Positions 1 to 64,000 of a DNA stretch of 64,000 nt are shown here, in pieces. The position numbers and the translations under genes are program-made. Origin of the DNA: Marmoricola sp. OAE513 (GTDB taxonomy: Bacteria; Actinomycetota; Actinomycetes; Propionibacteriales; Nocardioidaceae); NCBI RefSeq assembly GCF_040546585.1, contig NZ_JBEPOC010000001.1:3826915-3890914 (forward strand), in the 5' to 3' direction. The notes beneath the pieces are model-generated. The model was not told the DNA's origin, did no database searches, and saw only the letters and a list, made by a program, of their open reading frames with translations. The number at the start of each line of letters is the position of its first letter. The stretch's first letter is position 1.

Positions 1-114
1 GTGCTCGGCGGCTTTCCGCTCTCCCGGGCCGGACTCGTCGCCGAAGTTCGTGGTGTCGAGCCGGATCAGGTCGCTGCAGAGCTGGACCACCTCGGCTGCC
101 GGGTCGTACGTCAT
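1..114 (-). CDS. M20-family metallopeptidase, N-terminal part only (cut by window edge)
   Basis: Only the first 38 residues are inside the window; the gene runs off the left edge. The reverse-strand ATG at 112-114 opens a peptide containing VVQLCSDLIRLDTTNFGD, the usual start of actinobacterial M20/M25/M40 dipeptidase or acetylornithine-deacetylase-like zinc hydrolases. The metal ligands lie outside the window, so substrate and activity cannot be judged. It lies 29 bases downstream of the ceramidase-like gene on the same strand and may be its operon partner. The family call rests on this short N-terminal pattern only. Confidence 0.6.
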   Translation of the reverse strand, partial: MTYDPAAEVVQLCSDLIRLDTTNFGDESGPGERKAAEH

Positions 115-143
115 GGCTCCATCCTGCCCCAGCGGCGTTCGCC

Positions 144-2063
144 CTAGTCGAAGGGAGGCCCGGCGATCTCCGGCTGGGAGCCGTTCGCGGCCAGGACGAA
201 CCGGTGACGGCCCGGCCGCCCCAGCGGCGGCGCGTACCAGCGGGCGGCGTACCGGTGCTGGGAGCGCTTCGTGCCGAGGTACGTGACGCCGAGGTGCCAG
301 CCCTCGTCGTCGGCGACTGGCGTCCAGCCGTCGGTGCCCTCGGCCTCGACCCGGACGAGCGGCTCGTGCCAGACCAGGTCGCCGGGCGCGACGTCGGACC
401 AGGCCTGCTCCCAGAAAGCGTCCTCGGTGGGCGTCGCCTCGACGAAGCGCACGGCGCCCGGCAACCGGGTGGCAGCCGCACCGGTCGGCAGCGCCAGGTA
501 CCGGCGTACGCCGAAGTCGAAGCTGCGCTCCCGCGGCACCGAACCGATGCCCGCGGCGACATCGTCGGCGAGCTGGCGTGCCTGGCCCGCCACCCACGCC
601 TGCTGCTGCGGTCCGAACAGGACGGAGGCCCCTTCGTAGTACTGAGCCGTGTACTCCTCCGGTGTCGTGAGGTAGTCGGTCTGGTCGTTGACCAGAGACG
701 AGACGAAGGCGGTGTCCAGGGCCAGGCCCGAGGTGAGCACCGCGTCGCCGATCCGGCGTCCTGCCTCGACCGTGGTCTCGAACGGGAGCCCGACCACTGC
801 GGCACGCCCGAGCAGGAGCAGGTGCACGGGGAGCACGGTCGGGAACGCCTCGGGTGGTCCGACGAAGCGGCTGTGCCCCCACTCGGTGCCGGCGATCCGC
901 TTCTCGCCGTGCGGTCCTCTCGGTCGGCGACCGTGCCCGGCCTTGAAGGGCGGCAGGAGGTGCAGCACGGGCGTGGTGTTCTCCGCCGCGCCCGCCGTCT
1001 TGGCCCATCCGATCCTCGGGGACGCGAGCCGGATGCCGTCGACCTCGGGATCCTCGGTGGTGTCGAGCTGGCGCAGAGCAGTGACGACCGGGAATTCCGC
1101 GCTCAGACGGCCTCCGAGCTCTGCGTGCAGGGCGCCAGCGGCCGCCCCGATCCCCCGTCCGACTCGCTCGGCCTCCGGGAACACGAGCATTCCCGGTTTC
1201 ACCGCCGGCGTCATGTCTCCGTGGGACGCCACCACCGCGCCGCTGACCATGCGACTCCCGGTCGCCTCGAGCACCTGCTGGACGAGCTCGCCGTTCACGT
1301 AGGCCCAGACGTCTGCGTTGTAGGACGTGTCGTGGTGGCTGATGCCGGTGCCGTGGATGGAGAACCAGGTGAACGACCCCAGCGGGCCGTCCTCGTCGTC
1401 CACCCGGAGCAGGTGCAGGCGTGGGTCGATGGCGGCGTACCTGCGCTGGTCCTCGGTACGCCGGTCCGCCAGCCCCTCGTTGCGCACGAACGCGCCGAGC
1501 GACCGGTTCCGGGTGAGCCCCCAGACCTCGGTCATGCCGAACGCGGCGCGCGCCGGCCGACGGGACGCGACGGCTTCCCGGACGGCGCCTTCCAGGCGCG
1601 CGACGAGGAACGCCGCGAAGTCGGGGTCGAAGCCGGGACGGTTGGAGGCCCAGTCGTTGTAGAAGGCGCTGCCGCTGTACTGCCCCGGCCCGGCGTGCGT
1701 GTGCGTCGCCGCGAGGAAGATGCCGCTCAGCGGGACGTCGGTGTCGCTGAGCGCCTCGGCGAGGGCGTGCTGGACCAGCGCGGAGCCGGCCAGCAGGTCG
1801 AGTGCGACCAGCACCACCGAGGAGCGCCCGGTGCGCAGGTGCAGCACCCGGGCCTTGATCCGGGTGCGGAACCCGGTGCCGTCGTGCGCGTTCTTCGAAT
1901 GCCCCGCCTTGGGCATGCCTGGGGGCGGGGTGATGTCGACCTCAGCCGCCCCGGCGAGCAGGCGCTCGACGTGCGGGAGCTCGGGTTCGGCGAAGGGACC
2001 GTAGGTGATCCGGAAGCGTTTGCCGGTGAGGTCGGCGCGTGCGAAGACGTGCGCGGCGTCCAT
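144..2063 (-). CDS. Neutral/alkaline ceramidase-like hydrolase
   Basis: 639 aa. Residues about 40-450 resemble the N-terminal catalytic domain of neutral/alkaline (non-lysosomal) ceramidases, zinc enzymes that hydrolyse the N-acyl bond of ceramide. THTHAGPGQ fits the family's zinc-binding His pair, and a later ASHGDMTPAV segment sits where the family's nucleophile loop (GDVSPN-like) is expected. A C-terminal beta-rich part follows (about 500-639). The N-terminus MDAAHVFARADL shows no signal peptide, although characterised members are secreted or membrane-anchored. Start is ATG at 2063; no clear RBS or leaderless -10 is visible. Family assignment is good; the substrate is uncertain because many bacterial homologues are uncharacterised. 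Confidence 0.75.
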   Translation of the reverse strand: MDAAHVFARADLTGKRFRITYGPFAEPELPHVERLLAGAAEVDITPPPGMPKAGHSKNAHDGTGFRTRIKARVLHLRTGRSSVVLVALDLLAGSALVQHALAEALSDTDVPLSGIFLAATHTHAGPGQYSGSAFYNDWASNRPGFDPDFAAFLVARLEGAVREAVASRRPARAAFGMTEVWGLTRNRSLGAFVRNEGLADRRTEDQRRYAAIDPRLHLLRVDDEDGPLGSFTWFSIHGTGISHHDTSYNADVWAYVNGELVQQVLEATGSRMVSGAVVASHGDMTPAVKPGMLVFPEAERVGRGIGAAAGALHAELGGRLSAEFPVVTALRQLDTTEDPEVDGIRLASPRIGWAKTAGAAENTTPVLHLLPPFKAGHGRRPRGPHGEKRIAGTEWGHSRFVGPPEAFPTVLPVHLLLLGRAAVVGLPFETTVEAGRRIGDAVLTSGLALDTAFVSSLVNDQTDYLTTPEEYTAQYYEGASVLFGPQQQAWVAGQARQLADDVAAGIGSVPRERSFDFGVRRYLALPTGAAATRLPGAVRFVEATPTEDAFWEQAWSDVAPGDLVWHEPLVRVEAEGTDGWTPVADDEGWHLGVTYLGTKRSQHRYAARWYAPPLGRPGRHRFVLAANGSQPEIAGPPFD

Positions 2064-2073
2064 GCGCCCCCGA

Positions 2074-2104
2074 TTGGGTCGAAGTGACTCGTCTTTGCTA
2101 CTGT
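2074..2104 (+). promoter_or_regulatory. Possible promoter of tRNA-Leu
   Basis: TTGGGT at 2074-2079 and TACTGT at 2099-2104 resemble -35 and -10 boxes, placing a start near 2111, just before the tRNA. The 19-base spacer is longer than ideal, so the -35 box is doubtful while the -10 is reasonable. Confidence 0.35.
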
Positions 2105-2115
2105 TGCGCCCGCTC

Positions 2116-2203
2116 GTCCGAGTGGCGGAATGGCAGACGCGCTAGCTTGAGGTGCTAGTGTCCTTTAACGGACGTGGGGGTTCAAGTCCCCCCTCGGACA
2201 CCA
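2116..2203 (+). tRNA. tRNA-Leu (anticodon GAG)
   Basis: 88 nt including an encoded CCA end. The acceptor stem GTCCGAG (2116-2122) pairs with CTCGGAC (2193-2199). The anticodon stem CTAGC/GCTAG encloses the loop TTGAGGT, giving anticodon GAG. A long variable arm follows, as expected for a class II leucine tRNA. The T arm is GGGGG-TTCAAGT-CCCCC. GAG reads CUC and CUU codons; CTC is a very common leucine codon in this window. Confidence 0.97.
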
Positions 2204-2218
2204 AACTTGAACGGAAAA

Positions 2219-2246
2219 CCCCAGGTCAGAGACCTGGGGTTCTTTC
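2219..2246 (+). terminator. Rho-independent terminator after tRNA-Leu
   Basis: A perfect 9-bp stem CCCCAGGTC/GACCTGGGG with a 3-base AGA loop is followed by TTCTTTCG. It starts 15 bases after the tRNA CCA end. An AAAA run on the left side would give the opposite strand a weak U-tract as well. This is one of the few classic terminators in the window. Confidence 0.85.
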
Positions 2247-2277
2247 GTTCGCTGAACAGCACACGACACGAGGAAGC

Positions 2278-2517
2278 ATGGCCAGGAAGAAAGCACCGTC
2301 CGGCGAGGACAAGCAGCGCGCGCGGATCGAGCGCCAGGTCAAGGACATCGTCGACGAGATCGTGTACGCCACCATCGACGAGGACGTCGAGGTCGCGATC
2401 GACAAGCTGCACACCCGGCTTCAGCGCGTGAACGGCGCCACCTTCGACCGCGCCTGGGCCAAGCGCGCCGTCGAGACCATGCGTCGTGGGGATCTGTTCA
2501 AGATCATCATCCGCTGA
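2278..2517 (+). CDS. Small conserved hypothetical protein (79 aa)
   Basis: I do not recognise a named family. The 79-aa product is highly charged, with a basic N-terminus ([20 protein letters not shown]) and a predicted helical middle ([24 protein letters not shown]), ending FKIIIR. It has no signal peptide or membrane segment. The start is supported by GAGGAAG just before ATG 2278, downstream of the tRNA terminator. It is convergent with the glutathione peroxidase gene, leaving 6 bases between stops. Coding is supported by clean actinobacterial third-position G+C. Function unknown. Confidence 0.75.
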
Positions 2518-2523
2518 GCCTGG

Positions 2524-3012
2524 TCAGGCCAGCGTCGCCTCGATGGCTGCGATGACCTGCGGGTCCTCCGGCTCGACCGTCGGGCTGAACCGCGCGACCA
2601 CGGTGCCGTCGGCGTCAACGAGGAACTTCTCGAAGTTCCAGGCGACGTCGCCGGCCTCACCCTTCTCGTTCGGGCTCTCGACCAGGCCCAGGTAGACCTG
2701 GTGGCGGTCGTCACCGTTGACGTCGATCTTCTCGGTCATCGGGAACGTGACACCGTACGTCGCGGAGCAGAACTCGGCGATCTCCTCGCTGGTCCCGGGC
2801 TCCTGCCCGAGGAACTGGTTGCACGGGAAGCCGACCACGGTGAACCGCGGGCCACCGTAGGTCTCCTGCAACCGCTCGAGGCCGCCGTACTGCGGGGTGA
2901 GACCGCACTTGCTGGCCACGTTGACCAGCAGGGCAGGCCGACCGCCGGTCAGCTCGCGGAGGGTGGACGGGGTGCCGTCGAGGCGGGCCACGGAGGCGTC
3001 GAGGATGCTCAT
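2524..3012 (-). CDS. Glutathione peroxidase family (thiol peroxidase)
   Basis: 162 aa, the normal length for bacterial GPx-like peroxidases. The family signatures are present in order: NVASKCGLTPQYGGL with the peroxidatic Cys, FPCNQFLGQEPG with a second Cys, and WNFEKFLV holding the active-site Trp and Asn. Actinobacteria usually lack glutathione, so the reductant is probably thioredoxin; this is inferred from the family. Start is ATG at 3012. A TAGACT -10-like box lies 8 bases upstream, inside the 42-bp gap shared with the divergent SDR gene. Confidence 0.92.
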   Translation of the reverse strand: MSILDASVARLDGTPSTLRELTGGRPALLVNVASKCGLTPQYGGLERLQETYGGPRFTVVGFPCNQFLGQEPGTSEEIAEFCSATYGVTFPMTEKIDVNGDDRHQVYLGLVESPNEKGEAGDVAWNFEKFLVDADGTVVARFSPTVEPEDPQVIAAIEATLA

Positions 3013-3054
3013 GGTGCTCGAGTCTACGAATCCGCGGCGCGCTAGATTGCGTCC

Positions 3055-3924
3055 ATGTCGAACCTCCAGAACAAGGTCGTCCTCATCACCGGTGGCGCAC
3101 GCGGAATCGGCGCGGCGACAGCACGCGAGATCGCCGCCCGCGGCGGCAGGCTGATCCTGACCGACGTGGACCAGGAGCCCCTGGACGAGGTGGCCGCCGA
3201 GCTCGGGGACGACAAGGTCCTCGCCGTGCTGGCCGACGTGACCGACCTGGCCGCGATGGAGGCGGCAGTGGCGGCTGGGATCGCGAAGTTCGGGAAGCTC
3301 GACGTGGTGGTCGCCAACGCCGGCATCGCCACCTACGGGTCGGTGCTGGGCGTGGACCCGGCGGCTTTCCGCCGCCTCATCGACATCAACATCAACGGCG
3401 TCTTCCACACCGTGCGCGCTGGTCTGCCCGCGCTGATCGAGTCGAAGGGCTACGTCCTGGTCGTCTCGTCGCTCGCCGCCTTCGCCGCGGCCCCCGGGCT
3501 CGCGGCGTACAACGCCAGCAAGGCGGGGGTCGAGCACTTCGGCAACGCGCTCCGGCTCGAGGTGCACCACCAGGGCGTCGCCGTCGGCGTCGCTCACATG
3601 TCGTGGATCGACACCCCGCTGGTCCAGGACGCGAAGAAGGACCTCAAGGCGTTCGACCAGATGATCAAGCGGTTGCCCTACCCGCTCAACAGGACCACCA
3701 ATGTCGAGGCGTGCGTGACGGCGTTCGTGAAGGGCATCGAAGGGCGCAAGCGGCGCGTCTTCGTCCCGGGCTGGGTCGGCGCGATCCGCAACCGCCGGAA
3801 CCTGCTCGCCTCGGCCAACGGCGACCGGGCGACGCTCAAGCACGTGCCGGAGCTGCTCCCGCTCATGGACGAGGAAGTACGCCGGCTCGGACGCTCGACG
3901 AGCGCCCGCAACAAGGTGGAGTAG
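3055..3924 (+). CDS. Short-chain dehydrogenase/reductase (SDR)
   Basis: 289 aa classical SDR. The N-terminal TGGARGIG binds NAD(P), NAG at about residue 88 is the structural motif, and the catalytic set is SSLAAF followed by YNASK. A C-terminal extension with VFVPGWVGAIRNRR is typical of membrane-associated actinobacterial SDRs acting on lipids or hydrophobic alcohols; the substrate is unknown. ATG 3055 is preceded by TAGATT at 3043-3048 with a 6-base gap, suggesting a leaderless transcript. The gene is divergent from the peroxidase and stops 3 bases before the convergent DUF1059 gene. Confidence 0.88.
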   Translation: MSNLQNKVVLITGGARGIGAATAREIAARGGRLILTDVDQEPLDEVAAELGDDKVLAVLADVTDLAAMEAAVAAGIAKFGKLDVVVANAGIATYGSVLGVDPAAFRRLIDININGVFHTVRAGLPALIESKGYVLVVSSLAAFAAAPGLAAYNASKAGVEHFGNALRLEVHHQGVAVGVAHMSWIDTPLVQDAKKDLKAFDQMIKRLPYPLNRTTNVEACVTAFVKGIEGRKRRVFVPGWVGAIRNRRNLLASANGDRATLKHVPELLPLMDEEVRRLGRSTSARNKVE

Positions 3925-3927
3925 GCC

Positions 3928-4074
3928 TCAGGAGGCCATGAACAGGATGGCCTCGCGGTCGTACTCGCGGCCCTCGTGCTCGGCCTTCAGGTGCGCCTGC
4001 ACCTTCTCGACCAGCTCGTCCTCGTTCGCACCCGTGATGTACTCGCCGCAGGGGCAGTTGAGTCGCGTCTTCAT
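3928..4074 (-). CDS. DUF1059-type small protein
   Basis: 48 aa. MKTRLNCPCGEYITGANEDELVEK-like start with a CPCG pair and a later HLKAEH gives a C-x-C...H-x(n)-H arrangement suggesting metal binding; this fits the DUF1059 family of small proteins of unknown function. The ATG overlaps the stop of the upstream nucleosidase gene by four bases (ATGA at 4071-4074), so it is the last gene of the guaB1-nucleosidase operon and probably translationally coupled. Confidence 0.75.
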   Translation of the reverse strand: MKTRLNCPCGEYITGANEDELVEKVQAHLKAEHEGREYDREAILFMAS

Positions 4075-4630
4075 AGCACCGAGCCTAGCCGCTCGCCGAC
4101 CCACGCACCCAGAACTCGGGCACTCGCGTCGACCACGGACGGCCAGTCGAAGGCACCCTCGTCGGCGTTGTCGGAGACGTGCTTGACCAGCTCGACCGGG
4201 ACGCCGAGCCGCTGGCAGGCGAGCACGACGCCGTACGCCTCCATGTCGACCAGGTCCGCGCGCTCGGCCAGCACGTCCCGCACGAGCGGGTCGGTGACGA
4301 AGACGTCTCCCGAGGCCAGCACGGTGCCGTCGCCGTTGTCGAGCTCGAGGACCTCCTGCGGGTCCACGCCGAGCGCACGGATCGCGTCCGCACTGATGTC
4401 GTGGTTGACGACGGTGCCCGGCCGGAACAGGCCGGTCAACCCGTCGCGCAGGGCGCCCGCAGTCCCGACGTTGAGCACGACCAGGTCGGTGGTGTCGCCG
4501 TACTGGAGCAGCGCACGCGTCGTCTCGACCGCAGCGGTCGTCTTGCCGATGCCGGTGATCACCACCGGCACGCCCTCGGGGATGTACGCCGCCTCGGACG
4601 CCAACGCCGAGACGACCAGGAACGACGTCA

Positions 4631-4631
<1 letters not shown>
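4071..4631 (-). CDS. Nucleosidase (MTA/SAH nucleosidase-like)
   Basis: 186 aa from ATG 4631. The fold markers are those of the purine nucleoside phosphorylase/MTAN superfamily: VITGIGKTTAAVET, NVGTAGAL, and VDMEAYGVVLAC, where Glu binds the ribose as in MTAN and futalosine hydrolase. It is shorter than MTAN (about 230 aa). The base released is uncertain. It follows guaB1 with stop and start sharing one base (TGATG), and precedes DUF1059 with an ATGA overlap. The context points to purine nucleoside or nucleotide salvage. A GTG one codon upstream is possible, but the coupled ATG is preferred. Confidence 0.8.
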
Positions 4632-6070
<1,439 letters not shown>

Positions 6071-6091
6071 CTACTGCGGCAGGATGTGCGA

Positions 6092-7096
6092 GTGAGCACT
6101 GCAGCACGGGCGCCCGGACGGGTGAACCTGATCGGCGAGCACCTGGATTACAACGGAGGTCGGTGCCTGCCGATCGCGATCGACCGCACGACGACGGCAA
6201 CGGTGGACCTGGCCGAGGTCCCCCGCCGGTCCAGCACCGCATCGAGCCGGGGCTGGGAGGCGTACGTCGACGGAGTCCTCGCCGAGCTCGGGGTGGACCA
6301 GCCACTGGCCGTGTCGGTGCACTCCGACGTGCCGGTCGGTGCGGGCCTGTCGAGCTCGGCGGCTCTGACCTGCAGCGTGGCACTCGCCGTGGACGCCCTG
6401 CTCGGTCCGGGCAGGTCCCGAGAGGAGCTCAGGGACGCGTGCATCCGGGCCGAGAACGAGCACGTCGGCGTGCCCAGCGGTGGGCTCGACCAGACCGCTG
6501 CGCTGTTCAGCCGGCCGGGGACCGCGCTGCTGATCGACTTCGCCACGGGCGACCTGAGCCACGTCGCCTTCGACCCCGGAGCGGACGGCGTGGCGCTCCT
6601 GGTCGTGGACTCCGGGGTGCGGCACCGGCTCCGCGACGGCTCGTACGGCGACCGCGCGGCCGAGTGCCGCCGGGCCGCTGACGAGCTCGGGCTGGAGCAC
6701 CTCGCGCACGCGGGCTACGAGGACCTGGGGAGGCTCTCCGAGGACTCGCTGCGCCGCCGTGCTCGGCACGTGGTCACCGAGCAATTGCGCGTCGACGCCT
6801 TCGCCGCGGCGACCCAGGACGGCCGCTGGCAGGAGGCGGGCGACCTGATGACCGCCTCCCACCTGTCGCTGCGCGACGACTTCGAGGTGTCCTGTCCCGA
6901 GCTCGACCTGATCGTCGCCACGGCGCTGGGCGCGGGTGCCCTCGGGGCCCGGATGACCGGCGGTGGCTTCGGCGGGTCGGCGATCGTCCTGTGCAGCGAG
7001 GAGCGGGTCGCGACGGTGACCGACCGGATCACGCAGAACGCCCCGACCCTGTTCAGGGTCGAGGCGTCCGACGGTGCGCAGGTGCTGACTACTTGA
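6092..7096 (+). CDS. galK: Galactokinase, short form
   Basis: 334 aa GHMP kinase. The galactokinase signature APGRVNLIGEHLDYNGG is at residues 7-23, the ATP loop VGAGLSSSAAL at 82-92, the catalytic Asp in GGLDQ at 133, and GARMTGGGFGG near the C-terminus, so it should be active. It is about 45 residues shorter than typical GalK, mainly between residues 40 and 55, where a beta-hairpin region is missing. No galT or galE lies nearby. GTG 6092 is only 30 bases from the divergent guaB1 start; CAGGAT six bases upstream is a weak leaderless -10. Its 3' end overlaps the convergent acyl-CoA dehydrogenase by 8 bases. Confidence 0.88.
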   Translation: MSTAARAPGRVNLIGEHLDYNGGRCLPIAIDRTTTATVDLAEVPRRSSTASSRGWEAYVDGVLAELGVDQPLAVSVHSDVPVGAGLSSSAALTCSVALAVDALLGPGRSREELRDACIRAENEHVGVPSGGLDQTAALFSRPGTALLIDFATGDLSHVAFDPGADGVALLVVDSGVRHRLRDGSYGDRAAECRRAADELGLEHLAHAGYEDLGRLSEDSLRRRARHVVTEQLRVDAFAAATQDGRWQEAGDLMTASHLSLRDDFEVSCPELDLIVATALGAGALGARMTGGGFGGSAIVLCSEERVATVTDRITQNAPTLFRVEASDGAQVLTT

Positions 7097-8303
7097 GCTC
7101 GCCCGAGCTCAGGCCGAGGACCCGGCGCGCGACGATGAGCTGCTGGATCTGCTGGGTGCCCTCGAAGATGTCGAGGATCTTGGAGTCGCGGCTCCACTTC
7201 TCCAGCAGGTCGGTCTCGGAGTAGCCCAGCGTGCCGGCCAGCTCGACGCAGCGCAGGGTGACGTCGCTGCCCATCCGACCCGCCTTCGCCTTGGCCATCG
7301 AGGCCTCCAACGAGTTCGGCTCCCGGTTGTCAGCCATCCACGCGGCCTGGAGGGTCAGCAGGTACGCCGCCTCCCAGTCCGCCTCGAGCTGCAGGAAGGT
7401 CGCCGCCGCAGCCGACTGGTTGAACGCCGGACGGTCGTAGTCGACCTCGACACCGGCGTCGGCCAGGATCCCGCGGGTCAGGTCGAGCGAGGCCCGGGCG
7501 CAGCCCAGTGCCATCGCCGCGACCAGCGGACGGGTGTTGTCGAAGGTCGCCATGGCGCCGGCGAAGCCTTCCTTGGTGTCGATCTCCTCGTTGCCCAGGA
7601 TGTTCTCGGCGGGCACACGGCAGTTGTCGAAGATGATCACCGCGGTGTCGGAGGCGCGGATGCCGAGCTTGTGCTCCAGCCGCTCCACCCGCATGCCCGG
7701 GGTGCCCTTCTGGACCACGAAGGACTTGATCGCCGCACGGCCGAGGCTCTTGTCGAGCGTCGCCCAGACGACGACGCTGTCGGCGCGCTCACCGGCCGTG
7801 ACGAAGATCTTCTCGCCGTTGAGGATGTACTCGTCGCCGTCCTTGACCGCGGTCGTGCGGATGGCGGCCGAGTCGGACCCGAAGGACGGCTCGGTGATCG
7901 CCATCGCCGCCCAGGTGCCGTCGAACTTCTTGAGCTGCTCGTCGTTGGCCACCGAGGCGATCGCGGAGTTGCCGAGGCCCTGGCGCGGCATCGACAGCGT
8001 CAGGCCGACGTCGCCCCAGCACATCTCCAGGATGGACAGCACGGACGCGAGGTTGGCGCCGTTCTTGTTGCCCTTCTCGACCGGCTTGTCGTCACGCCGG
8101 ACTCCTGCCGCACCGGCGCCTTCCGAAGCACCGGAGTCGGCCAGTCCGTCGATCATCGCGGCCAGCATGTCGAGCTCGACCGGGTACTCGTGCTCCGCGG
8201 CGTCGTACTTGCGGGAGATCGGCCGCAGCATGTTCATCGCGACCTGGTGGGCCTGGTCGATGAGCGGGCGGACCTTCTTCGGGGTTTCCAGGTTGATGCT
8301 CAT
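7089..8303 (-). CDS. Acyl-CoA dehydrogenase (second of a pair)
   Basis: 404 aa FAD-dependent acyl-CoA dehydrogenase, introducing the alpha-beta double bond in beta-oxidation-type pathways. It has AITEPSFGSDSA in the middle domain and the catalytic Glu in IFEGTQQIQ (about residue 381). An internal stretch near residues 55-80 (DSGASEGAGAAGVRR) is a small insertion relative to standard members. Its ATG overlaps the stop of the upstream dehydrogenase gene (ATGA at 8300-8303), so both are co-transcribed and may form a mixed oligomer, as known for some actinobacterial FadE pairs. Chain-length specificity cannot be read. Confidence 0.92.
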   Translation of the reverse strand: MSINLETPKKVRPLIDQAHQVAMNMLRPISRKYDAAEHEYPVELDMLAAMIDGLADSGASEGAGAAGVRRDDKPVEKGNKNGANLASVLSILEMCWGDVGLTLSMPRQGLGNSAIASVANDEQLKKFDGTWAAMAITEPSFGSDSAAIRTTAVKDGDEYILNGEKIFVTAGERADSVVVWATLDKSLGRAAIKSFVVQKGTPGMRVERLEHKLGIRASDTAVIIFDNCRVPAENILGNEEIDTKEGFAGAMATFDNTRPLVAAMALGCARASLDLTRGILADAGVEVDYDRPAFNQSAAAATFLQLEADWEAAYLLTLQAAWMADNREPNSLEASMAKAKAGRMGSDVTLRCVELAGTLGYSETDLLEKWSRDSKILDIFEGTQQIQQLIVARRVLGLSSGELK

Positions 8304-9664
8304 ACCAGCACGGCTCCTTCCATGAGGCCGACAGCTCTCAGGTCGCGGTACCACCGCTCGACCGGGTGCTCCTTGACGAATCCGTGGCCACCGAGCAGCT
8401 GGACGCCGTCGTTGCCGATGCCCATGCCGCGCTCGGCGCAGAGCCGGCGGGCCAGGGCGATCTCGCGGCTCGCGTCCTTGCCCGCAGCGACGCGCGCCGC
8501 CGCCTTGTAGGTGACCAGGCGCATGCCCTGCAGCTCGATGGCGATGTTGGCGACCATGAACGCGACCGACTGGCGGTGCGCGATCGGCTCGCCGAACGCC
8601 TCCCGGGTCTTCACGTACGGCGTGACGTAGTCGAGCACCGCCTGGGCGGTGCCGACCGCCAGGGCGCACCAGGCCAGGCGGGAGTTCTGGACGACCTCGC
8701 GGTAGGTGGCCTCGTCGCCGAACAGCGCGACGTCCTCGACGGCGACGTCGTGGAGCTCCAGGCGGGTGATGCCGGCCGCTCGGACCCCCATGGACGGGTC
8801 GGAAACGACGGTGATGCCCTCGGCGCCGGACTCGACCAGGAAGAGCTGCGGCTTGCCGTCGAGCTCCGCGCCGATCAGGAACAGCTCGGCCTCGGCGCCG
8901 CGGACGACACCGGACTTCACGCCGTTGAGCACGTAGCCGGAGCCCTTCTTGGTCGCCGTGGCCTTCGGGACCAGCGGGTCGAAGAGGGCGGTCGGCTCGG
9001 CGAGCACGAGCGCAGCGGCCGGGACCTCGTCGCCGGCGAAAGCCGGGAGGTACGTCGACTGCTGCTCGTCGGTGCCGTACAACGAGAGCGCCGTGGCGAC
9101 CGCGCCGGAGGACAGTGCGGCGACCGCGATCCCGAGGTCACCCTTGGCCAGGGCCTCGTGCACCAGGACGCCCGCCACGGCGGAACGCTCGGTGGCGATG
9201 CCGCCCAGGTCCTCGGCGACACCCAGGATCGGCAGACCGATCTCGAGCGAGGCCTTGAGCAGCTCCTCGGGCGTCGCGCAGGCCTCGTTGGCCTCGGCAG
9301 CCGCGGGTCGGACGACCTCGTCGGCGAACTCGGAGACCACGTCGACGAGCATCTGCTCGTCCTCGCTCGGGGTCAGGTCGAACAGACCGGTCGGCTGCGC
9401 GGACGGAACCCGCTTGCCGCCGCCCTTCCCGCCGACCTTGGCGAACGCGCGGCCGGCGGCGCTGGCGGTCTTGAACCCCGCGCTGGTCACCCGGAACACG
9501 GTCTGCTCACTGGTCCTGCGGATGCCGAGGCGGTCGAGCACATCGCTCTGCGCGAGCTTGTTCAGCGCGACGACTGCCAGGCCGATCGGGTCACGTTTCT
9601 CGTTGTCACTGAGTCCGTGCTTGCCGCCTGCGGCGAGCACGCTCTTCACGGGGTCGAATGCCAT
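8300..9664 (-). CDS. Acyl-CoA dehydrogenase with N-terminal extension and truncated C-terminus
   Basis: 454 aa. Residues about 95-454 align with the acyl-CoA dehydrogenase fold (TSEDEQ-like N domain, LAEP loop, RRLCAERG, GGHGFVKEHPVERWYRD). Before it lies an unusual 90-residue basic extension rich in Ala and Lys (AKVGGKGGGKR). The protein ends at LMEGAVLV, four residues after the usual EG of the catalytic-Glu segment, so the final helix of normal family members is absent. Together with the coupled downstream gene this suggests a partner subunit in a mixed enzyme. ATG 9664 has TACAGT (9671-9676) six bases upstream, overlapped by a perfect palindrome. Confidence 0.88.
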   Translation of the reverse strand: MAFDPVKSVLAAGGKHGLSDNEKRDPIGLAVVALNKLAQSDVLDRLGIRRTSEQTVFRVTSAGFKTASAAGRAFAKVGGKGGGKRVPSAQPTGLFDLTPSEDEQMLVDVVSEFADEVVRPAAAEANEACATPEELLKASLEIGLPILGVAEDLGGIATERSAVAGVLVHEALAKGDLGIAVAALSSGAVATALSLYGTDEQQSTYLPAFAGDEVPAAALVLAEPTALFDPLVPKATATKKGSGYVLNGVKSGVVRGAEAELFLIGAELDGKPQLFLVESGAEGITVVSDPSMGVRAAGITRLELHDVAVEDVALFGDEATYREVVQNSRLAWCALAVGTAQAVLDYVTPYVKTREAFGEPIAHRQSVAFMVANIAIELQGMRLVTYKAAARVAAGKDASREIALARRLCAERGMGIGNDGVQLLGGHGFVKEHPVERWYRDLRAVGLMEGAVLV

Positions 9665-9672
9665 GCCGTTAC

Positions 9673-9689
9673 TGTAACTGCGAGTTACA
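9673..9689 (-). promoter_or_regulatory. Palindromic operator over the -10 box of the acyl-CoA dehydrogenase pair
   Basis: TGTAACT-GCG-AGTTACA is a perfect 7+3+7 inverted repeat. On the minus strand it overlaps TACAGT (9671-9676), which lies six bases before the ATG of the first dehydrogenase gene. A bound repressor would block this promoter. The size and symmetry fit a TetR-family site, such as those of acyl-CoA-responsive regulators, but the regulator is not in the window. Confidence 0.7.
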
Positions 9690-9752
9690 CATAGCGCTAC
9701 AACTTCGTACGTGGCGCCGGTCACGAGTTTCGGCCTGTCTAGGATTCAGCCC

Positions 9753-10325
9753 ATGACGACCGCTCCCGAGTCCGTCCTCCCGTCCGGGGGAACCGTGCGC
9801 CCGATCACCCGGTGGGGCGAAGCCGTGATGCACCGCCCGGCCCGTCCGGTGACGACCTTCGACCAGACGCTTGCCGACCTCGCGGCCGACATGGTGGCGA
9901 CGATGTACGCCGCCCAGGGCGTCGGGCTCGCCGCGTGCCAGATCGGCGTCGACCTCGCGATCTTCGTCTTCGACTGCCCCGACGAGGCGGGGGTCGAGCA
10001 CCAGGGGGTCGTGTGCAACCCCGTGCTGCACCTGCCCGAGGGCCGCGACCGCAGCCTCGACGACGGTGACGAGGGCTGCCTTTCCTTCCCCGGCGCCTTC
10101 GTGCCGTGCGCGCGACCGGACTTCGCGCGCGTCACGGGCCAGGACCTGCGCGGCGACCCGGTCGAGTACTCCGGGGACGGTCTGCTGGCCCGCTGCCTGC
10201 AGCACGAGACCGACCACACGAACGGCATGGTGTTCGGCGACCGCCTCTCGACGCGTCAGCGCAAGAAGCTCACCAAACAGATGGAGTCCGAGGCCCACGA
10301 GTTCCCGCCGGGCTGGCCTGCCTGA
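9753..10325 (+). CDS. def: Peptide deformylase
   Basis: 190 aa metalloenzyme that removes the N-formyl group from nascent proteins. All three motifs are present: GVGLAACQIG (residues 56-65), EGCLSFPG with metal-ligand Cys109, and QHETDH (150-155) supplying two His ligands and the catalytic Glu. Start ATG 9753 is supported by TAGGAT at 9740-9745, seven bases upstream (leaderless type). It is divergent from the acyl-CoA dehydrogenase pair and its TGA abuts the TCA stop of the convergent methyltransferase gene (TGATCA). Confidence 0.96.
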   Translation: MTTAPESVLPSGGTVRPITRWGEAVMHRPARPVTTFDQTLADLAADMVATMYAAQGVGLAACQIGVDLAIFVFDCPDEAGVEHQGVVCNPVLHLPEGRDRSLDDGDEGCLSFPGAFVPCARPDFARVTGQDLRGDPVEYSGDGLLARCLQHETDHTNGMVFGDRLSTRQRKKLTKQMESEAHEFPPGWPA

Positions 10326-11129
10326 TCAGCGTCGGGCGGCGACGTAGCAGGCGACCGCCGACGCCGCGGCGACGTTCAACGAGTCGATGCCGGCCGCCAT
10401 CGGGATGACGGCGCGCCTGTCGGCGGAGGACTCCCAGCGCTGCGAGAGGCCGTGGCCCTCGGACCCCAGGACGAGCGCGAGCCGGCCGACCCCGGCAACC
10501 GCTTGCTCGATCGGGACGGCGTCGGGCGCCAGGGTCAGGGCGACGGTGGTGAATCCGCGCGTCGAGAGGTCCACGAGACCGGAGTGCCAGTCGGGCAGCC
10601 GGGTCCACGGCGTCGAGAAGACCGCGCCCATCCCGACCTTGACCGAACGTCGGTAGAGCGGGTCGGCGCAGCGCGGCGCCAGCAGCACGGCGTCGAACCC
10701 GAGGGCCGCCCCCGAGCGGAAGACCGCCCCGACGTTGGTGTGGTCCACGAGGTCCTCGAGCACCAGGACGGACCGCGTCCCGTCGAGAACCTCGTCGACC
10801 GACGGCAACGGCTTGCGCGCGAACGACGCCAACGCGCCGCGGTGCACGTGGAAGCCGACGACCTGCTCGACGAGCTCCTCGGCGAGCACGTACACGGGGG
10901 CGTTCGACGCGCTCGTGACGTCGGCCAGCGTGTCCACCCAGCGCGGAGCCATCAGGTAGGACCGCGCGGCGAACCCGGCCGCGGCAGCGCGGCGTACGAC
11001 CTTCTCGCCCTCGGCGAGGAACAGGCCGTGCTCGACCTCGAGGCTGGCCCGGAGCTGGACGTCGCGCAGGTCGCGGTAGTCGGCCAGCCGGGGATCGGCC
11101 CGGTCGGTGATCTCGATCAGGTCAGGCAT
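10326..11129 (-). CDS. TrmH/SpoU-family RNA 2'-O-methyltransferase
   Basis: 267 aa. The N-terminal 100 residues form a substrate-binding domain (SpoU_sub_bind-like), followed by the knotted SPOUT methyltransferase domain with motif 1 HTNVGAVFRSGAALGFDAVLL split around residues 133-153, motif 2 LVLGSEGHGLS and motif 3 SLNVAAASAVACY. These enzymes use SAM to methylate ribose in tRNA or rRNA; the target nucleotide is unknown. The ATG lies 8 bases inside the 3' end of the siroheme synthase gene, so the two are probably co-transcribed although functionally unrelated. Confidence 0.9.
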   Translation of the reverse strand: MPDLIEITDRADPRLADYRDLRDVQLRASLEVEHGLFLAEGEKVVRRAAAAGFAARSYLMAPRWVDTLADVTSASNAPVYVLAEELVEQVVGFHVHRGALASFARKPLPSVDEVLDGTRSVLVLEDLVDHTNVGAVFRSGAALGFDAVLLAPRCADPLYRRSVKVGMGAVFSTPWTRLPDWHSGLVDLSTRGFTTVALTLAPDAVPIEQAVAGVGRLALVLGSEGHGLSQRWESSADRRAVIPMAAGIDSLNVAAASAVACYVAARR

Positions 11130-12348
11130 CGGGGTGGGCGACGCGGACCACGTCGCCGATCACGATGATCGCGGGCGCCTTCACGTCGTGGGTGACCAGG
11201 TCGTCGGCGAGCGTGCGCAGCCGGGAGACGACCGTGCGCTCGGTGGGCATGGTGCCGTCGCAGACCACGGCGACCGGGGTCTCGGGGTCGCGACCCAGCT
11301 CGATCAGCGTCGCGGCGATCGCCGGGGCGTTCTGCACGCCCATCATCACCACCACGGTGCCGGTCATCCGGGCCACACCGTCCCAGGCGACCAGCGACTC
11401 GGGGTGGCCCGGTGGCAGGTGACCGGAGATCACGGTGAACTCGTGGGTGACCCCGCGGTGGGTGACCGGGATGCCGGCGATTCCCGGCACGGCGATCGGA
11501 CTGCTGATGCCGGGGATGACGGTGACCGGGACGCCGGCGTCGCGGCACGCGAGGATCTCCTCGTAGCCGCGTCCGAACACGAAGTTGTCGCCGCCCTTGA
11601 ACCGGGCCACCCGTTTCCCGGCCAGGGCGGCCTCGACGATGATCCGGTTGATCTCCTCCTGCTGGGCCGAGCGTCCTCGCGGAAGCTTGGCGACGTCGAC
11701 CAGCTCGACGTCCGGGCTGAGGTCACCGAGGAGCTCGCGCGGGGCCAGACGGTCGGCGACGACGACGTCGGCCTCCATCAGCGCCTTCCGACCGGCCAGC
11801 GTCATCAGGCCGGGATCCCCCGGGCCACCGCCGATCAGCACGACGCCGGGCTCCCGCGGGACGTCGACGCCGTCCAGCGTCCCGTCCTGGAGGCCCTCCA
11901 TGATCCGGTCGCGCAGCGCTGCCGTCTGCCGGGAGTCGCGGTACTCGCGGCGATCACCGAGGACGGCGACGGTCACCTCGCCGTGCCGCCCGACGGCCGG
12001 CGTCCAGGCACTTCCCGCGAGGGCCTCGTCGGAGCGGACGCAGAAGGTGTGCAGGCTCTCGGCGACCTCGACCACCCGCTGGTTGGTGCCCGGGTCGTCG
12101 GTGGCCGCGATGACGTACCACGCGCCGTGGAGGTCGCCGTCCTCGAAGGGACGCTGCAGCAGCGTGATCTCACCACCCCCGTGCAGACCCTCGATGGCGG
12201 GCGTGACCTCGGGGGCGACGACGTGGACGTCCGCACCCGCGGCGATCAGACCGGGGACGCGACGCTGGGCGACGTGTCCCCCACCGACGACGACGACCTT
12301 GCGGCCCGCGAGCCTGAGTCCGGAGGGGTACGTCGGGTAGTCGCTCAC
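11122..12348 (-). CDS. cysG: Siroheme synthase: precorrin-2 dehydrogenase domain fused to uroporphyrinogen-III C-methyltransferase
   Basis: 408 aa two-domain protein. Residues 1-150 carry the NAD site VVVVGGGHVAQRRV of precorrin-2 dehydrogenase/sirohydrochlorin ferrochelatase (CysG-N/Met8). Residues 165-408 are the SAM-dependent uroporphyrinogen-III methyltransferase with GGGPGDPGL (173-181) and GGDNFVFGRG (252-261). Together they make siroheme, the cofactor of sulfite and nitrite reductases, from uroporphyrinogen III. The GTG start at 12348 has GGGAG ten bases upstream. No sulfite reductase gene is nearby. Confidence 0.93.
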   Translation of the reverse strand: MSDYPTYPSGLRLAGRKVVVVGGGHVAQRRVPGLIAAGADVHVVAPEVTPAIEGLHGGGEITLLQRPFEDGDLHGAWYVIAATDDPGTNQRVVEVAESLHTFCVRSDEALAGSAWTPAVGRHGEVTVAVLGDRREYRDSRQTAALRDRIMEGLQDGTLDGVDVPREPGVVLIGGGPGDPGLMTLAGRKALMEADVVVADRLAPRELLGDLSPDVELVDVAKLPRGRSAQQEEINRIIVEAALAGKRVARFKGGDNFVFGRGYEEILACRDAGVPVTVIPGISSPIAVPGIAGIPVTHRGVTHEFTVISGHLPPGHPESLVAWDGVARMTGTVVVMMGVQNAPAIAATLIELGRDPETPVAVVCDGTMPTERTVVSRLRTLADDLVTHDVKAPAIIVIGDVVRVAHPDA

Positions 12349-12416
12349 CGGGCCATTCTCCCGATCCGCCGCACGAGGTGCTGACGCGGGTTCACCCTGC
12401 GGACTAGTGTCGTGCC

Positions 12417-12944
12417 ATGAGCATCGAACGCCCGGTATCCCCCGATCCGTACCCCCTGCTCCCGGCCGTCGCCTCCTTCACCGTCACCAGCGACGACGTC
12501 ACCGACGGCCAGCCGCTCAAGGACGACCAGGTGGCCGCTGCCGGCAACACCTCTCCCCAGCTGTCGTGGAGCGGCGCCCCGGAAGGGACGCAGAGCTACA
12601 CGATCACCTGCTTCGACCCGGACGCGCCGACTCCGTCGGGGTTCTGGCACTGGGTCCTCGTCGACGTTCCCGCGGACGTCACCAGCCTGGACGTCGGGGC
12701 CGGAGCCGAGGGTGCCGACCTGCCCGGCAACGCGTTCATGTGCCGCAACGACGGCGGACCCAAGGCGTTCATGGGCGCTGCTCCGCCCGAGGGTGACCAG
12801 GTCCACCGCTACTACTTCGTCGTGCACGCCGTGAAGACCCCGGAGCTCGGGGTGGACTCGGACGCGTCAGCGGCCGTGGTCTCGTTCAACCTGGCGTTCA
12901 AGACCCTCGGCCGAGCGATCCTCCATGGCACCTACCAGCACTGA
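12417..12944 (+). CDS. YbhB/YbcL-type phosphatidylethanolamine-binding-like protein
   Basis: 175 aa. The PEBP-fold core motif [19 protein letters not shown] is present, followed by MCRNDGG and [10 protein letters not shown], as in bacterial Raf-kinase-inhibitor-like proteins. It lacks a signal peptide, so it is cytoplasmic. Function of bacterial members is mostly unknown; proposed roles are ligand binding or modulation of enzymes. TAGTGT at 12405-12410 is six bases before the ATG (leaderless type). Its last 20 bases overlap the start of the downstream hydrolase gene. Confidence 0.92.
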
Positions 12945-13875
12945 CATCCTCGGGGCGCCGTACCTCGCCCGAACCCTCGCGCTGCGGCCGGACGCCGAGG
13001 GCGAGGTCACCGCGACCCTGGTGCACCGTCCCGCCGACGGGCCGCCCACCGGTAAGGCCGTCCTGCACGTCCACGGGTTCGCCGACTACTTCTTCCAGAC
13101 CCCGGCTGCGGACTTCTGGTGCAACCGGGGGTACGACTTCTACGCCCTCGACCTGCGCAAGTACGGGCGGTCGCTGCTGCCCCACCAGACGCCGAACTAC
13201 GTCGACGACCTGAGCACGTACCACGAGGAGCTCGACCAGGCGTACGAGGCCATCAGCGCCAACTACCAGCACATCGTCCTCTCGGCGCACTCCACCGGCG
13301 GACTGACCGTGCCGCTGTGGGCGGCAGCGCGGAGGCTCGACATCGCCGGGATGGTGCTCAACGCACCTTGGCTCGACATGCAGGGCGACGCGGTCACCCG
13401 CAACGTCGCGATGCCGGTCATCAGACGGCTCGGGTCCCGCAGGCCGCAGTTGGAGATCCCGCGCAAGGTCAGCGGCTTCTACGCTCGGAGCATCCACGCG
13501 GCCCACGAGGGCGACTGGGACTTCAACCTGGAGTGGAAGCCGCTGCAGTCCTGGCCCGTGTACGCCGGCTGGATCCGGGCGATCCGTGAGGGGCAGATCG
13601 CGATCTCTCGCGGGATCGAGGTGCCGGCGCCGGTCCTGGTGCTGTCCTCGAGCCGCTCGGGTCACCCGAGCTCGATCCACCACCCCGACGTGCACAGCAC
13701 CGACATCGTCCTGGACGTCGAGCAGATCCGGCGGCGGGCGCCTCTCCTGGGCCGGCACGTGACGCTGGCGCAGATCGACGGTGCCGTCCACGACGTCACC
13801 CTGTCGCGCCCGGAGGTTCGGAAAGTCGTGTTCGACGAGGTGGCGGTGTTTCTCTCCGCGTACGTCGATGGCTAG
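12925..13875 (+). CDS. Alpha/beta-fold hydrolase (lysophospholipase-like)
   Basis: 316 aa. [11 protein letters not shown] contains the oxyanion-hole HG, SAHSTGG is the nucleophile elbow with catalytic Ser, and the C-terminal [13 protein letters not shown] offers the catalytic His; an Asp near VHSTDIVLD may complete the triad. The fold is closest to the serine aminopeptidase S33/monoacylglycerol-lipase-like Hydrolase_4 group. No signal peptide. The ATG at 12925 lies inside the end of the PEBP-like gene, implying co-translation. The substrate is not identifiable. Confidence 0.88.
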
Positions 13876-13884
13876 GTTCAAGGT

Positions 13885-14340
13885 ATGAACCCCGTCACTG
13901 GACTCTCCCTCGGCCGCATCGCCATCGGCGCCGGCGCCCTCGCCGCCCCCGAGCTCGCCAGCAAGCTGTTCAAGCTCGACACCGCGAACAACCCGCAGCT
14001 GCCGTACATGCTGCGGATGTTCGGCTCCCGCGAGATCGCCCTCGGCGCCGTCACGCTGGTGTCCAAGGGCGCTGCGCGGCGTCAGCTGGTGGCGCTCGGC
14101 ATCGCCGTCGACGGCGCCGACGCGTACGCCGGGTACGACGCGATGCAGACCGGAGCGGTCGACCAGAAGGTCGGTATCGGCCTGGTCGCGCCGGCCGTGT
14201 TCGCCGTCGGAGCCGGCTTCGTCGGACTCTTCGCGCGGACGCGGGCGGGCAAGACGGTCGTCGCCGTACAGCCCGCTCTCTCCAAGCGCCAGGCCCGGAA
14301 GGCCCTGAAGAAGGCCGCGAAGGCGCAGCGCTCGGACTAG
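13885..14340 (+). CDS. Small predicted membrane protein, conserved hypothetical
   Basis: 151 aa, function not recognised. Hydrophobic stretches at about residues 5-22, 50-68 and 90-115 suggest three or four membrane helices, in a pattern reminiscent of DUF4267-like proteins. The C-terminus is strongly basic (KRQARKALKKAAKAQR). ATG 13885 has TAGGTT at 13873-13878 exactly six bases upstream; this hexamer also contains the stop codon of the preceding hydrolase. Its TAG shares CTAG (14337-14340) with the stop of the convergent TSUP gene. Confidence 0.75.
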   Translation: MNPVTGLSLGRIAIGAGALAAPELASKLFKLDTANNPQLPYMLRMFGSREIALGAVTLVSKGAARRQLVALGIAVDGADAYAGYDAMQTGAVDQKVGIGLVAPAVFAVGAGFVGLFARTRAGKTVVAVQPALSKRQARKALKKAAKAQRSD

Positions 14341-15086
14341 AGCAGGAACGAGACCAGCGCGACCAGGCCGACGACCACGATCACTGCCCGGAGCACGTTC
14401 GGCGGCAGCTTCTGCCCGACCCGCGCACCGATCTGACCGCCGGTGGCCGCGCCGACGGCCAGCAGGGCGACGATCAACCAGTCCATGTGGCCGGAGAAGG
14501 TGAAGATCACCGCGGCCAGGCTGTTGGACGACGCGACGACGACGTTCTTGACGGCGTTCTGGCGCTGCAGCGACTCGTGCACGCCGGCACCGAAGATGCC
14601 GAGCACGATCACGCCCTGGGCGGCGCCGAAGTAGCCGCCGTACACACCGGCGCCGAGGACGGCGGGCGGCACCCAGGGCGCGTCCGGCGCGCTCCCGTCA
14701 GCGGCCGCCGCCGCCCGCGCCGAGATCCGCGGTCCGAGCACCACCAGCAGCAGACCGACCAGGATCAGCACCGGCACGATCGCCTTGAAGGCCGACGACG
14801 GCAGCACCAGCAGCAGGGTCGCGCCGATCGCGGACCCGACCAGCGTGGCCACGACCAGCCGCAGGATCCGCGTTCGCTGGCCGGTCAGGTGGGCCCGGTA
14901 GCCGATCGCGCCGGACACCGAACCCGGCACGAGCCCGAGCGTGTTCGACACGTTGGCGGTGACCGGCGGGACACCGAACGCGAGGAGGGTCGGGAACGTG
15001 ATCAGCGTTCCCGACCCCACCACGGTGTTGATCGTGCCCGCCGCGACCCCTGCCAGCAGGATCACGGCGCACTCGAGCAGGCTCAC
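14337..15086 (-). CDS. TSUP family (TauE/SafE) membrane transporter
   Basis: 249 aa, seven or eight hydrophobic segments. VAAGTINTVVGSGTLITFPTLL is split over residues 14-35 and shows the TauE/SafE pattern of a Gly-rich first helix; the repeat half near residue 150 (GGYFGAAQGV) is typical. The family exports sulfite or organosulfonates, or imports sulfur compounds; the substrate is unknown here. The GTG start overlaps the stop of the SPFH gene (GTGA at 15083-15086), placing it as the last gene of the NfeD-SPFH-TSUP operon. Confidence 0.88.
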   Translation of the reverse strand: MSLLECAVILLAGVAAGTINTVVGSGTLITFPTLLAFGVPPVTANVSNTLGLVPGSVSGAIGYRAHLTGQRTRILRLVVATLVGSAIGATLLLVLPSSAFKAIVPVLILVGLLLVVLGPRISARAAAAADGSAPDAPWVPPAVLGAGVYGGYFGAAQGVIVLGIFGAGVHESLQRQNAVKNVVVASSNSLAAVIFTFSGHMDWLIVALLAVGAATGGQIGARVGQKLPPNVLRAVIVVVGLVALVSFLL

Positions 15087-16195
15087 GGAGCCGGAGGCTG
15101 CGGCCCTGCGTCCGGATCGGTCCCGACCTCGGGGCCGGCCTCAGGAGCGGCCGACTCCTGGGCCTCCTTCAGCGCGGCCTCGACGCTCTCGTGCGCCCCC
15201 TGCAGGGCACCGCTGCCGCCCAGCTCCACGCGCTCGCTGGAACCCATGTCGACCCGGACCTTCGGGCCGGTGGACTGCTGCGGGATGCCGGCGATTTCGT
15301 GGATGGACGAACCGAGGCCCTCGAGCGCCTTGGTGAACTCCGAGGGGACGATCCAGAGCTTGTTGGCGTCGCCGTCCGCGATCTTCGGCATCATCTGCAG
15401 GTACTGGTAGGCCAGCAGCGACTGGTCCGGGTTCCCGTCGTGGATGGCCTGGAAGACCGTGAGGATGGCCTGCCCCTCACCCTGGGCCCGCAGGATCGCG
15501 GACTCGCGGTCGGCCTGGGCGCGCAGGATGAGCGCCTCGCGGTCACCCTCGGCGTTCAGGATCGCGGACTGCTTGTTTCCCTCGGCCGTGAGGATCGCGG
15601 ACTGCCGCTGACCCTCGGCGGTGAGGATGAGTGCGCGCTTGTCACGGTCGGCGCGCATCTGCTTCTCCATCGCGTCCTTGATGGACGGCGGCGGGTCGAT
15701 GCCCTTGATCTCGACGCGTCCGACGCGCACGCCCCAGCGACCAGTGGCCTCGTCGAGGACCCCGGAGAGACCCCGGTTGATGTCCTCGCGCGAGGTCAGC
15801 GTCTGCTCGAGGTCCATCCCACCGACGATGTTGCGCAGCGTCGTCATGGTGAGCTGCTCGATGGCGGAGATGTAGTTGGCGATCTCGTACGTCGCGGCGA
15901 CCGGGTCGGTGACCTGGAAGTAGATGACGGTGTCGATCGAGACGACCAGGTTGTCCTCGGTGATCACCGGCTGCGGCGGGAACGAGACCACCTGCTCGCG
16001 CATGTCGATGACGTAGCGGACCCGGTCGATGAACGGGGTGACCATGTTGAGGCCGGGCGAGAGGGTGGTGCGGTACTTGCCGAACCGCTCCACGATGCCG
16101 GCGCGTGCCTGCGGGATGATCCGGATCGTCTTCGCGAGCACGAGGATCGCGAAGAGGACCAGCACCGTGAAGAACACGAGCAGGAACGTCTCCAT
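15083..16195 (-). CDS. SPFH/band-7 membrane protein (QmcA-like)
   Basis: 370 aa. One N-terminal membrane helix (residues 3-21) is followed by the SPFH domain (about 25-180: IIPQARAGIVERFGKY, IDMREQVVSFPPQ). Residues 188-242 are five consecutive 11-residue repeats of the type SAILTAEGxxQ, a regular coiled coil, then LWIVPSEF and a Pro/Ala/Glu-rich tail from about 320. SPFH proteins form membrane microdomain scaffolds and often work with NfeD proteins, here encoded immediately upstream with stop and start directly abutting (16195/16196). Confidence 0.93.
   Translation of the reverse strand: METFLLVFFTVLVLFAILVLAKTIRIIPQARAGIVERFGKYRTTLSPGLNMVTPFIDRVRYVIDMREQVVSFPPQPVITEDNLVVSIDTVIYFQVTDPVAATYEIANYISAIEQLTMTTLRNIVGGMDLEQTLTSREDINRGLSGVLDEATGRWGVRVGRVEIKGIDPPPSIKDAMEKQMRADRDKRALILTAEGQRQSAILTAEGNKQSAILNAEGDREALILRAQADRESAILRAQGEGQAILTVFQAIHDGNPDQSLLAYQYLQMMPKIADGDANKLWIVPSEFTKALEGLGSSIHEIAGIPQQSTGPKVRVDMGSSERVELGGSGALQGAHESVEAALKEAQESAAPEAGPEVGTDPDAGPQPPAP
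15470..15634 (-). repeat. Five tandem 33-bp repeats inside the SPFH gene
   Basis: The units encode ALILTAEGQRQ, SAILTAEGNKQ, SAILNAEGDRE, ALILRAQADRE and SAILRAQGEGQ (residues 188-242). The DNA copies are clearly similar (repeated GAGGATCGCGGACTG on the plus strand). An 11-residue period gives three helical turns, so the array sets the length of the coiled coil and could expand or contract by recombination. Confidence 0.85.
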
Positions 16196-16657
16196 CTAAA
16201 CTCCTTCTGTCCGAGACCGGACGACGTACGCCGTCGCGCCCTTGATCGTGACGACCTCGACCGAGGTTCCCTCGGCGATCTGGTCGTCCTCGTCGAACGG
16301 CTGCGCCGTCCAGACGTCTCCCCCGATCTTGACCCGCCCGGGAGCGGTGTGGGTCAGCGCCTCGAGCACGAAGGCCCGCTTGCCGATCAGCGCCTCGGCC
16401 CCGACCGCCAGGGTCGGGCCAGCGTGCAGCCGGTGCACCATGCCCGGTCGCAGGAACACCAGCAGCGCGAGTGCGGCCGCGAGCGCGGCCAGGATCTGCA
16501 CGGCCACCGACCCGGTGACCAGGGCGACGACCATGCCGACGAGCGCGCCGCCGGCGAGCATGATGAGAATCAGGTCCATGCTCAGCAGCTCGAGCACTCC
16601 GAACGCCGTGGCGATGATCAACCAGGTCGCCCACATGTTGTCCCGGAACCAGTCCAT
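16196..16657 (-). CDS. NfeD family protein
   Basis: 153 aa. Two or three membrane helices (about residues 10-70) precede a C-terminal OB-fold (about 85-150: LIGKRAFVLEAL, GRVKIGGDVWTAQ). This is the short NfeD type without the ClpP-like protease domain. It is paired with the SPFH gene directly downstream, a conserved arrangement in bacteria; the two products are thought to act together in membrane organisation. Start ATG 16657; its TAG stop directly precedes the SPFH ATG. Confidence 0.9.
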   Translation of the reverse strand: MDWFRDNMWATWLIIATAFGVLELLSMDLILIMLAGGALVGMVVALVTGSVAVQILAALAAALALLVFLRPGMVHRLHAGPTLAVGAEALIGKRAFVLEALTHTAPGRVKIGGDVWTAQPFDEDDQIAEGTSVEVVTIKGATAYVVRSRTEGV

Positions 16658-16666
16658 GGCGAGACC

Positions 16667-17467
16667 CTAGCCGAGGCGACGCCCCGCGCGCCTGCGAGCG
16701 GCGTACCGGCCGTCCTCGACGTTGAGCTGGAGCGACATCCCGAAGGTCGTCGACAGGTTCTCCGCGGTCATCGTCTCCTCCAGCGGCCCTGCCGCGACGA
16801 CCGTGCCGGCGCGCAGCATCAGCACGTGGGTGAAGCCCGGTGGCACCTCCTCGACGTGGTGGGAGACCAGCACGATCGCGGGGGCGTGGGAGTCGGTGGC
16901 GAGCACGCTCATCGTGGAGACCAGGTCCTCGCGGCCACCGAGGTCCAGCCCGGCTGCGGGCTCGTCGAGGATGAGCAGCTCGGGGTCGGCCATCAGCGCC
17001 CGGGCGATCTGGACCCGCTTGCGCTCGCCCTCGCTCAACGTGCCGAAGGTGCGGTCCACGAGCTTCTGGGCGCCGACCTCGACGAGGAGGTCGTGCGCGC
17101 GCTGGTGGTCGAGGTTCTCGTACTGCTCGCGCCAGCGTCCGACGATCCCGTACGCCGCCGAGACGACCACGTCGCGGACGAGCTCGTCGCGCGGGATGCG
17201 CTCGGCGACGGCCGCGCTGGTGTAGCCGATCCGCGGGCGGAGCTCGAAGACGTCGACAGCGCCGAGCGTCTCACCGAGGATCGCCGCGCGTCCGGAGGTC
17301 GGGTGGAGGTGGGCCGAGCAGAGCTGGACCAGTGTCGTCTTGCCGGCACCGTTGGCACCGAGGATCACCCAGCGGTCGCCCTCGCCCACGGTCCAGTCGA
17401 CGGAGTCCAGCAGCGTGGACCGGCCCCTGCGCACGGTGACGCCGGCCAGCTCGAGAACGTTGTTCAT
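16667..17467 (-). CDS. ABC transporter ATP-binding protein
   Basis: 266 aa single nucleotide-binding domain: Walker A GANGAGKTT, signature LSEGERKRVQIARAL (Glu for Gly in LSGGE), Walker B LLILDEPAAGLD, and the switch His in LVSHHVEEVPPG. This resembles ModF/YlmA-type cytosolic ATPases such as those next to trehalose or iron uptake genes. No permease is adjacent, so it may be a stand-alone ATPase. Start ATG 17467 is chosen because the domain begins there; longer in-frame starts extend into the promoter of the divergent gene. Confidence 0.87.
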   Translation of the reverse strand: MNNVLELAGVTVRRGRSTLLDSVDWTVGEGDRWVILGANGAGKTTLVQLCSAHLHPTSGRAAILGETLGAVDVFELRPRIGYTSAAVAERIPRDELVRDVVVSAAYGIVGRWREQYENLDHQRAHDLLVEVGAQKLVDRTFGTLSEGERKRVQIARALMADPELLILDEPAAGLDLGGREDLVSTMSVLATDSHAPAIVLVSHHVEEVPPGFTHVLMLRAGTVVAAGPLEETMTAENLSTTFGMSLQLNVEDGRYAARRRAGRRLG

Positions 17468-17502
17468 GACGCGGTCCAACCTAGCCTGACTACCCTCTCC
17501 CC

Positions 17503-18231
17503 GTGCCTCTCCCACGCAGTGCCCTGTTCTCGCTGTGGTTCAACGCGCTCCTCGACGGCAGGACCGGGCCCGACGACTTCGCCGAGGCGGTCCGGGGTGA
17601 GGACCCCGCCCACCTGGTTCTGGGCTGGCCGGGGACACCGGTCCCCGTGCCCCTCGCCGACCTCCCGGCATCGGCCCGGGGGTACGGCTGCACCCGCGCG
17701 GCGCTGACCCTCCCGACAGCCGGCGACCCGCTGGGCCTGGCGGGTCCGCCAGCGTTCAACGCCGATGCCGTGGACCTGGGCGAGGCGGTCGTCCTCGACG
17801 GGCCCCGGCCGCTCGGGCTGCTGCCGGGAATCGACGCCCGTACCGTGCTCTGGACCGTGACGGAGGCGGTCTCCCCCCGGGTTCTCGACCCGTACGACGA
17901 GGGCCGGGTGCTGCGTCAGGTGCTGCTCGGCGCCACGGCCGAGCTGGTCCGCCTCGACGTCGCGAGCTGGCAGCCCGAGATCCCCGACCTGCTGCTCAAC
18001 CTCGCTCACCGTCCGGGGCTGGACCTCCCCCCGGGCACCCCGCCCGTCGCGGTCGAGGCACTCGAACGGGCGGATCTGTGTCTTGAGGTCGTGGCCCTCG
18101 CGAGAGCCGACGACGGCGGCGCGATCACGGCGCACGAGGCCGCGGCCCGGGCGCGCTGTCTCACGGATCTCGACGTTGCCGCCCGTCGCGCGGTGGTGGC
18201 GTTCTGCTCCGCTAGCCTCAGAGCGTCATGA
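17503..18231 (+). CDS. Conserved hypothetical protein upstream of serB
   Basis: 242 aa, no recognised domain. It is soluble, acidic and Leu/Ala/Pro-rich, with FSLWFNALLDGRTGPDD at the start and repeated DLP/LDPYDEG segments. GTG 17503 is preceded by TACCCT at 17491-17496 with a six-base gap (leaderless type). Its stop overlaps the serB ATG (ATGA at 18228-18231), so it is translationally coupled to phosphoserine phosphatase. Role unknown. Confidence 0.8.
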   Translation: MPLPRSALFSLWFNALLDGRTGPDDFAEAVRGEDPAHLVLGWPGTPVPVPLADLPASARGYGCTRAALTLPTAGDPLGLAGPPAFNADAVDLGEAVVLDGPRPLGLLPGIDARTVLWTVTEAVSPRVLDPYDEGRVLRQVLLGATAELVRLDVASWQPEIPDLLLNLAHRPGLDLPPGTPPVAVEALERADLCLEVVALARADDGGAITAHEAAARARCLTDLDVAARRAVVAFCSASLRAS

Positions 18232-19460
18232 GCGAGCGCCCCGGGGCCGACGAGCGGCCGAAGACCCTGCTGATCACCCTGACCGGCAAGGACCGTCCAG
18301 GCGTGACCTCGACCGTGTTCGAGACCTTGGCCCGGTTCGGCGTCGAGGTGATCGACATCGAGCAGATCGTGCTGCGCCGTCGGCTCGTCCTGGGTCTGCT
18401 GGTCTCCACCCCGCGCGACTGGAAGCCGTTGCGCGACGCCGTCGAGAAGGTCGCCGACGACCTCGGGATGAGCGTCGAGGTCGAGCGCGGTGCCGGCGAC
18501 AACAAGCCGCGCCCCGACGGCCGCAGCCACGTCACCGTCCTCGGCACGCCGCTGAAGTCGGCGGCCGTCGCCGCGATCGCGGGTCGGATCGCCGACGTCG
18601 GGGCCAACATCGACCGCATCGAGCGGATGGCGCGCTACCCGGTCACGGCGATCAACCTGCACGTCTCTGGTGCCGCACCCGAGAAACTCCGCGCGGTCCT
18701 GGCCGAGGAGGCCGCCCGCCAGGGGGTCGACGTCGCGGTGCAGTCCGCGGACCTGCTGCGTCGCGGCATGCGACTGATCGTGATGGACGTCGACTCCACG
18801 CTCATCCAGGGCGAGGTGATCGAGATGCTGGCGGCACACGCCGGCTGCGAGCCCGAGGTCGCCCGGGTCACCGAGGCCGCCATGCGCGGCGAGCTCGACT
18901 TCACCGAGAGCCTGACGGCGCGGGTGAGCCTGCTCGAGGGTCTGGACGCCGGCGCGATCGAGCGCGTCTACGAGGACCTCGTGCTGGCTCCCGGAGCCCG
19001 GACGACCATCCGCACCCTCAAGCGGCTCGGCTACCGGTTCGCGATCGTCTCCGGAGGGTTCTCCCAGATCACCGACCGTCTGGCTGCTGACCTCGGCATC
19101 GACTTCGCCGCGGCGAACGAGCTGGAGATCGTCAACGGCAAGCTGACCGGGCGCGTCCTCGGCGAGGTGGTCGACCGCCCCGGCAAGGCGCGCGCGCTGC
19201 GCCGCTTCGCTGCCGAGGTCGGGATCACCGAGGCCGCGACCATCGCCATCGGCGACGGCGCCAACGACCTCGACATGCTCAGCGCCGCCGGTCTCGGGAT
19301 CGCGTTCAACGCCAAGCCGCTGGTGCAGAAGGCGGCAGACACGTCGGTGAACGTTCCGTACCTGGACACGGTGATGTACCTGCTCGGGATCAGCCGCGAG
19401 GAGATCGAGGCGGCGGACGCGGCCGCAGGCATTGTCACGCCCGCGCCGCCGCTCGGCTGA
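18228..19460 (+). CDS. serB: Phosphoserine phosphatase
   Basis: 410 aa. Two N-terminal ACT domains (about 12-85 and 100-175) precede the HAD phosphatase: DVDST (187-191) with the nucleophile Asp, SGGF (275-278) and GDGANDLDM (342-350) for Mg2+ binding. It removes phosphate from L-phosphoserine in the last step of serine synthesis; the ACT pair probably senses serine, as in mycobacterial SerB2. Coupled to the upstream hypothetical gene by ATGA. Its TGA abuts the convergent DUF4190 stop (TGATCA at 19458-19463). Confidence 0.95.
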   Translation: MSERPGADERPKTLLITLTGKDRPGVTSTVFETLARFGVEVIDIEQIVLRRRLVLGLLVSTPRDWKPLRDAVEKVADDLGMSVEVERGAGDNKPRPDGRSHVTVLGTPLKSAAVAAIAGRIADVGANIDRIERMARYPVTAINLHVSGAAPEKLRAVLAEEAARQGVDVAVQSADLLRRGMRLIVMDVDSTLIQGEVIEMLAAHAGCEPEVARVTEAAMRGELDFTESLTARVSLLEGLDAGAIERVYEDLVLAPGARTTIRTLKRLGYRFAIVSGGFSQITDRLAADLGIDFAAANELEIVNGKLTGRVLGEVVDRPGKARALRRFAAEVGITEAATIAIGDGANDLDMLSAAGLGIAFNAKPLVQKAADTSVNVPYLDTVMYLLGISREEIEAADAAAGIVTPAPPLG

Positions 19461-20255
19461 TCAGCGCTTGGAGCCCTTGAGGGTTCCGGTGGTCTTCTTC
19501 CCGCCGTCGGTCACCACGCAGGCGGCCTTCTTGTCGACGCGGAACGAGATTCCCTTGGCAGGAGCGATGTACGTGACGTCGAGCTCGGAGCTCATCGGGT
19601 CGGACCCGACGTAGCGGGCGAAGTCCTTGAAGCACCGTTCTTCGACCACCTTCCTGATCTCGTCCTGGGTGGCGTCGTTCGGCAGGTCGACCTTGAAGGC
19701 CGTGAACACCTCACCCTCGTGCGGCTTGGAGCACGGCGTGATCTCGAGGGTCGACCCGACGCGACCGGTGAGGATCTTGGGAAGGCAGTCACCGACCTTG
19801 ATCCGCGCGAGCCCGATGTCACCGGATCCGGTCTCCCGGGCCTTGTCCTGCTTCTGGTCCTCGTTCACGCCCACCGCGACGAGCGCGATGCCCGCGGCGA
19901 TCACGAGGAAGCTGATCACGATGGCGGCGATCGCGAGGCCCTTGCCGGCGGCCTCGTTCCGCTTGGCCTTGCTCAGCACGATGAAGCCCATGATGATCGC
20001 GGCGATCTGGGTCAGGCAGATCGGGATGAACGAGAGCACCAGCGCGATGATCGCCATCGTCTTGCTCGGCTCCGGGGTGCCGCCGCCGTACGCCGGAGGG
20101 TAGGCCTGGTAGCCGGTCGGGGGCGGCGGGTAGCCACCGGGTGCCGGCGCCGGCGGGGCCGGGTACGCCGGTGGGGCGGACGGCGGAGCCGGGTAGGTCG
20201 GCGGGGTGGGGCCGGTCGGCGGAGTGGGCGGAGTCGGCGGCGTCTGATCGCTCAT
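19461..20255 (-). CDS. DUF4190 membrane protein with Pro-rich N-terminus and septum-formation-like C-terminal domain
   Basis: 264 aa. Residues 1-60 are a Pro/Ala/Tyr/Gly-rich low-complexity tail (repeats of TPPTPP and YPAPP), followed by two membrane helices (about 68-92 and 105-128, the DUF4190 pattern) and an extracytoplasmic domain of about 130 residues with four Cys (DCLPKI, TPCSKPHEGEVF, ERCFKDF, AACVVTDG). The CxxPHxxEVF element is typical of actinobacterial septum-formation-domain proteins. Probably a cell-envelope protein; exact function unknown. No clear RBS decides the ATG at 20255. Confidence 0.85.
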   Translation of the reverse strand: MSDQTPPTPPTPPTGPTPPTYPAPPSAPPAYPAPPAPAPGGYPPPPTGYQAYPPAYGGGTPEPSKTMAIIALVLSFIPICLTQIAAIIMGFIVLSKAKRNEAAGKGLAIAAIVISFLVIAAGIALVAVGVNEDQKQDKARETGSGDIGLARIKVGDCLPKILTGRVGSTLEITPCSKPHEGEVFTAFKVDLPNDATQDEIRKVVEERCFKDFARYVGSDPMSSELDVTYIAPAKGISFRVDKKAACVVTDGGKKTTGTLKGSKR

Positions 20256-20293
20256 GGCGCACAGTCAACACGAGATCGCGGCCGCGAGCGCAA

Positions 20294-20803
20294 CTACCCG
20301 CGACCGACGTGGAAGCCCGTGATGCGCGCCGTACCGACGTCGAGGGACTCCCAGGGCCCGGAGACTTCGAGGACCGTCAGCGCGGACGTCGGGTACCCGG
20401 CACTGATCTCGGCGAACACCGCCGGGTCCGCACCGCCGTCGTCGAGCAGGTGCACCAGGTAGGCCATCGTCGGGTTGTGACCCACCAGCAGCACCGTGGC
20501 CGCGTCCGGGGGAACCGTTCGGAGGATCTCCAGGGCACCATCGGTGCCGGCGCTGTACAAGGACTTGTCGGTGACCGCGCCGGCACTCCAGCCCGCCCCG
20601 TCCGCCACGGCCTGCCAGGTCCCCTGGGTGCGCGCCGCGGAGGAGACCACGACGTGGTCCGGGGTGATCCCCACCGACGCTGCCCAGCGTCCGGCAGCGG
20701 TGGCGTCCGCGACACCGCGCGGCAGCAGCTCGCGGTCGTGGTCGCTGGCCGCGACCGGCTCCGCCTTCGCGTGTCGCATGACGACCAGGGTGCGGGTGCT
20801 CAT
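20294..20803 (-). CDS. Histidine phosphatase family protein (SixA-like)
   Basis: 169 aa. The phosphoacceptor motif VVMRHAKAE is at residues 7-15 and the second His is in VGHNPTMAYL (about 108), as in the SixA branch of the histidine phosphatase superfamily, which can dephosphorylate phosphohistidine proteins. Substrate unknown. ATG 20803 overlaps the stop of the upstream MFS gene by four bases, so both lie in one operon. Confidence 0.92.
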   Translation of the reverse strand: MSTRTLVVMRHAKAEPVAASDHDRELLPRGVADATAAGRWAASVGITPDHVVVSSAARTQGTWQAVADGAGWSAGAVTDKSLYSAGTDGALEILRTVPPDAATVLLVGHNPTMAYLVHLLDDGGADPAVFAEISAGYPTSALTVLEVSGPWESLDVGTARITGFHVGRG

Positions 20804-22179
20804 GGCTCCATCGTCTCAGGACGCAGTCCCCACCACGAGACGGCGCCACCGAGGACCAGCAGCCCGGTGCAGAACCAGAAGGCCTGGCGGAAGCCGTCGG
20901 TCAGGGCGACCGGGTCCTGGTAGTCGGCGCCGCTCAGGCCGACCAGAGCCGGAAGAGCCGCGACCGCGAGCAGCGAACCGGTCCGGGCGACGGCGTTGTT
21001 GATGCCGCTGGCCACCCCGGCGTGGTGGTCGGGCGCCGCGGCGAGCACGGCGGCCGTGAGTGGGGAGACCAGCATCGTCAGACCTACGGCGAAGATGGTG
21101 ATGCCCGGCAGCACGTGCACGACGTACGAGGCGTCCCGGCTCACGAACGAGAGCAGCAGCACGCCCAGGGCGCAGAGGGTCGGCCCGACGCTCATCGGCA
21201 GCCGCGGCCCGATCCTCGCCGCCACGGTGGCTGCGCGGGAGGAGAACAGCAGCATGAGGACCGTGATCGGCAGGGTCGCCACCCCTGCCTCCAGCGGTGT
21301 GTAGCCGGACGTGACCTGCAGCTGCAGCACGAGCAGGAACAGCACTGCTCCGAGTGCGCCGTAGGTCAGGAAGGTCATCACGTTCGCGGCGGTGAAGATC
21401 CGCGAGGAGAACAGCTCCGCCGGGGCCATCGCCCCGGGTCGACGCTCCAGGACCACGAAGACCGCCAGCGCGACCAGGCCGACGACCGCGCCGCCCACCA
21501 GCGGCACCGTCGGCAGGTCCCGCCAGGACGTCAGCAGGTAGGTGAGCAGGCCGAGCGCGAGCGTCCCGACGAGCGCACCCGGGACGTCGAACGGCGCGGT
21601 CTCCTCCTCGTCGCGCGACTCGGGCACCTGGCGGCCCAACCAGAGCACGAGCACGCACAGCGGGATGTTGAGGGCGAAGATCCAGCGCCAGCTGGCGTTC
21701 TCGACCAGGAACCCGCCGATGAACGGGCCCACCGCCGCGGTGATGCCGGCGTACCCGGCCCAGGTCCCGATCGCTGCGGCGCGGTCCTCGGGCCGGAACG
21801 AGCCCTGGATGATCGCCAGCGCGCCCGGGGTGAGCAGCGCGGCGGCGACGCCCTGCAGGACCCGGAAGGCGATCAGCTGGCCCGGGGTCTGGGCGAACGC
21901 GCACAGCACGCTGGCGACCGCGAAGGCAGCGACGCCGACCAGGTAGACCTTCTTGCGGCCGTGCCGGTCCCCGAGCGAGCTGCCGACCAGGATCAGCGCC
22001 GCGAGGCTCAGCAGGTAGCCGTTGACGACCCACTGCAGCGAGACCAGCCCGGCGTCGAGGTCCTCACCGATGCTGCGGACCGCGACGTTGACCACGGTGC
22101 CGTCCAGCAGCGCGACCCCCGTGCCGAGGATCACCGTGGCCAGGGTCAGCCGGCCACGCGGCGATCGGAGCTCGAGCAC
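20800..22179 (-). CDS. MFS multidrug efflux transporter, DHA2 (14-helix) type
   Basis: 459 aa integral membrane protein. LLDGTVVNVA in the first helix is the DHA2 motif, and GDRHGRKKVYLVG is motif A between helices 2 and 3; motif C-like GFLVENASWRWIF follows helix 5. These proteins export drugs or metabolites by proton antiport. The GTG start at 22179 is inferred because the next upstream in-frame codons lead into the enoyl reductase stop region; no strong RBS is seen. It is 29 bases downstream of inhA and may be read from the fabG promoter. Confidence 0.9.
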   Translation of the reverse strand: MLELRSPRGRLTLATVILGTGVALLDGTVVNVAVRSIGEDLDAGLVSLQWVVNGYLLSLAALILVGSSLGDRHGRKKVYLVGVAAFAVASVLCAFAQTPGQLIAFRVLQGVAAALLTPGALAIIQGSFRPEDRAAAIGTWAGYAGITAAVGPFIGGFLVENASWRWIFALNIPLCVLVLWLGRQVPESRDEEETAPFDVPGALVGTLALGLLTYLLTSWRDLPTVPLVGGAVVGLVALAVFVVLERRPGAMAPAELFSSRIFTAANVMTFLTYGALGAVLFLLVLQLQVTSGYTPLEAGVATLPITVLMLLFSSRAATVAARIGPRLPMSVGPTLCALGVLLLSFVSRDASYVVHVLPGITIFAVGLTMLVSPLTAAVLAAAPDHHAGVASGINNAVARTGSLLAVAALPALVGLSGADYQDPVALTDGFRQAFWFCTGLLVLGGAVSWWGLRPETMEP

Positions 22180-22208
22180 CCGGTCACGGTACGCCAGCGG
22201 ACCGACGC

Positions 22209-22979
22209 TCAGGCGCCCATCGCGTGGTAGCCGCCGTCGACGTGGACGATCTCGCCGGTGGTGGCGGGGAAGAAGTCCGAGAGCAGCGCGACGACGGCGC
22301 GCGCCGTCGGGTCCAGGTCCACGTTGTCCCAGCCGAGCGGGGCCTTGCCGGACCAGCCCTCCTCGAGGTCGGAGAACCCCGGGATGGCCTTGGCTGCCAG
22401 CGTCCGCAGAGGGCCTGCGCTGACCAGGTTCACCCGGATGCCGTCGGGTCCGAGGTCGCGGGCCAGGTAGCGCGCGGTCGACTCGAGACCGGCCTTGGCC
22501 ACGCCCATCCAGTTGTACGCCGGCCACGCAACGGTCGCGTCGAAGGTCAGGCCGACGATCGAGCCGCCGGGGCCCATCAGCGGCAGGCAGGCCTCGCTGA
22601 GCGAGGCCAACGAGTACGCCGAGACCTGCACGGCCTGCGCGACGTCCTCCCACGGACCGCCCACGAAACGGCCGCCGAGCAGTGTCTCCGGGTTGCCGTA
22701 GGCGATCGAGTGCACCACGCCGTCGAGGCCGTCGACGTGCTCGCGGACCAGGTCGGGCAGCCGCTGCAGGTGCTCGGGGTCGGTGACGTCGAGCTCGAGC
22801 ACCGGGGCCTCGGCGGGGAGCCGACCGGCGATCCGCCGGGTGATCCCGAGCGCGCGTCCGAAGTTGGAGATCAGCACGGTGGCGCCCTGCTCCTGGGCGA
22901 CCTTCGCCACCGCGAAGCCAATCGAGGTGTCCATGGTGACGCCGGCCACCAGGATCCGCTTGCCGTCGAGAATGCCCAT
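22209..22979 (-). CDS. inhA: Enoyl-ACP reductase (InhA/FabI type)
   Basis: 256 aa. GVTMDTSIGFAVAKVAQEQG is the NADH-binding start of InhA/FabI, and PAYNWMGVAKAGLE carries the Tyr-x6-Lys pair. VGLTFDATVAWP matches the mycobacterial InhA segment. It reduces trans-2-enoyl-ACP in the FAS-II cycle. The gene follows fabG with a 5-base gap, the same order as fabG1-inhA in mycobacteria, although a Nocardioides-like host would not be expected to make mycolic acids. ATG 22979 depends on the upstream promoter. Confidence 0.94.
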   Translation of the reverse strand: MGILDGKRILVAGVTMDTSIGFAVAKVAQEQGATVLISNFGRALGITRRIAGRLPAEAPVLELDVTDPEHLQRLPDLVREHVDGLDGVVHSIAYGNPETLLGGRFVGGPWEDVAQAVQVSAYSLASLSEACLPLMGPGGSIVGLTFDATVAWPAYNWMGVAKAGLESTARYLARDLGPDGIRVNLVSAGPLRTLAAKAIPGFSDLEEGWSGKAPLGWDNVDLDPTARAVVALLSDFFPATTGEIVHVDGGYHAMGA

Positions 22980-22984
22980 CGGTC

Positions 22985-23689
22985 TCAGTGCCCCATCCCT
23001 AGTCCGCCGTCGACCGGGATCACGGCCCCGGTCACGTAGCCGCTCTTCTCGTCCGCGAGCCACAGGACCGCGCCCGCGATCTCCTCCGCCGTTCCCATCC
23101 GACCCAGCGGGATCTGGGACCGGTAGGCGTCCTGCTGCTCCGCGGGGAGCTCGGCCGTCATGTCGGTCTCGATGAAGCCCGGCGCGACCACGTTGGCGGT
23201 GATCGACCGGCTGCCGAGCTCGCGCGCCAGCGACCGGGCCATCCCGACGAGTCCGGACTTCGACGCCGCGTAGTTCACCTGCCCGGGCGAGCCGAGGAGG
23301 CCGACGACGCTGGAGACGAAGACGATCCGACCGCGGCGCAACCGGAGCATGCCCTTCGCGGCCCGGCGGGCGACGCGGAAGGAGCCGGTGAGGTTGGTGT
23401 CGATCACCGAGGACCAGTCGTCGTCGGACATCCGCAGCACGAGCGTGTCGCGGGTGATGCCCGCGTTGGCGACGAGCACCTCGACCGGGCCCTGGTGCTC
23501 CTCGACGGCCGCGAAGGCAGCGTCGACCGACTCCTGGTCGGTGATCTCGCACGCGACCACGAAGGCCCCGTCAGGGCCCTCCCCGTTGCGGCTGGTCACG
23601 GCCACCTGATCGCCCGCAGCGAGGAACGCCTCGGCGATCGCGCGGCCGATCCCGCGGTTGCCGCCGGTCACCAGAACAGATCTGCTCAT
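22985..23689 (-). CDS. fabG: 3-oxoacyl-ACP reductase FabG
   Basis: 234 aa classical SDR: TGGNRGIG (residues 8-15), NAG at about 86, SSVVGLLGSPGQVNY with YAASK catalytic pair and the PGFIETDM segment typical of FabG. It reduces 3-oxoacyl-ACP with NADPH. It is the first gene of the fabG-inhA pair. ATG 23689 is preceded by TACGGT at 23696-23701 with a six-base gap, so transcription probably starts at the A of ATG. Confidence 0.95.
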   Translation of the reverse strand: MSRSVLVTGGNRGIGRAIAEAFLAAGDQVAVTSRNGEGPDGAFVVACEITDQESVDAAFAAVEEHQGPVEVLVANAGITRDTLVLRMSDDDWSSVIDTNLTGSFRVARRAAKGMLRLRRGRIVFVSSVVGLLGSPGQVNYAASKSGLVGMARSLARELGSRSITANVVAPGFIETDMTAELPAEQQDAYRSQIPLGRMGTAEEIAGAVLWLADEKSGYVTGAVIPVDGGLGMGH

Positions 23690-23771
23690 GGTGCGACCGT
23701 AGAGCCGATCTGTCGGCTACTTCCAAATCAGAGTTCGGGAGCGCCCGACGGGCACAAGAACCATCAAGATC

Positions 23772-23792
23772 GTTTGTGACTTTCCCACAAAC
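23772..23792. promoter_or_regulatory. Perfect inverted repeat upstream of fabG
   Basis: GTTTGTG (23772-23778) and CACAAAC (23786-23792) are exact inverted repeats around a 7-base spacer. The site is about 83-103 bases upstream of the predicted fabG start and is A+T-richer than its surroundings. It could be a regulator site for fabG-inhA or a hairpin at the end of a dodecin transcript; there is no U-run, so a simple terminator is less likely. Confidence 0.5.
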
Positions 23793-23797
23793 TGAGG

Positions 23798-23906
23798 TGT
23801 CGAGACGTAGTCAGTCGCAAGGCGGAGGAGCGCAGGCGTCCTCATGCGGAGCGCAGCGGAGCGGACGTCAAGCGACGACAACGCAGCGAATGGCTGCGTA
23901 TCGACA
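23798..23906. repeat. 109-bp intergenic element with nested inverted repeats
   Basis: The ends TGTCGAGACG (23798-23807) and CGTATCGACA (23897-23906) are inverted repeats matching at 9 of 10 positions. Inside are nested pairs GTCGC/GCGAC (23814-23818, 23872-23876) and CGTCC/GGACG (23837-23841, 23863-23867), plus a perfect 7-bp hairpin ACGCAGC/GCTGCGT with loop GAATG (23881-23899) and two GGAGCGCAG copies (23827, 23848). It ends two bases from the dodecin stop. It looks like a dispersed REP-like element or a structured transcript end. I see no second copy in the window. Confidence 0.5.
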
Positions 23907-23908
23907 GC

Positions 23909-24121
23909 TCAGTCGTCTTCTAGGCGGAAGCCGACCTTGATCCCGACCTGGAAGTGCTCGACGGTGCCGTCCTTGACCTGGCCGCGCACCTGGGTGACCT
24001 CGAACCAGTCGACGTGACGCAGCGTGGACGCGGCGCGCTCGATGCCGTTCCGGATCGCCTGGTCGATGCCCTCCGGGGAGGTGCCGACAATTTCGGTGAC
24101 TCGGTAGGTGCGATTCGTCAT
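23909..24121 (-). CDS. Dodecin (flavin-binding small protein)
   Basis: 70 aa, the normal dodecin length. TYRVTEIVGTSPEGIDQAI, the conserved Trp in HVDWFEVTQVRG and FQVGIKVGFRLE are diagnostic. Dodecins form 12-subunit shells that bind and store FMN, riboflavin or CoA, damping photoreactive flavins. The gene is divergent from the DUF3099 gene; CATTCT lies six bases upstream of the ATG, a weaker leaderless -10. It reads toward fabG with the structured element in between. Confidence 0.95.
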   Translation of the reverse strand: MTNRTYRVTEIVGTSPEGIDQAIRNGIERAASTLRHVDWFEVTQVRGQVKDGTVEHFQVGIKVGFRLEDD

Positions 24122-24165
24122 GGACCAAGAATGCCACGCTTCAGGGGCCGACGTACGATCGGACC

Positions 24166-24492
24166 ATGGGGTTGCTGCACCGCAAGGTCGAACCGGACGT
24201 CGTCCGGATCACTGCTGCGCCGCACAACCCCCACCAGGACATCGACAAGCGCCAGGGCCGGTACCTGCTGTCGATGACCGTCAGGATGGTCTGCTTCGTG
24301 GCGGCGCTGTTCACGGTGAGCATCCCGTGGCTCTGCGCGTCGCTCATCGGGGCGTCGTTCTTCCTCCCGTTCATCGCCGTCGTCATCGCCAACCAGGCCG
24401 CCCCGCGCGTCGCGCAGGACCTCGAGGGCCCGGGCGTCAGCCCCTTCGCCGACTACGGCGAGCTGCTACCACCCGAGGACCGGAACCGCTGA
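24166..24492 (+). CDS. DUF3099 membrane protein
   Basis: 108 aa. A polar N-terminus (VVRITAAPHNPHQDIDKRQGRYL) precedes two membrane helices (about 40-58 and 62-78), then VIANQAAPR and an acidic tail. This matches the actinobacterial DUF3099 family, of unknown function. ATG 24166 is preceded by TACGAT at 24154-24159 with a six-base gap (leaderless type). Gene order next to moaA and surf1 gives no functional clue. Confidence 0.85.
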   Translation: MGLLHRKVEPDVVRITAAPHNPHQDIDKRQGRYLLSMTVRMVCFVAALFTVSIPWLCASLIGASFFLPFIAVVIANQAAPRVAQDLEGPGVSPFADYGELLPPEDRNR

Positions 24493-24524
24493 AACCCTGA
24501 CCACCGACCAGCCGGAGGTGGCAC

Positions 24525-24601
24525 GATCGACCCAGGTCGATCACGCCTGTCCCCCGGGCGCCGACCTCGGTGCCGGACGAGACCCCCAGATCGTCCGGCA
24601 C
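24525..24601 (+). promoter_or_regulatory. Two consecutive inverted repeats in the 24493-24625 gap
   Basis: GATCGACC-CA-GGTCGATC (24525-24542) is a perfect 8-bp palindrome. GTGCCGGACGA (24570-24580) and TCGTCCGGCAC (24591-24601) form a perfect 11-bp stem with a 10-base loop. The second ends 24 bases before the GTG of the Zn-binding small protein. Both could form RNA hairpins: a terminator for the DUF3099 gene without U-run, or a structured leader for the next gene. Confidence 0.5.
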
Positions 24602-24625
24602 CACCCAATTTCGGAGACACACACC

Positions 24626-24820
24626 GTGACGACTGACGAGACCGCCTGCTCCGCCAAGGGCTGCACCGCCCCAGCACAGTGGGAGCTGCTCTGGAACAAC
24701 CCCAAGCTGCACACGCCCGACCGGCGCAAGACCTGGTTGGCGTGCGACGATCACAAGGCCTCGCTCAGCGACTTCCTCGGCGCCCGCGGCTTCCTCAAGG
24801 ACGTCGTCAGCCACCGATAG
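24626..24820 (+). CDS. Small probable zinc-binding protein (64 aa)
   Basis: 64 aa from GTG 24626. CSAKGC near the N-terminus and CDDH in the middle form a CxxxxC...CxxH set that could bind one zinc ion; LLWNNPKLHTPDRRKTWLACDDH is strongly patterned, and similar actinobacterial proteins are sometimes called acetone carboxylase, probably wrongly. An upstream in-frame ATG at 24518 would add a tail with no conserved look and run through both inverted repeats, so the GTG is preferred. Its 3' end overlaps moaA by 14 bases (convergent). Function unknown. Confidence 0.75.
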   Translation: MTTDETACSAKGCTAPAQWELLWNNPKLHTPDRRKTWLACDDHKASLSDFLGARGFLKDVVSHR

Positions 24821-25805
24821 CGGACATCGGGCGGTCCGGCTGCAGGAACGTCACGTCGTCGATACCGTGGCCCGCCCGCTTCCCGAGCATCGCCGCGACC
24901 CAGCGGTCCGCCAGCTCGTCGTCGGAGGCTCCGGCACGCATCGCCGCCCGGAGGTCGGACTCGGTGCTCGCGAACAGGCAGTCGCGCACCTGACCGTCCG
25001 CCGTCAGCCGGACCCGGTCGCAGTCCCCGCAGAACGGCCGGGTCACCGAGGCGATCACCCCGACGCTGGCAGGGCCGCCGTCGACCAGGAACTCCTCGGC
25101 CGGCGCGCTGCCGCGCGGCGTACCGGTCGGGGTGAGGACGAACTCGGACTCCAGCGAGGCCAGGATCTCCTCGGCGGTGACCATGTCCTCGCGTGTCCAC
25201 CCGTGCTGGGCGTCCAGCGGCATCTGCTCGATGAAGCGCAGCTGGTAGCCGCGCTCGAGGCACCAGGCGAGCAGCTCCGGCGCCTGGTCGTCGTTGATCC
25301 CGCGCAGCAGGACGGCGTTGACCTTCACCGGGGTGAGGCCGGCTGCCTCGGCCGCCCGGAGGCCGGCGATCACGTCGTGCAGCCGGTCCCGGCGGGTGAT
25401 CGTGTGGAAGTCCGCGGCCCGCACGGTGTCCAGGCTGACGTTCACCCGGTCGAGGCCCGCGGCAGCAAGGGTCGGCGCGACCCGCTCGAGACCCAGCGCG
25501 TTCGTCGTGATCGAGACGTCGGGGGTCGGGGCCAGCGCCTTGGTACGGCGCACGATGTCGGCAAGCCCGCGGCGCAGCAGGGGTTCGCCCCCGGTGAACC
25601 GGACCTCGGTGATCCCGAGACGTTCCACGCCGATGCCGACGAGCCGGACCACCTCGTCGTCGGTCAGCGCCTCCTCGTGCGGGAGCCAGTCCAGGCCTTC
25701 GGCCGGCATGCAGTAGCTGCAGCGAAGGTTGCACCGGTCCGTCAGGGAGACCCTGAGGTCGGTGGCGATGCGACCGTGACGGTCGACCAGCTCCTGCGTG
25801 CGCAT
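24807..25805 (-). CDS. moaA: GTP 3',8-cyclase MoaA
   Basis: 332 aa radical-SAM enzyme for the first step of molybdenum cofactor synthesis. The N-terminal CNLRCSYC (Cys25, 29, 32) binds the SAM cluster; FTGGEPLLR follows; the C-terminal substrate cluster uses PFCGDCDRVR and RDCLFA. The C-terminal GG tail needed for activity is present (SAIGG). ATG 25805 has TAGGAT (25812-25817) six bases upstream. Other moa genes are not in the window. Confidence 0.96.
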   Translation of the reverse strand: MRTQELVDRHGRIATDLRVSLTDRCNLRCSYCMPAEGLDWLPHEEALTDDEVVRLVGIGVERLGITEVRFTGGEPLLRRGLADIVRRTKALAPTPDVSITTNALGLERVAPTLAAAGLDRVNVSLDTVRAADFHTITRRDRLHDVIAGLRAAEAAGLTPVKVNAVLLRGINDDQAPELLAWCLERGYQLRFIEQMPLDAQHGWTREDMVTAEEILASLESEFVLTPTGTPRGSAPAEEFLVDGGPASVGVIASVTRPFCGDCDRVRLTADGQVRDCLFASTESDLRAAMRAGASDDELADRWVAAMLGKRAGHGIDDVTFLQPDRPMSAIGG

Positions 25806-25856
25806 GAACCGATCCTAGTGTCCGACCCTCAAGGACCCACGGCTACGCTCGCCCGA

Positions 25857-26717
25857 GTGAGGTTCTTGTTCACCCGTCGCTGGGTCCTGTTCGCGCTGAC
25901 CGTCGCGGCGCTGGCCTGGTTGGCCACCCAGCTCGGGCAGTGGCAGTTCGGCCGGCTCGACGAGCGCCGCGAGCTGAACACCCTGGTGGCCAAGAACCTC
26001 GACCTCCCACCCGTCCCGGTCGCCGACGTCCTCAGCATCGGCAAGGACCCGGCCAAGGGCGACGAGTGGCGCAAGGTGGTCGTGCACGGCACCTGGGACG
26101 ACGAGAACACCATCGTGCTGAAGTACCAGACCCGCGACGGCGGGCCCGGGGTCGACGTCGTCACTCCCCTGGTCACCTGCGCCCAGGTGGAGACCGGCGG
26201 CAACGGGGACCCGGACGACGACACCTGCGCGACCAACGGTCCGGCCGTCCTGGTGGACCGCGGCTGGATGAAGACCGACAACAGCGGCGGTGAGCGTCCG
26301 AAGCTCCCGGCCGCCACCGCGGGCCAGGTCACCGTGGTCGGCTGGGTGCGCCGCAACGCGACGGGCGGCTCGACCGAGGTCAACGACCTGGCCACCCGCG
26401 CGGTCTCGAGCAAGGCGGCCAGCGCGGTGCTGAACCAGCAGAAGACCGGCTACGAGCTCTACGGCGGCTGGCTGGACCTGCACACCGAGACGCCCGAGGC
26501 GGAGGGCAGCCTCGCGGCTGTCGAGCTGCCCGACGACACCAGCGAGGGTCCGCACTTCTTCTACGGCCTGCAGTGGTGGTTCTTCGCCGCCCTGGCCATC
26601 TTCGGGTTCGGCTACCTCGCGTACGACGAGCGTCGCCAGGCACGTTCACAAGCGCGCTCAGAGGGCGCGCAGCATGCCCCCGTCGACCGGGAGCATGACT
26701 CCGGTCACGAACGATGA
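25857..26717 (+). CDS. SURF1 family cytochrome oxidase assembly protein
   Basis: 286 aa. Two membrane helices at the ends (about 6-26 and 230-250) enclose an extracytoplasmic domain; LGQWQFGRLDERRE after the first helix and FYGLQWWFFAALAIFG in the last are SURF1 hallmarks. SURF1 helps insert heme a into cytochrome aa3 oxidase, which fits ctaA and ctaB elsewhere in the window. GTG 25857 is preceded by TACGCT (25844-25849), seven bases upstream. Its last 60 bases overlap the convergent SDR-like gene. Confidence 0.92.
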   Translation: MRFLFTRRWVLFALTVAALAWLATQLGQWQFGRLDERRELNTLVAKNLDLPPVPVADVLSIGKDPAKGDEWRKVVVHGTWDDENTIVLKYQTRDGGPGVDVVTPLVTCAQVETGGNGDPDDDTCATNGPAVLVDRGWMKTDNSGGERPKLPAATAGQVTVVGWVRRNATGGSTEVNDLATRAVSSKAASAVLNQQKTGYELYGGWLDLHTETPEAEGSLAAVELPDDTSEGPHFFYGLQWWFFAALAIFGFGYLAYDERRQARSQARSEGAQHAPVDREHDSGHER

Positions 26718-27413
26718 CTGCGGGCTGAGCAGGAACGCAGCCGCTTCGGCGAACTCCGCCGGCTCCCCGTAGCGGCCCAGCGGGATCGACTCGATCGCGC
26801 GTGCCTTGGCCGCCTCGCCGTCGCCGGTCCCGGCGTCGAGCTCGGCCAGCCGGTCCGTGGCGATCCGTCCGGGCAGCAGGCCGTTCACCCGGATGGCGCG
26901 CGGTCCCAGCTCGTCGGCCAGGGTCTTGGCGACCATGGCGAGCCCGGGACGCAGCCCGTTCGAGACCGCCAGGTTGGCCAGCGGAGCCCGGACCGAGGAG
27001 GAGAGCACGAACGCGATCGAGCCGGGACCGGAGATCGCCTCGGCCACCGTGCGTGCGGTGCGGACCGCGCCGAGGAACACCGACTCGAACGCAGCGGTCC
27101 ACGCTGCGTCGGGCGTCTCCATCACGGTGCCCGTGGGCGGACCGCCGACCGAGATCAGCGCACCGTCGAGCCTGCCGAACGCGCTCCGCGCGAGCTCCAC
27201 GAGACCGGCGGCCGCGTCGGGCGAGGCCGAGTCCGCGGCCAGGCCGCGGGCACCCTCGCCGAGCCGGGTGACCGCGGCGTCCACGCCCTCCTGGTGCCGC
27301 CCGGACACCACGACCCGGGCGCCGCGCTCGAGGAGCAGCGCGGCGGTCGCGAAGCCGAGACCGCGGGTACCGCCGGTGACGACGTAGACGGAACCCTCCA
27401 GGGGGCCGTTCAC
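26658..27413 (-). CDS. SDR-fold protein lacking the catalytic Tyr and Lys
   Basis: 251 aa. The Rossmann site TGGTRGLG (residues 14-21) is intact, so NAD(P) binding is likely, but the YxxxK position reads S151-N-G-L-R155: Tyr is replaced by Ser and Lys by Arg. This matches a known atypical branch annotated as BKR-like SDR. The GTG start overlaps the stop of the upstream ABC exporter (GTGA at 27410-27413), so the two are co-expressed. Enzyme activity is doubtful or differs from classical SDRs. Confidence 0.87.
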   Translation of the reverse strand: MNGPLEGSVYVVTGGTRGLGFATAALLLERGARVVVSGRHQEGVDAAVTRLGEGARGLAADSASPDAAAGLVELARSAFGRLDGALISVGGPPTGTVMETPDAAWTAAFESVFLGAVRTARTVAEAISGPGSIAFVLSSSVRAPLANLAVSNGLRPGLAMVAKTLADELGPRAIRVNGLLPGRIATDRLAELDAGTGDGEAAKARAIESIPLGRYGEPAEFAEAAAFLLSPQSSFVTGVMLPVDGGMLRAL

Positions 27414-29290
27414 GGCTGCACCAGCACGTCGGTGGCGAACTGGGTGGCGTACAGGTGGGCGTAGGTGCCGTCCAGGGCGACCAGCTCCGCGTGCGTGCCG
27501 CGCTCACTGATCCGCCCGTCCTCGACGACAAGGATCTGGTCGGCGTTCAGCACCGTCGAGAGCCGGTGGGCGATCACCAGCGACGTGCGCCCCTCCAGGG
27601 CCTTGTCGAGCGCCGCCTGGACGGCCTGCTCGGACTCGGAGTCCAGGTGGGCGGTCGCTTCGTCCAGCACCACGATCGAGGGGGCCTTGAGGAGCAGGCG
27701 CGCGATCGCGAGCCGCTGCCGCTCCCCACCGGAGAGCCGGTAACCGCGGTCGCCGACGACCGTGTCCAGCTCGTCGGGCAGCGACCGCACCAGGGAACCG
27801 ATCTGGGCGGCGTCGAGCGCGTCCCAGATCTCGGTGTCGGCCGCGCCCGGCCGCGCGTAGCGGAGGTTCGCCCGGATCGTGTCGTGGAACATGTGCGCGT
27901 CCTGGGTGACGTACCCGATCGTGTCCTCGAGCGACTGCAGGGTGAGGTCACGGACGTCGTGCGAACCCACGCGCACGGCGCCGCCAGTGACGTCGTACAG
28001 GCGCGCGACGAGGTGGGTGATCGTCGTCTTCCCGGCGCCCGAGGGCCCGACCAGGGCGACCATCTGCCCGCGCTCCGCGGTGAAGGAGACGTCGTGCAGC
28101 ACCTGTGCCTGGTCCCGGCTCTCGGGCCGTGCGACCACCTCGAGGCTCGCCAGTGAGACCTCGTCGGCGCGCGGGTAGGTGAAGTCGACCTGGTCGAACT
28201 CCAGGCGACCGGCGGTGTGCGGCAGGATCACCGCGTCCGGGCGCTCGGCGACGGTCGAGGGCAGATCGAGGACCTCGAAGACACGGTCGAAGCTGACCAG
28301 CGCGGTCATCACGTCGACCCGCACGTTCGAGAGCCCCTGCAGCGGTCCCAGAAGACGCAGCAGCAGGGTCGCCAACGCGGTCAGGGTGCCGATCGTCAGG
28401 GTCGAGTCGATGACCAGGTGGCCGCCGATCCCCCAGACCAGCGCCGTCGCCAGTGCCGGGATGAGCATCATCGTGGCCGCGAAGATCCGCGTGACCAGCG
28501 AGATCCGTATGCCGAGGTCGCGGACCACGCCGGCCTTCTCGGCGTACACGGCGTCCTCGTCCTCCCGGCGTCCGAAGAGCTTGAGCAGCAGCGCGCCGCC
28601 GACGTTGAAGCGCTCGGTCATCAGGCTGGACAGGTCGGCGTTGCCGTCCATCTGCTGGCGGGTCAGTCCGCTCAGCTGGCGCCCGACCCAGCGCGAGGCG
28701 ACCAGCAGGATCGGGAACAGCGCCAGGCAGGCCAGCGTGATCTGCCACGACAGCGTGACCATCGCGACCCCGACGACGACGACCGAGATCGTGTTGGCCA
28801 CGGTGCTGGACAGCGTCGAGGTGAACGCGCGCTGGGCCCCGATGACGTCGTTGTTGAGCCGGGAGACCAACGCACCGGTCTGGGTGCGGGTGAAGAACGC
28901 CAGCGACATCCGCTGGACGTGGGCGAAGACCTGGGTACGCAGGTCGAAGATCAGGTTCTCCCCGATCCGCGACGACAGGTAACCACTGGCGACCCCGAGC
29001 AGCGCGTCGACCAGGGCGACGCCGACCATCGCCAGCGCGACCCAGGTGATCACCGAACCGTTGCCGGCCACGATCCCGTCGTCGAGGAGGTACTTGACCA
29101 GCAGCGGCGTGACCACGACGAGCGCGGCGTCGAGGACGACGAAGAAGATGAACCCGGAGATCAGCTTCTTGTGCGGGCCGGCGAAGCCGAGGACACGTCG
29201 CAGCGTGCGTCGGGTCAGCTTCTGGTCGACGACCGACGGGTCGGTGCGCATCGCACGCATCGCCGCCATCATCGGGCTCATCGCGCTCAT
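27410..29290 (-). CDS. ABC exporter, fused permease and ATPase (MsbA/BmrA type)
   Basis: 626 aa. Six membrane helices (about 45-330) precede an ATPase domain with Walker A GPSGAGKTT, signature LSGGERQR, Walker B IVVLDEATAHLD and switch His in IAHRLS. Half-size exporters dimerise and expel lipids or drugs. A GAGGAGG Shine-Dalgarno sits before ATG 29290, unlike the many leaderless genes here. It is coupled to the atypical SDR downstream. The substrate cannot be predicted. Confidence 0.93.
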   Translation of the reverse strand: MSAMSPMMAAMRAMRTDPSVVDQKLTRRTLRRVLGFAGPHKKLISGFIFFVVLDAALVVVTPLLVKYLLDDGIVAGNGSVITWVALAMVGVALVDALLGVASGYLSSRIGENLIFDLRTQVFAHVQRMSLAFFTRTQTGALVSRLNNDVIGAQRAFTSTLSSTVANTISVVVVGVAMVTLSWQITLACLALFPILLVASRWVGRQLSGLTRQQMDGNADLSSLMTERFNVGGALLLKLFGRREDEDAVYAEKAGVVRDLGIRISLVTRIFAATMMLIPALATALVWGIGGHLVIDSTLTIGTLTALATLLLRLLGPLQGLSNVRVDVMTALVSFDRVFEVLDLPSTVAERPDAVILPHTAGRLEFDQVDFTYPRADEVSLASLEVVARPESRDQAQVLHDVSFTAERGQMVALVGPSGAGKTTITHLVARLYDVTGGAVRVGSHDVRDLTLQSLEDTIGYVTQDAHMFHDTIRANLRYARPGAADTEIWDALDAAQIGSLVRSLPDELDTVVGDRGYRLSGGERQRLAIARLLLKAPSIVVLDEATAHLDSESEQAVQAALDKALEGRTSLVIAHRLSTVLNADQILVVEDGRISERGTHAELVALDGTYAHLYATQFATDVLVQP

Positions 29291-29315
29291 CTCGGTCCTC
29301 CTCGGTCCAGCGTGC

Positions 29316-30107
29316 TCAGCCCCCGTTGGACAGGGCGCGGAACCGGCGGGTCTGCGCGGTCCGCTCCAGCAGCCGCTGCGACTCCAGGTCGGTGGCCTTC
29401 GCGGACTGCAGCAGGGCCTTGGTCTCCTTCACCGCACCGGCGTTGACCTCCAGGAGCGCCGCGGTCAGCTCCGCGGTCGTCTCGTCGAGCTCGGCGGCCG
29501 GGACGACAGCGGTCGCCAACCCGATGGCGGCCGCCTCGGGCGCGGAGACCTGCCGAGCGGTCGCACAGATCTCCAGTGCCCGTGCATAGCCAACAAGCTC
29601 GACCAGGGGCTTTGTTCCCACCAGGTCCGGCACGAGGCCCAGCGCTGGCTCCTTCATGCAGAACCAGGCGTCCTCGGCAACGACCCGGAGGTCGCAGGCC
29701 AGGGCGAGCTGGAAGCCGGCGCCGATGGCGTAGCCGTGGACCTGGGCGACCGTGACGAACCGAGGATCGTGCAGCCAGGTGAACCCGCGCTGGTAGCCGT
29801 CGATGGTGTCGATGACGTGCTCGTCCGAGGACGCCGCGATGTCGAGGAACTCCTCCCCCTCGACCCCGCCCGGGCTGAGCAGCCCCAGGTCCAGCCCCGC
29901 CGAGAAGCAGGTGCCGGCGCCCTTGACGACGACGACGCGGACCTCTTCGGGCAGCGCCTCGCCGATCGCGGCGAGGTTGTGCCACAGCGACGGCACCTGC
30001 GAGTTGCGCTTCTGCGGCGCGTTCAGGGTGATGGTGGCGACGGCACCGTCGATCTCGAGGGCGAGGCGCGCTGCGGCGAGGGTGTCGGCGTCGGGGAGTC
30101 CAGGCAT
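29316..30107 (-). CDS. Enoyl-CoA hydratase/isomerase (crotonase) family
   Basis: 263 aa. The crotonase oxyanion-hole segments are CFSAGLDLGLL (about 68-78) and HGYAIGAGFQLALACDLRV (about 125-143). At the two catalytic Glu positions the pattern differs from classical hydratases: acidic residues are seen in MKEPALGLVPDL, where PALGLVPD is conserved. It may be a hydratase or an isomerase. ATG 30107 has TAGGCT (30114-30119) six bases upstream. It precedes the ABC exporter by 25 bases on the same strand. Confidence 0.88.
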   Translation of the reverse strand: MPGLPDADTLAAARLALEIDGAVATITLNAPQKRNSQVPSLWHNLAAIGEALPEEVRVVVVKGAGTCFSAGLDLGLLSPGGVEGEEFLDIAASSDEHVIDTIDGYQRGFTWLHDPRFVTVAQVHGYAIGAGFQLALACDLRVVAEDAWFCMKEPALGLVPDLVGTKPLVELVGYARALEICATARQVSAPEAAAIGLATAVVPAAELDETTAELTAALLEVNAGAVKETKALLQSAKATDLESQRLLERTAQTRRFRALSNGG

Positions 30108-30136
30108 GGCCCGAGCCTAGTGGCGGACACCGACCC

Positions 30137-31738
<1,602 letters not shown>

Positions 31739-31784
31739 GGAGGCATTAGTCTACGAGTCGCACGGACGACGGAAGTAGGCGGGC

Positions 31785-32705
31785 ATGAGGTTCAATCCCA
31801 AGGCGAGCTCGGACGGTGGCCAGACCTCCCGCCGCACCGGTGGCGGCGGAGGCGGTGGGGGTATCGGCCTCCCCGGTCTCGGCGGCCGTGGCGGCGGCCG
31901 GCTTACCATCGGTGGGGTCGTGGCCGCGGGCCTGCTGTACCTGGTCGCCCAGCTCACCGGTGTCGACATGAGCGGCCTGACCGGCGACGGTGGCGGCGAC
32001 CAGACCGGGAGCGACGTCCGCTGCACGGGTGCCGAGGCCAACAAGTCGGAGACCGACGACTGCGCCATCTCGTTGCTGACCACGTCGATCCAGGACTACT
32101 GGAATACCACCTTCGCCGAGCAGGGCCTCGGTTCGTACGACCGTGCCCAGACGATCATCTTCGCCGGCGGCACCTCCTCGGGCTGCGGTGCCGCCCAGTC
32201 GGCGATGGGCCCGTTCTACTGCCCGAACGACGCCAGGGTGTACATCGACACCGACTTCATGGACGACATGCTCGAGGGTGACCTCGGCGCCCAGGGCGGC
32301 ACCTTCGCGCTCGCCTACGTGATGGCGCACGAGTACGGCCACCACGTCCAGGACCTGCTGGGCTACCTGAGCCGGATCCGGACCCAGCAGGGACCGAAGA
32401 GCGACTCGGTGAGGTCGGAGCTGATGGCCGACTGCCTCGGCGGCATGTGGGCCAAGGGCGCCCAGGAGACCAGGGACGCCGAGGGGAACACCATCATCGA
32501 GGGCCTCACCGAGGACGACATCGCCCGGGCCATCGACGCGGCGACGGCGGTCGGTGACGACCGGATCCAGAAGGCCGGCGGAGGCCGCGTCGACTCCGAG
32601 TCCTGGACGCACGGGTCCTCGAAGCAACGGGCGCGCTGGTTCAACATCGGTCTCGAGAAGGGCTCGTTCCAGGCCTGCGACACCTTCCGCGCCGGGGCAC
32701 TGTGA
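31785..32705 (+). CDS. Neutral zinc metallopeptidase (YpfJ type)
   Basis: 306 aa. A Gly-rich basic N-terminus (GGGGGGGGIG, GGRGGGR) is followed by one membrane helix (about 41-57) and an extracytoplasmic peptidase domain with HEYGHH at 182-187 and the third ligand probably in SELMADC. Cys pairs (CTGAEA/DDC, SGCG/FYC) may form disulfides. This is the putative neutral zinc metallopeptidase family. Its stop overlaps the bioA GTG (GTGA at 32702-32705), so it leads the biotin operon. GGAAG upstream of the ATG is a weak RBS. Confidence 0.9.
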   Translation: MRFNPKASSDGGQTSRRTGGGGGGGGIGLPGLGGRGGGRLTIGGVVAAGLLYLVAQLTGVDMSGLTGDGGGDQTGSDVRCTGAEANKSETDDCAISLLTTSIQDYWNTTFAEQGLGSYDRAQTIIFAGGTSSGCGAAQSAMGPFYCPNDARVYIDTDFMDDMLEGDLGAQGGTFALAYVMAHEYGHHVQDLLGYLSRIRTQQGPKSDSVRSELMADCLGGMWAKGAQETRDAEGNTIIEGLTEDDIARAIDAATAVGDDRIQKAGGGRVDSESWTHGSSKQRARWFNIGLEKGSFQACDTFRAGAL

Positions 32706-33991
32706 CCTCGTACGACGACCTCCTGGCGTTCGACCGGGACCACCTGTGGCACCCGTACTCCTCGATGACGGCACCGAGCCCGGTCCAGCAGGTGCTCTCG
32801 GCCCGCGGCGTCCGTCTGAGGCTGCAGCGTGACTCCGGCCCGGTCGAGGTGGTGGACGCGATGTCGTCCTGGTGGTGCGCCATCCACGGGTACGCCGTCC
32901 CTGAGCTCGACGCTGCCGTGGTCGACCAGCTCGGACGGATGAGCCACGTCATGTTCGGCGGTCTGACGCACGAGCCCGCCGTGCAGCTCGGGCGCCGACT
33001 CGTCGACCTGGCGCCCGCAGGCCTCGACAAGGTCTTCCTCGCCGACTCCGGCTCCGTGTCCGTCGAGGTCGCGATGAAGATGGCGTGGCAGGCGCACGCC
33101 CGCGACGGCATCGGTCGGACGAAGTTCTTCACCGTCCGCGGCGGCTACCACGGAGACACGTTCTCCCCCATGAGCGTCACCGACCCGGACGGCGGGATGC
33201 ACTCGCTGTACGCAGGCTTCCTGCCGGAGCACGTCTTCGCCGACCGCCCTCCGGCGACCGGCGAGCCGCTGGAGGAGTGGAAGTCGGCGACCCAGGCACT
33301 CTTCGAGCAGCACGCGGACGACGTCGCAGCGGTGATCCTCGAGCCGCTGCTGCAGGGCGCCGGCGGCATGCACGCGTACGACCCGGAGGCCGTCCGGTTT
33401 CTCGCGACCCTGGCCCGCGAGCACGGCGCACTGGTGATCTTCGACGAGATCGCGACCGGCTTCTGGCGCACCGGGACGGCGTGGGCGGCAGACGCCTGCG
33501 GTGTCACCCCGGACGTCCTGTGCGTCGGCAAGGCGCTCACCGGCGGATACGTGACGCTCGCTGCCGTGCTCACGACCGCTGAGGTCGCCGCCGCGGTCGA
33601 CGCCAGCCCGGCGGGCGCGATGATGCACGGACCGACCTTCATGGCGAACCCGTTGGCGTGCGCGGTCGCCGTTGCCAGCCTGGACCTGCTCGCGGCGACC
33701 GACCAGGCGGCCAACATCGCGCGGATCAACGCTGCCCTGGACGAGGGGCTCGCGCCCGCCCGCGACCTGGGCAGCGTGGCCGACGTCCGCACCCTCGGTG
33801 CCGTCGGGGTGGTCGAGCTGGGCACTCCCGTCGACGTGAGACGCGTCACCGAGGCCGCGCTCGCCCGCGGGGTCTGGGTCCGTCCGTTCCGCAATCTGGT
33901 CTACTCGATGCCGCCGTACGTGACGTCGGAGGAGGATCTGAGGACGATCACGACCGCGATCGTCGAAGCCGTCGAGGAGGTGCACGGATGA
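32702..33991 (+). CDS. bioA: Adenosylmethionine-8-amino-7-oxononanoate aminotransferase
   Basis: 429 aa class III aminotransferase. DRDHLWHPYSSM at the start is specific to BioA; WWCAIHGY, SGSVSVEVAMKMA and IFDEIATGFWRTG follow, and the PLP lysine is in CVGKALTGG. It makes 7,8-diaminopelargonate from KAPA with SAM as amino donor. The GTG start overlaps the metallopeptidase stop, and the stop overlaps bioF (ATGA). Confidence 0.96.
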   Translation: MTSYDDLLAFDRDHLWHPYSSMTAPSPVQQVLSARGVRLRLQRDSGPVEVVDAMSSWWCAIHGYAVPELDAAVVDQLGRMSHVMFGGLTHEPAVQLGRRLVDLAPAGLDKVFLADSGSVSVEVAMKMAWQAHARDGIGRTKFFTVRGGYHGDTFSPMSVTDPDGGMHSLYAGFLPEHVFADRPPATGEPLEEWKSATQALFEQHADDVAAVILEPLLQGAGGMHAYDPEAVRFLATLAREHGALVIFDEIATGFWRTGTAWAADACGVTPDVLCVGKALTGGYVTLAAVLTTAEVAAAVDASPAGAMMHGPTFMANPLACAVAVASLDLLAATDQAANIARINAALDEGLAPARDLGSVADVRTLGAVGVVELGTPVDVRRVTEAALARGVWVRPFRNLVYSMPPYVTSEEDLRTITTAIVEAVEEVHG

Positions 33992-35106
33992 GCTCGTTCA
34001 GCGACTGGCTGGCCCAACGTGCCGCCGCTCGCGCCGAGGCCGGCCTGGTCCGGAGCCTGTTCGCCAGCGACGTCGCCGGCCCGATGCTCGACCTGGCCGG
34101 GAACGACTACCTCGGACTCTCCCGCGACCCGCGCGTCGTCACGGCCGCAGCCAAGGCCGCGGAGGCGTACGGCGCCGGGGCCGGCGCATCCCGCCTGGTC
34201 ACCGGCACGCTCTCCGTGCACGAGCAGCTCGAGGACGCGCTGGCGGCCTTCACCGGGTTCCCCGCGGCGCTGGTGCTGTCCACCGGGTACCACGCCAACC
34301 TCGCGGTCGTCGCCGCCCTCGCGGACGCCGACACCCTGATCGTCTCCGACGCCCACGTGCACGCCTCGATGATCGATGCCTGCCGGCTCTCCCGCGGGAC
34401 GGTCCAGGTCGTCGGTCACAACGACGTCGCCGCCGTCGAGGCCGCGCTGGCCGACCGGACCCAGACACGCGCGCTCGTCCTCGTCGAGTCGATCTACTCC
34501 GTGCTCGGTGACGCCGCGCCGCTGGCAGAGCTCGCTGCGACGTGCGAGAAGCACGACGCCCTGCTGGTCGCCGACGAGGCGCACGCCCTCGGCGTCTGCG
34601 GGCCCGAGGGCCGCGGACTGCTGCACCAGGCCGGGTTGGCCGGAGCCGAGCACGTGGTCGCCACCCTGACGCTGAGCAAGTCCCTGGGGGCCCAAGGAGG
34701 CGCGGTCCTGTCCGGGGCCGCGGTCCGGGACCACCTGATCAACACCGCTCGCCCGTTCATCTACGACACCGGCCTGGCCCCCGCCGCGGCAGGCGCTGCG
34801 CTGGCAGCCCTCGAGGTGATCCTCGAGGAGCCCGAGCGCGTCGGTCGGGTCCGCGAGGTCGCCCGGCTACTGGCCGAGGCGTGCGGCGTACCGTCCGCCG
34901 ACGGTGCCGTGCTCGCGGTCGCCGTGCCCGGGCCCGAGGAGGCCGTGGCCGCCGTCGCCCGCGCCGCCGAGCAGGGAGTGCGGATCGGCTGCTTCCGACC
35001 GCCGTCCACCCCGGACGGCATCTCCCGGCTCCGCCTGACCGCCCACGCGCACCTGACCGAGGACGAGCTCGACCGGTCGGCCCGCGTGCTGCGAGGCCTG
35101 CTGTGA
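33988..35106 (+). CDS. bioF: 8-amino-7-oxononanoate synthase
   Basis: 372 aa alpha-oxoamine synthase. DLAGNDYLGLS, GAGASRLVTGT, VADEAHALGVCG and the PLP lysine in TLSKSLGAQGG are diagnostic. It condenses pimeloyl-ACP or pimeloyl-CoA with alanine to KAPA. ATG 33988 overlaps the bioA stop, and its TGA overlaps the bioD GTG (GTGA at 35103-35106). No bioB, bioC or bioH is present in the window. Confidence 0.96.
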   Translation: MSSFSDWLAQRAAARAEAGLVRSLFASDVAGPMLDLAGNDYLGLSRDPRVVTAAAKAAEAYGAGAGASRLVTGTLSVHEQLEDALAAFTGFPAALVLSTGYHANLAVVAALADADTLIVSDAHVHASMIDACRLSRGTVQVVGHNDVAAVEAALADRTQTRALVLVESIYSVLGDAAPLAELAATCEKHDALLVADEAHALGVCGPEGRGLLHQAGLAGAEHVVATLTLSKSLGAQGGAVLSGAAVRDHLINTARPFIYDTGLAPAAAGAALAALEVILEEPERVGRVREVARLLAEACGVPSADGAVLAVAVPGPEEAVAAVARAAEQGVRIGCFRPPSTPDGISRLRLTAHAHLTEDELDRSARVLRGLL

Positions 35107-35783
35107 CGACGGTCTGGTTCGTCACCGGCACCGACACCGAGGTCGGGAAGACCGTCGCCACCGCAGCGCTCGCCGTGGCACTTCGCCGTGCCGGCAGGGA
35201 CCCGTACGTCGTCAAGCCGGCTCAGACCGGCGTCACCGCCGACGAGCCCGGCGACCTGGCCGAGGTGCAACGGCTGACCGGCGGCGTCCCGGGACACGAG
35301 GGCGTCCGGCTGCTGGCTCCCCTCGCCCCCGATGCCGCGGCACGCCTCGAGGGCGCCTCGCTCCCCACGGTCGCCGCCCAGGCCGCTGCCGTCGTCGACG
35401 CAGCGAGCCGGCACCACGTGCTCGTCGAGGGTGCCGGTGGTCTGCTGGTGAACCTGGGCGACGACTGGGGTCTGCTCGACCTGGCCGATGCCGTGCAGGC
35501 GAGCGGCGCAGCGGTGAGCTGGGTCGTCGTGGCGCGGTCCGGGCTCGGCACCCTCAACCACTCCGCACTGACGGTCGACGCCATCCGGGCACGTGGTCAC
35601 CAGGTCGAGGGACTGGTGGTCGGGTCGTGGCCGGTCGAACCCGATCTGGCATCGGAGCAGAACCTGCTCGACCTGCCGCGGATGACCGGATCCCGCATCA
35701 TGGCGAGGATCCCCGCCGGCGCGGGCACCTGGGACGCCGAGGAGTTCGCCGCCGTGGTCGCCCCCGGCGTCGAGCTGGACTAA
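35103..35783 (+). CDS. bioD: Dethiobiotin synthetase
   Basis: 226 aa P-loop protein. GTDTEVGKT (residues 8-16) is the ATP loop, KPAQTG the substrate-binding lysine segment, and VEGAGGLLVNL the family signature. It closes the ureido ring of dethiobiotin with CO2 and ATP. It is the last gene of the coupled bioA-F-D set. Its TAA overlaps the stop of the convergent kinase-like gene (CTAA at 35780-35783). Confidence 0.96.
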   Translation: MTTVWFVTGTDTEVGKTVATAALAVALRRAGRDPYVVKPAQTGVTADEPGDLAEVQRLTGGVPGHEGVRLLAPLAPDAAARLEGASLPTVAAQAAAVVDAASRHHVLVEGAGGLLVNLGDDWGLLDLADAVQASGAAVSWVVVARSGLGTLNHSALTVDAIRARGHQVEGLVVGSWPVEPDLASEQNLLDLPRMTGSRIMARIPAGAGTWDAEEFAAVVAPGVELD

Positions 35784-36700
35784 CCGAGCAGCGACTCGAT
35801 CTGCGGCGCCTGGCGCTGCAGGGCGCGCAGGTGCGGCGCCACCGACGGGTGCCCGAACTTGCCCGCGAGGGCACCCTCTCCCCCGGCGACCCGGGACAGC
35901 GCCCACTCCGCTCGGCTGAAGACCGTGTAGACCGCCATCACCGTGGCGGCGGTGCGCACCGCGGCAGGGTCCGGACTGCCCCCGCTCTCGACCACCCCGT
36001 CGAGGAAGGTCGCGAGCAGCACCTCGAAGTCCTCGCGCGCCGAGAGCGCGTAGTAGCCCAGGTCGGTACCGACCGCCCCGACGCCGAAGCCCTGCCAGTC
36101 CACCGCCACAACGGCGTCCCCACGGGTGGCGACGAAGTTCGCCGGGACGGCGTCACCGTGCACGCGTCCACGGGGCGCCTCGTCGCGGGCGGCCAGCAGC
36201 CGAGCCCGGTTCGACCAGAGGTGGGCGGCCACGTCGGCCAGGGTGGTCCGCTCGAGCGTCGGCCACCCGCCCCGGCTCTCGGCGATCGCCAGCCGGTCGG
36301 TGAGGGTGCGTCGCGCTGCCCAGGCGGGCTCGTCGTACGGCGCCCCGGCGAAGCGTCCCAGCGACCGCGCCACCAGGAGCGAGGTGGGCGGTTCGGCGAC
36401 GACCTGCTCGGACCACAGCGTGATGCCGTCCTCGTCCTCGTCGCAGCGCAGGTAGCGCGGCGGGACCAGCCCGGGGCCGTCGACCACTTCGGAGCTCATC
36501 GCCACCTCGGCCTCGCGGCGCCAGTAGCCGGCGTGCGCGCGGTCCTCCAGCAGCGGCTGGTCGTCGGGTCCGGGCCGGCCGAGCCTCTTCACGACGGCTG
36601 CAGTGCCCTCGTGGACGGCCCTCCAGACGCCGACGGTGGCCGGACCGCCGCCGGCGGGCAGCGGGGTCCACGCGGGATCGGGCTGCCACATGCCACCCAT
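35780..36700 (-). CDS. Aminoglycoside-phosphotransferase-like kinase family protein
   Basis: 306 aa. The catalytic loop RGRVHGDAVPANF (His-Gly-Asp...Asn) and the metal-binding AVDWQGFGVG are those of the APH/choline-kinase fold. The N-lobe VVKRLGRPG carries the ATP-binding Lys. Substrate unknown; many such proteins are not resistance enzymes. Two starts are possible: ATG 36700 or ATG 36691 (MWQPDPAW); neither has a clear RBS. Confidence 0.82.
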   Translation of the reverse strand: MGGMWQPDPAWTPLPAGGGPATVGVWRAVHEGTAAVVKRLGRPGPDDQPLLEDRAHAGYWRREAEVAMSSEVVDGPGLVPPRYLRCDEDEDGITLWSEQVVAEPPTSLLVARSLGRFAGAPYDEPAWAARRTLTDRLAIAESRGGWPTLERTTLADVAAHLWSNRARLLAARDEAPRGRVHGDAVPANFVATRGDAVVAVDWQGFGVGAVGTDLGYYALSAREDFEVLLATFLDGVVESGGSPDPAAVRTAATVMAVYTVFSRAEWALSRVAGGEGALAGKFGHPSVAPHLRALQRQAPQIESLLG

Positions 36701-36732
36701 CGTGGCAGAAGCCCGACGACTATGCTCCGAGC

Positions 36733-37347
36733 ATGACGATCGAGGTGTCCGAGGCGGCTGTCTCCGAGGTGACCGCTGCGCTGGGCCGCAACCTGAGCAG
36801 GTTCGACGCGCCGGCCTGGGTCCAGGCCGCGTCGGCGACGGTGGCGCAGCACGGTGACCTCGCGGCCGCGCAGCTCGCCCCGGGCGAGACCGTCGACTGG
36901 CTCACCCCCGGCATCCTGCACCGGTACGGGAAGACCTGGCCGAACGCGGTCATGCTGCTCACGCCTCACCGGATGATCATCACCGCGTCTCGCGGCGGCT
37001 TCCGGACCAAGCACGACTTCAGCTCGTTGTACCGCGGCCCCGAGTCCCTGATCGGGGTGCACCAGCAGCTGCTCCCGGGCACCAGCACGAACCTCTGGAT
37101 GCTCGAGATCACCAGCGACTCCGGACCGTTCTTCTTCGCCTTCCCGGAGTTCCGCGGCGACCACGCCCTCGCCGAGGAGACCCGCCGCCTGATCTCGCGG
37201 GAGGAGGTCGCCGCTCCTTCCGAGCGGGTCGTCGCGCCCAGGATCCCGACCCAGCGCGTCGCCCCGGACTGGTACGACGACCCGCTGCGCGAGGCTCCCC
37301 TGCGCTACTGGGACGGCGAGGCCTGGACCCCGCACACGGCGGGCTGA
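36733..37347 (+). CDS. DUF2510 domain protein
   Basis: 204 aa. The last 28 residues (APDWYDDPLREAPLRYWDG) form a DUF2510 motif, a short Trp-rich module common in actinobacterial surface or regulatory proteins. The preceding 160 residues (ERLISREE-like tail, LLTPHRMIITASRGGF, FFFAFPEF) resemble a PH-like beta-domain. No signal peptide or membrane helix. TATGCT (36721-36726) lies six bases before the ATG, so the mRNA is probably leaderless. Function unknown. Confidence 0.82.
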   Translation: MTIEVSEAAVSEVTAALGRNLSRFDAPAWVQAASATVAQHGDLAAAQLAPGETVDWLTPGILHRYGKTWPNAVMLLTPHRMIITASRGGFRTKHDFSSLYRGPESLIGVHQQLLPGTSTNLWMLEITSDSGPFFFAFPEFRGDHALAEETRRLISREEVAAPSERVVAPRIPTQRVAPDWYDDPLREAPLRYWDGEAWTPHTAG

Positions 37348-37348
37348 C

Positions 37349-37960
37349 TCAGGCGTTCTCGACCTCGACAGTCAGGGCAAGAGCTGCCTCGACGGCCTCC
37401 TCCAGCACGCCGCGGCGCGGATCGGGGACGGTGAGGAAGCGGCCGACCACCCGGACGGAGAGCTCCTTGAGACGCGGGTCCTCGAGCACGGCGGCAACCG
37501 CCGACGTGTCACCGCCGACCACCACGGCCGGAGCGCCGGCGATCAACCGGACGGCGTGCTCGGCCGCGGCCTCGAAGGCGGCCCGCGCCTGGTTGTCCCG
37601 ACGACGGGCGAACCGCTGCTGGCTCTGACCGCCCGCCTTGGTCCGGCCCTGGACGTGGCGCTGGCCGACCTTCGAGGCTGTCGTCGATCCACCCGACAGG
37701 CGGGCCACGGCGAAGCCGCCCTTGCGGACGAGGAGGACGGCCCAGTCCGCAGGCGGGTGCGCTGCGGCCAGGAAGGGGTCAGTCTCGGGCACGCCCTCGT
37801 ACGAGCGGGAGAAGGGCAGCGCGGCAACGAAGTTCGAGCCGTCGACGGCCGCACCGGCCAGCCGGCCGTCCGCGACGGTCAACGTCGTGCTGCCGTGACG
37901 TGCTTCGAAGTTGGCGATCCAGCGCGGGAACCGTTCGGCTGGGACTGCGACCGCCGTCAC
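37349..37960 (-). CDS. acVLRF1-type release factor (peptidyl-tRNA hydrolase)
   Basis: 203 aa. KVGQRHVQGRTKAGGQSQQRF (split over residues 97-117) contains the GxSQQRF-like catalytic Gln motif of the Vms1/ANKZF1-like release factor fold, in the actinobacterial acVLRF1 branch. Such proteins hydrolyse peptidyl-tRNA on stalled 50S subunits in ribosome rescue. The ABC-F protein elsewhere in the window may act in a related process. GTG start at 37960, 17 bases after the sufT stop on the same strand, so it may receive SUF read-through. Confidence 0.85.
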   Translation of the reverse strand: MTAVAVPAERFPRWIANFEARHGSTTLTVADGRLAGAAVDGSNFVAALPFSRSYEGVPETDPFLAAAHPPADWAVLLVRKGGFAVARLSGGSTTASKVGQRHVQGRTKAGGQSQQRFARRRDNQARAAFEAAAEHAVRLIAGAPAVVVGGDTSAVAAVLEDPRLKELSVRVVGRFLTVPDPRRGVLEEAVEAALALTVEVENA

Positions 37961-37977
37961 CGGGTCTCGACCACAGC

Positions 37978-38337
37978 TCAGACGTTAAAGCCCAGCGCGC
38001 GCAGCTGGTCGCGACCGTCGGGGGTGATCTTGTCGGGGCCCCACGGCGGCATCCAGACCCAGTTGATCGTGACGTCGTTGACCAGGCCTTCGAGAGCCGT
38101 GTTGGTCTGGTCCTCGATGACGTCGGTCAGCGGGCAGGCCGCCGAGGTCAGCGTCATGTCCAGGACCAGGTTGGAGGACGGGTCCAGGTTGACGCCGTAC
38201 ACCAGACCGAGGTCGACGACGTTGATGCCCAGCTCGGGGTCGACGACGTCGCGCATGGCCTCGAGGATGTCCTCGTCGCTGGCCAGGGCGGTCCCGCCGC
38301 CGAGGTCGACCTCGGGAAGATCAGAGTGATCGGTCAT
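37978..38337 (-). CDS. sufT: Metal-sulfur cluster assembly factor (DUF59, SufT/PaaD-like)
   Basis: 119 aa. MRDVVDPELGINVVDLGLVY and TSAACPLTDVIEDQ with its conserved Cys are the DUF59 (MIP18-like) signature. SufT-type proteins help maturate Fe-S proteins. It is the last gene of the SUF operon; its ATG overlaps the sufU stop (ATGA at 38334-38337). No other function is likely in this context. Confidence 0.92.
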   Translation of the reverse strand: MTDHSDLPEVDLGGGTALASDEDILEAMRDVVDPELGINVVDLGLVYGVNLDPSSNLVLDMTLTSAACPLTDVIEDQTNTALEGLVNDVTINWVWMPPWGPDKITPDGRDQLRALGFNV

Positions 38338-38789
38338 GCGTTCTCTCCTTGCGCTTGCAGGGCAGCGTCCTTGAACGCCATCCAGGACAACAGTGCACAC
38401 TTCACCCGGGCCGGGAACTTCGCCACACCGGCGAACGCGATCCCGTCCTCGAGCACCTCCTCGTCGGGCTCCACCTGACCCTTGCCCTGCATCAGCTCCA
38501 GGAACGCGCCGTGGGTCTCGAGCGCCTCGTCGACCGAGCGCCCGATCACCAGGTCCGCCATCACCGAGGCCGAGGCCTGGCTGATCGAGCAGCCCTCGGC
38601 GTCGTAGGAGACGTCCGAGACGATCGTGGCCCCGGCGGTGGTCTCCAGGTGCACCCGCAGGGTCACCTCGTCACCGCAGGTCGGGTTCACGTGGTGAACC
38701 TCGGCCTCGTGCGGCTCCCGGAGCCCCGCGTGCAGGGGGTTCCGGTAGTGGTCCAGGATGATCTCCTGGTAGAGCGAGTCCAAGTCCAT
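38334..38789 (-). CDS. sufU: Fe-S assembly sulfurtransferase/scaffold SufU
   Basis: 151 aa. The zinc-site Cys residues are present: NPTCGDEV, AEGCSISQASASVM and ARVKCALLSW, with LYQEIILDHYRNP at the start. In Gram-positive bacteria SufU accepts persulfide sulfur from SufS and passes it on to SufBCD. It lies between sufS and sufT, with a 12-base gap after sufS and an ATGA overlap with sufT. Confidence 0.95.
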   Translation of the reverse strand: MDLDSLYQEIILDHYRNPLHAGLREPHEAEVHHVNPTCGDEVTLRVHLETTAGATIVSDVSYDAEGCSISQASASVMADLVIGRSVDEALETHGAFLELMQGKGQVEPDEEVLEDGIAFAGVAKFPARVKCALLSWMAFKDAALQAQGENA

Positions 38790-38801
38790 GACTGTGTAAC
38801 G

Positions 38802-40046
38802 TCACCCGACCTTGAAGTAGTTCTTGGTGTAGTTCAGGCCCTCGACCAGCGCGTCGATTTCCGCCGGCGTCGTGTACAGGTACGACGACGCGCGCGTCGA
38901 GGACTGCACCCCGAAACGCTTGTGCGCCGGCTTCGCGCAGTGGTGCCCCGCCCGGACGGCGATCCCCCGGCTGTCGAGCAGCTGAGCGACGTCGTGGGGG
39001 TGCACTCCGGCGAGCTCGAAGGCGACGGCGCCGCCGCGACGCGTCGGGTCGGTCGGTCCCAGGACCTTCACGCCCCCGACGCTCGCCAGGCCGTCCAGCA
39101 GGTAGCCGGTGATCGCCTGCTCGTGGGCGTGGATCCGGTCGAGACCCACGTGCGAGATGTACTCGATCGCCGCCCCGAGCCCGATGGCCTCGACGATCGG
39201 CGGGGTGCCCGCCTCGAACTTGTGCGGGATCGGCGCCCAGGTGGACTTCTCCATGGACACGGTCGCGATCATCTCGCCGCCGCCCAGGAACGGCGGCATG
39301 GCGTCGAGCAGCTCGGACCTGCCCCAGAGCACGCCGATGCCGGTCGGCCCGGTGACCTTGTGCCCGGTGAAGGCCAGGAAGTCGGCGTCGACGGCCTGGA
39401 CGTCGACCGGGAGCTGCGGCGCCGCCTGCGAGGCGTCGAGCACCACGACGGCACCCACCTCGTGGGCACGTCGGGCGATCTCGGCGACGGGGTTGATCGT
39501 GCCGAGCATGTTGGAGACCCAGGTCAGCGCGACGACCTTGGTGCTCGGGGTGAGCAGCTCGTCGATGTTCGACAGGTCCAGCTCGCCGTCCTCGGTGATC
39601 CCGAACCAGCGCAGCTCGGCACCAGCGGCCTCGGTGGCCAGCTGCCACGGCACGATGTTGGAGTGGTGCTCCATCTCGGTGATGACCACGCGGTCGCCGG
39701 GCCCGAGCGGGTAGGTCCGGGCCACCAGGTTGAGCGCCTCCGAGGCGTTCTTGGTGAAGATCACCTCGTCGCGCGACGGCGCGTTCAGGAACGCCGCGAC
39801 CCGGTCACGGGCAGCCTCGAACGCCTCGGTCGACTCCGCGCCGAGCGTGTGCATCGCTCGGGAGATGTTCGCGTTGTGGTTCTCCAGCTGGTCGACCATC
39901 GCGTCGATGACGACCTGCGGCTTCTGCGAGGTGTTGGCGCTGTCGAGGTACACCAGCGGCAGGTCGTTCGCCACGGTGCGCCCGAGGATCGGGAAGTCCT
40001 TGCGGATGACCTCGAGGTCGGAGAGAAGTCCTTCCACGGCGGTCAT
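38802..40046 (-). CDS. sufS: Cysteine desulfurase SufS
   Basis: 414 aa PLP enzyme. The catalytic Cys is in AGHHCAKPAHKRFG and the PLP lysine in FTGHKVTGPTGIGVLWG; TEMEHHSNIVPWQ binds PLP. It releases sulfur from cysteine as a persulfide for Fe-S assembly. ATG 40046 is chosen because it starts one base after the sufC stop; the open frame extends upstream only within sufC. Confidence 0.96.
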   Translation of the reverse strand: MTAVEGLLSDLEVIRKDFPILGRTVANDLPLVYLDSANTSQKPQVVIDAMVDQLENHNANISRAMHTLGAESTEAFEAARDRVAAFLNAPSRDEVIFTKNASEALNLVARTYPLGPGDRVVITEMEHHSNIVPWQLATEAAGAELRWFGITEDGELDLSNIDELLTPSTKVVALTWVSNMLGTINPVAEIARRAHEVGAVVVLDASQAAPQLPVDVQAVDADFLAFTGHKVTGPTGIGVLWGRSELLDAMPPFLGGGEMIATVSMEKSTWAPIPHKFEAGTPPIVEAIGLGAAIEYISHVGLDRIHAHEQAITGYLLDGLASVGGVKVLGPTDPTRRGGAVAFELAGVHPHDVAQLLDSRGIAVRAGHHCAKPAHKRFGVQSSTRASSYLYTTPAEIDALVEGLNYTKNYFKVG

Positions 40047-40047
40047 C

Positions 40048-40809
40048 TCAGACCGCCGCAGCCTTGAGGAACCTGTCGTAGCCGTTCGCCTCGAGCTCTT
40101 CGGCGAGCTCGGCACCACCGGACTCGGCCACCTTGCCGGCGACGAACACGTGCACGTGGTCCGGCTTGATGTAGCGCAGGATCCGGGTGTAGTGCGTGAT
40201 CAGCAGGACGCTCTTGCCGTCGTTCTCGCGGAACCGGTTCACCCCCTCGGAGACGACCTTGAGCGCGTCGATGTCGAGCCCGGAGTCGGTCTCGTCGAGG
40301 ATCGCGACCTTCGGGTCGAGCAGCTCGAGCTGGGCGATCTCGTGACGCTTCTTCTCGCCACCGGAGAAGCCCTCGTTGACCGAGCGGGAGGCGAAGGTCG
40401 AGTCCAGGTTCATCCGCTCCAGCGCACCGTTGACGTCCTTGACCCAGGTGCGCAGCTTCGGCGCCTCGCCGTCGATGGCCGTCTTCGCGGTGCGCAGGAA
40501 GTTCGCGACCGAGACGCCAGGCACCTCGACCGGGTACTGCATCGCCAGGAAGAGGCCGGCGCGGGCGCGCTCGTCGACCGACATCTCCAGGACGTCGACG
40601 CCGTCGAGGGTGACGCTGCCGCCGGTGATGTTGTACTTCGGGTGTCCCGCGACCGAGTAGGCGAGGGTGGACTTGCCCGAGCCGTTCGGGCCCATGATCG
40701 CGTGCGTCTCGCCGTCCTTGATGGTCAGGTTGACGCCCTTGAGGATCGCCTTGGGACCGTCCTCGGTGTCGACCGAGACGTGCAGGTCCTTGATCTCCAG
40801 TGTTGCCAT
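40048..40809 (-). CDS. sufC: Fe-S assembly ATPase SufC
   Basis: 253 aa ABC ATPase: GPNGSGKST, FSGGEKKRHEI and VAILDETDSGLDIDAL are the SufC forms of Walker A, signature and Walker B. It powers the SufBCD scaffold in the cytoplasm and has no membrane partner. ATG 40809 lies two bases after the Rieske gene stop. Confidence 0.96.
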   Translation of the reverse strand: MATLEIKDLHVSVDTEDGPKAILKGVNLTIKDGETHAIMGPNGSGKSTLAYSVAGHPKYNITGGSVTLDGVDVLEMSVDERARAGLFLAMQYPVEVPGVSVANFLRTAKTAIDGEAPKLRTWVKDVNGALERMNLDSTFASRSVNEGFSGGEKKRHEIAQLELLDPKVAILDETDSGLDIDALKVVSEGVNRFRENDGKSVLLITHYTRILRYIKPDHVHVFVAGKVAESGGAELAEELEANGYDRFLKAAAV

Positions 40810-40811
40810 GG

Positions 40812-41126
40812 TCAGTTCTCTCCTAGATCGACGAGTACGTCGTCCCCGGAGATCTGCACCGGGAAGACGGGAACGGGTTCGGTGGCCGGCGGGCCGAGGG
40901 GCTTGCCGGTGCGGAGGTCGAAGCGTGATCCGTGCATCCAGCACTCGATCTCGCAGCCCTCCACGTCGCCTTCGGAGAGCCGCACGGCCGCGTGGCTGCA
41001 CTGGTCCTCGATGGCGAAGACGTCCTCGCCGTCGCGCACGATGGCGACGTCGAGGCCGTCGACCTCCACGCACAGCGCGGCACCCGTGGGTACCTCGCTC
41101 AGCGAGCAGGCGCGGACGAAGGTCAT
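40812..41126 (-). CDS. Rieske-type [2Fe-2S] ferredoxin in the SUF operon
   Basis: 104 aa. QCSHAAVR (Cys43, His45) and ECWMHGSRFDL (Cys62, His65) are the two Rieske cluster motifs; the rest is the small soluble Rieske ferredoxin fold. Placement between sufD and sufC is typical of actinobacterial SUF operons, and it may supply electrons for cluster assembly. ATG 41126 is four bases from the sufD stop. Confidence 0.94.
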   Translation of the reverse strand: MTFVRACSLSEVPTGAALCVEVDGLDVAIVRDGEDVFAIEDQCSHAAVRLSEGDVEGCEIECWMHGSRFDLRTGKPLGPPATEPVPVFPVQISGDDVLVDLGEN

Positions 41127-41130
41127 CTCC

Positions 41131-42342
41131 TCAGACCTTCAGCACGTTCTTGGCCAGCTCGGCCTCGACGGTCTCGATCAGCTTGGCCTCCAGCGAGGCC
41201 ACCCCGATCTTGCGGACCAGGTCGTTGAAGAAGCCGTGCACGACGAGACGACGGGCCTCGGACTCCTCGACGCCGCGCGAGCGCAGGTAGAACAGCTGCT
41301 CGTCGTCGAAGCGACCGACGGCCGAGGCGTGCCCCGCCCCCTCGATCTCGCCCGTCTCGATCTCCAGGTTCGGGACCGAGTCGGCCTGGCAGCCGTCGGT
41401 GAGGATGAGGTTGCGGTTCTCCTCGTAGGTCTCGATGCCCTCGGCGACCTTGCGGATCAGGACGTTGCCGATCCACACCGCGTGCGCGCCCTCGCCCTGC
41501 AGGGCGCCCTTGTAGATGACGTTGCTCTTGGTCTTGGGGGCCGTGTGGTCGACGAACAACCGGTGCTCGATGTGCTGACCCTCGTCGGCGAAGTACATGC
41601 CGAGCATCTCCACCGAGCCGCCGGGGCCGGCGTACTCCGCGGTGGTGTCGTGGCGCACCAGGTCGCCACCGAAGGTGACGGCGACGTGCTTGAGGCTGGC
41701 GTCGCGGCCGACCTTCGCGTGCTGGCTGGAGTGGTGCACGGCGTCGTCGGCCCAGTCCTGCAGGGACACGACGGTCAGCTCGGCTCCGTCCTCCACGACG
41801 ATCTCGACGTTGTCGGCCAGGACGGCCGAGCCCTCGAACTGGAGCACGACGGTCGCGCGGGAGAACTTCTCCGCGACGATCACCGTGTGCGCGGCGCTGG
41901 AGGCGTCGACGCCGGACCCGACGACGCGGAGGACCGTGGCGGTCTCCGCGACGTGCTCGGTCGGCACCCGGACGACGGTCACCGACGAGGACGCGTCCCA
42001 GGCCCGGGCCGAGACCCGGTCCAGCGGGACCAGGCCGGAGGTGCCGCGCACGGTCGCGTCGGCGGACTCCTGCGACACCAGGACGCCCTCGGCGGCCTCG
42101 ACGTCGACCTTGACCTCGGCGCCGAACGGGGCGTCCTGGGCGAGGCCGCGCAGACGCTTGAGCGGCGTGAACCGCCAGACCTCCTCCAGGCCGGTGGGCA
42201 CCGGGTGGTCGGCCAGGTCGAAGGACCCGGTCGGGTGCAGGTGGGAGTCGACGCGGCTCTGCTCGAGAGCTGCGGCGACGGTGTCAGGTGAGGTCACGTC
42301 GAACGCTTTCGTGTCGGGTGGGAAGGGGAGCTGGGTGACCAT
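41131..42342 (-). CDS. sufD: Fe-S assembly scaffold SufD
   Basis: 403 aa beta-helix protein. LEEVWRFTPLKRL at the N-terminus, HHSSQHAKVGRDA and the C-terminal SAVGRFDDEQLFYLRSRG are SufB/SufD family features; it lacks the cysteine-rich N-terminus of SufB. It forms the SufBC2D scaffold. ATG 42342 is preferred because it begins one base before the sufB stop; an ATG at 42357 would overlap sufB. Confidence 0.95.
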   Translation of the reverse strand: MVTQLPFPPDTKAFDVTSPDTVAAALEQSRVDSHLHPTGSFDLADHPVPTGLEEVWRFTPLKRLRGLAQDAPFGAEVKVDVEAAEGVLVSQESADATVRGTSGLVPLDRVSARAWDASSSVTVVRVPTEHVAETATVLRVVGSGVDASSAAHTVIVAEKFSRATVVLQFEGSAVLADNVEIVVEDGAELTVVSLQDWADDAVHHSSQHAKVGRDASLKHVAVTFGGDLVRHDTTAEYAGPGGSVEMLGMYFADEGQHIEHRLFVDHTAPKTKSNVIYKGALQGEGAHAVWIGNVLIRKVAEGIETYEENRNLILTDGCQADSVPNLEIETGEIEGAGHASAVGRFDDEQLFYLRSRGVEESEARRLVVHGFFNDLVRKIGVASLEAKLIETVEAELAKNVLKV

Positions 42343-42343
42343 G

Positions 42344-43762
42344 TCAGCCGACAGCACCTTCCATCTGGAGCTCGATGAGCCGGTTCAGCTCGAGGGCGTA
42401 CTCCATCGGCAGCTCCTTGGCGATCGGCTCGACAAAGCCGCGCACGATCATGGCCATCGCCTCGTCCTGCTCCATGCCGCGCGACATCAGGTAGAAGAGC
42501 TGGTCGTCGGAGACCTTGGAGACGCTGGCCTCGTGGCCCATCGAGACGTCGTCCTCGCGGATGTCGACGTACGGGTAGGTGTCGCTGCGGGAGATCTGGT
42601 CGACCAGGAGCGCGTCGCAGAGCACGTTGCTCTTCGAGCCGTGCGCACCCTCGTTGACCTGGATCAGGCCGCGGTACGACGTCCGGCCCCCACCGCGGGC
42701 GACCGACTTCGACAGGATCGAGGACGAGGTGTTCGGGGCCGCGTGCACCATCTTGGCGCCGGCGTCCTGGTGCTGGCCCTCGCCCGCGAACGCGATCGAC
42801 AGGGTCTCGCCCTTGGCGTGCTCGCCCATCAGGTACACGGCCGGGTACTTCATCGTCAGCTTGGAGCCGATGTTGCCGTCGACCCACTCCATGGTGGCGC
42901 CGGCCTCGCAGACCGCGCGCTTGGTCACCAGGTTGTAGACGTTGTTCGACCAGTTCTGGATGGTCGTGTAGCGGCAGCGACCGCCCTTCTTGACGATGAT
43001 CTCGACGACCGCCGAGTGCAGCGAGTCCGAGGAGTAGATCGGCGCGGTGCAGCCCTCGACGTAGTGCACGTAGGCGTCCTCGTCGACGATGATCAAGGTG
43101 CGCTCGAACTGGCCCATGTTCTCGGTGTTGATCCGGAAGTAGGCCTGCAGCGGGATGTCCACGTGGACGCCCTTGGGCACGTAGATGAACGAGCCACCCG
43201 ACCAGGTGGCCGTGTTCAGTGCGGAGAACTTGTTGTCGCCGACCGGGATGATGGTGCCGAAGTACTCCTTGAAGAGCTCCTCGTGCTCCTTCAGCGCGGT
43301 GTCGGTGTCGACGAAGATGACGCCCTGCTCCTCGAGGTCCTCACGGATCGAGTGGTAGACGACCTCGGACTCGTACTGCGCAGCGACGCCGGCGACCAGG
43401 CGCTGCTTCTCCGCCTCCGGGATGCCGAGCTTGTCGTAGGTGTTCTTGATGTCCTCGGGGAGGTCCTCCCACGAGGTCGCCTGCTTCTCGCTGGTGCGGA
43501 CGAAGTACTTGATGTTGTCGAAGTCGATCGTGTCGAGCTCGCCGCCCCAGGTGGGCATCGGCTTGCGGTGGAAGAGCTTGAGACCCTTCAGGCGCAGGTC
43601 GAGCATCCACTGCGGCTCGTTCTTCTTGGCCGAGATGTCGCGGACGACGTCCTCGTTCAGACCACGCTTGGCGCTGGCGCCGGCGACGTCGTTGTCGGCC
43701 CAGCCGAAGTCGTAGCGACCGATGCCCTTCAGCTCCGGGTTCAGGTCTTCGATGCTGGTCAT
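42344..43762 (-). CDS. sufB: Fe-S assembly scaffold SufB
   Basis: 472 aa. [42 protein letters not shown] and [17 protein letters not shown] are typical of SufB, and it has conserved Cys residues in VEGCTAP and TKRAVCEAG. It is the scaffold on which clusters are built. No intein interrupts it, unlike some mycobacterial SufB. Its ATG overlaps the sufR stop (ATGA at 43759-43762). Confidence 0.97.
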
Positions 43763-44424
43763 TTCGACACCTTCTCTTGAGGGGTGGGGATGCAGGTGGT
43801 GCAGACACCGTCGCCGTGGGCGATGGTGGCGAGTCGTTGGACGTGCGTGCCGAGGACGCGGCTGATCGCCTCGGTCTCGGCCTCGCAGAGCTGCGGGAAT
43901 TCGTGCGCGACGTGGGAGACCGGGCAGTGCTGCTGGCACAACTGCTCACCGACCGGAATATTCCGCGCGCTGGCCGCGTAGCCCTGGCCGGAGAAGATCC
44001 GCGCCAGTGCCTCCGCCGGGGACAACTCGGGGTCCGCCGCCATCGCGGCGCCGAACTCCTCCTCGATGAAGGCGACCCGGCGGTCCGCGAACGCCCGGAC
44101 GGCGTCCTCGCCGCCGGTCTCGGCCAGGAACCGGATCGCCTGGACGGCCAGGTCGTCGTACTGCTGGTCGAAGCGGTCGCGTCCCGCCTCGGTCAGTGCG
44201 AAAGCCTTCGCCGGGCGGCCTCGGCCCCGCGCGCTGGCCGCTCGCGGCTCCCGCGCCTCGACGGCACCGTCGGCCAGGAGCTGGTCGAGGTGGCGCCGTA
44301 CGGCGGCCGGGGTGAGTGCCAGGCGCTCGCCCAGGGCGGCTGCGGTCGACGGTCCGTTCTCCAGGATCGACCGCACCACACGCTCCCGCGTGGGGGCGTC
44401 GTCGGTCACCTGGTCGATTTCCAC
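43759..44424 (-). CDS. sufR: SufR-type Fe-S-sensing transcriptional regulator
   Basis: 221 aa. A winged helix (about 14-80: [23 protein letters not shown]) precedes a C-terminal cluster-binding region with Cys163, Cys167, Cys180 and the CTTC pair at 208-211, plus His171. This is the SufR repressor family, which loses its cluster under iron limitation or oxidative stress and releases the suf promoter. It is the first gene of the operon and probably autoregulates it. GTG start at 44424 has a 5' leader, unlike many genes here. Confidence 0.92.
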
Positions 44425-44458
44425 AACACCAGTGTGCCGTTAATGAAATCAAGGTTTC

Positions 44459-44491
44459 AAATAAGGGTTGCCTAACTCTTGATCTCAAGAG
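44459..44491 (-). promoter_or_regulatory. SUF operon promoter with palindromic operator
   Basis: On the minus strand, TTGAGA (44488-44483) and TTATTT (44464-44459) with an 18-base spacer form a credible -35/-10 pair upstream of sufR. The -35 box is embedded in CTCTTGA-TC-TCAAGAG (44476-44491), a perfect 7+2+7 inverted repeat. A second, weaker repeat TGAAA-N6-TTTCA lies just downstream of the -10 (44444-44459). The region is strikingly A+T-richer than its surroundings. The palindrome is the best candidate SufR site. Confidence 0.6.
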
Positions 44492-44537
44492 ACTCCCTCG
44501 TGCAGGAGCCTCCCAGACCCTCTCCTAGACTTCGGCC

Positions 44538-45494
44538 GTGACCACCGACCCGACGACTCCTGCCGTCGAGGTCCGCGGGCTCCGGATGACGTACGGCGAC
44601 AAGGTCGCCGTGGACTCCCTGGACCTGGTCGTCGAGCGGAACACGATCACCGCCGTCCTGGGCCCGAACGGCGCGGGGAAGACCACGACGCTGGAGACCT
44701 GCGAGGGCTACCGACGCCCCCACGCCGGCGAGGTCAGGGTGCTCGGGCTCGACCCCGTCCGCGACCGCCGGGACCTGCTCCCCCGGATCGGCGTGATGCT
44801 GCAGGGCTCCGGCGCCTGGTCCGGCATCCGCGCGATGGAGATGCTCGAGCACATCGCCAAGCTGCACGCGAACCCGCTGGACACGGCCGACCTGGCCGAG
44901 CGGGTGGGGCTGGGCGACTGCGGCCGGACGCCGTACCGACGGCTCTCCGGCGGGCAGCAGCAGCGCCTCGGCCTGGCGATGGCCGTCGTGGGGCGGCCCG
45001 AGGTCGTCTTCGTCGACGAGCCGACCGCCGGGATGGACCCGCAGGCCCGCCGGAACACCTGGGAGCTGCTTTCGGAGCTGCGCGACGACGGCGTGACCGT
45101 CGTGCTCACGACCCACTACATGGACGAGGCCGAGAAGCTCGCCGACCACATCCACATCATCGACCGCGGTCGGATGATCGTCTCGGGCACTCCGCTGGAC
45201 CTCACCCGCGGCGGGACCGCGACCATCCGGCTGGTCGTCACCAAGCCGTTCCCCGACGGTGCGCCCGAGAGCCTGCAGCGGGCGCTCGGCGCCGGCGTCG
45301 AGGTGACCCCGATCAGCGACGTCAGCCTGCTGGTCACCGGCCCGGCCGACCACACCACGCTGGCCACGGTCGGCCGCTGGTGCGAAGAGCAGGGCGTGCT
45401 GCCGGAGTCCTTGAGCCTGGGCCAGCGCAACCTCGAGGACGTCTTCCTGGAGCTGACCGGTCGAGGTCTGGCCGGACAAGGACCCGAGTCGTGA
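44538..45494 (+). CDS. ABC transporter ATP-binding protein (DrrA-like)
   Basis: 318 aa. One ATPase domain (GPNGAGKTT, LSGGQQQRLGLAMAV, VVFVDEPTAGMDPQ, LTTHYMDEAEKLA) and a C-terminal accessory domain of about 90 residues, as in DrrA/NodI type ATPases for export. It is coupled to its permease by a GTGA overlap (45491-45494). GTG 44538 has TAGACT (44526-44531) six bases upstream. In many actinobacteria this pair precedes ctaA, and a role in heme or cytochrome assembly is possible but unproven. Confidence 0.9.
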   Translation: MTTDPTTPAVEVRGLRMTYGDKVAVDSLDLVVERNTITAVLGPNGAGKTTTLETCEGYRRPHAGEVRVLGLDPVRDRRDLLPRIGVMLQGSGAWSGIRAMEMLEHIAKLHANPLDTADLAERVGLGDCGRTPYRRLSGGQQQRLGLAMAVVGRPEVVFVDEPTAGMDPQARRNTWELLSELRDDGVTVVLTTHYMDEAEKLADHIHIIDRGRMIVSGTPLDLTRGGTATIRLVVTKPFPDGAPESLQRALGAGVEVTPISDVSLLVTGPADHTTLATVGRWCEEQGVLPESLSLGQRNLEDVFLELTGRGLAGQGPES

Positions 45495-46264
45495 GCGGGA
45501 CCTTCACCCCGCGCCCGGGCAGCGCTCCCCTGGGCCGGATGATCGCCGCCCAGGCCTCGATGGAGGCGCGCCTGATGATCCGCAACGGGGAGCAGCTGCT
45601 GCTCGCCGTCGTGATCCCGGTGATCGTGCTGATCGGCGGCGTCCGCGGTGCCGAGCACGTCGGCCTCGACCTCTCCGACCGCCCGGTCGACGTGCTGACC
45701 CCGGGCGTGCTCGCCCTGGCGGTGATGTCGACGGCGTTCACCTCCCTGGCGATCGCCACCGGCTTCGAGCGCCGGTACGGCGTCATCAAGCGCCTGGGCA
45801 CCTCGCCGCTGCCCCGCTCCGGACTGCTCGTCGGCAAGGTCGGCGCACTGCTGCTCGTCGAGCTGCTCCAGGTCGTCGTGATCGGCGCCGTCGGCCTGGT
45901 GCTGGGCTGGGACCCGGAGCTGACGGCGACGTCGCTGCTGGCCGCCGCCGTCACGCTGCTGCTGGGCACTGCAGCGTTCGCGAGCCTCGGCCTCTTCGTC
46001 GCCGGCGTCCTGCGCGCCGAGGCGACCCTGGCTGCGGCGAACCTGATCTACCTGCTCCTGCTCGCCGGCGGAGCCGTGGTGCTGCCCGTCTCCGAGTACG
46101 GCGGCGCCGACATCGTGCTCGACCACCTGCCGTCCGGCGCGCTCGGCGAGGCCATGCGCCGTGCCCTGATGGAGGGCCAGCTCGCGACTGCCCACCTGAT
46201 GGTGCTGGTCGTGTGGGCGGCGCTCGGCACCGTGCTCACCGCGAGGACCTTCCGGTGGGAGTGA
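45491..46264 (+). CDS. ABC transporter permease (ABC-2 type)
   Basis: 257 aa with about six membrane helices; ATGFERRYGVIKRLGTSPLPR is the cytoplasmic coupling helix typical of ABC-2 permeases (DrrB family). It forms the transport channel with the ATPase encoded immediately upstream. GTG 45491 overlaps that gene's stop, and its own TGA overlaps the ctaA GTG, so the three are tightly coupled. Substrate unknown. Confidence 0.88.
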   Translation: MSGTFTPRPGSAPLGRMIAAQASMEARLMIRNGEQLLLAVVIPVIVLIGGVRGAEHVGLDLSDRPVDVLTPGVLALAVMSTAFTSLAIATGFERRYGVIKRLGTSPLPRSGLLVGKVGALLLVELLQVVVIGAVGLVLGWDPELTATSLLAAAVTLLLGTAAFASLGLFVAGVLRAEATLAAANLIYLLLLAGGAVVLPVSEYGGADIVLDHLPSGALGEAMRRALMEGQLATAHLMVLVVWAALGTVLTARTFRWE

Positions 46265-47121
46265 ACCTGACGCCGCAGCTGCGGCGCTTCGCGTGGGCGA
46301 GCATCGTGGCCAACATCGTCATCGTGGTCTCCGGCGGTGCCGTCCGCCTGACCGGTTCGGGCCTGGGCTGCCCCACCTGGCCGCGGTGCACCGAGGAGTC
46401 CTTCACCCCGCACGGCTCGCTGTCGCTGCACTCCGCGATCGAGTTCGGCAACCGGATGCTCACCTTCGTCCTGGTCGCCGTGGCCGTCGCGACCTTCGTC
46501 GCCGCGTGGCAGTCCGGTCGTCGCGAGCTGCGCCAGGTCGCCCTGGTGCTCGCGCTCGGCATCCCGGCCCAGGCGGTCATCGGCGGCATCAGCGTCCTGA
46601 CCGACCTGAACCCGTGGGTGGTCAGCTTCCACCTGCTCTGCTCGATGGCCATGGTCGGGGCCGCGGTGCTGCTGCTGCACCTGGTCGACCGGGACGGCCC
46701 GTTGGCGCCCGCGACCGCGGTGAAGCCGGTCACCGGGCTGGCCTGGGCCACGTTCGCCGCCGGCTGGGCGGTGCTGTACGTCGGCACGGTCGTCACCGGC
46801 GCCGGACCGCACGCGGGCGACAAGGAAGCCCCCCGCAACGGGCTCGATCCGCTGCAGCTCTCGCAGCTGCACGCCGACCTGGTCTTCCTGTTCGTCGGCC
46901 TCACCATCGGTCTGCTGGTGGTCCTGCACGTCACCGGCGCGAGCGCCGCAGCCAAGCGGGCTGCCAGACTGCTCCTGATCGTGGAGATCGCCCAGGGCGC
47001 GATCGGGTTCGTCCAGTACTTCACGGACCTGCCCGTCGTCCTGGTGGGGTTCCACATGCTCGGGGCGGCCCTGATCTCCGCCGCGATGACCTGGGCGGTG
47101 CTGGCGACGCGGGAGGCATGA
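46261..47121 (+). CDS. ctaA: Heme A synthase (COX15/CtaA)
   Basis: 286 aa with eight predicted membrane helices. The four heme-ligand His are in SLHSAIEFGNR, VVSFHLLCSM, QLHADLVFLF and VGFHMLGAAL; the extracytoplasmic Cys pair is GCPTWPRC. It oxidises heme O to heme A for cytochrome aa3 oxidase. ctaB, encoding the previous enzyme, is about 3 kb away on the opposite strand. GTG 46261 is chosen for its GTGA overlap with the permease stop. Confidence 0.95.
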   Translation: MNLTPQLRRFAWASIVANIVIVVSGGAVRLTGSGLGCPTWPRCTEESFTPHGSLSLHSAIEFGNRMLTFVLVAVAVATFVAAWQSGRRELRQVALVLALGIPAQAVIGGISVLTDLNPWVVSFHLLCSMAMVGAAVLLLHLVDRDGPLAPATAVKPVTGLAWATFAAGWAVLYVGTVVTGAGPHAGDKEAPRNGLDPLQLSQLHADLVFLFVGLTIGLLVVLHVTGASAAAKRAARLLLIVEIAQGAIGFVQYFTDLPVVLVGFHMLGAALISAAMTWAVLATREA

Positions 47122-47122
47122 G

Positions 47123-47482
47123 GTGGGACACCTGGTCTACGACGCCGACTGCGGCTTCTGCACCCGGTCCGCGCACTGGCTCGACGACGCACCCGTCGCC
47201 TGGCACACGCTCGACCTGACCGCCGTCGGTGCCACCCGGGACCAGGCCGACCAGAACGCCGGGTGGCTCGTCGACGGACGGATCACGGCACTGGGCGCTC
47301 CCGCCATCGTCCGCGCGCTCCGAGCGAAGCGAGGGCCCGCGCGAGTCGCAGGCTGGCTGCTCACCGTGCCCGGCCTGCGGCACGCCGCCGCCCTCGTCTA
47401 CCCCCGGATCGCCGCGAACCGGCACCGGATGCCCGGAGGCACCGCCGCCTGCCGGATCACCCCTCCCGAGGAGCACCGATGA
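47123..47482 (+). CDS. DCC-family thiol-disulfide oxidoreductase-like protein (DUF393)
   Basis: 119 aa. VYDADCGFCTRSAHWL contains the DxDCxFC motif that names the DCC family; two cysteines could do redox chemistry. No signal peptide is present. It follows ctaA after one base and overlaps the LtrA gene by four bases (ATGA at 47479-47482). Start is GTG 47123; an ATG nearby at 47118 is out of frame. Role in heme or oxidase assembly is possible by context only. Confidence 0.88.
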   Translation: MGHLVYDADCGFCTRSAHWLDDAPVAWHTLDLTAVGATRDQADQNAGWLVDGRITALGAPAIVRALRAKRGPARVAGWLLTVPGLRHAAALVYPRIAANRHRMPGGTAACRITPPEEHR

Positions 47483-48678
47483 GCCGGACCACCGCCGTCC
47501 CGTGGAAGCGTCCGCTGACCGGCCGCGACCCCGAGGAGGAGCACCGCGCCTCCACCCCGTTGGAGCTGCTCTTCGACCTGAGCTTCGTCGTCGCGGTCGC
47601 CGCCGCCGCGGCAGCCCTCCACCACGAGCTCTCCGCCGGGCACTTCGACGGCCTGATCGCGTTCACGATGGTGTTCTTCGCGACGTACTGGGCCTGGCTG
47701 AACTACAGCTGGTTCGCCAGCGCCTACGACACCGGCGACGTGGTCTTCCGGCTGACGACGTTCGTCATCCTGGCGGGGGTGCTGGTGCTGGCCACCGGCA
47801 TCCCGGACATCTTCGAGGACGATCCCGACTTCAAGGTCGTGGTGACCGGCTACCTGGTGATGCGCGCGGCGCTGATCCCGATGTGGCTGCGGGTCGCGCG
47901 CGACCACCCGCAGGCGCGCCGGATCGCGCTGCGCTACGCCGCCGGCATCGCGGTCGTCCAGGTGCTGTGGGTGGCCCGGTTGCTCGTCCACGACGAGGCA
48001 CTCGGACTGGTCACCTTCGTCGCCCTGGCGCTGGCCGAGATGGCGATCCCGTACGTCGCCGAGAACAGCGGTGGCGAGTCCACGCCCTGGCACGTCGAGC
48101 ACATCGTGGAGCGGTTCGAGCTCTTCACCATCATCGTGCTGGGCGAGGTCATCCTGGCCACGACCCAGGCGATCTCGGCGAGCCGCGGCAAGCACGGGTT
48201 CTCCGCCGACCTCGGGATGGTCATCGCCGGCGGGTTGCTGCTGGTGCTCTCGCTGTGGTGGGTGTACTTCAAGCGCCCGATGGTCGACTGCATCCACGGC
48301 CGGAACGGTTTCCTCTTCGGCTACGCGCACTACTTCCTGCTCGGGGGCATCGCTGCCGTCGGCGCTGCCCTGGCCGCGAACGTCGACGTCGTCCAGCACG
48401 AGGCGCACGGCATCACCCACCGCCAGGCCGTCCTGTGCCTGGCCGTCGCGGTCGTGGTCTACCTGCTGGCGCTGGGTTCGATCCACGCGTTCGGCACCGG
48501 GGACCTGCGCACCCTGGTCGCGCCGTCGGTCGTCAGCACGTTGGTCGTCGTCGCGGCGGTGGTCGCCACGGAGGAGTCGCACCACGTCGGTCCGGGCGTC
48601 CTGGCGATCGGGCTGGTCCTGGTCGGAGCGGTGTTCGACCACCAGCTGCGCACCGGCGTCAGCGCCGACGCCGGCTAG
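47479..48678 (+). CDS. Low-temperature requirement protein A (LtrA) family
   Basis: 399 aa with about ten to twelve membrane helices. STPLELLFDLSFVVAVAAAA is the family signature, and HVEHIVERFELFTIIVLGEVIL carries conserved polar residues in the membrane (His, Glu, Arg). The family was named after a Listeria cold-growth gene; the molecular function is unknown. It is the last gene of the run starting at 44538. Its TAG shares CTAG (48675-48678) with the convergent gene. Confidence 0.9.
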   Translation: MSRTTAVPWKRPLTGRDPEEEHRASTPLELLFDLSFVVAVAAAAAALHHELSAGHFDGLIAFTMVFFATYWAWLNYSWFASAYDTGDVVFRLTTFVILAGVLVLATGIPDIFEDDPDFKVVVTGYLVMRAALIPMWLRVARDHPQARRIALRYAAGIAVVQVLWVARLLVHDEALGLVTFVALALAEMAIPYVAENSGGESTPWHVEHIVERFELFTIIVLGEVILATTQAISASRGKHGFSADLGMVIAGGLLLVLSLWWVYFKRPMVDCIHGRNGFLFGYAHYFLLGGIAAVGAALAANVDVVQHEAHGITHRQAVLCLAVAVVVYLLALGSIHAFGTGDLRTLVAPSVVSTLVVVAAVVATEESHHVGPGVLAIGLVLVGAVFDHQLRTGVSADAG

Positions 48679-49241
48679 CGCCGTCGCCCGACGACCAGCC
48701 CCGCGCACAGCGCGCCGAGCGTGCCCAGCGCCTCGTCGCCGAGGGTGTCCTCGTAGGCGGTGTCGAGCTCGGTGCCGTGCCGGATGAACGTGTACCACTC
48801 GCCCAGCTCCCACCCGATGGCCAGCACGGCACCCAGTCCGGTGACCAGCAGCACCAGGGCCCACCGCGGCCGCACCGAATCGCCGATGATCAGCCCGATG
48901 CCCGACAGCAGGAAGAACCAGTTCACGAAGTGGTTGGCGTCGTCCCACCACGACACGGTGTCGTAGAGGTCCGCGCTGTTCCCGGTGACGTCGACGAGGA
49001 ACCCGAGCATGATCAGCGAGAACGCCCCGTACGGCGCCACCGCGTCCGGTCGCAGACGCTTCACGAACCACCACCACAGGGCCGGCGCGAGCAGCATCAG
49101 CAACGGGTAGGCGACCAGCCGGGCACCGAAAGCCTTGTCGGCGAACCGGTCGATCCCGGGCCACCACTCCGCAACGGCGAGCTGGCCGACGGTGAGCAGC
49201 AGGATGACCAGCGGCAGCATGCGCGTGAGCCGGACCCTCAC
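48675..49241 (-). CDS. Predicted membrane protein, conserved hypothetical
   Basis: 188 aa from GTG 49241. Five hydrophobic stretches are visible (about 6-22, 40-58, 68-88, 108-124, 130-150). Polar signatures DDANHFVNWFFLLSGIG and WELGEWYTFIRHGTEL (His, Trp, Glu) suggest the DUF2238-like group, of unknown function. The GTG overlaps the stop of the GNAT gene (GTGA at 49238-49241). The open frame extends further upstream, but that part is out-of-phase GNAT coding and is rejected. Confidence 0.8.
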   Translation of the reverse strand: MRVRLTRMLPLVILLLTVGQLAVAEWWPGIDRFADKAFGARLVAYPLLMLLAPALWWWFVKRLRPDAVAPYGAFSLIMLGFLVDVTGNSADLYDTVSWWDDANHFVNWFFLLSGIGLIIGDSVRPRWALVLLVTGLGAVLAIGWELGEWYTFIRHGTELDTAYEDTLGDEALGTLGALCAGLVVGRRR

Positions 49242-49702
49242 AGGACCTTCTCCCCGAACCACGTCGCGAGCGGGTTCTGGTTGTAGTCGGCGATCGGCCG
49301 GTAGCCGGACGCCTCGTAAAAGGCGACCGCGTGCTGGTGCTTCGACCCGGTGTCCATCCGCACGGTGCCGTGCCCCAGCGATCGGGCAGCGTCCTCGAGC
49401 GCAGCGAGGAGCAGCCGGGCGATGCCCTGCCTCCGGGCGTCCGGGACGACGTACATCCGCTTGATCTCGCCGACCTCGGGACCGATGCCCTTGACCGCAC
49501 CGCAGCACACCGCCTCGCCGTCGCGGAACCCGACGAGGAAGGTGCCGCCCGGCGGCGCGAAGTCCGCGGGCGACCCCGACGGCATCCCCGGAGCGGCCAG
49601 GTCAGCGCCGTCGTACATGGCGGCGATCTCCGCGGCGTACTCGGCGAGCAGGCGCTCGGCCTCCGGAGCGTCCGATGCCAGCGGGACGAACGTGATGCTC
49701 AA
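49238..49702 (-). CDS. GNAT family N-acetyltransferase
   Basis: 154 aa. [20 protein letters not shown] holds the acetyl-CoA loop (RRQGIA), followed by [12 protein letters not shown], the usual C-terminal element. Substrate unknown; small-molecule or protein acetylation are both possible. The start is uncertain: TTG 49702 (LSITFVP) overlaps the ctaB stop and gives a normal-length domain. It lies between ctaB and a membrane protein gene on the same strand. Confidence 0.85.
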
Positions 49703-50640
49703 CGCGTCAGCAGCGGGTCCAGCGCCACGGCGACGAACAGCAGCGACAGGTAGAGGTTCGACCAGTGGAAGAGCCGCATCGGCTTGATCTCGGTGAGCTC
49801 GTCGCTGCGCCGCGCGCGGACCCACATCAGGTGCGCCTCGACCAGGAAGGTGGCGCCGAGGACCCCGGCTGCGACCGGGTAGACGATGCCGGTGCCGGCG
49901 ACCGGCCAGAGCGCGAAGGAGACCGCCACCATGACCCAGGAGTACGCCACGATCTGGCGGGCGACCTGCTCCCCCGTCCGGACGACCGGCAGCATCGGGA
50001 CGTCGACCGCCGCGTAGTCCTCGCGGTAGCGCATCGCCAGCGCCCAGGTGTGCGGCGGGGTCCAGAAGAACACGACCAGGAACAGCACGACCGGGGCCCA
50101 GGCCAGCTCGTTGGTCACCGCGGTCCAGCCGATCAGCGCCGGGAAGCAGCCGGCGAGGCCGCCCCAGACGATGTTCTGCGTCGTCCGGCGCTTGAGCAGC
50201 ATCGTGTAGATGAAGACGTAGAAGGCGTTGGCGCTGACCGAGAGGATCGCGGAGAGCGGGTTGACCCAGACCGCCAGGATCACGGTCGAGAGCACGCCCA
50301 GCACGACACCGAAGATCAGCGCGGCCCGCGGCGTGACGATGTGCCGGGGAAGAGCGCGCCGGCGGGTGCGTCGCATCTGCTCGTCGATATCGCGGTCGTA
50401 GACGCAGTTGAAGACCGAGGCCGAGCCCGCCGACAGCGTCCCGCCGATCACCGTGGCGACCACCAGGCCGAAGCCGGGCACGCCCTGGGCGGCGAAGAAC
50501 ATGACCGGGACCGTGGTGAGGAGCAGCAGCTCGATGACCCGCGGCTTGGTCAGCCCGACGTAGGCGGCGACGACGTCACGAAGGGTCGCTCGGGAGGGAG
50601 CCTGTCCGGTGACGGACACCTCTGCGTCGAGCGCGGTCAC
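49699..50640 (-). CDS. ctaB: Protoheme IX farnesyltransferase (heme O synthase)
   Basis: 313 aa UbiA-family enzyme with about nine membrane helices. The prenyl-diphosphate motif is NCVYDRDID and the second motif [13 protein letters not shown]. It converts heme B to heme O, the step before ctaA. GTG 50640 is chosen because the conserved part starts shortly after (AYVGLTKPR); a GGCGAGG stretch is upstream. The -10 for this strand may be TAGACT (50690-50695), back to back with the tkt promoter. Confidence 0.94.
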
Positions 50641-50711
50641 GCACGCCTCGCCTTCATTCCATGGTCGGACCGGCTGGTCCCGGCGGTTCAGTCTATCGGT
50701 AGGCTCGACGC

Positions 50712-52847
50712 ATGAGCCGCGCACGTACCCCGCTGGAATGGTCCGATCTCGACAAGCGGGCCGTGGACACCGCCCGCTGCCTCGCCATGGACGCTGTCCA
50801 GAAGGTCGGGAACGGGCACCCGGGCACCGCCATGAGCCTCGCTCCGGTGGCCTACCTTCTCTTCCAGAAGCGGATGCGGCACGACCCGGCGCACCCGGAC
50901 TGGTCCAACCGCGACCGGTTCGTGCTCTCCTGCGGCCACTCCTCGATCACGCTCTACACGCAGCTCTACCTCGGCGGCTTCGGGCTCGAGCTCGACGACC
51001 TCAAGGCGCTGCGCACCTGGGGCAGCCGGACCCCCGGCCACCCCGAGCACGGGCACACCGCCGGCGTCGAGACGACCACCGGTCCGCTGGGCCAGGGCGT
51101 CGCGAACGCGGTGGGCATGGCGATGGCCGCTCGCCGCGAGAAGGGCATGTTCGACCCGGACGGCGGCACCCCGACCACCGGAGACGGCCCGTTCGACCAC
51201 CACGTCTACGCGATCTGCTCCGACGGCGACCTGGAGGAGGGCGTCAGCGCCGAGGCCTCCTCGATCGCCGGTCACCAACAGCTGGGCAACCTGACGCTGA
51301 TCTACGACGCCAACCGGATCTCCATCGAGGGTGACACCCACATCGCCTTCACCGAGGACGTCGGGAAGCGCTACGAGGCCTACGGCTGGCACGTCCAGCA
51401 CGTCGACTGGACCAAGAACGGCGACCACGCCGACGGTGACGGTTACTACGAGGACATCCCCGCGCTCTGGGACGCGCTGGACCAGGCCGAGGACGTCGCG
51501 GACAAGCCCAGCCTGATCGTCCTGCGCACGATCATCGCCTGGCCCTCCCCCCAGGCCCAGAACACCGAGGCGTCGCACGGCAGCGCGCTGGGCGACGAGG
51601 AGATCGCAGCCACCAAGAAGGTCCTCGGCTTCGACCCCGACCAGCAGTTCCAGGTCGAGGACGAGGTCATCGCGCACACCCGCAAGCTGGTCGAGCGCGG
51701 CGCGGCCGCGGGCGCTGCCTGGGACGAGCAGTACGCCGCCTGGGCGGAGGCCAACCCGGAGCGCAACGACCTGCTGCACCGGCTCCGGTCGCGCAGCCTG
51801 CCGGCCGGCTGGGACGCCGACCTGCCGTCGTACGCACCGGACGCGAAGGGCGTCGCCACCCGGGTCGCTTCGGGCGAGGTCATCAACGCGGTAGCCGCGC
51901 ACCTGCCCGAGCTCTGGGGCGGCTCGGCCGACCTCGCCGGCTCGAACAACACCACCATCAAGGGCGAGCCGAGCTTCACGCCCGAGGAGTGGCAGACGTC
52001 GTACTGGAGCGGGAACCCGTACGGCCGCGTCCTGCACTTCGGCATCCGCGAGCACGCGATGGGCTCGGTGATGAACGGCATCACCTTGCACGGGGGCACC
52101 CGCGTCTTCGGCGGGACCTTCCTGGTCTTCTCCGACTACATGCGTCCGGCCGTCCGGCTCGCCGCGCTCATGAAGCTGCCGACGATCTACGTCTGGACCC
52201 ACGACTCGATCGGTCTCGGCGAGGACGGTCCGACCCACCAGCCGGTCGAGCACGTCGCGTCGCTGCGCGCGATCCCGGGTCTCGACGTCGTCCGACCCGC
52301 TGACGGCAACGAGACCGTCGCAGCGTGGAAGGCCACCCTGGAGATCACCGACCGCCCGGTCGCCCTGGCACTCACCCGGCAGAACGTTCCGACGGTTCCG
52401 CGCGGCGAAGACGGGTACGCAACCACCGAGGGCGTGGCCAAGGGTGGCTACACCCTGATCGACACCGAGGGCACACCCGACGTGATCCTCATCGGCACCG
52501 GATCGGAGGTCCAGCTCGCCGTGACCGCCCGTGACCAGCTCGCCGAGAAGGGCATCGGTGCCCGGGTCGTCTCGATGCCGTGCCGCGAGTGGTTCGACGC
52601 CCAGGACGCCGCCTACCGCGACTCGGTGCTGCTGCCCGACGTCAAGGCCCGGGTCAGCGTGGAGGCGGGAATCGCCCAGGGCTGGCGCGACGTTGTAGGA
52701 GATGCGGGCCGGATCGTCTCGCTCGACCACTTCGGTGGTTCCGCGGACTACTCGACCTTGTACCGCGAGTTCGGCATCACCGCCGAGGCCGTCACCCTTG
52801 CTGCCGAGGAGTCCCTCAGGACCGTCTCGAAGGCAGCCCGGAGCTAG
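50712..52847 (+). CDS. tkt: Transketolase
   Basis: 711 aa. The thiamine-diphosphate motif (SDGDLEEG ending in NANRI-like DANRIS), [13 protein letters not shown], and FGIREHAMG with [16 protein letters not shown] of the pyrimidine domain are all present. It exchanges two-carbon units in the non-oxidative pentose-phosphate pathway. ATG 50712 has TAGGCT at 50700-50705 six bases upstream. It is the first gene of the tkt-tal-pgi-zwf-opcA-pgl operon and is divergent from ctaB. Confidence 0.97.
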
Positions 52848-52871
52848 TACCACTTCCCAGAAAGGCACACC

Positions 52872-53975
52872 ATGTCCGACCGTCTGAAGCAGCTGGCAGA
52901 GGCAGGTGTGTCGATCTGGCTCGACGACCTGTCGCGGGAACGCCTGGAGACCGGCAACCTCGCCGACCTCGTCAAGACCTCCTCCGTCGTCGGCGTGACG
53001 ACGAACCCGTCCATCTTCGCGTCCGCGCTGGCCAAGGGTGAGCGGTACGACGCGCAGGTGCGCGAGCTCGCTGCCGACGGCGCCGACGTCGAGCGCACGG
53101 TGTTCGAGCTGACCACCACCGACGTGCGCAACGCAGCCGACGTCCTGCGTGACGTGTTCGAGGCCAGCGACGGGGTCGACGGCCGCGTCTCGATCGAGGT
53201 CTCCCCCGGGTTCGCCCACGACACCGAGCAGACCGTCGCGGAGGCGGCGAAGCTCTGGGCCGCCGTGGACCGCCCGAACGTGCTCATCAAGATCCCCGGT
53301 ACGCCGGAGGGCAACCCCGCCATCACCCGCACGCTCGCGGCGGGCATCTCGGTCAACGTGACCCTCATCTTCGGCCTCGACCAGTACGCCGAGGTGATGG
53401 AGGCCTACGTCGCCGGTCTCGAGCAGGCTGCGGCCAACGGTCACGACCTCAGCACCATCCACTCGGTGGCGTCGTTCTTCGTCTCCCGGGTCGACACCGA
53501 GATCGACGCCCGGCTGGACGCAGCCGGGGCCGAACCGGTCCTCAAGGGTCGAGCCGGCATCGCCAACGCCCGACTGGCGTTCGAGGCGTTCGAGAAGTTC
53601 TTCTCCGGTGAGCGCTGGGAGGCGCTCGCTGCACAGGGCGCGCACAAGCAGCGCCCGCTCTGGGCGAGCACCGGCGTCAAGAACCCGGAGTACGACGACA
53701 CGATGTACGTCGTCGACCTGGTGGTCGAGGACACCGTGAACACGATGCCCGAGAAGACGTTGCAGGCGGTGGCCGACCACGGCGTCGTGGCCGGGGACCG
53801 GGTGCGTCCCTTCTACGCCGAGGCCCGGCAGACGCTGGAGGATCTCGCGGCCGCGGGCATCGACTACGACGACGTGATCGCGCTGCTGATCCGCGAGGGC
53901 GTGGAGAAGTTCGTGACCGCCTGGGACGAGCTGCTCGAGACGGTCGGCAAGAGCTTGGAGCAGGCGAAGGCATGA
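52872..53975 (+). CDS. tal: Transaldolase
   Basis: 367 aa class I aldolase of the long actinobacterial type. [17 protein letters not shown], the Schiff-base Lys in [12 protein letters not shown], and [11 protein letters not shown] are diagnostic. It moves three-carbon units between sedoheptulose-7-phosphate and glyceraldehyde-3-phosphate. GAAAGG precedes the ATG, 24 bases after tkt. Its stop overlaps the pgi ATG (ATGA at 53972-53975). Confidence 0.96.
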
Positions 53976-55615
53976 CGGCCTCCCGCTCGGGCGCCCCCGT
54001 CGATCCGACCACGACCACGTCCTGGTCCCGCCTGGCCGAGCTGCGGGCGGCGTTCGTCCCCGACCTGCGCAGCTGGTTCGCCGCCGACCCCGAGCGGGCG
54101 GTGCGGCTCACCGTCGAGGCAGCCGACCTGCACGTCGACCTGTCCAAGGGCCTGGTCACCGACGAGGTGCTGGCCGCCTTGCTCGCGCTCGCCGAGGAGG
54201 TCGACGTCGCCGGGCGCCGGGACGCGATGTTCCGCGGGGAGCACGTCAACGCCACCGAGGACCGGGCCGTGCTGCACACCGCCCTGAGGCTGCCCGCGGA
54301 CGCCTCGCTGGAGGTCGACGGCCACGACGTCGTGACCGAGGTGCACGAGACGCTGCAGCGCGTCTACGCGTTCGCCGACAAGATCCGCTCCGGCGCGTGG
54401 ACCGGCGTGACCGGCCGGCGCATCGAGACCGTCGTCAACATCGGCATCGGCGGCTCGGACCTCGGACCGGTGATGGCGTACGAGGCCCTCAAGCCCTACG
54501 TGCACGAGGGCCTGGAGTGCCGGTTCATCAGCAACATCGACCCGACCGACGCTGCCACAACGCTCGCCGGGCTCGACCCGGAGACGACCCTGTTCATCGT
54601 CGCCAGCAAGACCTTCGGGACCCTGGAGACGCTCACCAACGCGCGGCTGTGCCGGGCCTGGCTGCTCGATCGGCTGCCGGCCGGTGACGCCGAGGACGCC
54701 GTCAGGAAGCACTTCGTCGCGGTCAGCACGGCGCTCGACAAGGTCGCCGACTTCGGGATCGATCCGGAGAACGCCTTCGGGTTCTGGGACTGGGTCGGTG
54801 GGCGCTACTCGATCGACTCGGCGATCGGCACGTCGCTGGTCGTCGCGATCGGCCCGGAGCGCTTCGCTGAATTCCTCGGTGGGATGCACGCGATGGACGA
54901 GCACTTCCGGACCGCGCCTCCCGAGCAGAACGCTCCCCTGCTGATGGGGCTGCTCAACGTCTGGTACACCAACTTCCTCGGCGCGGCCACGCACGCGGTG
55001 CTCCCGTACGCGCAGCAGCTGCACCGGTTCCCGGCGTACCTGCAGCAGCTGACGATGGAGTCCAACGGCAAGGGCGTGCGGTGGGACGGCAGCAAGGTCG
55101 GCACCGACACCGGCGAGGTGTTCTGGGGCGAGCCCGGCACGAACGGCCAGCACGCGTTCTACCAGCTGATCCACCAGGGCACCCGGTTGATCCCGGCCGA
55201 CTTCATCGCCTTCGCCAACCCGGCGTACCCGCTCGTCGACGAGCACGACGGCGAGAGCGTCGACGTCCACGAGCTGTTCCTGGCGAACTTCTTCGCCCAG
55301 ACCCACGCCCTGGCGTTCGGCAAGAGTGCTGAGGAGCCGTACCGGAACTTCACCGGCAACCGGCCGACGACCTCGATCATGGCGCCGGACCTGACGCCGT
55401 CGGTGCTCGGTCAGCTGATCGCGCTGTACGAGCACCTGACCTTCACCCAGGGCGTTGTCTGGGGCATCGACAGCTTCGACCAGTGGGGTGTCGAGCTCGG
55501 CAAGAAGCTCGCCCTGGAGCTCGAGCCGGCGCTCGCCGGCAAGGAGGCGCCCGCCGAGGCGCAGGACCCCAGCACCAGGGCTCTGATCGCCTACTACCGG
55601 GAGAACCGGAGATGA
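53972..55615 (+). CDS. pgi: Glucose-6-phosphate isomerase
   Basis: 547 aa. [18 protein letters not shown], the phosphate loop SKTFGTLET and [15 protein letters not shown] at the C-terminus are family signatures, and [10 protein letters not shown] is present. It links fructose-6-phosphate to glucose-6-phosphate and so feeds carbon back into the oxidative branch. It overlaps both neighbours by four bases (tal and zwf). Confidence 0.97.
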
Positions 55616-57132
55616 CCGAGAACCCGCTGCGCGACCCGGCGGACCGGCGGCTCCCCCGGATCGCTGGCCCGTGCGGCATGGTCCTCTTCGGGGTCACCGG
55701 CGACCTGTCGCGCAAGAAGGTGATGCCGGCGATCTACGACCTGGCCAACCGCGGGCTGCTCCCGCCGGGGTTCAGCCTGGTCGGGTTCGCCCGGCGGGAC
55801 TGGGCCGACCAGGACTTCGCCCAGATCGTGCACGACTCGGTCCGTGAGCACGCCCGCACCGAGTTCCGCGAGGAGGTCTGGAACCAGCTCGCCGAGGGCT
55901 TCCGGTTCGTGCCCGGCGACTTCGACGACGACACCGCCTTCGCCAACCTCCGCCGGACGATCGAGGAGCTCGACGAGACCCGCGGCACCCAGGGCAACCA
56001 CGCCTTCTACCTGGCGATCCCCCCGTCGTTCTTCGGCAACGTCGCCGCCCAGCTCAAGGAGCACGGCCTGGCCGACCCGAAGGAGGGTTCCTGGCGCCGG
56101 GTGGTCGTCGAGAAGCCGTTCGGGCACGACCTGGAGAGCGCTCGCGAGCTCAACGACATCCTCGGGCAGGTCTTCGACCCGGGCTCGATCTTCCGGATCG
56201 ACCACTACCTCGGCAAGGAGACCGTCCAGAACATCCTGGCGATGCGGTTCGCGAACAACCTGTTCGAACCGATCTGGAACTCCAACTACGTCGACCACGT
56301 CCAGATCACGATGGCCGAGGACGTCGGCATCGGTGGCCGGGCCGGCTACTACGACGGCGTCGGCGCTGCCCGCGACGTGATCCAGAACCACCTGCTCCAG
56401 CTGATGGCGCTGGTCGCCATGGAGGAGCCGACGTCGTTCGACGCCGAGAGCCTGCGGATCGAGAAGCAGAAGGTGCTCAGCTCGGTCACGCTACCGCCGC
56501 GCCTGGACCTCGCCACGGCCCGGGGCCAGTACGCCGCAGGCTGGGCGGGCGGCGAGGAGGTCATCGGCTTCTGCGAGGAGGACGGCATCGGCGCTCGGTC
56601 AACCACCGAGACGTATGCCGCCGTCACCCTGCACGTGGACACCCGCCGCTGGGCCGGGGTGCCGTTCTACCTGCGTACCGGGAAGCGCCTCGGTCGTCGG
56701 GTCACCGAGGTCGCGATCGTCTTCAAGCGCGCCCCGCACCTGCCGTTCACCGAGACGGCGACCGAGGCGCTGGGCCAGAACGCCATCGTGATCCGGGTGC
56801 AGCCCGACGAGGGCATGACGATCCGGTTCGGCTCCAAGGTGCCCGCGACCGCGATGGAGATCCGTGACGTGAACATGGACTTCGCCTACGGGGGGTCGTT
56901 CACCGAGGCGTCGCCGGAGGCGTACGAGCGGCTGATCCTCGACGTCCTGCTCGGCGACCCGCCGCTGTTCCCGCGGCACGAGGAGGTCGAGCTCTCCTGG
57001 AAGATCCTCGACCCGATCCTGGCGTACTGGGCCACCCGCGGGAAGCCGGAGTCCTACGCCTCCGGCGGCTGGGGACCCGCCTCGGCGGACAAGATGCTCG
57101 CGCGTGACGGAAGGACCTGGAGGAGGCCGTGA
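55612..57132 (+). CDS. zwf: Glucose-6-phosphate dehydrogenase
   Basis: 506 aa. [11 protein letters not shown] is the NADP site, [13 protein letters not shown] the catalytic His/Lys loop, and EKPFG the substrate site. It makes 6-phosphogluconolactone and NADPH (or NADH in some actinobacteria). ATG 55612 overlaps the pgi stop; its TGA overlaps the opcA GTG (GTGA at 57129-57132). Confidence 0.97.
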
Positions 57133-58040
57133 AAGAGCTCCTGGACACCAACTCCGCGGCAATCGCCGCCGCCTTCGTCAAGGCGCGCACCAAGGCCGGC
57201 AGCCCGGCGATGGGCATGGTGATGACCCTGGTCATCGTGGTGGACGAGGACGTCGCCACCGAGGCGCTCAAGGCGGCTCGCCGAGCCTCCCGGGAGCACC
57301 CGGCCCGGGTGCTGGCCGTGATCCTCGGCGACGCCCGCGGCAAGGGTGTGGTCAACGCCCAGGTCGGCATCGGGGACGACTGGACCGGCGAGACCGCGAT
57401 GATCCGGCTCTCCGGCGCGGTGGTCAAGCATCCCGAATCGGTCGTGCTGCCGCTCCTCCTCCCGGACTCCCCGGTGGCCGTCTGGTGGCCGACCGACCCG
57501 CCCGAGGACCCGGCGGCCGATCCCCTCGGCAGCCTGGCGCAGCGCCGGATCACCGACGCGGCAGCGGCCTCCCGCAACAAGACCCGGGCGATGGCGACCC
57601 AGTGCGCGTCGTACACGAAGGGCAACACCGACCTGGCCTGGACGCGCGTGACCCCGTGGCGCGCCCTGCTGGCGGCGGCGCTGGACCAGCAACCGCTCAA
57701 GGTACGCCGGGCGTCGGTGACCGGCGAGCGGATCAGCCCGAGCGCCGACCTGCTCGCGGCCTGGCTCAGCGACCGGCTGCGCGTGCCCGTCGACCGGGTG
57801 ACCTCGAAGGGTCCTGGCATCACCGAGGTGGTGCTGGAGACCAAGGAGGGTCCGATCCGGATCGCTCGCAGCGACGGCAAGCTGGCCGTGTTCTCCTCGC
57901 CGAACCGCCCCGACCGACCGGTCGCGCTGCGCCGCCGCGAGCTGCCGGACCTGCTGGCCGAGGAGCTGCGACGGCTGGACGAGGACGTCGTCTACCAGGC
58001 GACCGCGAAGCGGATGCTGAAGCTGGCAGCCCAGAAATGA
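57129..58040 (+). CDS. opcA: Glucose-6-phosphate dehydrogenase assembly protein OpcA
   Basis: 303 aa. VAVWWPTDPPEDPAADPLG and SYTKGNTDLAWTRVTPWRALLAAALD are typical of OpcA, a subunit that activates Zwf in cyanobacteria and actinobacteria. AGGAGG five to ten bases before GTG 57129 gives a strong RBS within the zwf end. It stops at the first of three tandem 12-bp repeats, with ATGA (58037-58040) opening a mini-ORF. Confidence 0.95.
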   Translation: MKELLDTNSAAIAAAFVKARTKAGSPAMGMVMTLVIVVDEDVATEALKAARRASREHPARVLAVILGDARGKGVVNAQVGIGDDWTGETAMIRLSGAVVKHPESVVLPLLLPDSPVAVWWPTDPPEDPAADPLGSLAQRRITDAAAASRNKTRAMATQCASYTKGNTDLAWTRVTPWRALLAAALDQQPLKVRRASVTGERISPSADLLAAWLSDRLRVPVDRVTSKGPGITEVVLETKEGPIRIARSDGKLAVFSSPNRPDRPVALRRRELPDLLAEELRRLDEDVVYQATAKRMLKLAAQK

Positions 58041-58074
58041 GCCCAGAAATGAGCCCAGAAATGAACCCAGCATG
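58028..58074 (+). repeat. 12-bp tandem repeat at the opcA-pgl junction
   Basis: AGCCCAGAAATG occurs three times without change (58028-58039, 58040-58051, 58052-58063), followed by a degenerate 11-bp copy (58064-58074) whose ATG is the pgl start. Each copy carries an ATG that forms ATGA with the base after it. The copies straddle the opcA stop codon. Confidence 0.9.
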
Positions 58075-58075
58075 A
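58037..58075 (+). CDS. Twelve-codon mini-ORF bridging opcA and pgl
   Basis: ATG 58037 to TGA 58075 encodes MSPEMSPEMNPA. The start overlaps the opcA stop as ATGA, and its TGA overlaps the pgl start as ATGA (58072-58075). A ribosome ending opcA could restart here and then hand over to pgl. It has three in-frame ATGs because the repeat is four codons long. Whether it is translated is unknown; it may only be a by-product of repeat expansion. Confidence 0.35.
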   Translation: MSPEMSPEMNPA

Positions 58076-58779
58076 CCCGGGACGTCGTCGTGCTGCCCGA
58101 CCCGGACGCCGTCGCGGCCGAGGTGGCGGAACGCTTCCTGGACAGGATCCGGGCGGCGCAGGACCGCGATGAGGCCGTCGACGTGGCCCTGACCGGCGGC
58201 ACCGTCGCCCGCCTGGTGCACCGCAGGATCGCGGAGCTCGCCGACGACGGCCCGGACTGGGACCGGGTGACCTTCTGGTTCGGCGACGAGCGCTTCGTCG
58301 CGGCGTCGAGCACGGACCGCAACGCGTGCCAGGCACGCGAGGACCTGCTGGACCCGATCGCCGCCCCGCACGTGCACGAGGTGCCCAGCAGCGACGACGT
58401 GGACACGGCCGAGGAGGCGGCGTCGGCGTACTCAGCACTGCTGCGCAGCGCGGGCTCGGGCGAGTTCGACCTGGTCATGCTCGGGATGGGACCGGACGGC
58501 CACGTGGCCTCGCTGTTCCCGGGCTTTCCCGAGCTGCGCGTGGACGAGATCGCTGTCGCCGTTCACGACTCCCCCAAGCCGCCGCCCGACCGGGTCAGCC
58601 TGAGCTTCGGCGCGCTCAACCGGGCGCGCGCGGTGTGGTTCCTGGTGACGGGGTCGGAGAAGGCCGAGGCGGTGCAGCGGGCCTGGGCGTTCGAGGGCAC
58701 GGTCGAGGAGACCCCGGCGCGCGGGATCAGCGGACCGTCGGTGACGTGGTTCGTGGACGAGGCGGCGGCGGGGCGCTAG
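58072..58779 (+). CDS. pgl: 6-phosphogluconolactonase
   Basis: 235 aa DevB/SOL family. DVALTGGTVARLVHRRI, WFGDERFVAASSTDRN and MLGMGPDGHVASLFPG are the three family motifs. It hydrolyses the lactone made by Zwf. ATG 58072 is the fourth ATG of the repeat series. Its TAG shares CTAG (58776-58779) with the convergent small membrane gene. Confidence 0.96.
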   Translation: MTRDVVVLPDPDAVAAEVAERFLDRIRAAQDRDEAVDVALTGGTVARLVHRRIAELADDGPDWDRVTFWFGDERFVAASSTDRNACQAREDLLDPIAAPHVHEVPSSDDVDTAEEAASAYSALLRSAGSGEFDLVMLGMGPDGHVASLFPGFPELRVDEIAVAVHDSPKPPPDRVSLSFGALNRARAVWFLVTGSEKAEAVQRAWAFEGTVEETPARGISGPSVTWFVDEAAAGR

Positions 58780-59003
58780 AGAGCGCCGAATCCCACCGCG
58801 AGCAGCGCGGCGGATGCGAGCCCGATCGCGAGCCCGGCGGCCACGCCGAGGGCCGGCGCACGGGCGGAGCGCGACCACAGCCCCACCACCAGCAGCACCA
58901 CGACCGCAGCAGTCGTCAGCAGAGCCACGTTCTGCACCCGGGCGTCTTCACCGGAGGCGAACGCTCGCACAGCCACCCAGAACCCGATCAGCGAGCTGAC
59001 CAT
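58776..59003 (-). CDS. Small membrane protein, hypothetical
   Basis: 75 aa from ATG 59003, or 79 aa from GTG 59015. Two hydrophobic helices (about residues 1-14 and 25-43) plus a third Gly/Ala-rich one (50-75) leave little soluble part. No family recognised. It starts 35 bases after the rbpA stop on the same strand and is probably co-transcribed. The open frame extends through rbpA, but that part is a shadow. Confidence 0.6.
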   Translation of the reverse strand: MVSSLIGFWVAVRAFASGEDARVQNVALLTTAAVVVLLVVGLWSRSARAPALGVAAGLAIGLASAALLAVGFGAL

Positions 59004-59038
59004 GGCCGGAACCACGGCGTGGGCGGCTGCCTGGTTCC

Positions 59039-59398
59039 TCAGAAGACGATCTCGCCGCTCTTGCGCTTGGTGCGCAACGTCGTGAGGGCCTCTTCCAGGA
59101 TCTCCTTCGCCTCGGTGTCGGAGCGACGCTCCTTCACGTAGGCCAGATGGGTCTTGTAGGGCTCGACCTTCTTGGGCGGCGGCGGGTTCTCCGAGTCGAT
59201 GCTCGAGGGCAGGCCGCACTTGGGGCAGTCCCACGACTCCGGGACCTGGGCCTCCACCGCGAACGCGATCATCGTCCGGTGCTCCTGGGAGCAGAAGTAC
59301 GTCACGTTCTGCCGCGGCGCGGCGTCGCCGCGCTCTGCCTCGCCCATGGGGCCCGCTCCGACGCGGCTCCCCCGAATGGCGCTACCTCCGCCTGCCAC
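59039..59398 (-). CDS. rbpA: RNA polymerase-binding protein RbpA
   Basis: 119 aa. The order is an N-terminal tail (AIRGSRVGAGP), a zinc-binding core with FCSQEH and CPKCG, and a basic C-terminal helix (RRSDTEAKEILEEAL). RbpA binds RNA polymerase and principal sigma factors and stabilises the open complex; it is found only in actinobacteria. GTG 59398 has GGAG upstream. It lies 40 bases downstream of secG. Confidence 0.94.
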   Translation of the reverse strand: MAGGGSAIRGSRVGAGPMGEAERGDAAPRQNVTYFCSQEHRTMIAFAVEAQVPESWDCPKCGLPSSIDSENPPPPKKVEPYKTHLAYVKERRSDTEAKEILEEALTTLRTKRKSGEIVF

Positions 59399-59438
59399 CT
59401 GTTCTCCTCTACGCCCGCACTCGAAAGGTCAGTTGGTA

Positions 59439-59672
59439 CTACTGGGCCTTGAGCAGGAGCCCCAGGCCGATGACACAGGCGAACCAGACCAGGCCGATGC
59501 CGACCGTGATCCGGTCCAGGTTGCGCTCGGCAACCGACGAACCTCCGAGACCGCTGGACACACCCCCGCCGAACATGTCGGACAGGCCACCGCCACGACC
59601 TTTGTGCAGCAGCACGAGGACGATCATGAGCAGGCTGGAGATGACGAGGAGAACCTCGAAGAGGGTGATCAC
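59439..59672 (-). CDS. secG: Preprotein translocase subunit SecG
   Basis: 77 aa with two membrane helices (about 3-21 and 52-73) around the loop LHKGRGGGLSDMFGGG, the SecG hallmark. It belongs to the SecYEG channel. GTG 59672 has TAAGAT (59680-59685) seven bases upstream, so the transcript is probably leaderless. In many actinobacteria secG follows gap-pgk-tpi; here the upstream side holds an unrelated divergent gene. Confidence 0.93.
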   Translation of the reverse strand: MITLFEVLLVISSLLMIVLVLLHKGRGGGLSDMFGGGVSSGLGGSSVAERNLDRITVGIGLVWFACVIGLGLLLKAQ

Positions 59673-59756
59673 GCCGGGAATCTTAACCGACGCCTGCGAC
59701 TTTCTCGGGATCGGCACCCAAGTTCGGGCGAATCCGAGGTTCTCTATAGTTCTCGG

Positions 59757-60473
59757 GTGCTGAACATCCGCATCCTCCCCCTCCTGGTCCTGGCCTCCGT
59801 GGTGACCGTCGTGCTCGACGGGCTCGGCATCCTGGGCCACGAGTGGTGGGAGTGGCAGCGGATCCACGGCCTCTGGCGCCAGGTGGACCTGAACCAGGAG
59901 GGCAACTTCGCCAGCTGGTTCGAGGCGTTCATCCTGCTCTGCTGCACCATCGCTGCCGCCGGGAACACCGTGCTGGCCCGGTCCCGGAACGACCCGCACG
60001 CCCGCCGCTGGTTCGTCGTCAGCGCCCTGCTGCTCGTGATGACGGTCGACGAGGCCTCGCAGATCCACGACATGGCGACCAGCGGGATGCGCAAGCTGCT
60101 GGACGTGGAGATGGGCGACAGCCTCTTCTTCGCCTGGGTGATCCCGGCAGCACTCGTGCTTGTCGTCGCGGGGCTCTACCTGCTCCCGCTGCTGTTCGCG
60201 CTGGAGCCGGTGGCCCGCCTGGGGCTGCTGCTCGGCGGCGGCGTCTACTTCGGTGGCGCGCTCGTGGTCGAAGTGATCTCCGGGAAGGTGATCACCCCGG
60301 GCCGCGACTCGCCGGGGTACCACGCGATCACGCTCTTCGAGGAGGTGCTGGAGCTGGCCGGCAGCCTGATCGTGCTCACGGTGCTGCTCGGCATCATCGA
60401 GCGCGCGGACGCCACCATCCGTCTGCGCGCGACCGCCACCACGATTCAGGCGACGGTCGAGCAGCGAGCCTGA
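59757..60473 (+). CDS. Polytopic membrane protein with conserved acidic and His residues
   Basis: 238 aa from GTG 59757. About six membrane helices. The segment MTVDEASQIHDMATSGMRK lies next to a helix, and EVISGKV and LFEEVLELAGSL place Glu residues within or near other helices. A DE...H...E pattern could bind metal or protons. I do not recognise the family. TATAGT (59745-59750), the best -10 in the window, lies six bases before the GTG. Its TGA abuts the SDR stop (TGATCA). Confidence 0.78.
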   Translation: MLNIRILPLLVLASVVTVVLDGLGILGHEWWEWQRIHGLWRQVDLNQEGNFASWFEAFILLCCTIAAAGNTVLARSRNDPHARRWFVVSALLLVMTVDEASQIHDMATSGMRKLLDVEMGDSLFFAWVIPAALVLVVAGLYLLPLLFALEPVARLGLLLGGGVYFGGALVVEVISGKVITPGRDSPGYHAITLFEEVLELAGSLIVLTVLLGIIERADATIRLRATATTIQATVEQRA

Positions 60474-61211
60474 TCAGATGTTGGTGGGGATGTGCATGAC
60501 GGTGCCGCCGTCCACCACGTACTCCGAGCCGGTCGAGAACGACGACTCGTCACTGGCGAGGAAGACCACGAAGGTCGCGACCTCGTCGGGCTGACCGGCG
60601 CGACCCAGCGGGATCGGGATCAGTCCCTCGGGCATCTGGTCGGTGGCCGGGGTGCTGATCCGGCCGGGGTGGATCGAGTTCACCCGGACGTTGTGCGGAG
60701 CGAGCTCCATCGCCAGCGACTTGGTGAGGCCGGTCAGGCCCCACTTCGAGGCGACGTACCCGTGCGCCCACGGCGTTCCGCGCAGGCCCTCGATCGAGGA
60801 GGTGTTGATGATCGAGCCGCCACCGGCCGCGATGATCGCGTCAGCGGAGGCCTTGGCCCCGAAGAAGGCGCCGGTGAGGTTCACGTCCAGCATCTGCTGC
60901 CACTGCGCGGCCTTGTAGCGCTGGAGCTGGCCGCCGTTGAAGATGCCGGCGTTGTTGAAGAGGACGTTGAGCTTGCCGAATTCCGAGACGGTGAGCTCGA
61001 CCGCGGCCTTCCAGTCCTCCTCGGAGGTGACGTCGAGGTGGACGTACCGCGCGGCGTCCCCGAGCTCAGCCGCGAGGGCCGCGCCCTCCTCGTCGAGCAG
61101 GTCACCGATGACCACCTTCGCGCCCTCGGCCACCAGCTTCCGGGCGCTCGCCCCGCCGATGTTGCGCGCACCACCGCTGATCAGAACGACCTTGTCGTCT
61201 ACACGTCCCAT
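60474..61211 (-). CDS. Short-chain dehydrogenase, steroid-dehydrogenase-like
   Basis: 245 aa classical SDR: SGGARNIGGASA binds the cofactor, NNAG is intact, and TSSIEGLRGTPWAHGYVASK holds Ser and YxxxK. An Asp at the end of strand 2 (GDLLDEEG) suggests NAD preference. Similar to 3-alpha- or 20-beta-hydroxysteroid dehydrogenases; the substrate is inferred. ATG 61211 has TATCGT (61219-61224) seven bases upstream, with a KstR-type palindrome 10 bases further up. Confidence 0.88.
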   Translation of the reverse strand: MGRVDDKVVLISGGARNIGGASARKLVAEGAKVVIGDLLDEEGAALAAELGDAARYVHLDVTSEEDWKAAVELTVSEFGKLNVLFNNAGIFNGGQLQRYKAAQWQQMLDVNLTGAFFGAKASADAIIAAGGGSIINTSSIEGLRGTPWAHGYVASKWGLTGLTKSLAMELAPHNVRVNSIHPGRISTPATDQMPEGLIPIPLGRAGQPDEVATFVVFLASDESSFSTGSEYVVDGGTVMHIPTNI

Positions 61212-61233
61212 GCCGGAGACGATACATTGTTTT

Positions 61234-61249
61234 CTAGAACACGTTCTAG
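61234..61249. promoter_or_regulatory. KstR-type palindromic operator
   Basis: CTAGAAC-AC-GTTCTAG is a 7+2+7 inverted repeat. Its inner 14 bases (61235-61248) match the published KstR consensus TNNAACNNGTTNNA exactly. KstR is the TetR repressor of cholesterol catabolism in mycobacteria and rhodococci. The site lies between two divergent genes, upstream of the -10 of the SDR and 14 bases before the GTG of the DapB-N-like gene, so it could control both. Confidence 0.7.
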
Positions 61250-61263
61250 GAGAAGAGGCTCCC

Positions 61264-62352
61264 GTGAGCAGGATCCGTGTCGCCCAGGTCGCCACCGGCA
61301 ACGCCGGCATGCTGACCCTTCGCCAGCTGATCGCCGACGACCGCTTCGAGCTGGTCGCCGTGAGCACGTCCAGCCCCGACAAGGTGGGCAAGGACGCCGG
61401 TGAGCTCGCCGGCGTGGAGGCCGTGACCGGCGTCCACGCGGTCGGTGACCTCGACGCACTCATCGCCACGAAGCCGGACGCCGTCGTCTACTGCGCGATG
61501 GGCGACACCCGCCCGGTCGAGGCCACCAAGGACGTCATCAAGCTCCTCGAGGCCGGCATCGATGTCGTCGGGTCGGCACCGGGCACGCTCCAGTTCCCCT
61601 GGGGCACCATGGCCGACAAGGTCATCGACAAGGTCGAGGCGGCCGCGCAGGCCGGGGGCGCCAGCGTCTACATCACGGGAGTGGATCCCGGCTTCGCGAG
61701 CGACCTGATCCCGCTCGCCCTGGCCAGCACCTGCCAGCGGATCGAGCAGATCACGTGCTACGAGCTCGCGGACTACGCGACGTACGACGGCGCCGAGGTG
61801 ATGTTCGACCTGATGGGCTTCGGTGCCCCGGTCGACTCCACTCCGATGCTCTTCCTCCCGGGCGTCCTCGGCCTCGCCTGGGGCACCGCGATCCGGATGA
61901 TGGGCACCGCGCTCGGGATCGAGGTCGACGAGATCGTGGAGTTCTGGGAGGCCGAGCCCGCCCCGGAGACCTACGAGATCGCGGCGGGCACGATCAAGGA
62001 GGGCACCATCGCCGCCCTGCACTTCTCGATCAGTGGCATGGTCGACGGCCATCCCGCCATCGTGGTCGAGCACGTGACGCGCACCCGCGACGACCTCCGT
62101 CCCGACTGGGCGCGACCGTCCTCAGGAGGCGGTGCCTACCGGATCGAGATCACCGGGGAGCCCAGCTACGTCGTCGACGTGGTGCCGAGCAGCGAGCACG
62201 GTGACCACAACCACGCCGCGATCGTGGCGGCCTGCGGCCGGATCGTGAACGCGATCCCCGACGTCGTCGCCGCGGCCCCCGGCATCCGGACCACGCTCGA
62301 GCTGCCGCTCCCCACCGGTCGCGGCACGTTCGTCGCGCCGGCCAAGGTCTAG
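61264..62352 (+). CDS. Dihydrodipicolinate-reductase-N-like NAD(P)-dependent oxidoreductase
   Basis: 362 aa. A Rossmann N-terminus (VAQVATGNAGMLTLRQLI, GNxG variant) is followed by a family-specific domain with GVDPGFASDLIPLAL and FWEAEPAPETYEIAAG. This is the actinobacterial group annotated as dihydrodipicolinate reductase or NAD(P)H-dependent amine dehydrogenase; true DapB is only about 250 aa, so lysine synthesis is unlikely. An AGGAG sits before GTG 61264. It shares the KstR-type site with the SDR. Confidence 0.82.
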   Translation: MSRIRVAQVATGNAGMLTLRQLIADDRFELVAVSTSSPDKVGKDAGELAGVEAVTGVHAVGDLDALIATKPDAVVYCAMGDTRPVEATKDVIKLLEAGIDVVGSAPGTLQFPWGTMADKVIDKVEAAAQAGGASVYITGVDPGFASDLIPLALASTCQRIEQITCYELADYATYDGAEVMFDLMGFGAPVDSTPMLFLPGVLGLAWGTAIRMMGTALGIEVDEIVEFWEAEPAPETYEIAAGTIKEGTIAALHFSISGMVDGHPAIVVEHVTRTRDDLRPDWARPSSGGGAYRIEITGEPSYVVDVVPSSEHGDHNHAAIVAACGRIVNAIPDVVAAAPGIRTTLELPLPTGRGTFVAPAKV

Positions 62353-63674
62353 GAGGCGCGCACGCGCGCGACCTCGAGGAGCTCCTCGAGGCAGGTGCCC
62401 AGCAGGCGCAGGAAGCCGGCCGGATCGGGCATCGACTCCGGGGTGGTGATCAACCCGAACGCCACCTTGCCGGCGTAGGTGTAGGCGACCACGTTGACGT
62501 TGGTCAGCTCGATCGACACCGCGATCGAGATCCAGGAGACCACCTCGACGTCCCCGAGCCAGCGCTGCTCCTGGGGTCCGCTCACGTACGCGGTCAGCAG
62601 GTGGATCGGGGTGAGCGGCCACAGGTGCACGAACCGGTTGCGCAGAGGCGGGATGAACCGGCCGAACTCGGACCCGAGCGTCTGGAGCCGGAAGCCACGG
62701 GCGCGGCGGAACAGCACCGTCTCCGCGCAGCTCGCACCCACCCGCTGCACGGCCCGCACCGGGTCCGGTTCCTCGACGTGCAGCCAGTAACGGGCGGTCG
62801 CCAGGTTGTTGCCGGCGTAGCGCTCGAGGCTGCGGTCCTCGATCACCCCGAAGCTGCCGACCAGCGGCTCGGTCGGCTGCACGCCGTCGGCGAGCATCCG
62901 AGCGCGCAGGGCGCGGGTGATGACGCCGTGGACGGCGCCGTTGACGTTGGTCCCGGTCAGGGACGCCAGCTCGCGGAAGTCCGCCAGCGGCAGCTCGGAG
63001 ACGGCGCACAGCCGGCCGCCCGCGGAACGCTGGTTGAGCTGGGAGCGCCGGACCATCCCGTGCGGGATGAGCTCCTTGTCCGGGCCGTACCTGCGCGACT
63101 GCCGCAGCACGTCGGCCAGGGCGCCCGCGACGTCGTACAGACGTCGCGGCAGCGGCGCCCGGTACTCGGGCCCCAGCAGGGTGCTCGGCTCCGGCAGCGG
63201 AGCGGGTACGCCGGGCTCGGTGTTCGTGACCCGGGTGAAGATGCGTTGCGCCGAGGAACCGTCCATCAGCGCGTGGTGGACCCGCACCACGATCGCCTGG
63301 CGTCCCTCGGCGAGCCCGTGCACCAGGGTGATGGCCCACAGCGGTCGCGACCGGTCGAGCTGCTCCTGGGAGAGCGCGCTGCACAGGTCGTCGAAGGCGT
63401 CCGGGCTCCCCAGGGTGCGTTCGTCGAGGTGGTCGGAGATCCGGAGCGGCTGGCGGATCCAGAGCCACCGCCCGGCACGCTTCTCGGCGCGGCTGGTGAA
63501 CCGGGGCGACAGGTCGAGGTAGCGCGGGACCACCGCCGCGACCTCGTCCAGGGTGACGGGCCTCCCCCGGCCGGCGCCGTCGACCACGACCATCTTGAGG
63601 GTGTGCATCGGGGTGTCGGGGTACTCGAACTCGAGAAGCATCCAGTCCGAGCCCGTCATCGCCTCGAACTCCAT
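62349..63674 (-). CDS. Wax ester synthase/diacylglycerol acyltransferase (WS/DGAT)
   Basis: 441 aa. The catalytic motif HHALMDG is at residues 133-139 and a WS/DGAT C-terminal domain follows (GTNVNGAVHGVITRAL, NRFVHLWPLTPIHLLTAYVSG). It transfers acyl-CoA to diacylglycerol or fatty alcohols, making storage lipid at the membrane. ATG 63674 has TACGGT (63681-63686) six bases upstream. Its TAG shares CTAG (62349-62352) with the convergent gene. Confidence 0.93.
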   Translation of the reverse strand: MEFEAMTGSDWMLLEFEYPDTPMHTLKMVVVDGAGRGRPVTLDEVAAVVPRYLDLSPRFTSRAEKRAGRWLWIRQPLRISDHLDERTLGSPDAFDDLCSALSQEQLDRSRPLWAITLVHGLAEGRQAIVVRVHHALMDGSSAQRIFTRVTNTEPGVPAPLPEPSTLLGPEYRAPLPRRLYDVAGALADVLRQSRRYGPDKELIPHGMVRRSQLNQRSAGGRLCAVSELPLADFRELASLTGTNVNGAVHGVITRALRARMLADGVQPTEPLVGSFGVIEDRSLERYAGNNLATARYWLHVEEPDPVRAVQRVGASCAETVLFRRARGFRLQTLGSEFGRFIPPLRNRFVHLWPLTPIHLLTAYVSGPQEQRWLGDVEVVSWISIAVSIELTNVNVVAYTYAGKVAFGLITTPESMPDPAGFLRLLGTCLEELLEVARVRAS

Positions 63675-63705
63675 GCGCACACCGTAGTGGCAGGACGTTG
63701 CGCCC

Positions 63706-63870
63706 GTGACCACCTTCGTCGGGATCCTCTGGATCGCGCTCCGCGTGCTGACCTTCGTCGGGCTGGCCTACCGGGTTCGGGTCGAGGAGCAGGCGCTCTC
63801 CGCCGAGCTCGGCGAGGCGTACGCCGAGTACGCCCGGACGCACCGCCGGCTGGTGCCCTACCTCTACTAG
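63706..63870 (+). pseudogene. C-terminal remnant of isoprenylcysteine methyltransferase-like (ICMT/PEMT) protein
   Basis: The 54 codons encode one membrane helix (ILWIALRVLTFVGLAYRV) followed by RVEEQALSAELGEAYAEYARTHRRLVP, which matches the final helix and SAM-binding tail of the ICMT family (usual length about 160-200 aa). An in-frame TAG at 63685-63687 blocks any longer reading. GTG 63706 could serve as start, but the conserved HPxY segment is missing. Probably a decayed gene. Its TAG overlaps the next gene's stop (CTAG at 63867-63870). Confidence 0.65.
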
Positions 63871-64000
63871 TCCGGCTTGACTGAGCCGTGCCGCGGCTGG
63901 CCCATCGCCACCCGGATGACCTGGTGCACGGCCTTGGACGGCAGCAGGCGTGCCATCGTCATCAGACCGACCGAGTCGGCGCCGACCGCGTGCCGGGCGT
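63867..64000 (-). CDS. C-terminal end of a probable SDR (cut by window edge)
   Basis: Only 44 residues are visible, ending in SVKPD. The segment GLMTMARLLPSKAVHQVIRVAMGQ resembles the C-terminal helix of membrane-associated actinobacterial SDRs, which often read GLDAK...RLLP...VIR-MG. The Rossmann part and active site are outside the window, so the call is tentative. It runs convergent to the ICMT remnant. Confidence 0.5.
   Translation of the reverse strand, partial: ARHAVGADSVGLMTMARLLPSKAVHQVIRVAMGQPRHGSVKPD

What the first reader, a model, noticed from the sequence alone, without database searches (positions are those of the whole stretch)
58028..58075. A 12-bp tandem repeat makes a mini-ORF that relays translation from opcA to pgl
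Three exact AGCCCAGAAATG copies follow the end of opcA. They encode a 12-codon ORF whose ATG overlaps the opcA stop (ATGA) and whose TGA overlaps the pgl start (ATGA). The repeat is four codons long, so copy-number change would keep the relay in frame. This could set the OpcA to lactonase ratio by termination-reinitiation. I know of no described element of this form between these genes.
Basis: partly seen in the sequence, partly recalled or inferred. Interest (0 to 1): 0.7.

Follow-up and report, generated by a model that had tools for sequence, protein, structure and literature searches.

The report
Repeat-built ribosome relay between two genes
A 12-letter DNA repeat between two sugar-metabolism genes forms a tiny reading frame that begins on one gene's stop codon and ends on the next gene's start codon, and it likely hands ribosomes across a gap that would otherwise uncouple the two genes; similar tiny frames recur at gene junctions in its relatives.

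Summary
Three exact AGCCCAGAAATG copies (58028-58063) plus an 11-nt degenerate copy make a 12-codon ORF (58037-58075). Its ATG overlaps the opcA stop and its TGA overlaps the pgl start.

The repeat is lineage-specific: the 12-mer occurs only here in the genome, and 149 of 170 opcA-pgl junctions surveyed have an in-frame start on the opcA stop. The array therefore opened a 31-nt gap in a pair that was probably overlapping, and pgl now has no detectable Shine-Dalgarno.

The relay reading gains unexpected support from relatives. At zwf-opcA, 59 of 68 gapped junctions hold a mini-ORF of the same geometry (3-51 codons); shifting the phase by 1 or 2 nt leaves 2.9 and 6.2. Of 30 independent pairs differing in gap length, 21 differ by a multiple of 3. 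Relays also exceed phase controls in stretches of two genomes (13 vs 2.6/3.7; 11 vs 1.3/3.1).

Mycobacterial MIRUs already have this form, and this genome carries four copies of a MIRU-like 84-nt element. The array is a new, tandem-repeat-built variant of a known kind. Copy-number tuning is untested, and one wrong base would make it an ordinary overlap.

The parts
57129..58040 (+). opcA, G6PD assembly protein; GTGA overlap with the zwf stop (57129-57132)
   Evidence: TIGR00534 score 206.7, below its curated cut-off 256.25; Pfam PF10128 and PF20171 above cut-off
58028..58039 (+). repeat copy 1, AGCCCAGAAATG, inside the 3' end of opcA
58040..58051 (+). repeat copy 2, exact
58052..58063 (+). repeat copy 3, exact
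58064..58074 (+). degenerate fourth copy AACCCAGCATG, one base short, which puts pgl out of the mini-ORF frame
   Evidence: read directly
58037..58040 (+). ATGA: mini-ORF start overlapping the opcA stop
58037..58075 (+). relay mini-ORF, 12 codons MSPEMSPEMNPA plus TGA; in-frame ATGs at 58037, 58049 and 58061 all end on the same stop
   Evidence: translation of the mini-ORF is inferred, not shown
58050..58064 (+). two further opcA-frame TGA stops, at 58050-58052 and 58062-58064
   Evidence: read directly
58072..58075 (+). ATGA: pgl start overlapping the mini-ORF stop
58068..58095 (+). predicted hairpin (outer stem of 9 pairs) that holds the pgl start codon
   Evidence: z-score -2.21 for 58028-58100, only -0.50 for 58060-58105, so weak evidence
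58072..58779 (+). pgl, 6-phosphogluconolactonase; N-terminus MTRD shared with close relatives, no detectable Shine-Dalgarno
53972..53975 (+). ATGA overlap tal-pgi, same gene cluster
55612..55615 (+). ATGA overlap pgi-zwf, same gene cluster

Best explanation
The array is a relay mini-ORF: ribosomes that stop at opcA likely restart on its overlapping ATG or on one of two further in-frame ATGs, translate at most 12 codons, and are predicted to stop exactly on the pgl start and restart there. Shown by sequence: both ATGA overlaps, three ATGs in one frame with one common stop, a 31-nt gap between the opcA stop and the pgl start, and no Shine-Dalgarno match before pgl. Inferred: the pair was once a direct overlap, as in most relatives surveyed; 12-bp slippage inserted the array; one lost base in the last copy put pgl out of frame; the relay was kept because it turns one uncoupling 31-nt jump into two 4-nt overlaps. 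The peptide itself probably does nothing. Copy number would change the relay by four codons at a time without breaking it.
For: Likely ancestral state: of 170 distinct opcA-pgl junctions 144 have an in-frame start at RTGA and 5 at TGRTG (142 overlap when the start is chosen by alignment). The 12-mer is in no fetched locus outside this genome (373 loci). The pgl start at 58072 is supported: relatives P0002, P0003, P0005 and P0006 begin MTRD, and none of the 120 listed proteins begins MSPE. pgl has no anti-SD pairing (dG 0), against a median of -6.15 kcal/mol in 142 overlapping junctions, of which 6 are weaker than -2. The same geometry is favoured elsewhere: zwf-opcA relays in 59 of 68 gaps of 8-150 nt, phase controls 2.9 and 6.2; 21 of 30 independent pairs of unequal gap length differ by multiples of 3, p 4.4e-5; 13 relays in 464 kb of this genome (this one included) against 2.6 and 3.7, and 11 in 400 kb of G212 against 1.3 and 3.1. 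The 59 zwf-opcA mini-ORFs lack coding-type third-position GC (0.663, 0.730, 0.732 by codon position, 1047 codons), so the frame rather than codon usage is kept. A second relay, of 5 codons, sits at opcA-pgl in L141. Published E. coli reporters: a 38-nt gap cuts reinitiation by 80-90% in two pairs and abolishes it in a third (PMC10666635 section 6). An AUGA-coupled uORF is needed for PPE2 expression in mycobacterial lacZ reporters (PMC11260477 passages).
Against: No expression data for this organism. At opcA-pgl only 2 of 10 gaps of 8-150 nt are relays, and at pgi-zwf the 5 of 14 relays are not clearly above the phase controls of 3.0 and 1.0. Given the repeat, the right phase has about a 1 in 3 chance. 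The mini-ORF ATGs have weak anti-SD pairing (-3.3, -1.9, -1.9), unlike the zwf-opcA junctions (median -6.4 before the -3 position, -7.8 before opcA, 69 gapped junctions). Weak pairing before pgl is not special among gapped junctions: 5 of 12 are weaker than -2. The hairpin over the pgl start is not unusual on its own (z -0.50). No strain with another copy number was found. The distance data come from E. coli and Haloferax.
Confidence: 0.6

Rival explanations
1. Neutral slippage by-product. The array grew by 12-bp slippage at the end of opcA, the phase is chance, and pgl is translated by leftover direct reinitiation across 31 nt or by independent initiation.
For: The repeat is found only in this genome; the right phase has about a 1 in 3 chance; 8 of 10 opcA-pgl gaps of 8-150 nt have no relay; results at gaps under 38 nt were variable and specific to the gene pair in E. 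coli (PMC10666635 section 6).
Against: pgl has no detectable SD; a gap near this size removes most direct reinitiation in published reporters; relays of this geometry are phase-biased at zwf-opcA and in excess in two genome samples.
Confidence: 0.25
2. One-base sequence error. With one more base in the last copy, the first ATG would be in frame with pgl, giving an ordinary ATGA overlap and an MSPE-type extension of Pgl.
For: The fourth copy is exactly one base short, and direct overlap is the usual state.
Against: The genome is one contig and the Pgl protein is recorded on two contigs, though both may be one assembly; the fourth copy also differs by substitutions, as an old copy would; there is no homopolymer longer than 3 in the array.
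Confidence: 0.08
3. Stop suppression with a -1 shift. The mini-ORF frame is -1 to opcA and the pgl frame is -1 to the mini-ORF, so fusions could arise, as reported at a minor level for uPPE2-PPE2.
For: The frames are as stated; a fusion was reported for uPPE2-PPE2 (PMC11260477 passages).
Against: No canonical slippery heptamer seen at either junction (by eye); it would need two shifts to reach pgl.
Confidence: 0.04
4. The 12-residue peptide MSPEMSPEMNPA itself has a function, for example as a small protein of the gene cluster.
For: It is an intact ORF between two conserved genes.
Against: No surveyed relative has the repeat that encodes it; the comparable zwf-opcA mini-ORFs vary from 3 to 51 residues and lack coding-type third-position GC.
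Confidence: 0.03

Closest known systems
MIRU (mycobacterial interspersed repetitive unit), as described in passages of the review PMC12548453, which cites Supply et al. 1997 (that paper not seen)
   Same: A repeat at a gene junction whose internal ORF is coupled to the next gene by a 4-nt overlap; MIRU copy number varies (PMC3635867, start of abstract in the listing).
   Different: MIRUs are dispersed and appear mobile, and are much longer (length recalled). The 12-bp unit here occurs at one place only, and its length is a multiple of 3, so several ATGs share one frame and one stop.
Termination-reinitiation at ATGA or TGATG gene overlaps (PMC6728339 passages; PMC10666635 abstract and section 6)
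   Same: Each of the two hops is a 4-nt stop-start overlap, the geometry found most often in those papers.
   Different: Two hops in series through a 12-codon ORF instead of one overlap.
uPPE2-PPE2 AUGA uORF of Mycobacterium tuberculosis (PMC11260477 passages)
   Same: A short ORF delivers ribosomes to a downstream gene that lacks an SD, through an AUGA overlap.
   Different: uPPE2 is in a 5' leader under a riboswitch; here the mini-ORF sits between two genes and is itself entered from a gene stop.
Bicistronic design expression vectors (mentioned in passages of the review PMC12548453)
   Same: A short ORF used to deliver a ribosome to the next gene.
   Different: Synthetic, and started by its own strong SD (recalled).

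Membership tests
MIRU | ORF inside the repeat coupled to the flanking gene with a 4-nt overlap | tested here: met
   ATGA at 58037-58040 and at 58072-58075 (geometry only; coupling itself not tested)
MIRU | dispersed in many copies over the genome | tested here: not met
   AGCCCAGAAATG with up to 1 mismatch only three times, all in this array
MIRU | sequence similarity to the MIRU-like element of the same genome | tested here: not met
   the 84-nt element matches four places in G000 at E 1e-4 or better, none at this locus; no comparison with a mycobacterial MIRU was made
MIRU | copy number varies between strains | not testable with these tools
   no same-species relative found; closest other Pgl listed 77%
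termination-reinitiation coupled overlap | stop and start codons overlap by 4 nt or 1 nt | tested here: met
   at both ends of the mini-ORF
termination-reinitiation coupled overlap | downstream translation depends on upstream translation | not testable with these tools
   needs reporters or ribosome profiling
uORF relay of uPPE2 type | downstream gene lacks its own SD | tested here: met
   dG 0 for pgl, median -6.15 in 142 overlapping junctions of relatives
uORF relay of uPPE2 type | short ORF is in the 5' leader with its own initiation site | tested here: not met
   it lies between two genes; anti-SD pairing only -3.3 kcal/mol at the first ATG

The most novel reading that the evidence does not exclude
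Relay mini-ORFs bounded by ATGA on both sides are a general translational device of actinobacterial operons, kept in phase by selection and rebuilt again and again from whatever DNA fills a junction: drifted spacer at zwf-opcA, a MIRU-like 84-nt mobile element at tal-pgi and fliF-fliG, and at opcA-pgl a 12-bp tandem repeat. The 12-bp array is the slippage-tunable form: each copy adds four codons and one more in-frame start, so a fast copy-number change could trim the OpcA to lactonase ratio without ever breaking the coupling.
Probability: 0.35. Interest if true: 0.75.

Novelty: new variant of a known kind. Interest (0 to 1): 0.55.

Why it matters
Gap distances between operon genes are often read as coupled or uncoupled. 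If spacers are often phase-locked relay ORFs, many pairs called uncoupled are coupled, and many unannotated short ORFs have a job that needs no peptide. It gives a simple reason why tiny ORFs are translated between genes, and why repeats such as MIRUs can land in operons without harm. It is directly testable: the zwf-opcA spacers of Nocardioides and relatives hold mini-ORFs of 3 to 51 codons in one phase, a natural experiment for measuring how relay length sets the ratio of two gene products. The opcA-pgl array would add a tunable version.

Tried and rejected
Copy-number comparison between strains: not possible. No same-species relative appeared among the 120 listed Pgl proteins or the 23 other held genomes of the genus. 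Dispersed element: rejected for the 12-mer. Pgl with an MSPE extension: not supported, since close relatives start at MTRD. Strong structure at the junction: weak evidence only. Conserved peptide: rejected for the window, since no fetched relative holds the repeat.

Rows dropped or treated differently between counts. CTG-started relays at opcA-pgl (L131, L142) were not counted later, because CTG is a poor start codon. L166 is a relay at opcA-pgl (GTG or ATG start at +20 or +23) but not, where alignment chose another start and a gap under 8. L220 (tal-pgi) is a relay and not for the same kind of reason. One search searched mini-ORF starts at -3 and 0 only; one search widened this to -3..+9 and left out gaps under 8 nt and over 150 nt. 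Non-relays: 9 of 68 at zwf-opcA, 8 of 10 at opcA-pgl, 9 of 14 at pgi-zwf, 1 of 3 at tal-pgi. Phase controls there for one and two bases deleted: 2.9 and 6.2; 0.2 and 0.3; 3.0 and 1.0; 0 and 0. Four of 34 independent pairs had equal gap length and were not tested. The counts 13 and 11 include the window array, and in G212 its zwf-opcA relay and its copy of the 84-nt element. The gene calls come from a simple codon-score caller of my own and were not checked against an annotation.

Literature: the listings of seven paper searches showed no paper on a mini-ORF between opcA and pgl or between zwf and opcA. I saw titles and abstract starts of the listed rows only, and most subscription papers are not in that library.

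Full report
What is there. The window lies at the end of a single-contig 3.89-Mb genome. The nearest named records at OpcA are Nocardioides and Marmoricola, and the gene order is tkt-tal-pgi-zwf-opcA-pgl. The opcA 3' end and the spacer hold three exact copies of AGCCCAGAAATG and a fourth copy that is one base short. Each exact copy brings an ATGA, so one frame has an ATG per copy (58037, 58049, 58061), the opcA frame has a TGA per copy, and the pgl frame is open without a start codon. The frame with the ATGs ends at the TGA of the pgl ATGA. The 36-mer is beyond chance and the 12-mer is unique to this place in the genome.

What it replaced. tal-pgi, pgi-zwf and zwf-opcA in this genome are 4-nt ATGA or GTGA overlaps. 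Among 170 distinct opcA-pgl junctions from fetched loci, 144 have an in-frame start at the RTGA, 5 at TGRTG and 21 have a gap; when the start is chosen by alignment, 142 of 170 overlap. The closest relative, G012 with 90% OpcA identity, has an overlapping start at opcA-pgl and a 7-codon relay at zwf-opcA (L032). No fetched locus from another genome holds the 12-mer. The array is therefore most likely derived, and it sets the pgl start 31 nt from the opcA stop. The pgl start is supported by conservation: close relatives begin MTRD at the same place. pgl also has no anti-SD pairing: dG 0 against a median of -6.15 kcal/mol for 142 overlapping junctions. Among gapped junctions weak pairing is not rare (5 of 12).

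Why a relay. Reporter work on native pairs found that a 38-nt gap lowers reinitiation by 80-90% in two E. coli pairs and abolishes it in a third, and the abstract states that about 20 nt almost abolished coupling (PMC10666635, abstract and section 6 read). SD motifs help but are not essential in Haloferax (PMC6728339, passages). The array splits one 31-nt gap into two 4-nt overlaps.

The unexpected part. I classified the other junctions of the gene cluster. At zwf-opcA, 68 junctions have a gap of 8-150 nt, the opcA start being chosen by protein alignment and not by the relay. In 59 of these, an ORF that starts within -3 to +9 of the zwf stop ends exactly on the opcA start. Deleting one or two bases within the gap leaves 2.9 and 6.2. 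Relatedness does not explain this away: pairing the 68 leaves on a Zwf-OpcA tree gives 34 independent pairs, 30 of unequal gap length, of which 21 differ by a multiple of 3 (p 4.4e-5 against 1/3). These mini-ORFs are 3 to 51 codons long, and their interior shows no coding-type third-position GC. Many share the ends M(T)SPH and EGTPR, the latter encoded by a Shine-Dalgarno-like GAGGGGACCCCGAG just before the opcA ATG. What is kept is the frame and the two ends, which fits a ribosome relay better than a peptide. The other junctions give fewer cases: pgi-zwf 5 of 14 (phase controls 3.0 and 1.0, so not decisive), tal-pgi 2 of 3 (0 and 0), opcA-pgl 2 of 10, the window and L141 (0.2 and 0.3). In 464 kb of this genome 13 of 145 gaps of 8-150 nt are relays, this one included, against 2.6 and 3.7 in phase controls; in 400 kb of G212 it is 11 of 122 against 1.3 and 3.1 (simple gene caller of my own).

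A dispersed relay in the same genome. One relay found in G212 proved to be an 84-nt repeat. In five genomes searched it gave 25 matches (G000 4, G146 13, G330 7, G212 1, G012 none), 24 of them of 72 nt or more; the 25th, in G146, is 28 nt. In 22 of the 24 copies a 27-codon ORF (26 in L344) runs from an RTGA at the first base to the final ATGA; L342 is broken by a frame change and L337 has only a later in-frame GTG. In 23 of 24 the terminal ATGA starts an ORF of at least 103 codons with GC3 of 0.90 or more, and in the last one it starts a second copy in tandem. In 11 of 24 the first RTGA also ends an upstream open frame of over 300 codons with GC3 of 0.89 or more. In this genome one copy joins a FliF-like gene to fliG, and others precede fliE and the acetolactate synthase small subunit gene (the FliF Pfam match is just below its cut-off). 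In two relatives it sits at tal-pgi of this very gene cluster (L211 and L220, the same places as L343 and L335). It resembles the MIRUs of mycobacteria, which a 2025 review describes as inserting at start codons so that an internal ORF becomes coupled with a 4-nt overlap (PMC12548453, passages). Whether it is homologous to MIRUs was not tested.

Verdict. The relay geometry is real, resembles a tested way to deliver ribosomes (uPPE2-PPE2, PMC11260477 passages), and is phase-biased at the neighbouring junction in relatives. What is new here is a relay built by a local 12-bp in-frame tandem repeat with three nested starts. Tuning by copy number is an attractive but untested extension. The sequence of the last copy should be confirmed, because one base decides between a relay and an ordinary overlap.

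Noticed in passing
G000 C1:878692-878774, 880674-880757, 1559696-1559779, 548985-549061 (L324, L330, L327, L333): Four copies of a MIRU-like 84-nt element with a 27-codon ORF (MSERSER or VNERSER start) whose TGA overlaps the start of fliE, fliG, a GatB/YqeY-like gene (by eye) and the acetolactate synthase small subunit gene.
   Followed up: partly
G146 C11:432270-432433 (L331, L334): Two copies of the 84-nt element in tandem that share one ATGA, so two relay ORFs follow each other in series.
   Followed up: partly
L211 and L220, tal-pgi junction: The 84-nt element sits between tal and pgi of the same gene cluster in two relatives. In one search both count as relays; only L211, because another start was chosen for L220.
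   Followed up: partly
zwf-opcA junction of Nocardioidaceae, for example L184, L204, L096, L183: A mini-ORF of variable length with conserved ends MTSPH and EGTPR, and an SD-like GAGGGG just before the opcA start.
   Followed up: yes
class-level search, 296 genomes: 24 of 296 genomes match the 84-nt query at E 1e-5 or better, several only over its first 25-40 nt, so related elements may be widespread.
   Followed up: no
window 58776-59234, minus strand: An opposite-strand ORF ends in the last bases of pgl, a convergent 3' overlap.
   Followed up: no
window 57129-58040: OpcA scores 206.7 bits on TIGR00534, below its curated cut-off of 256.25, although both Pfam OpcA domains are above theirs.
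   Followed up: no
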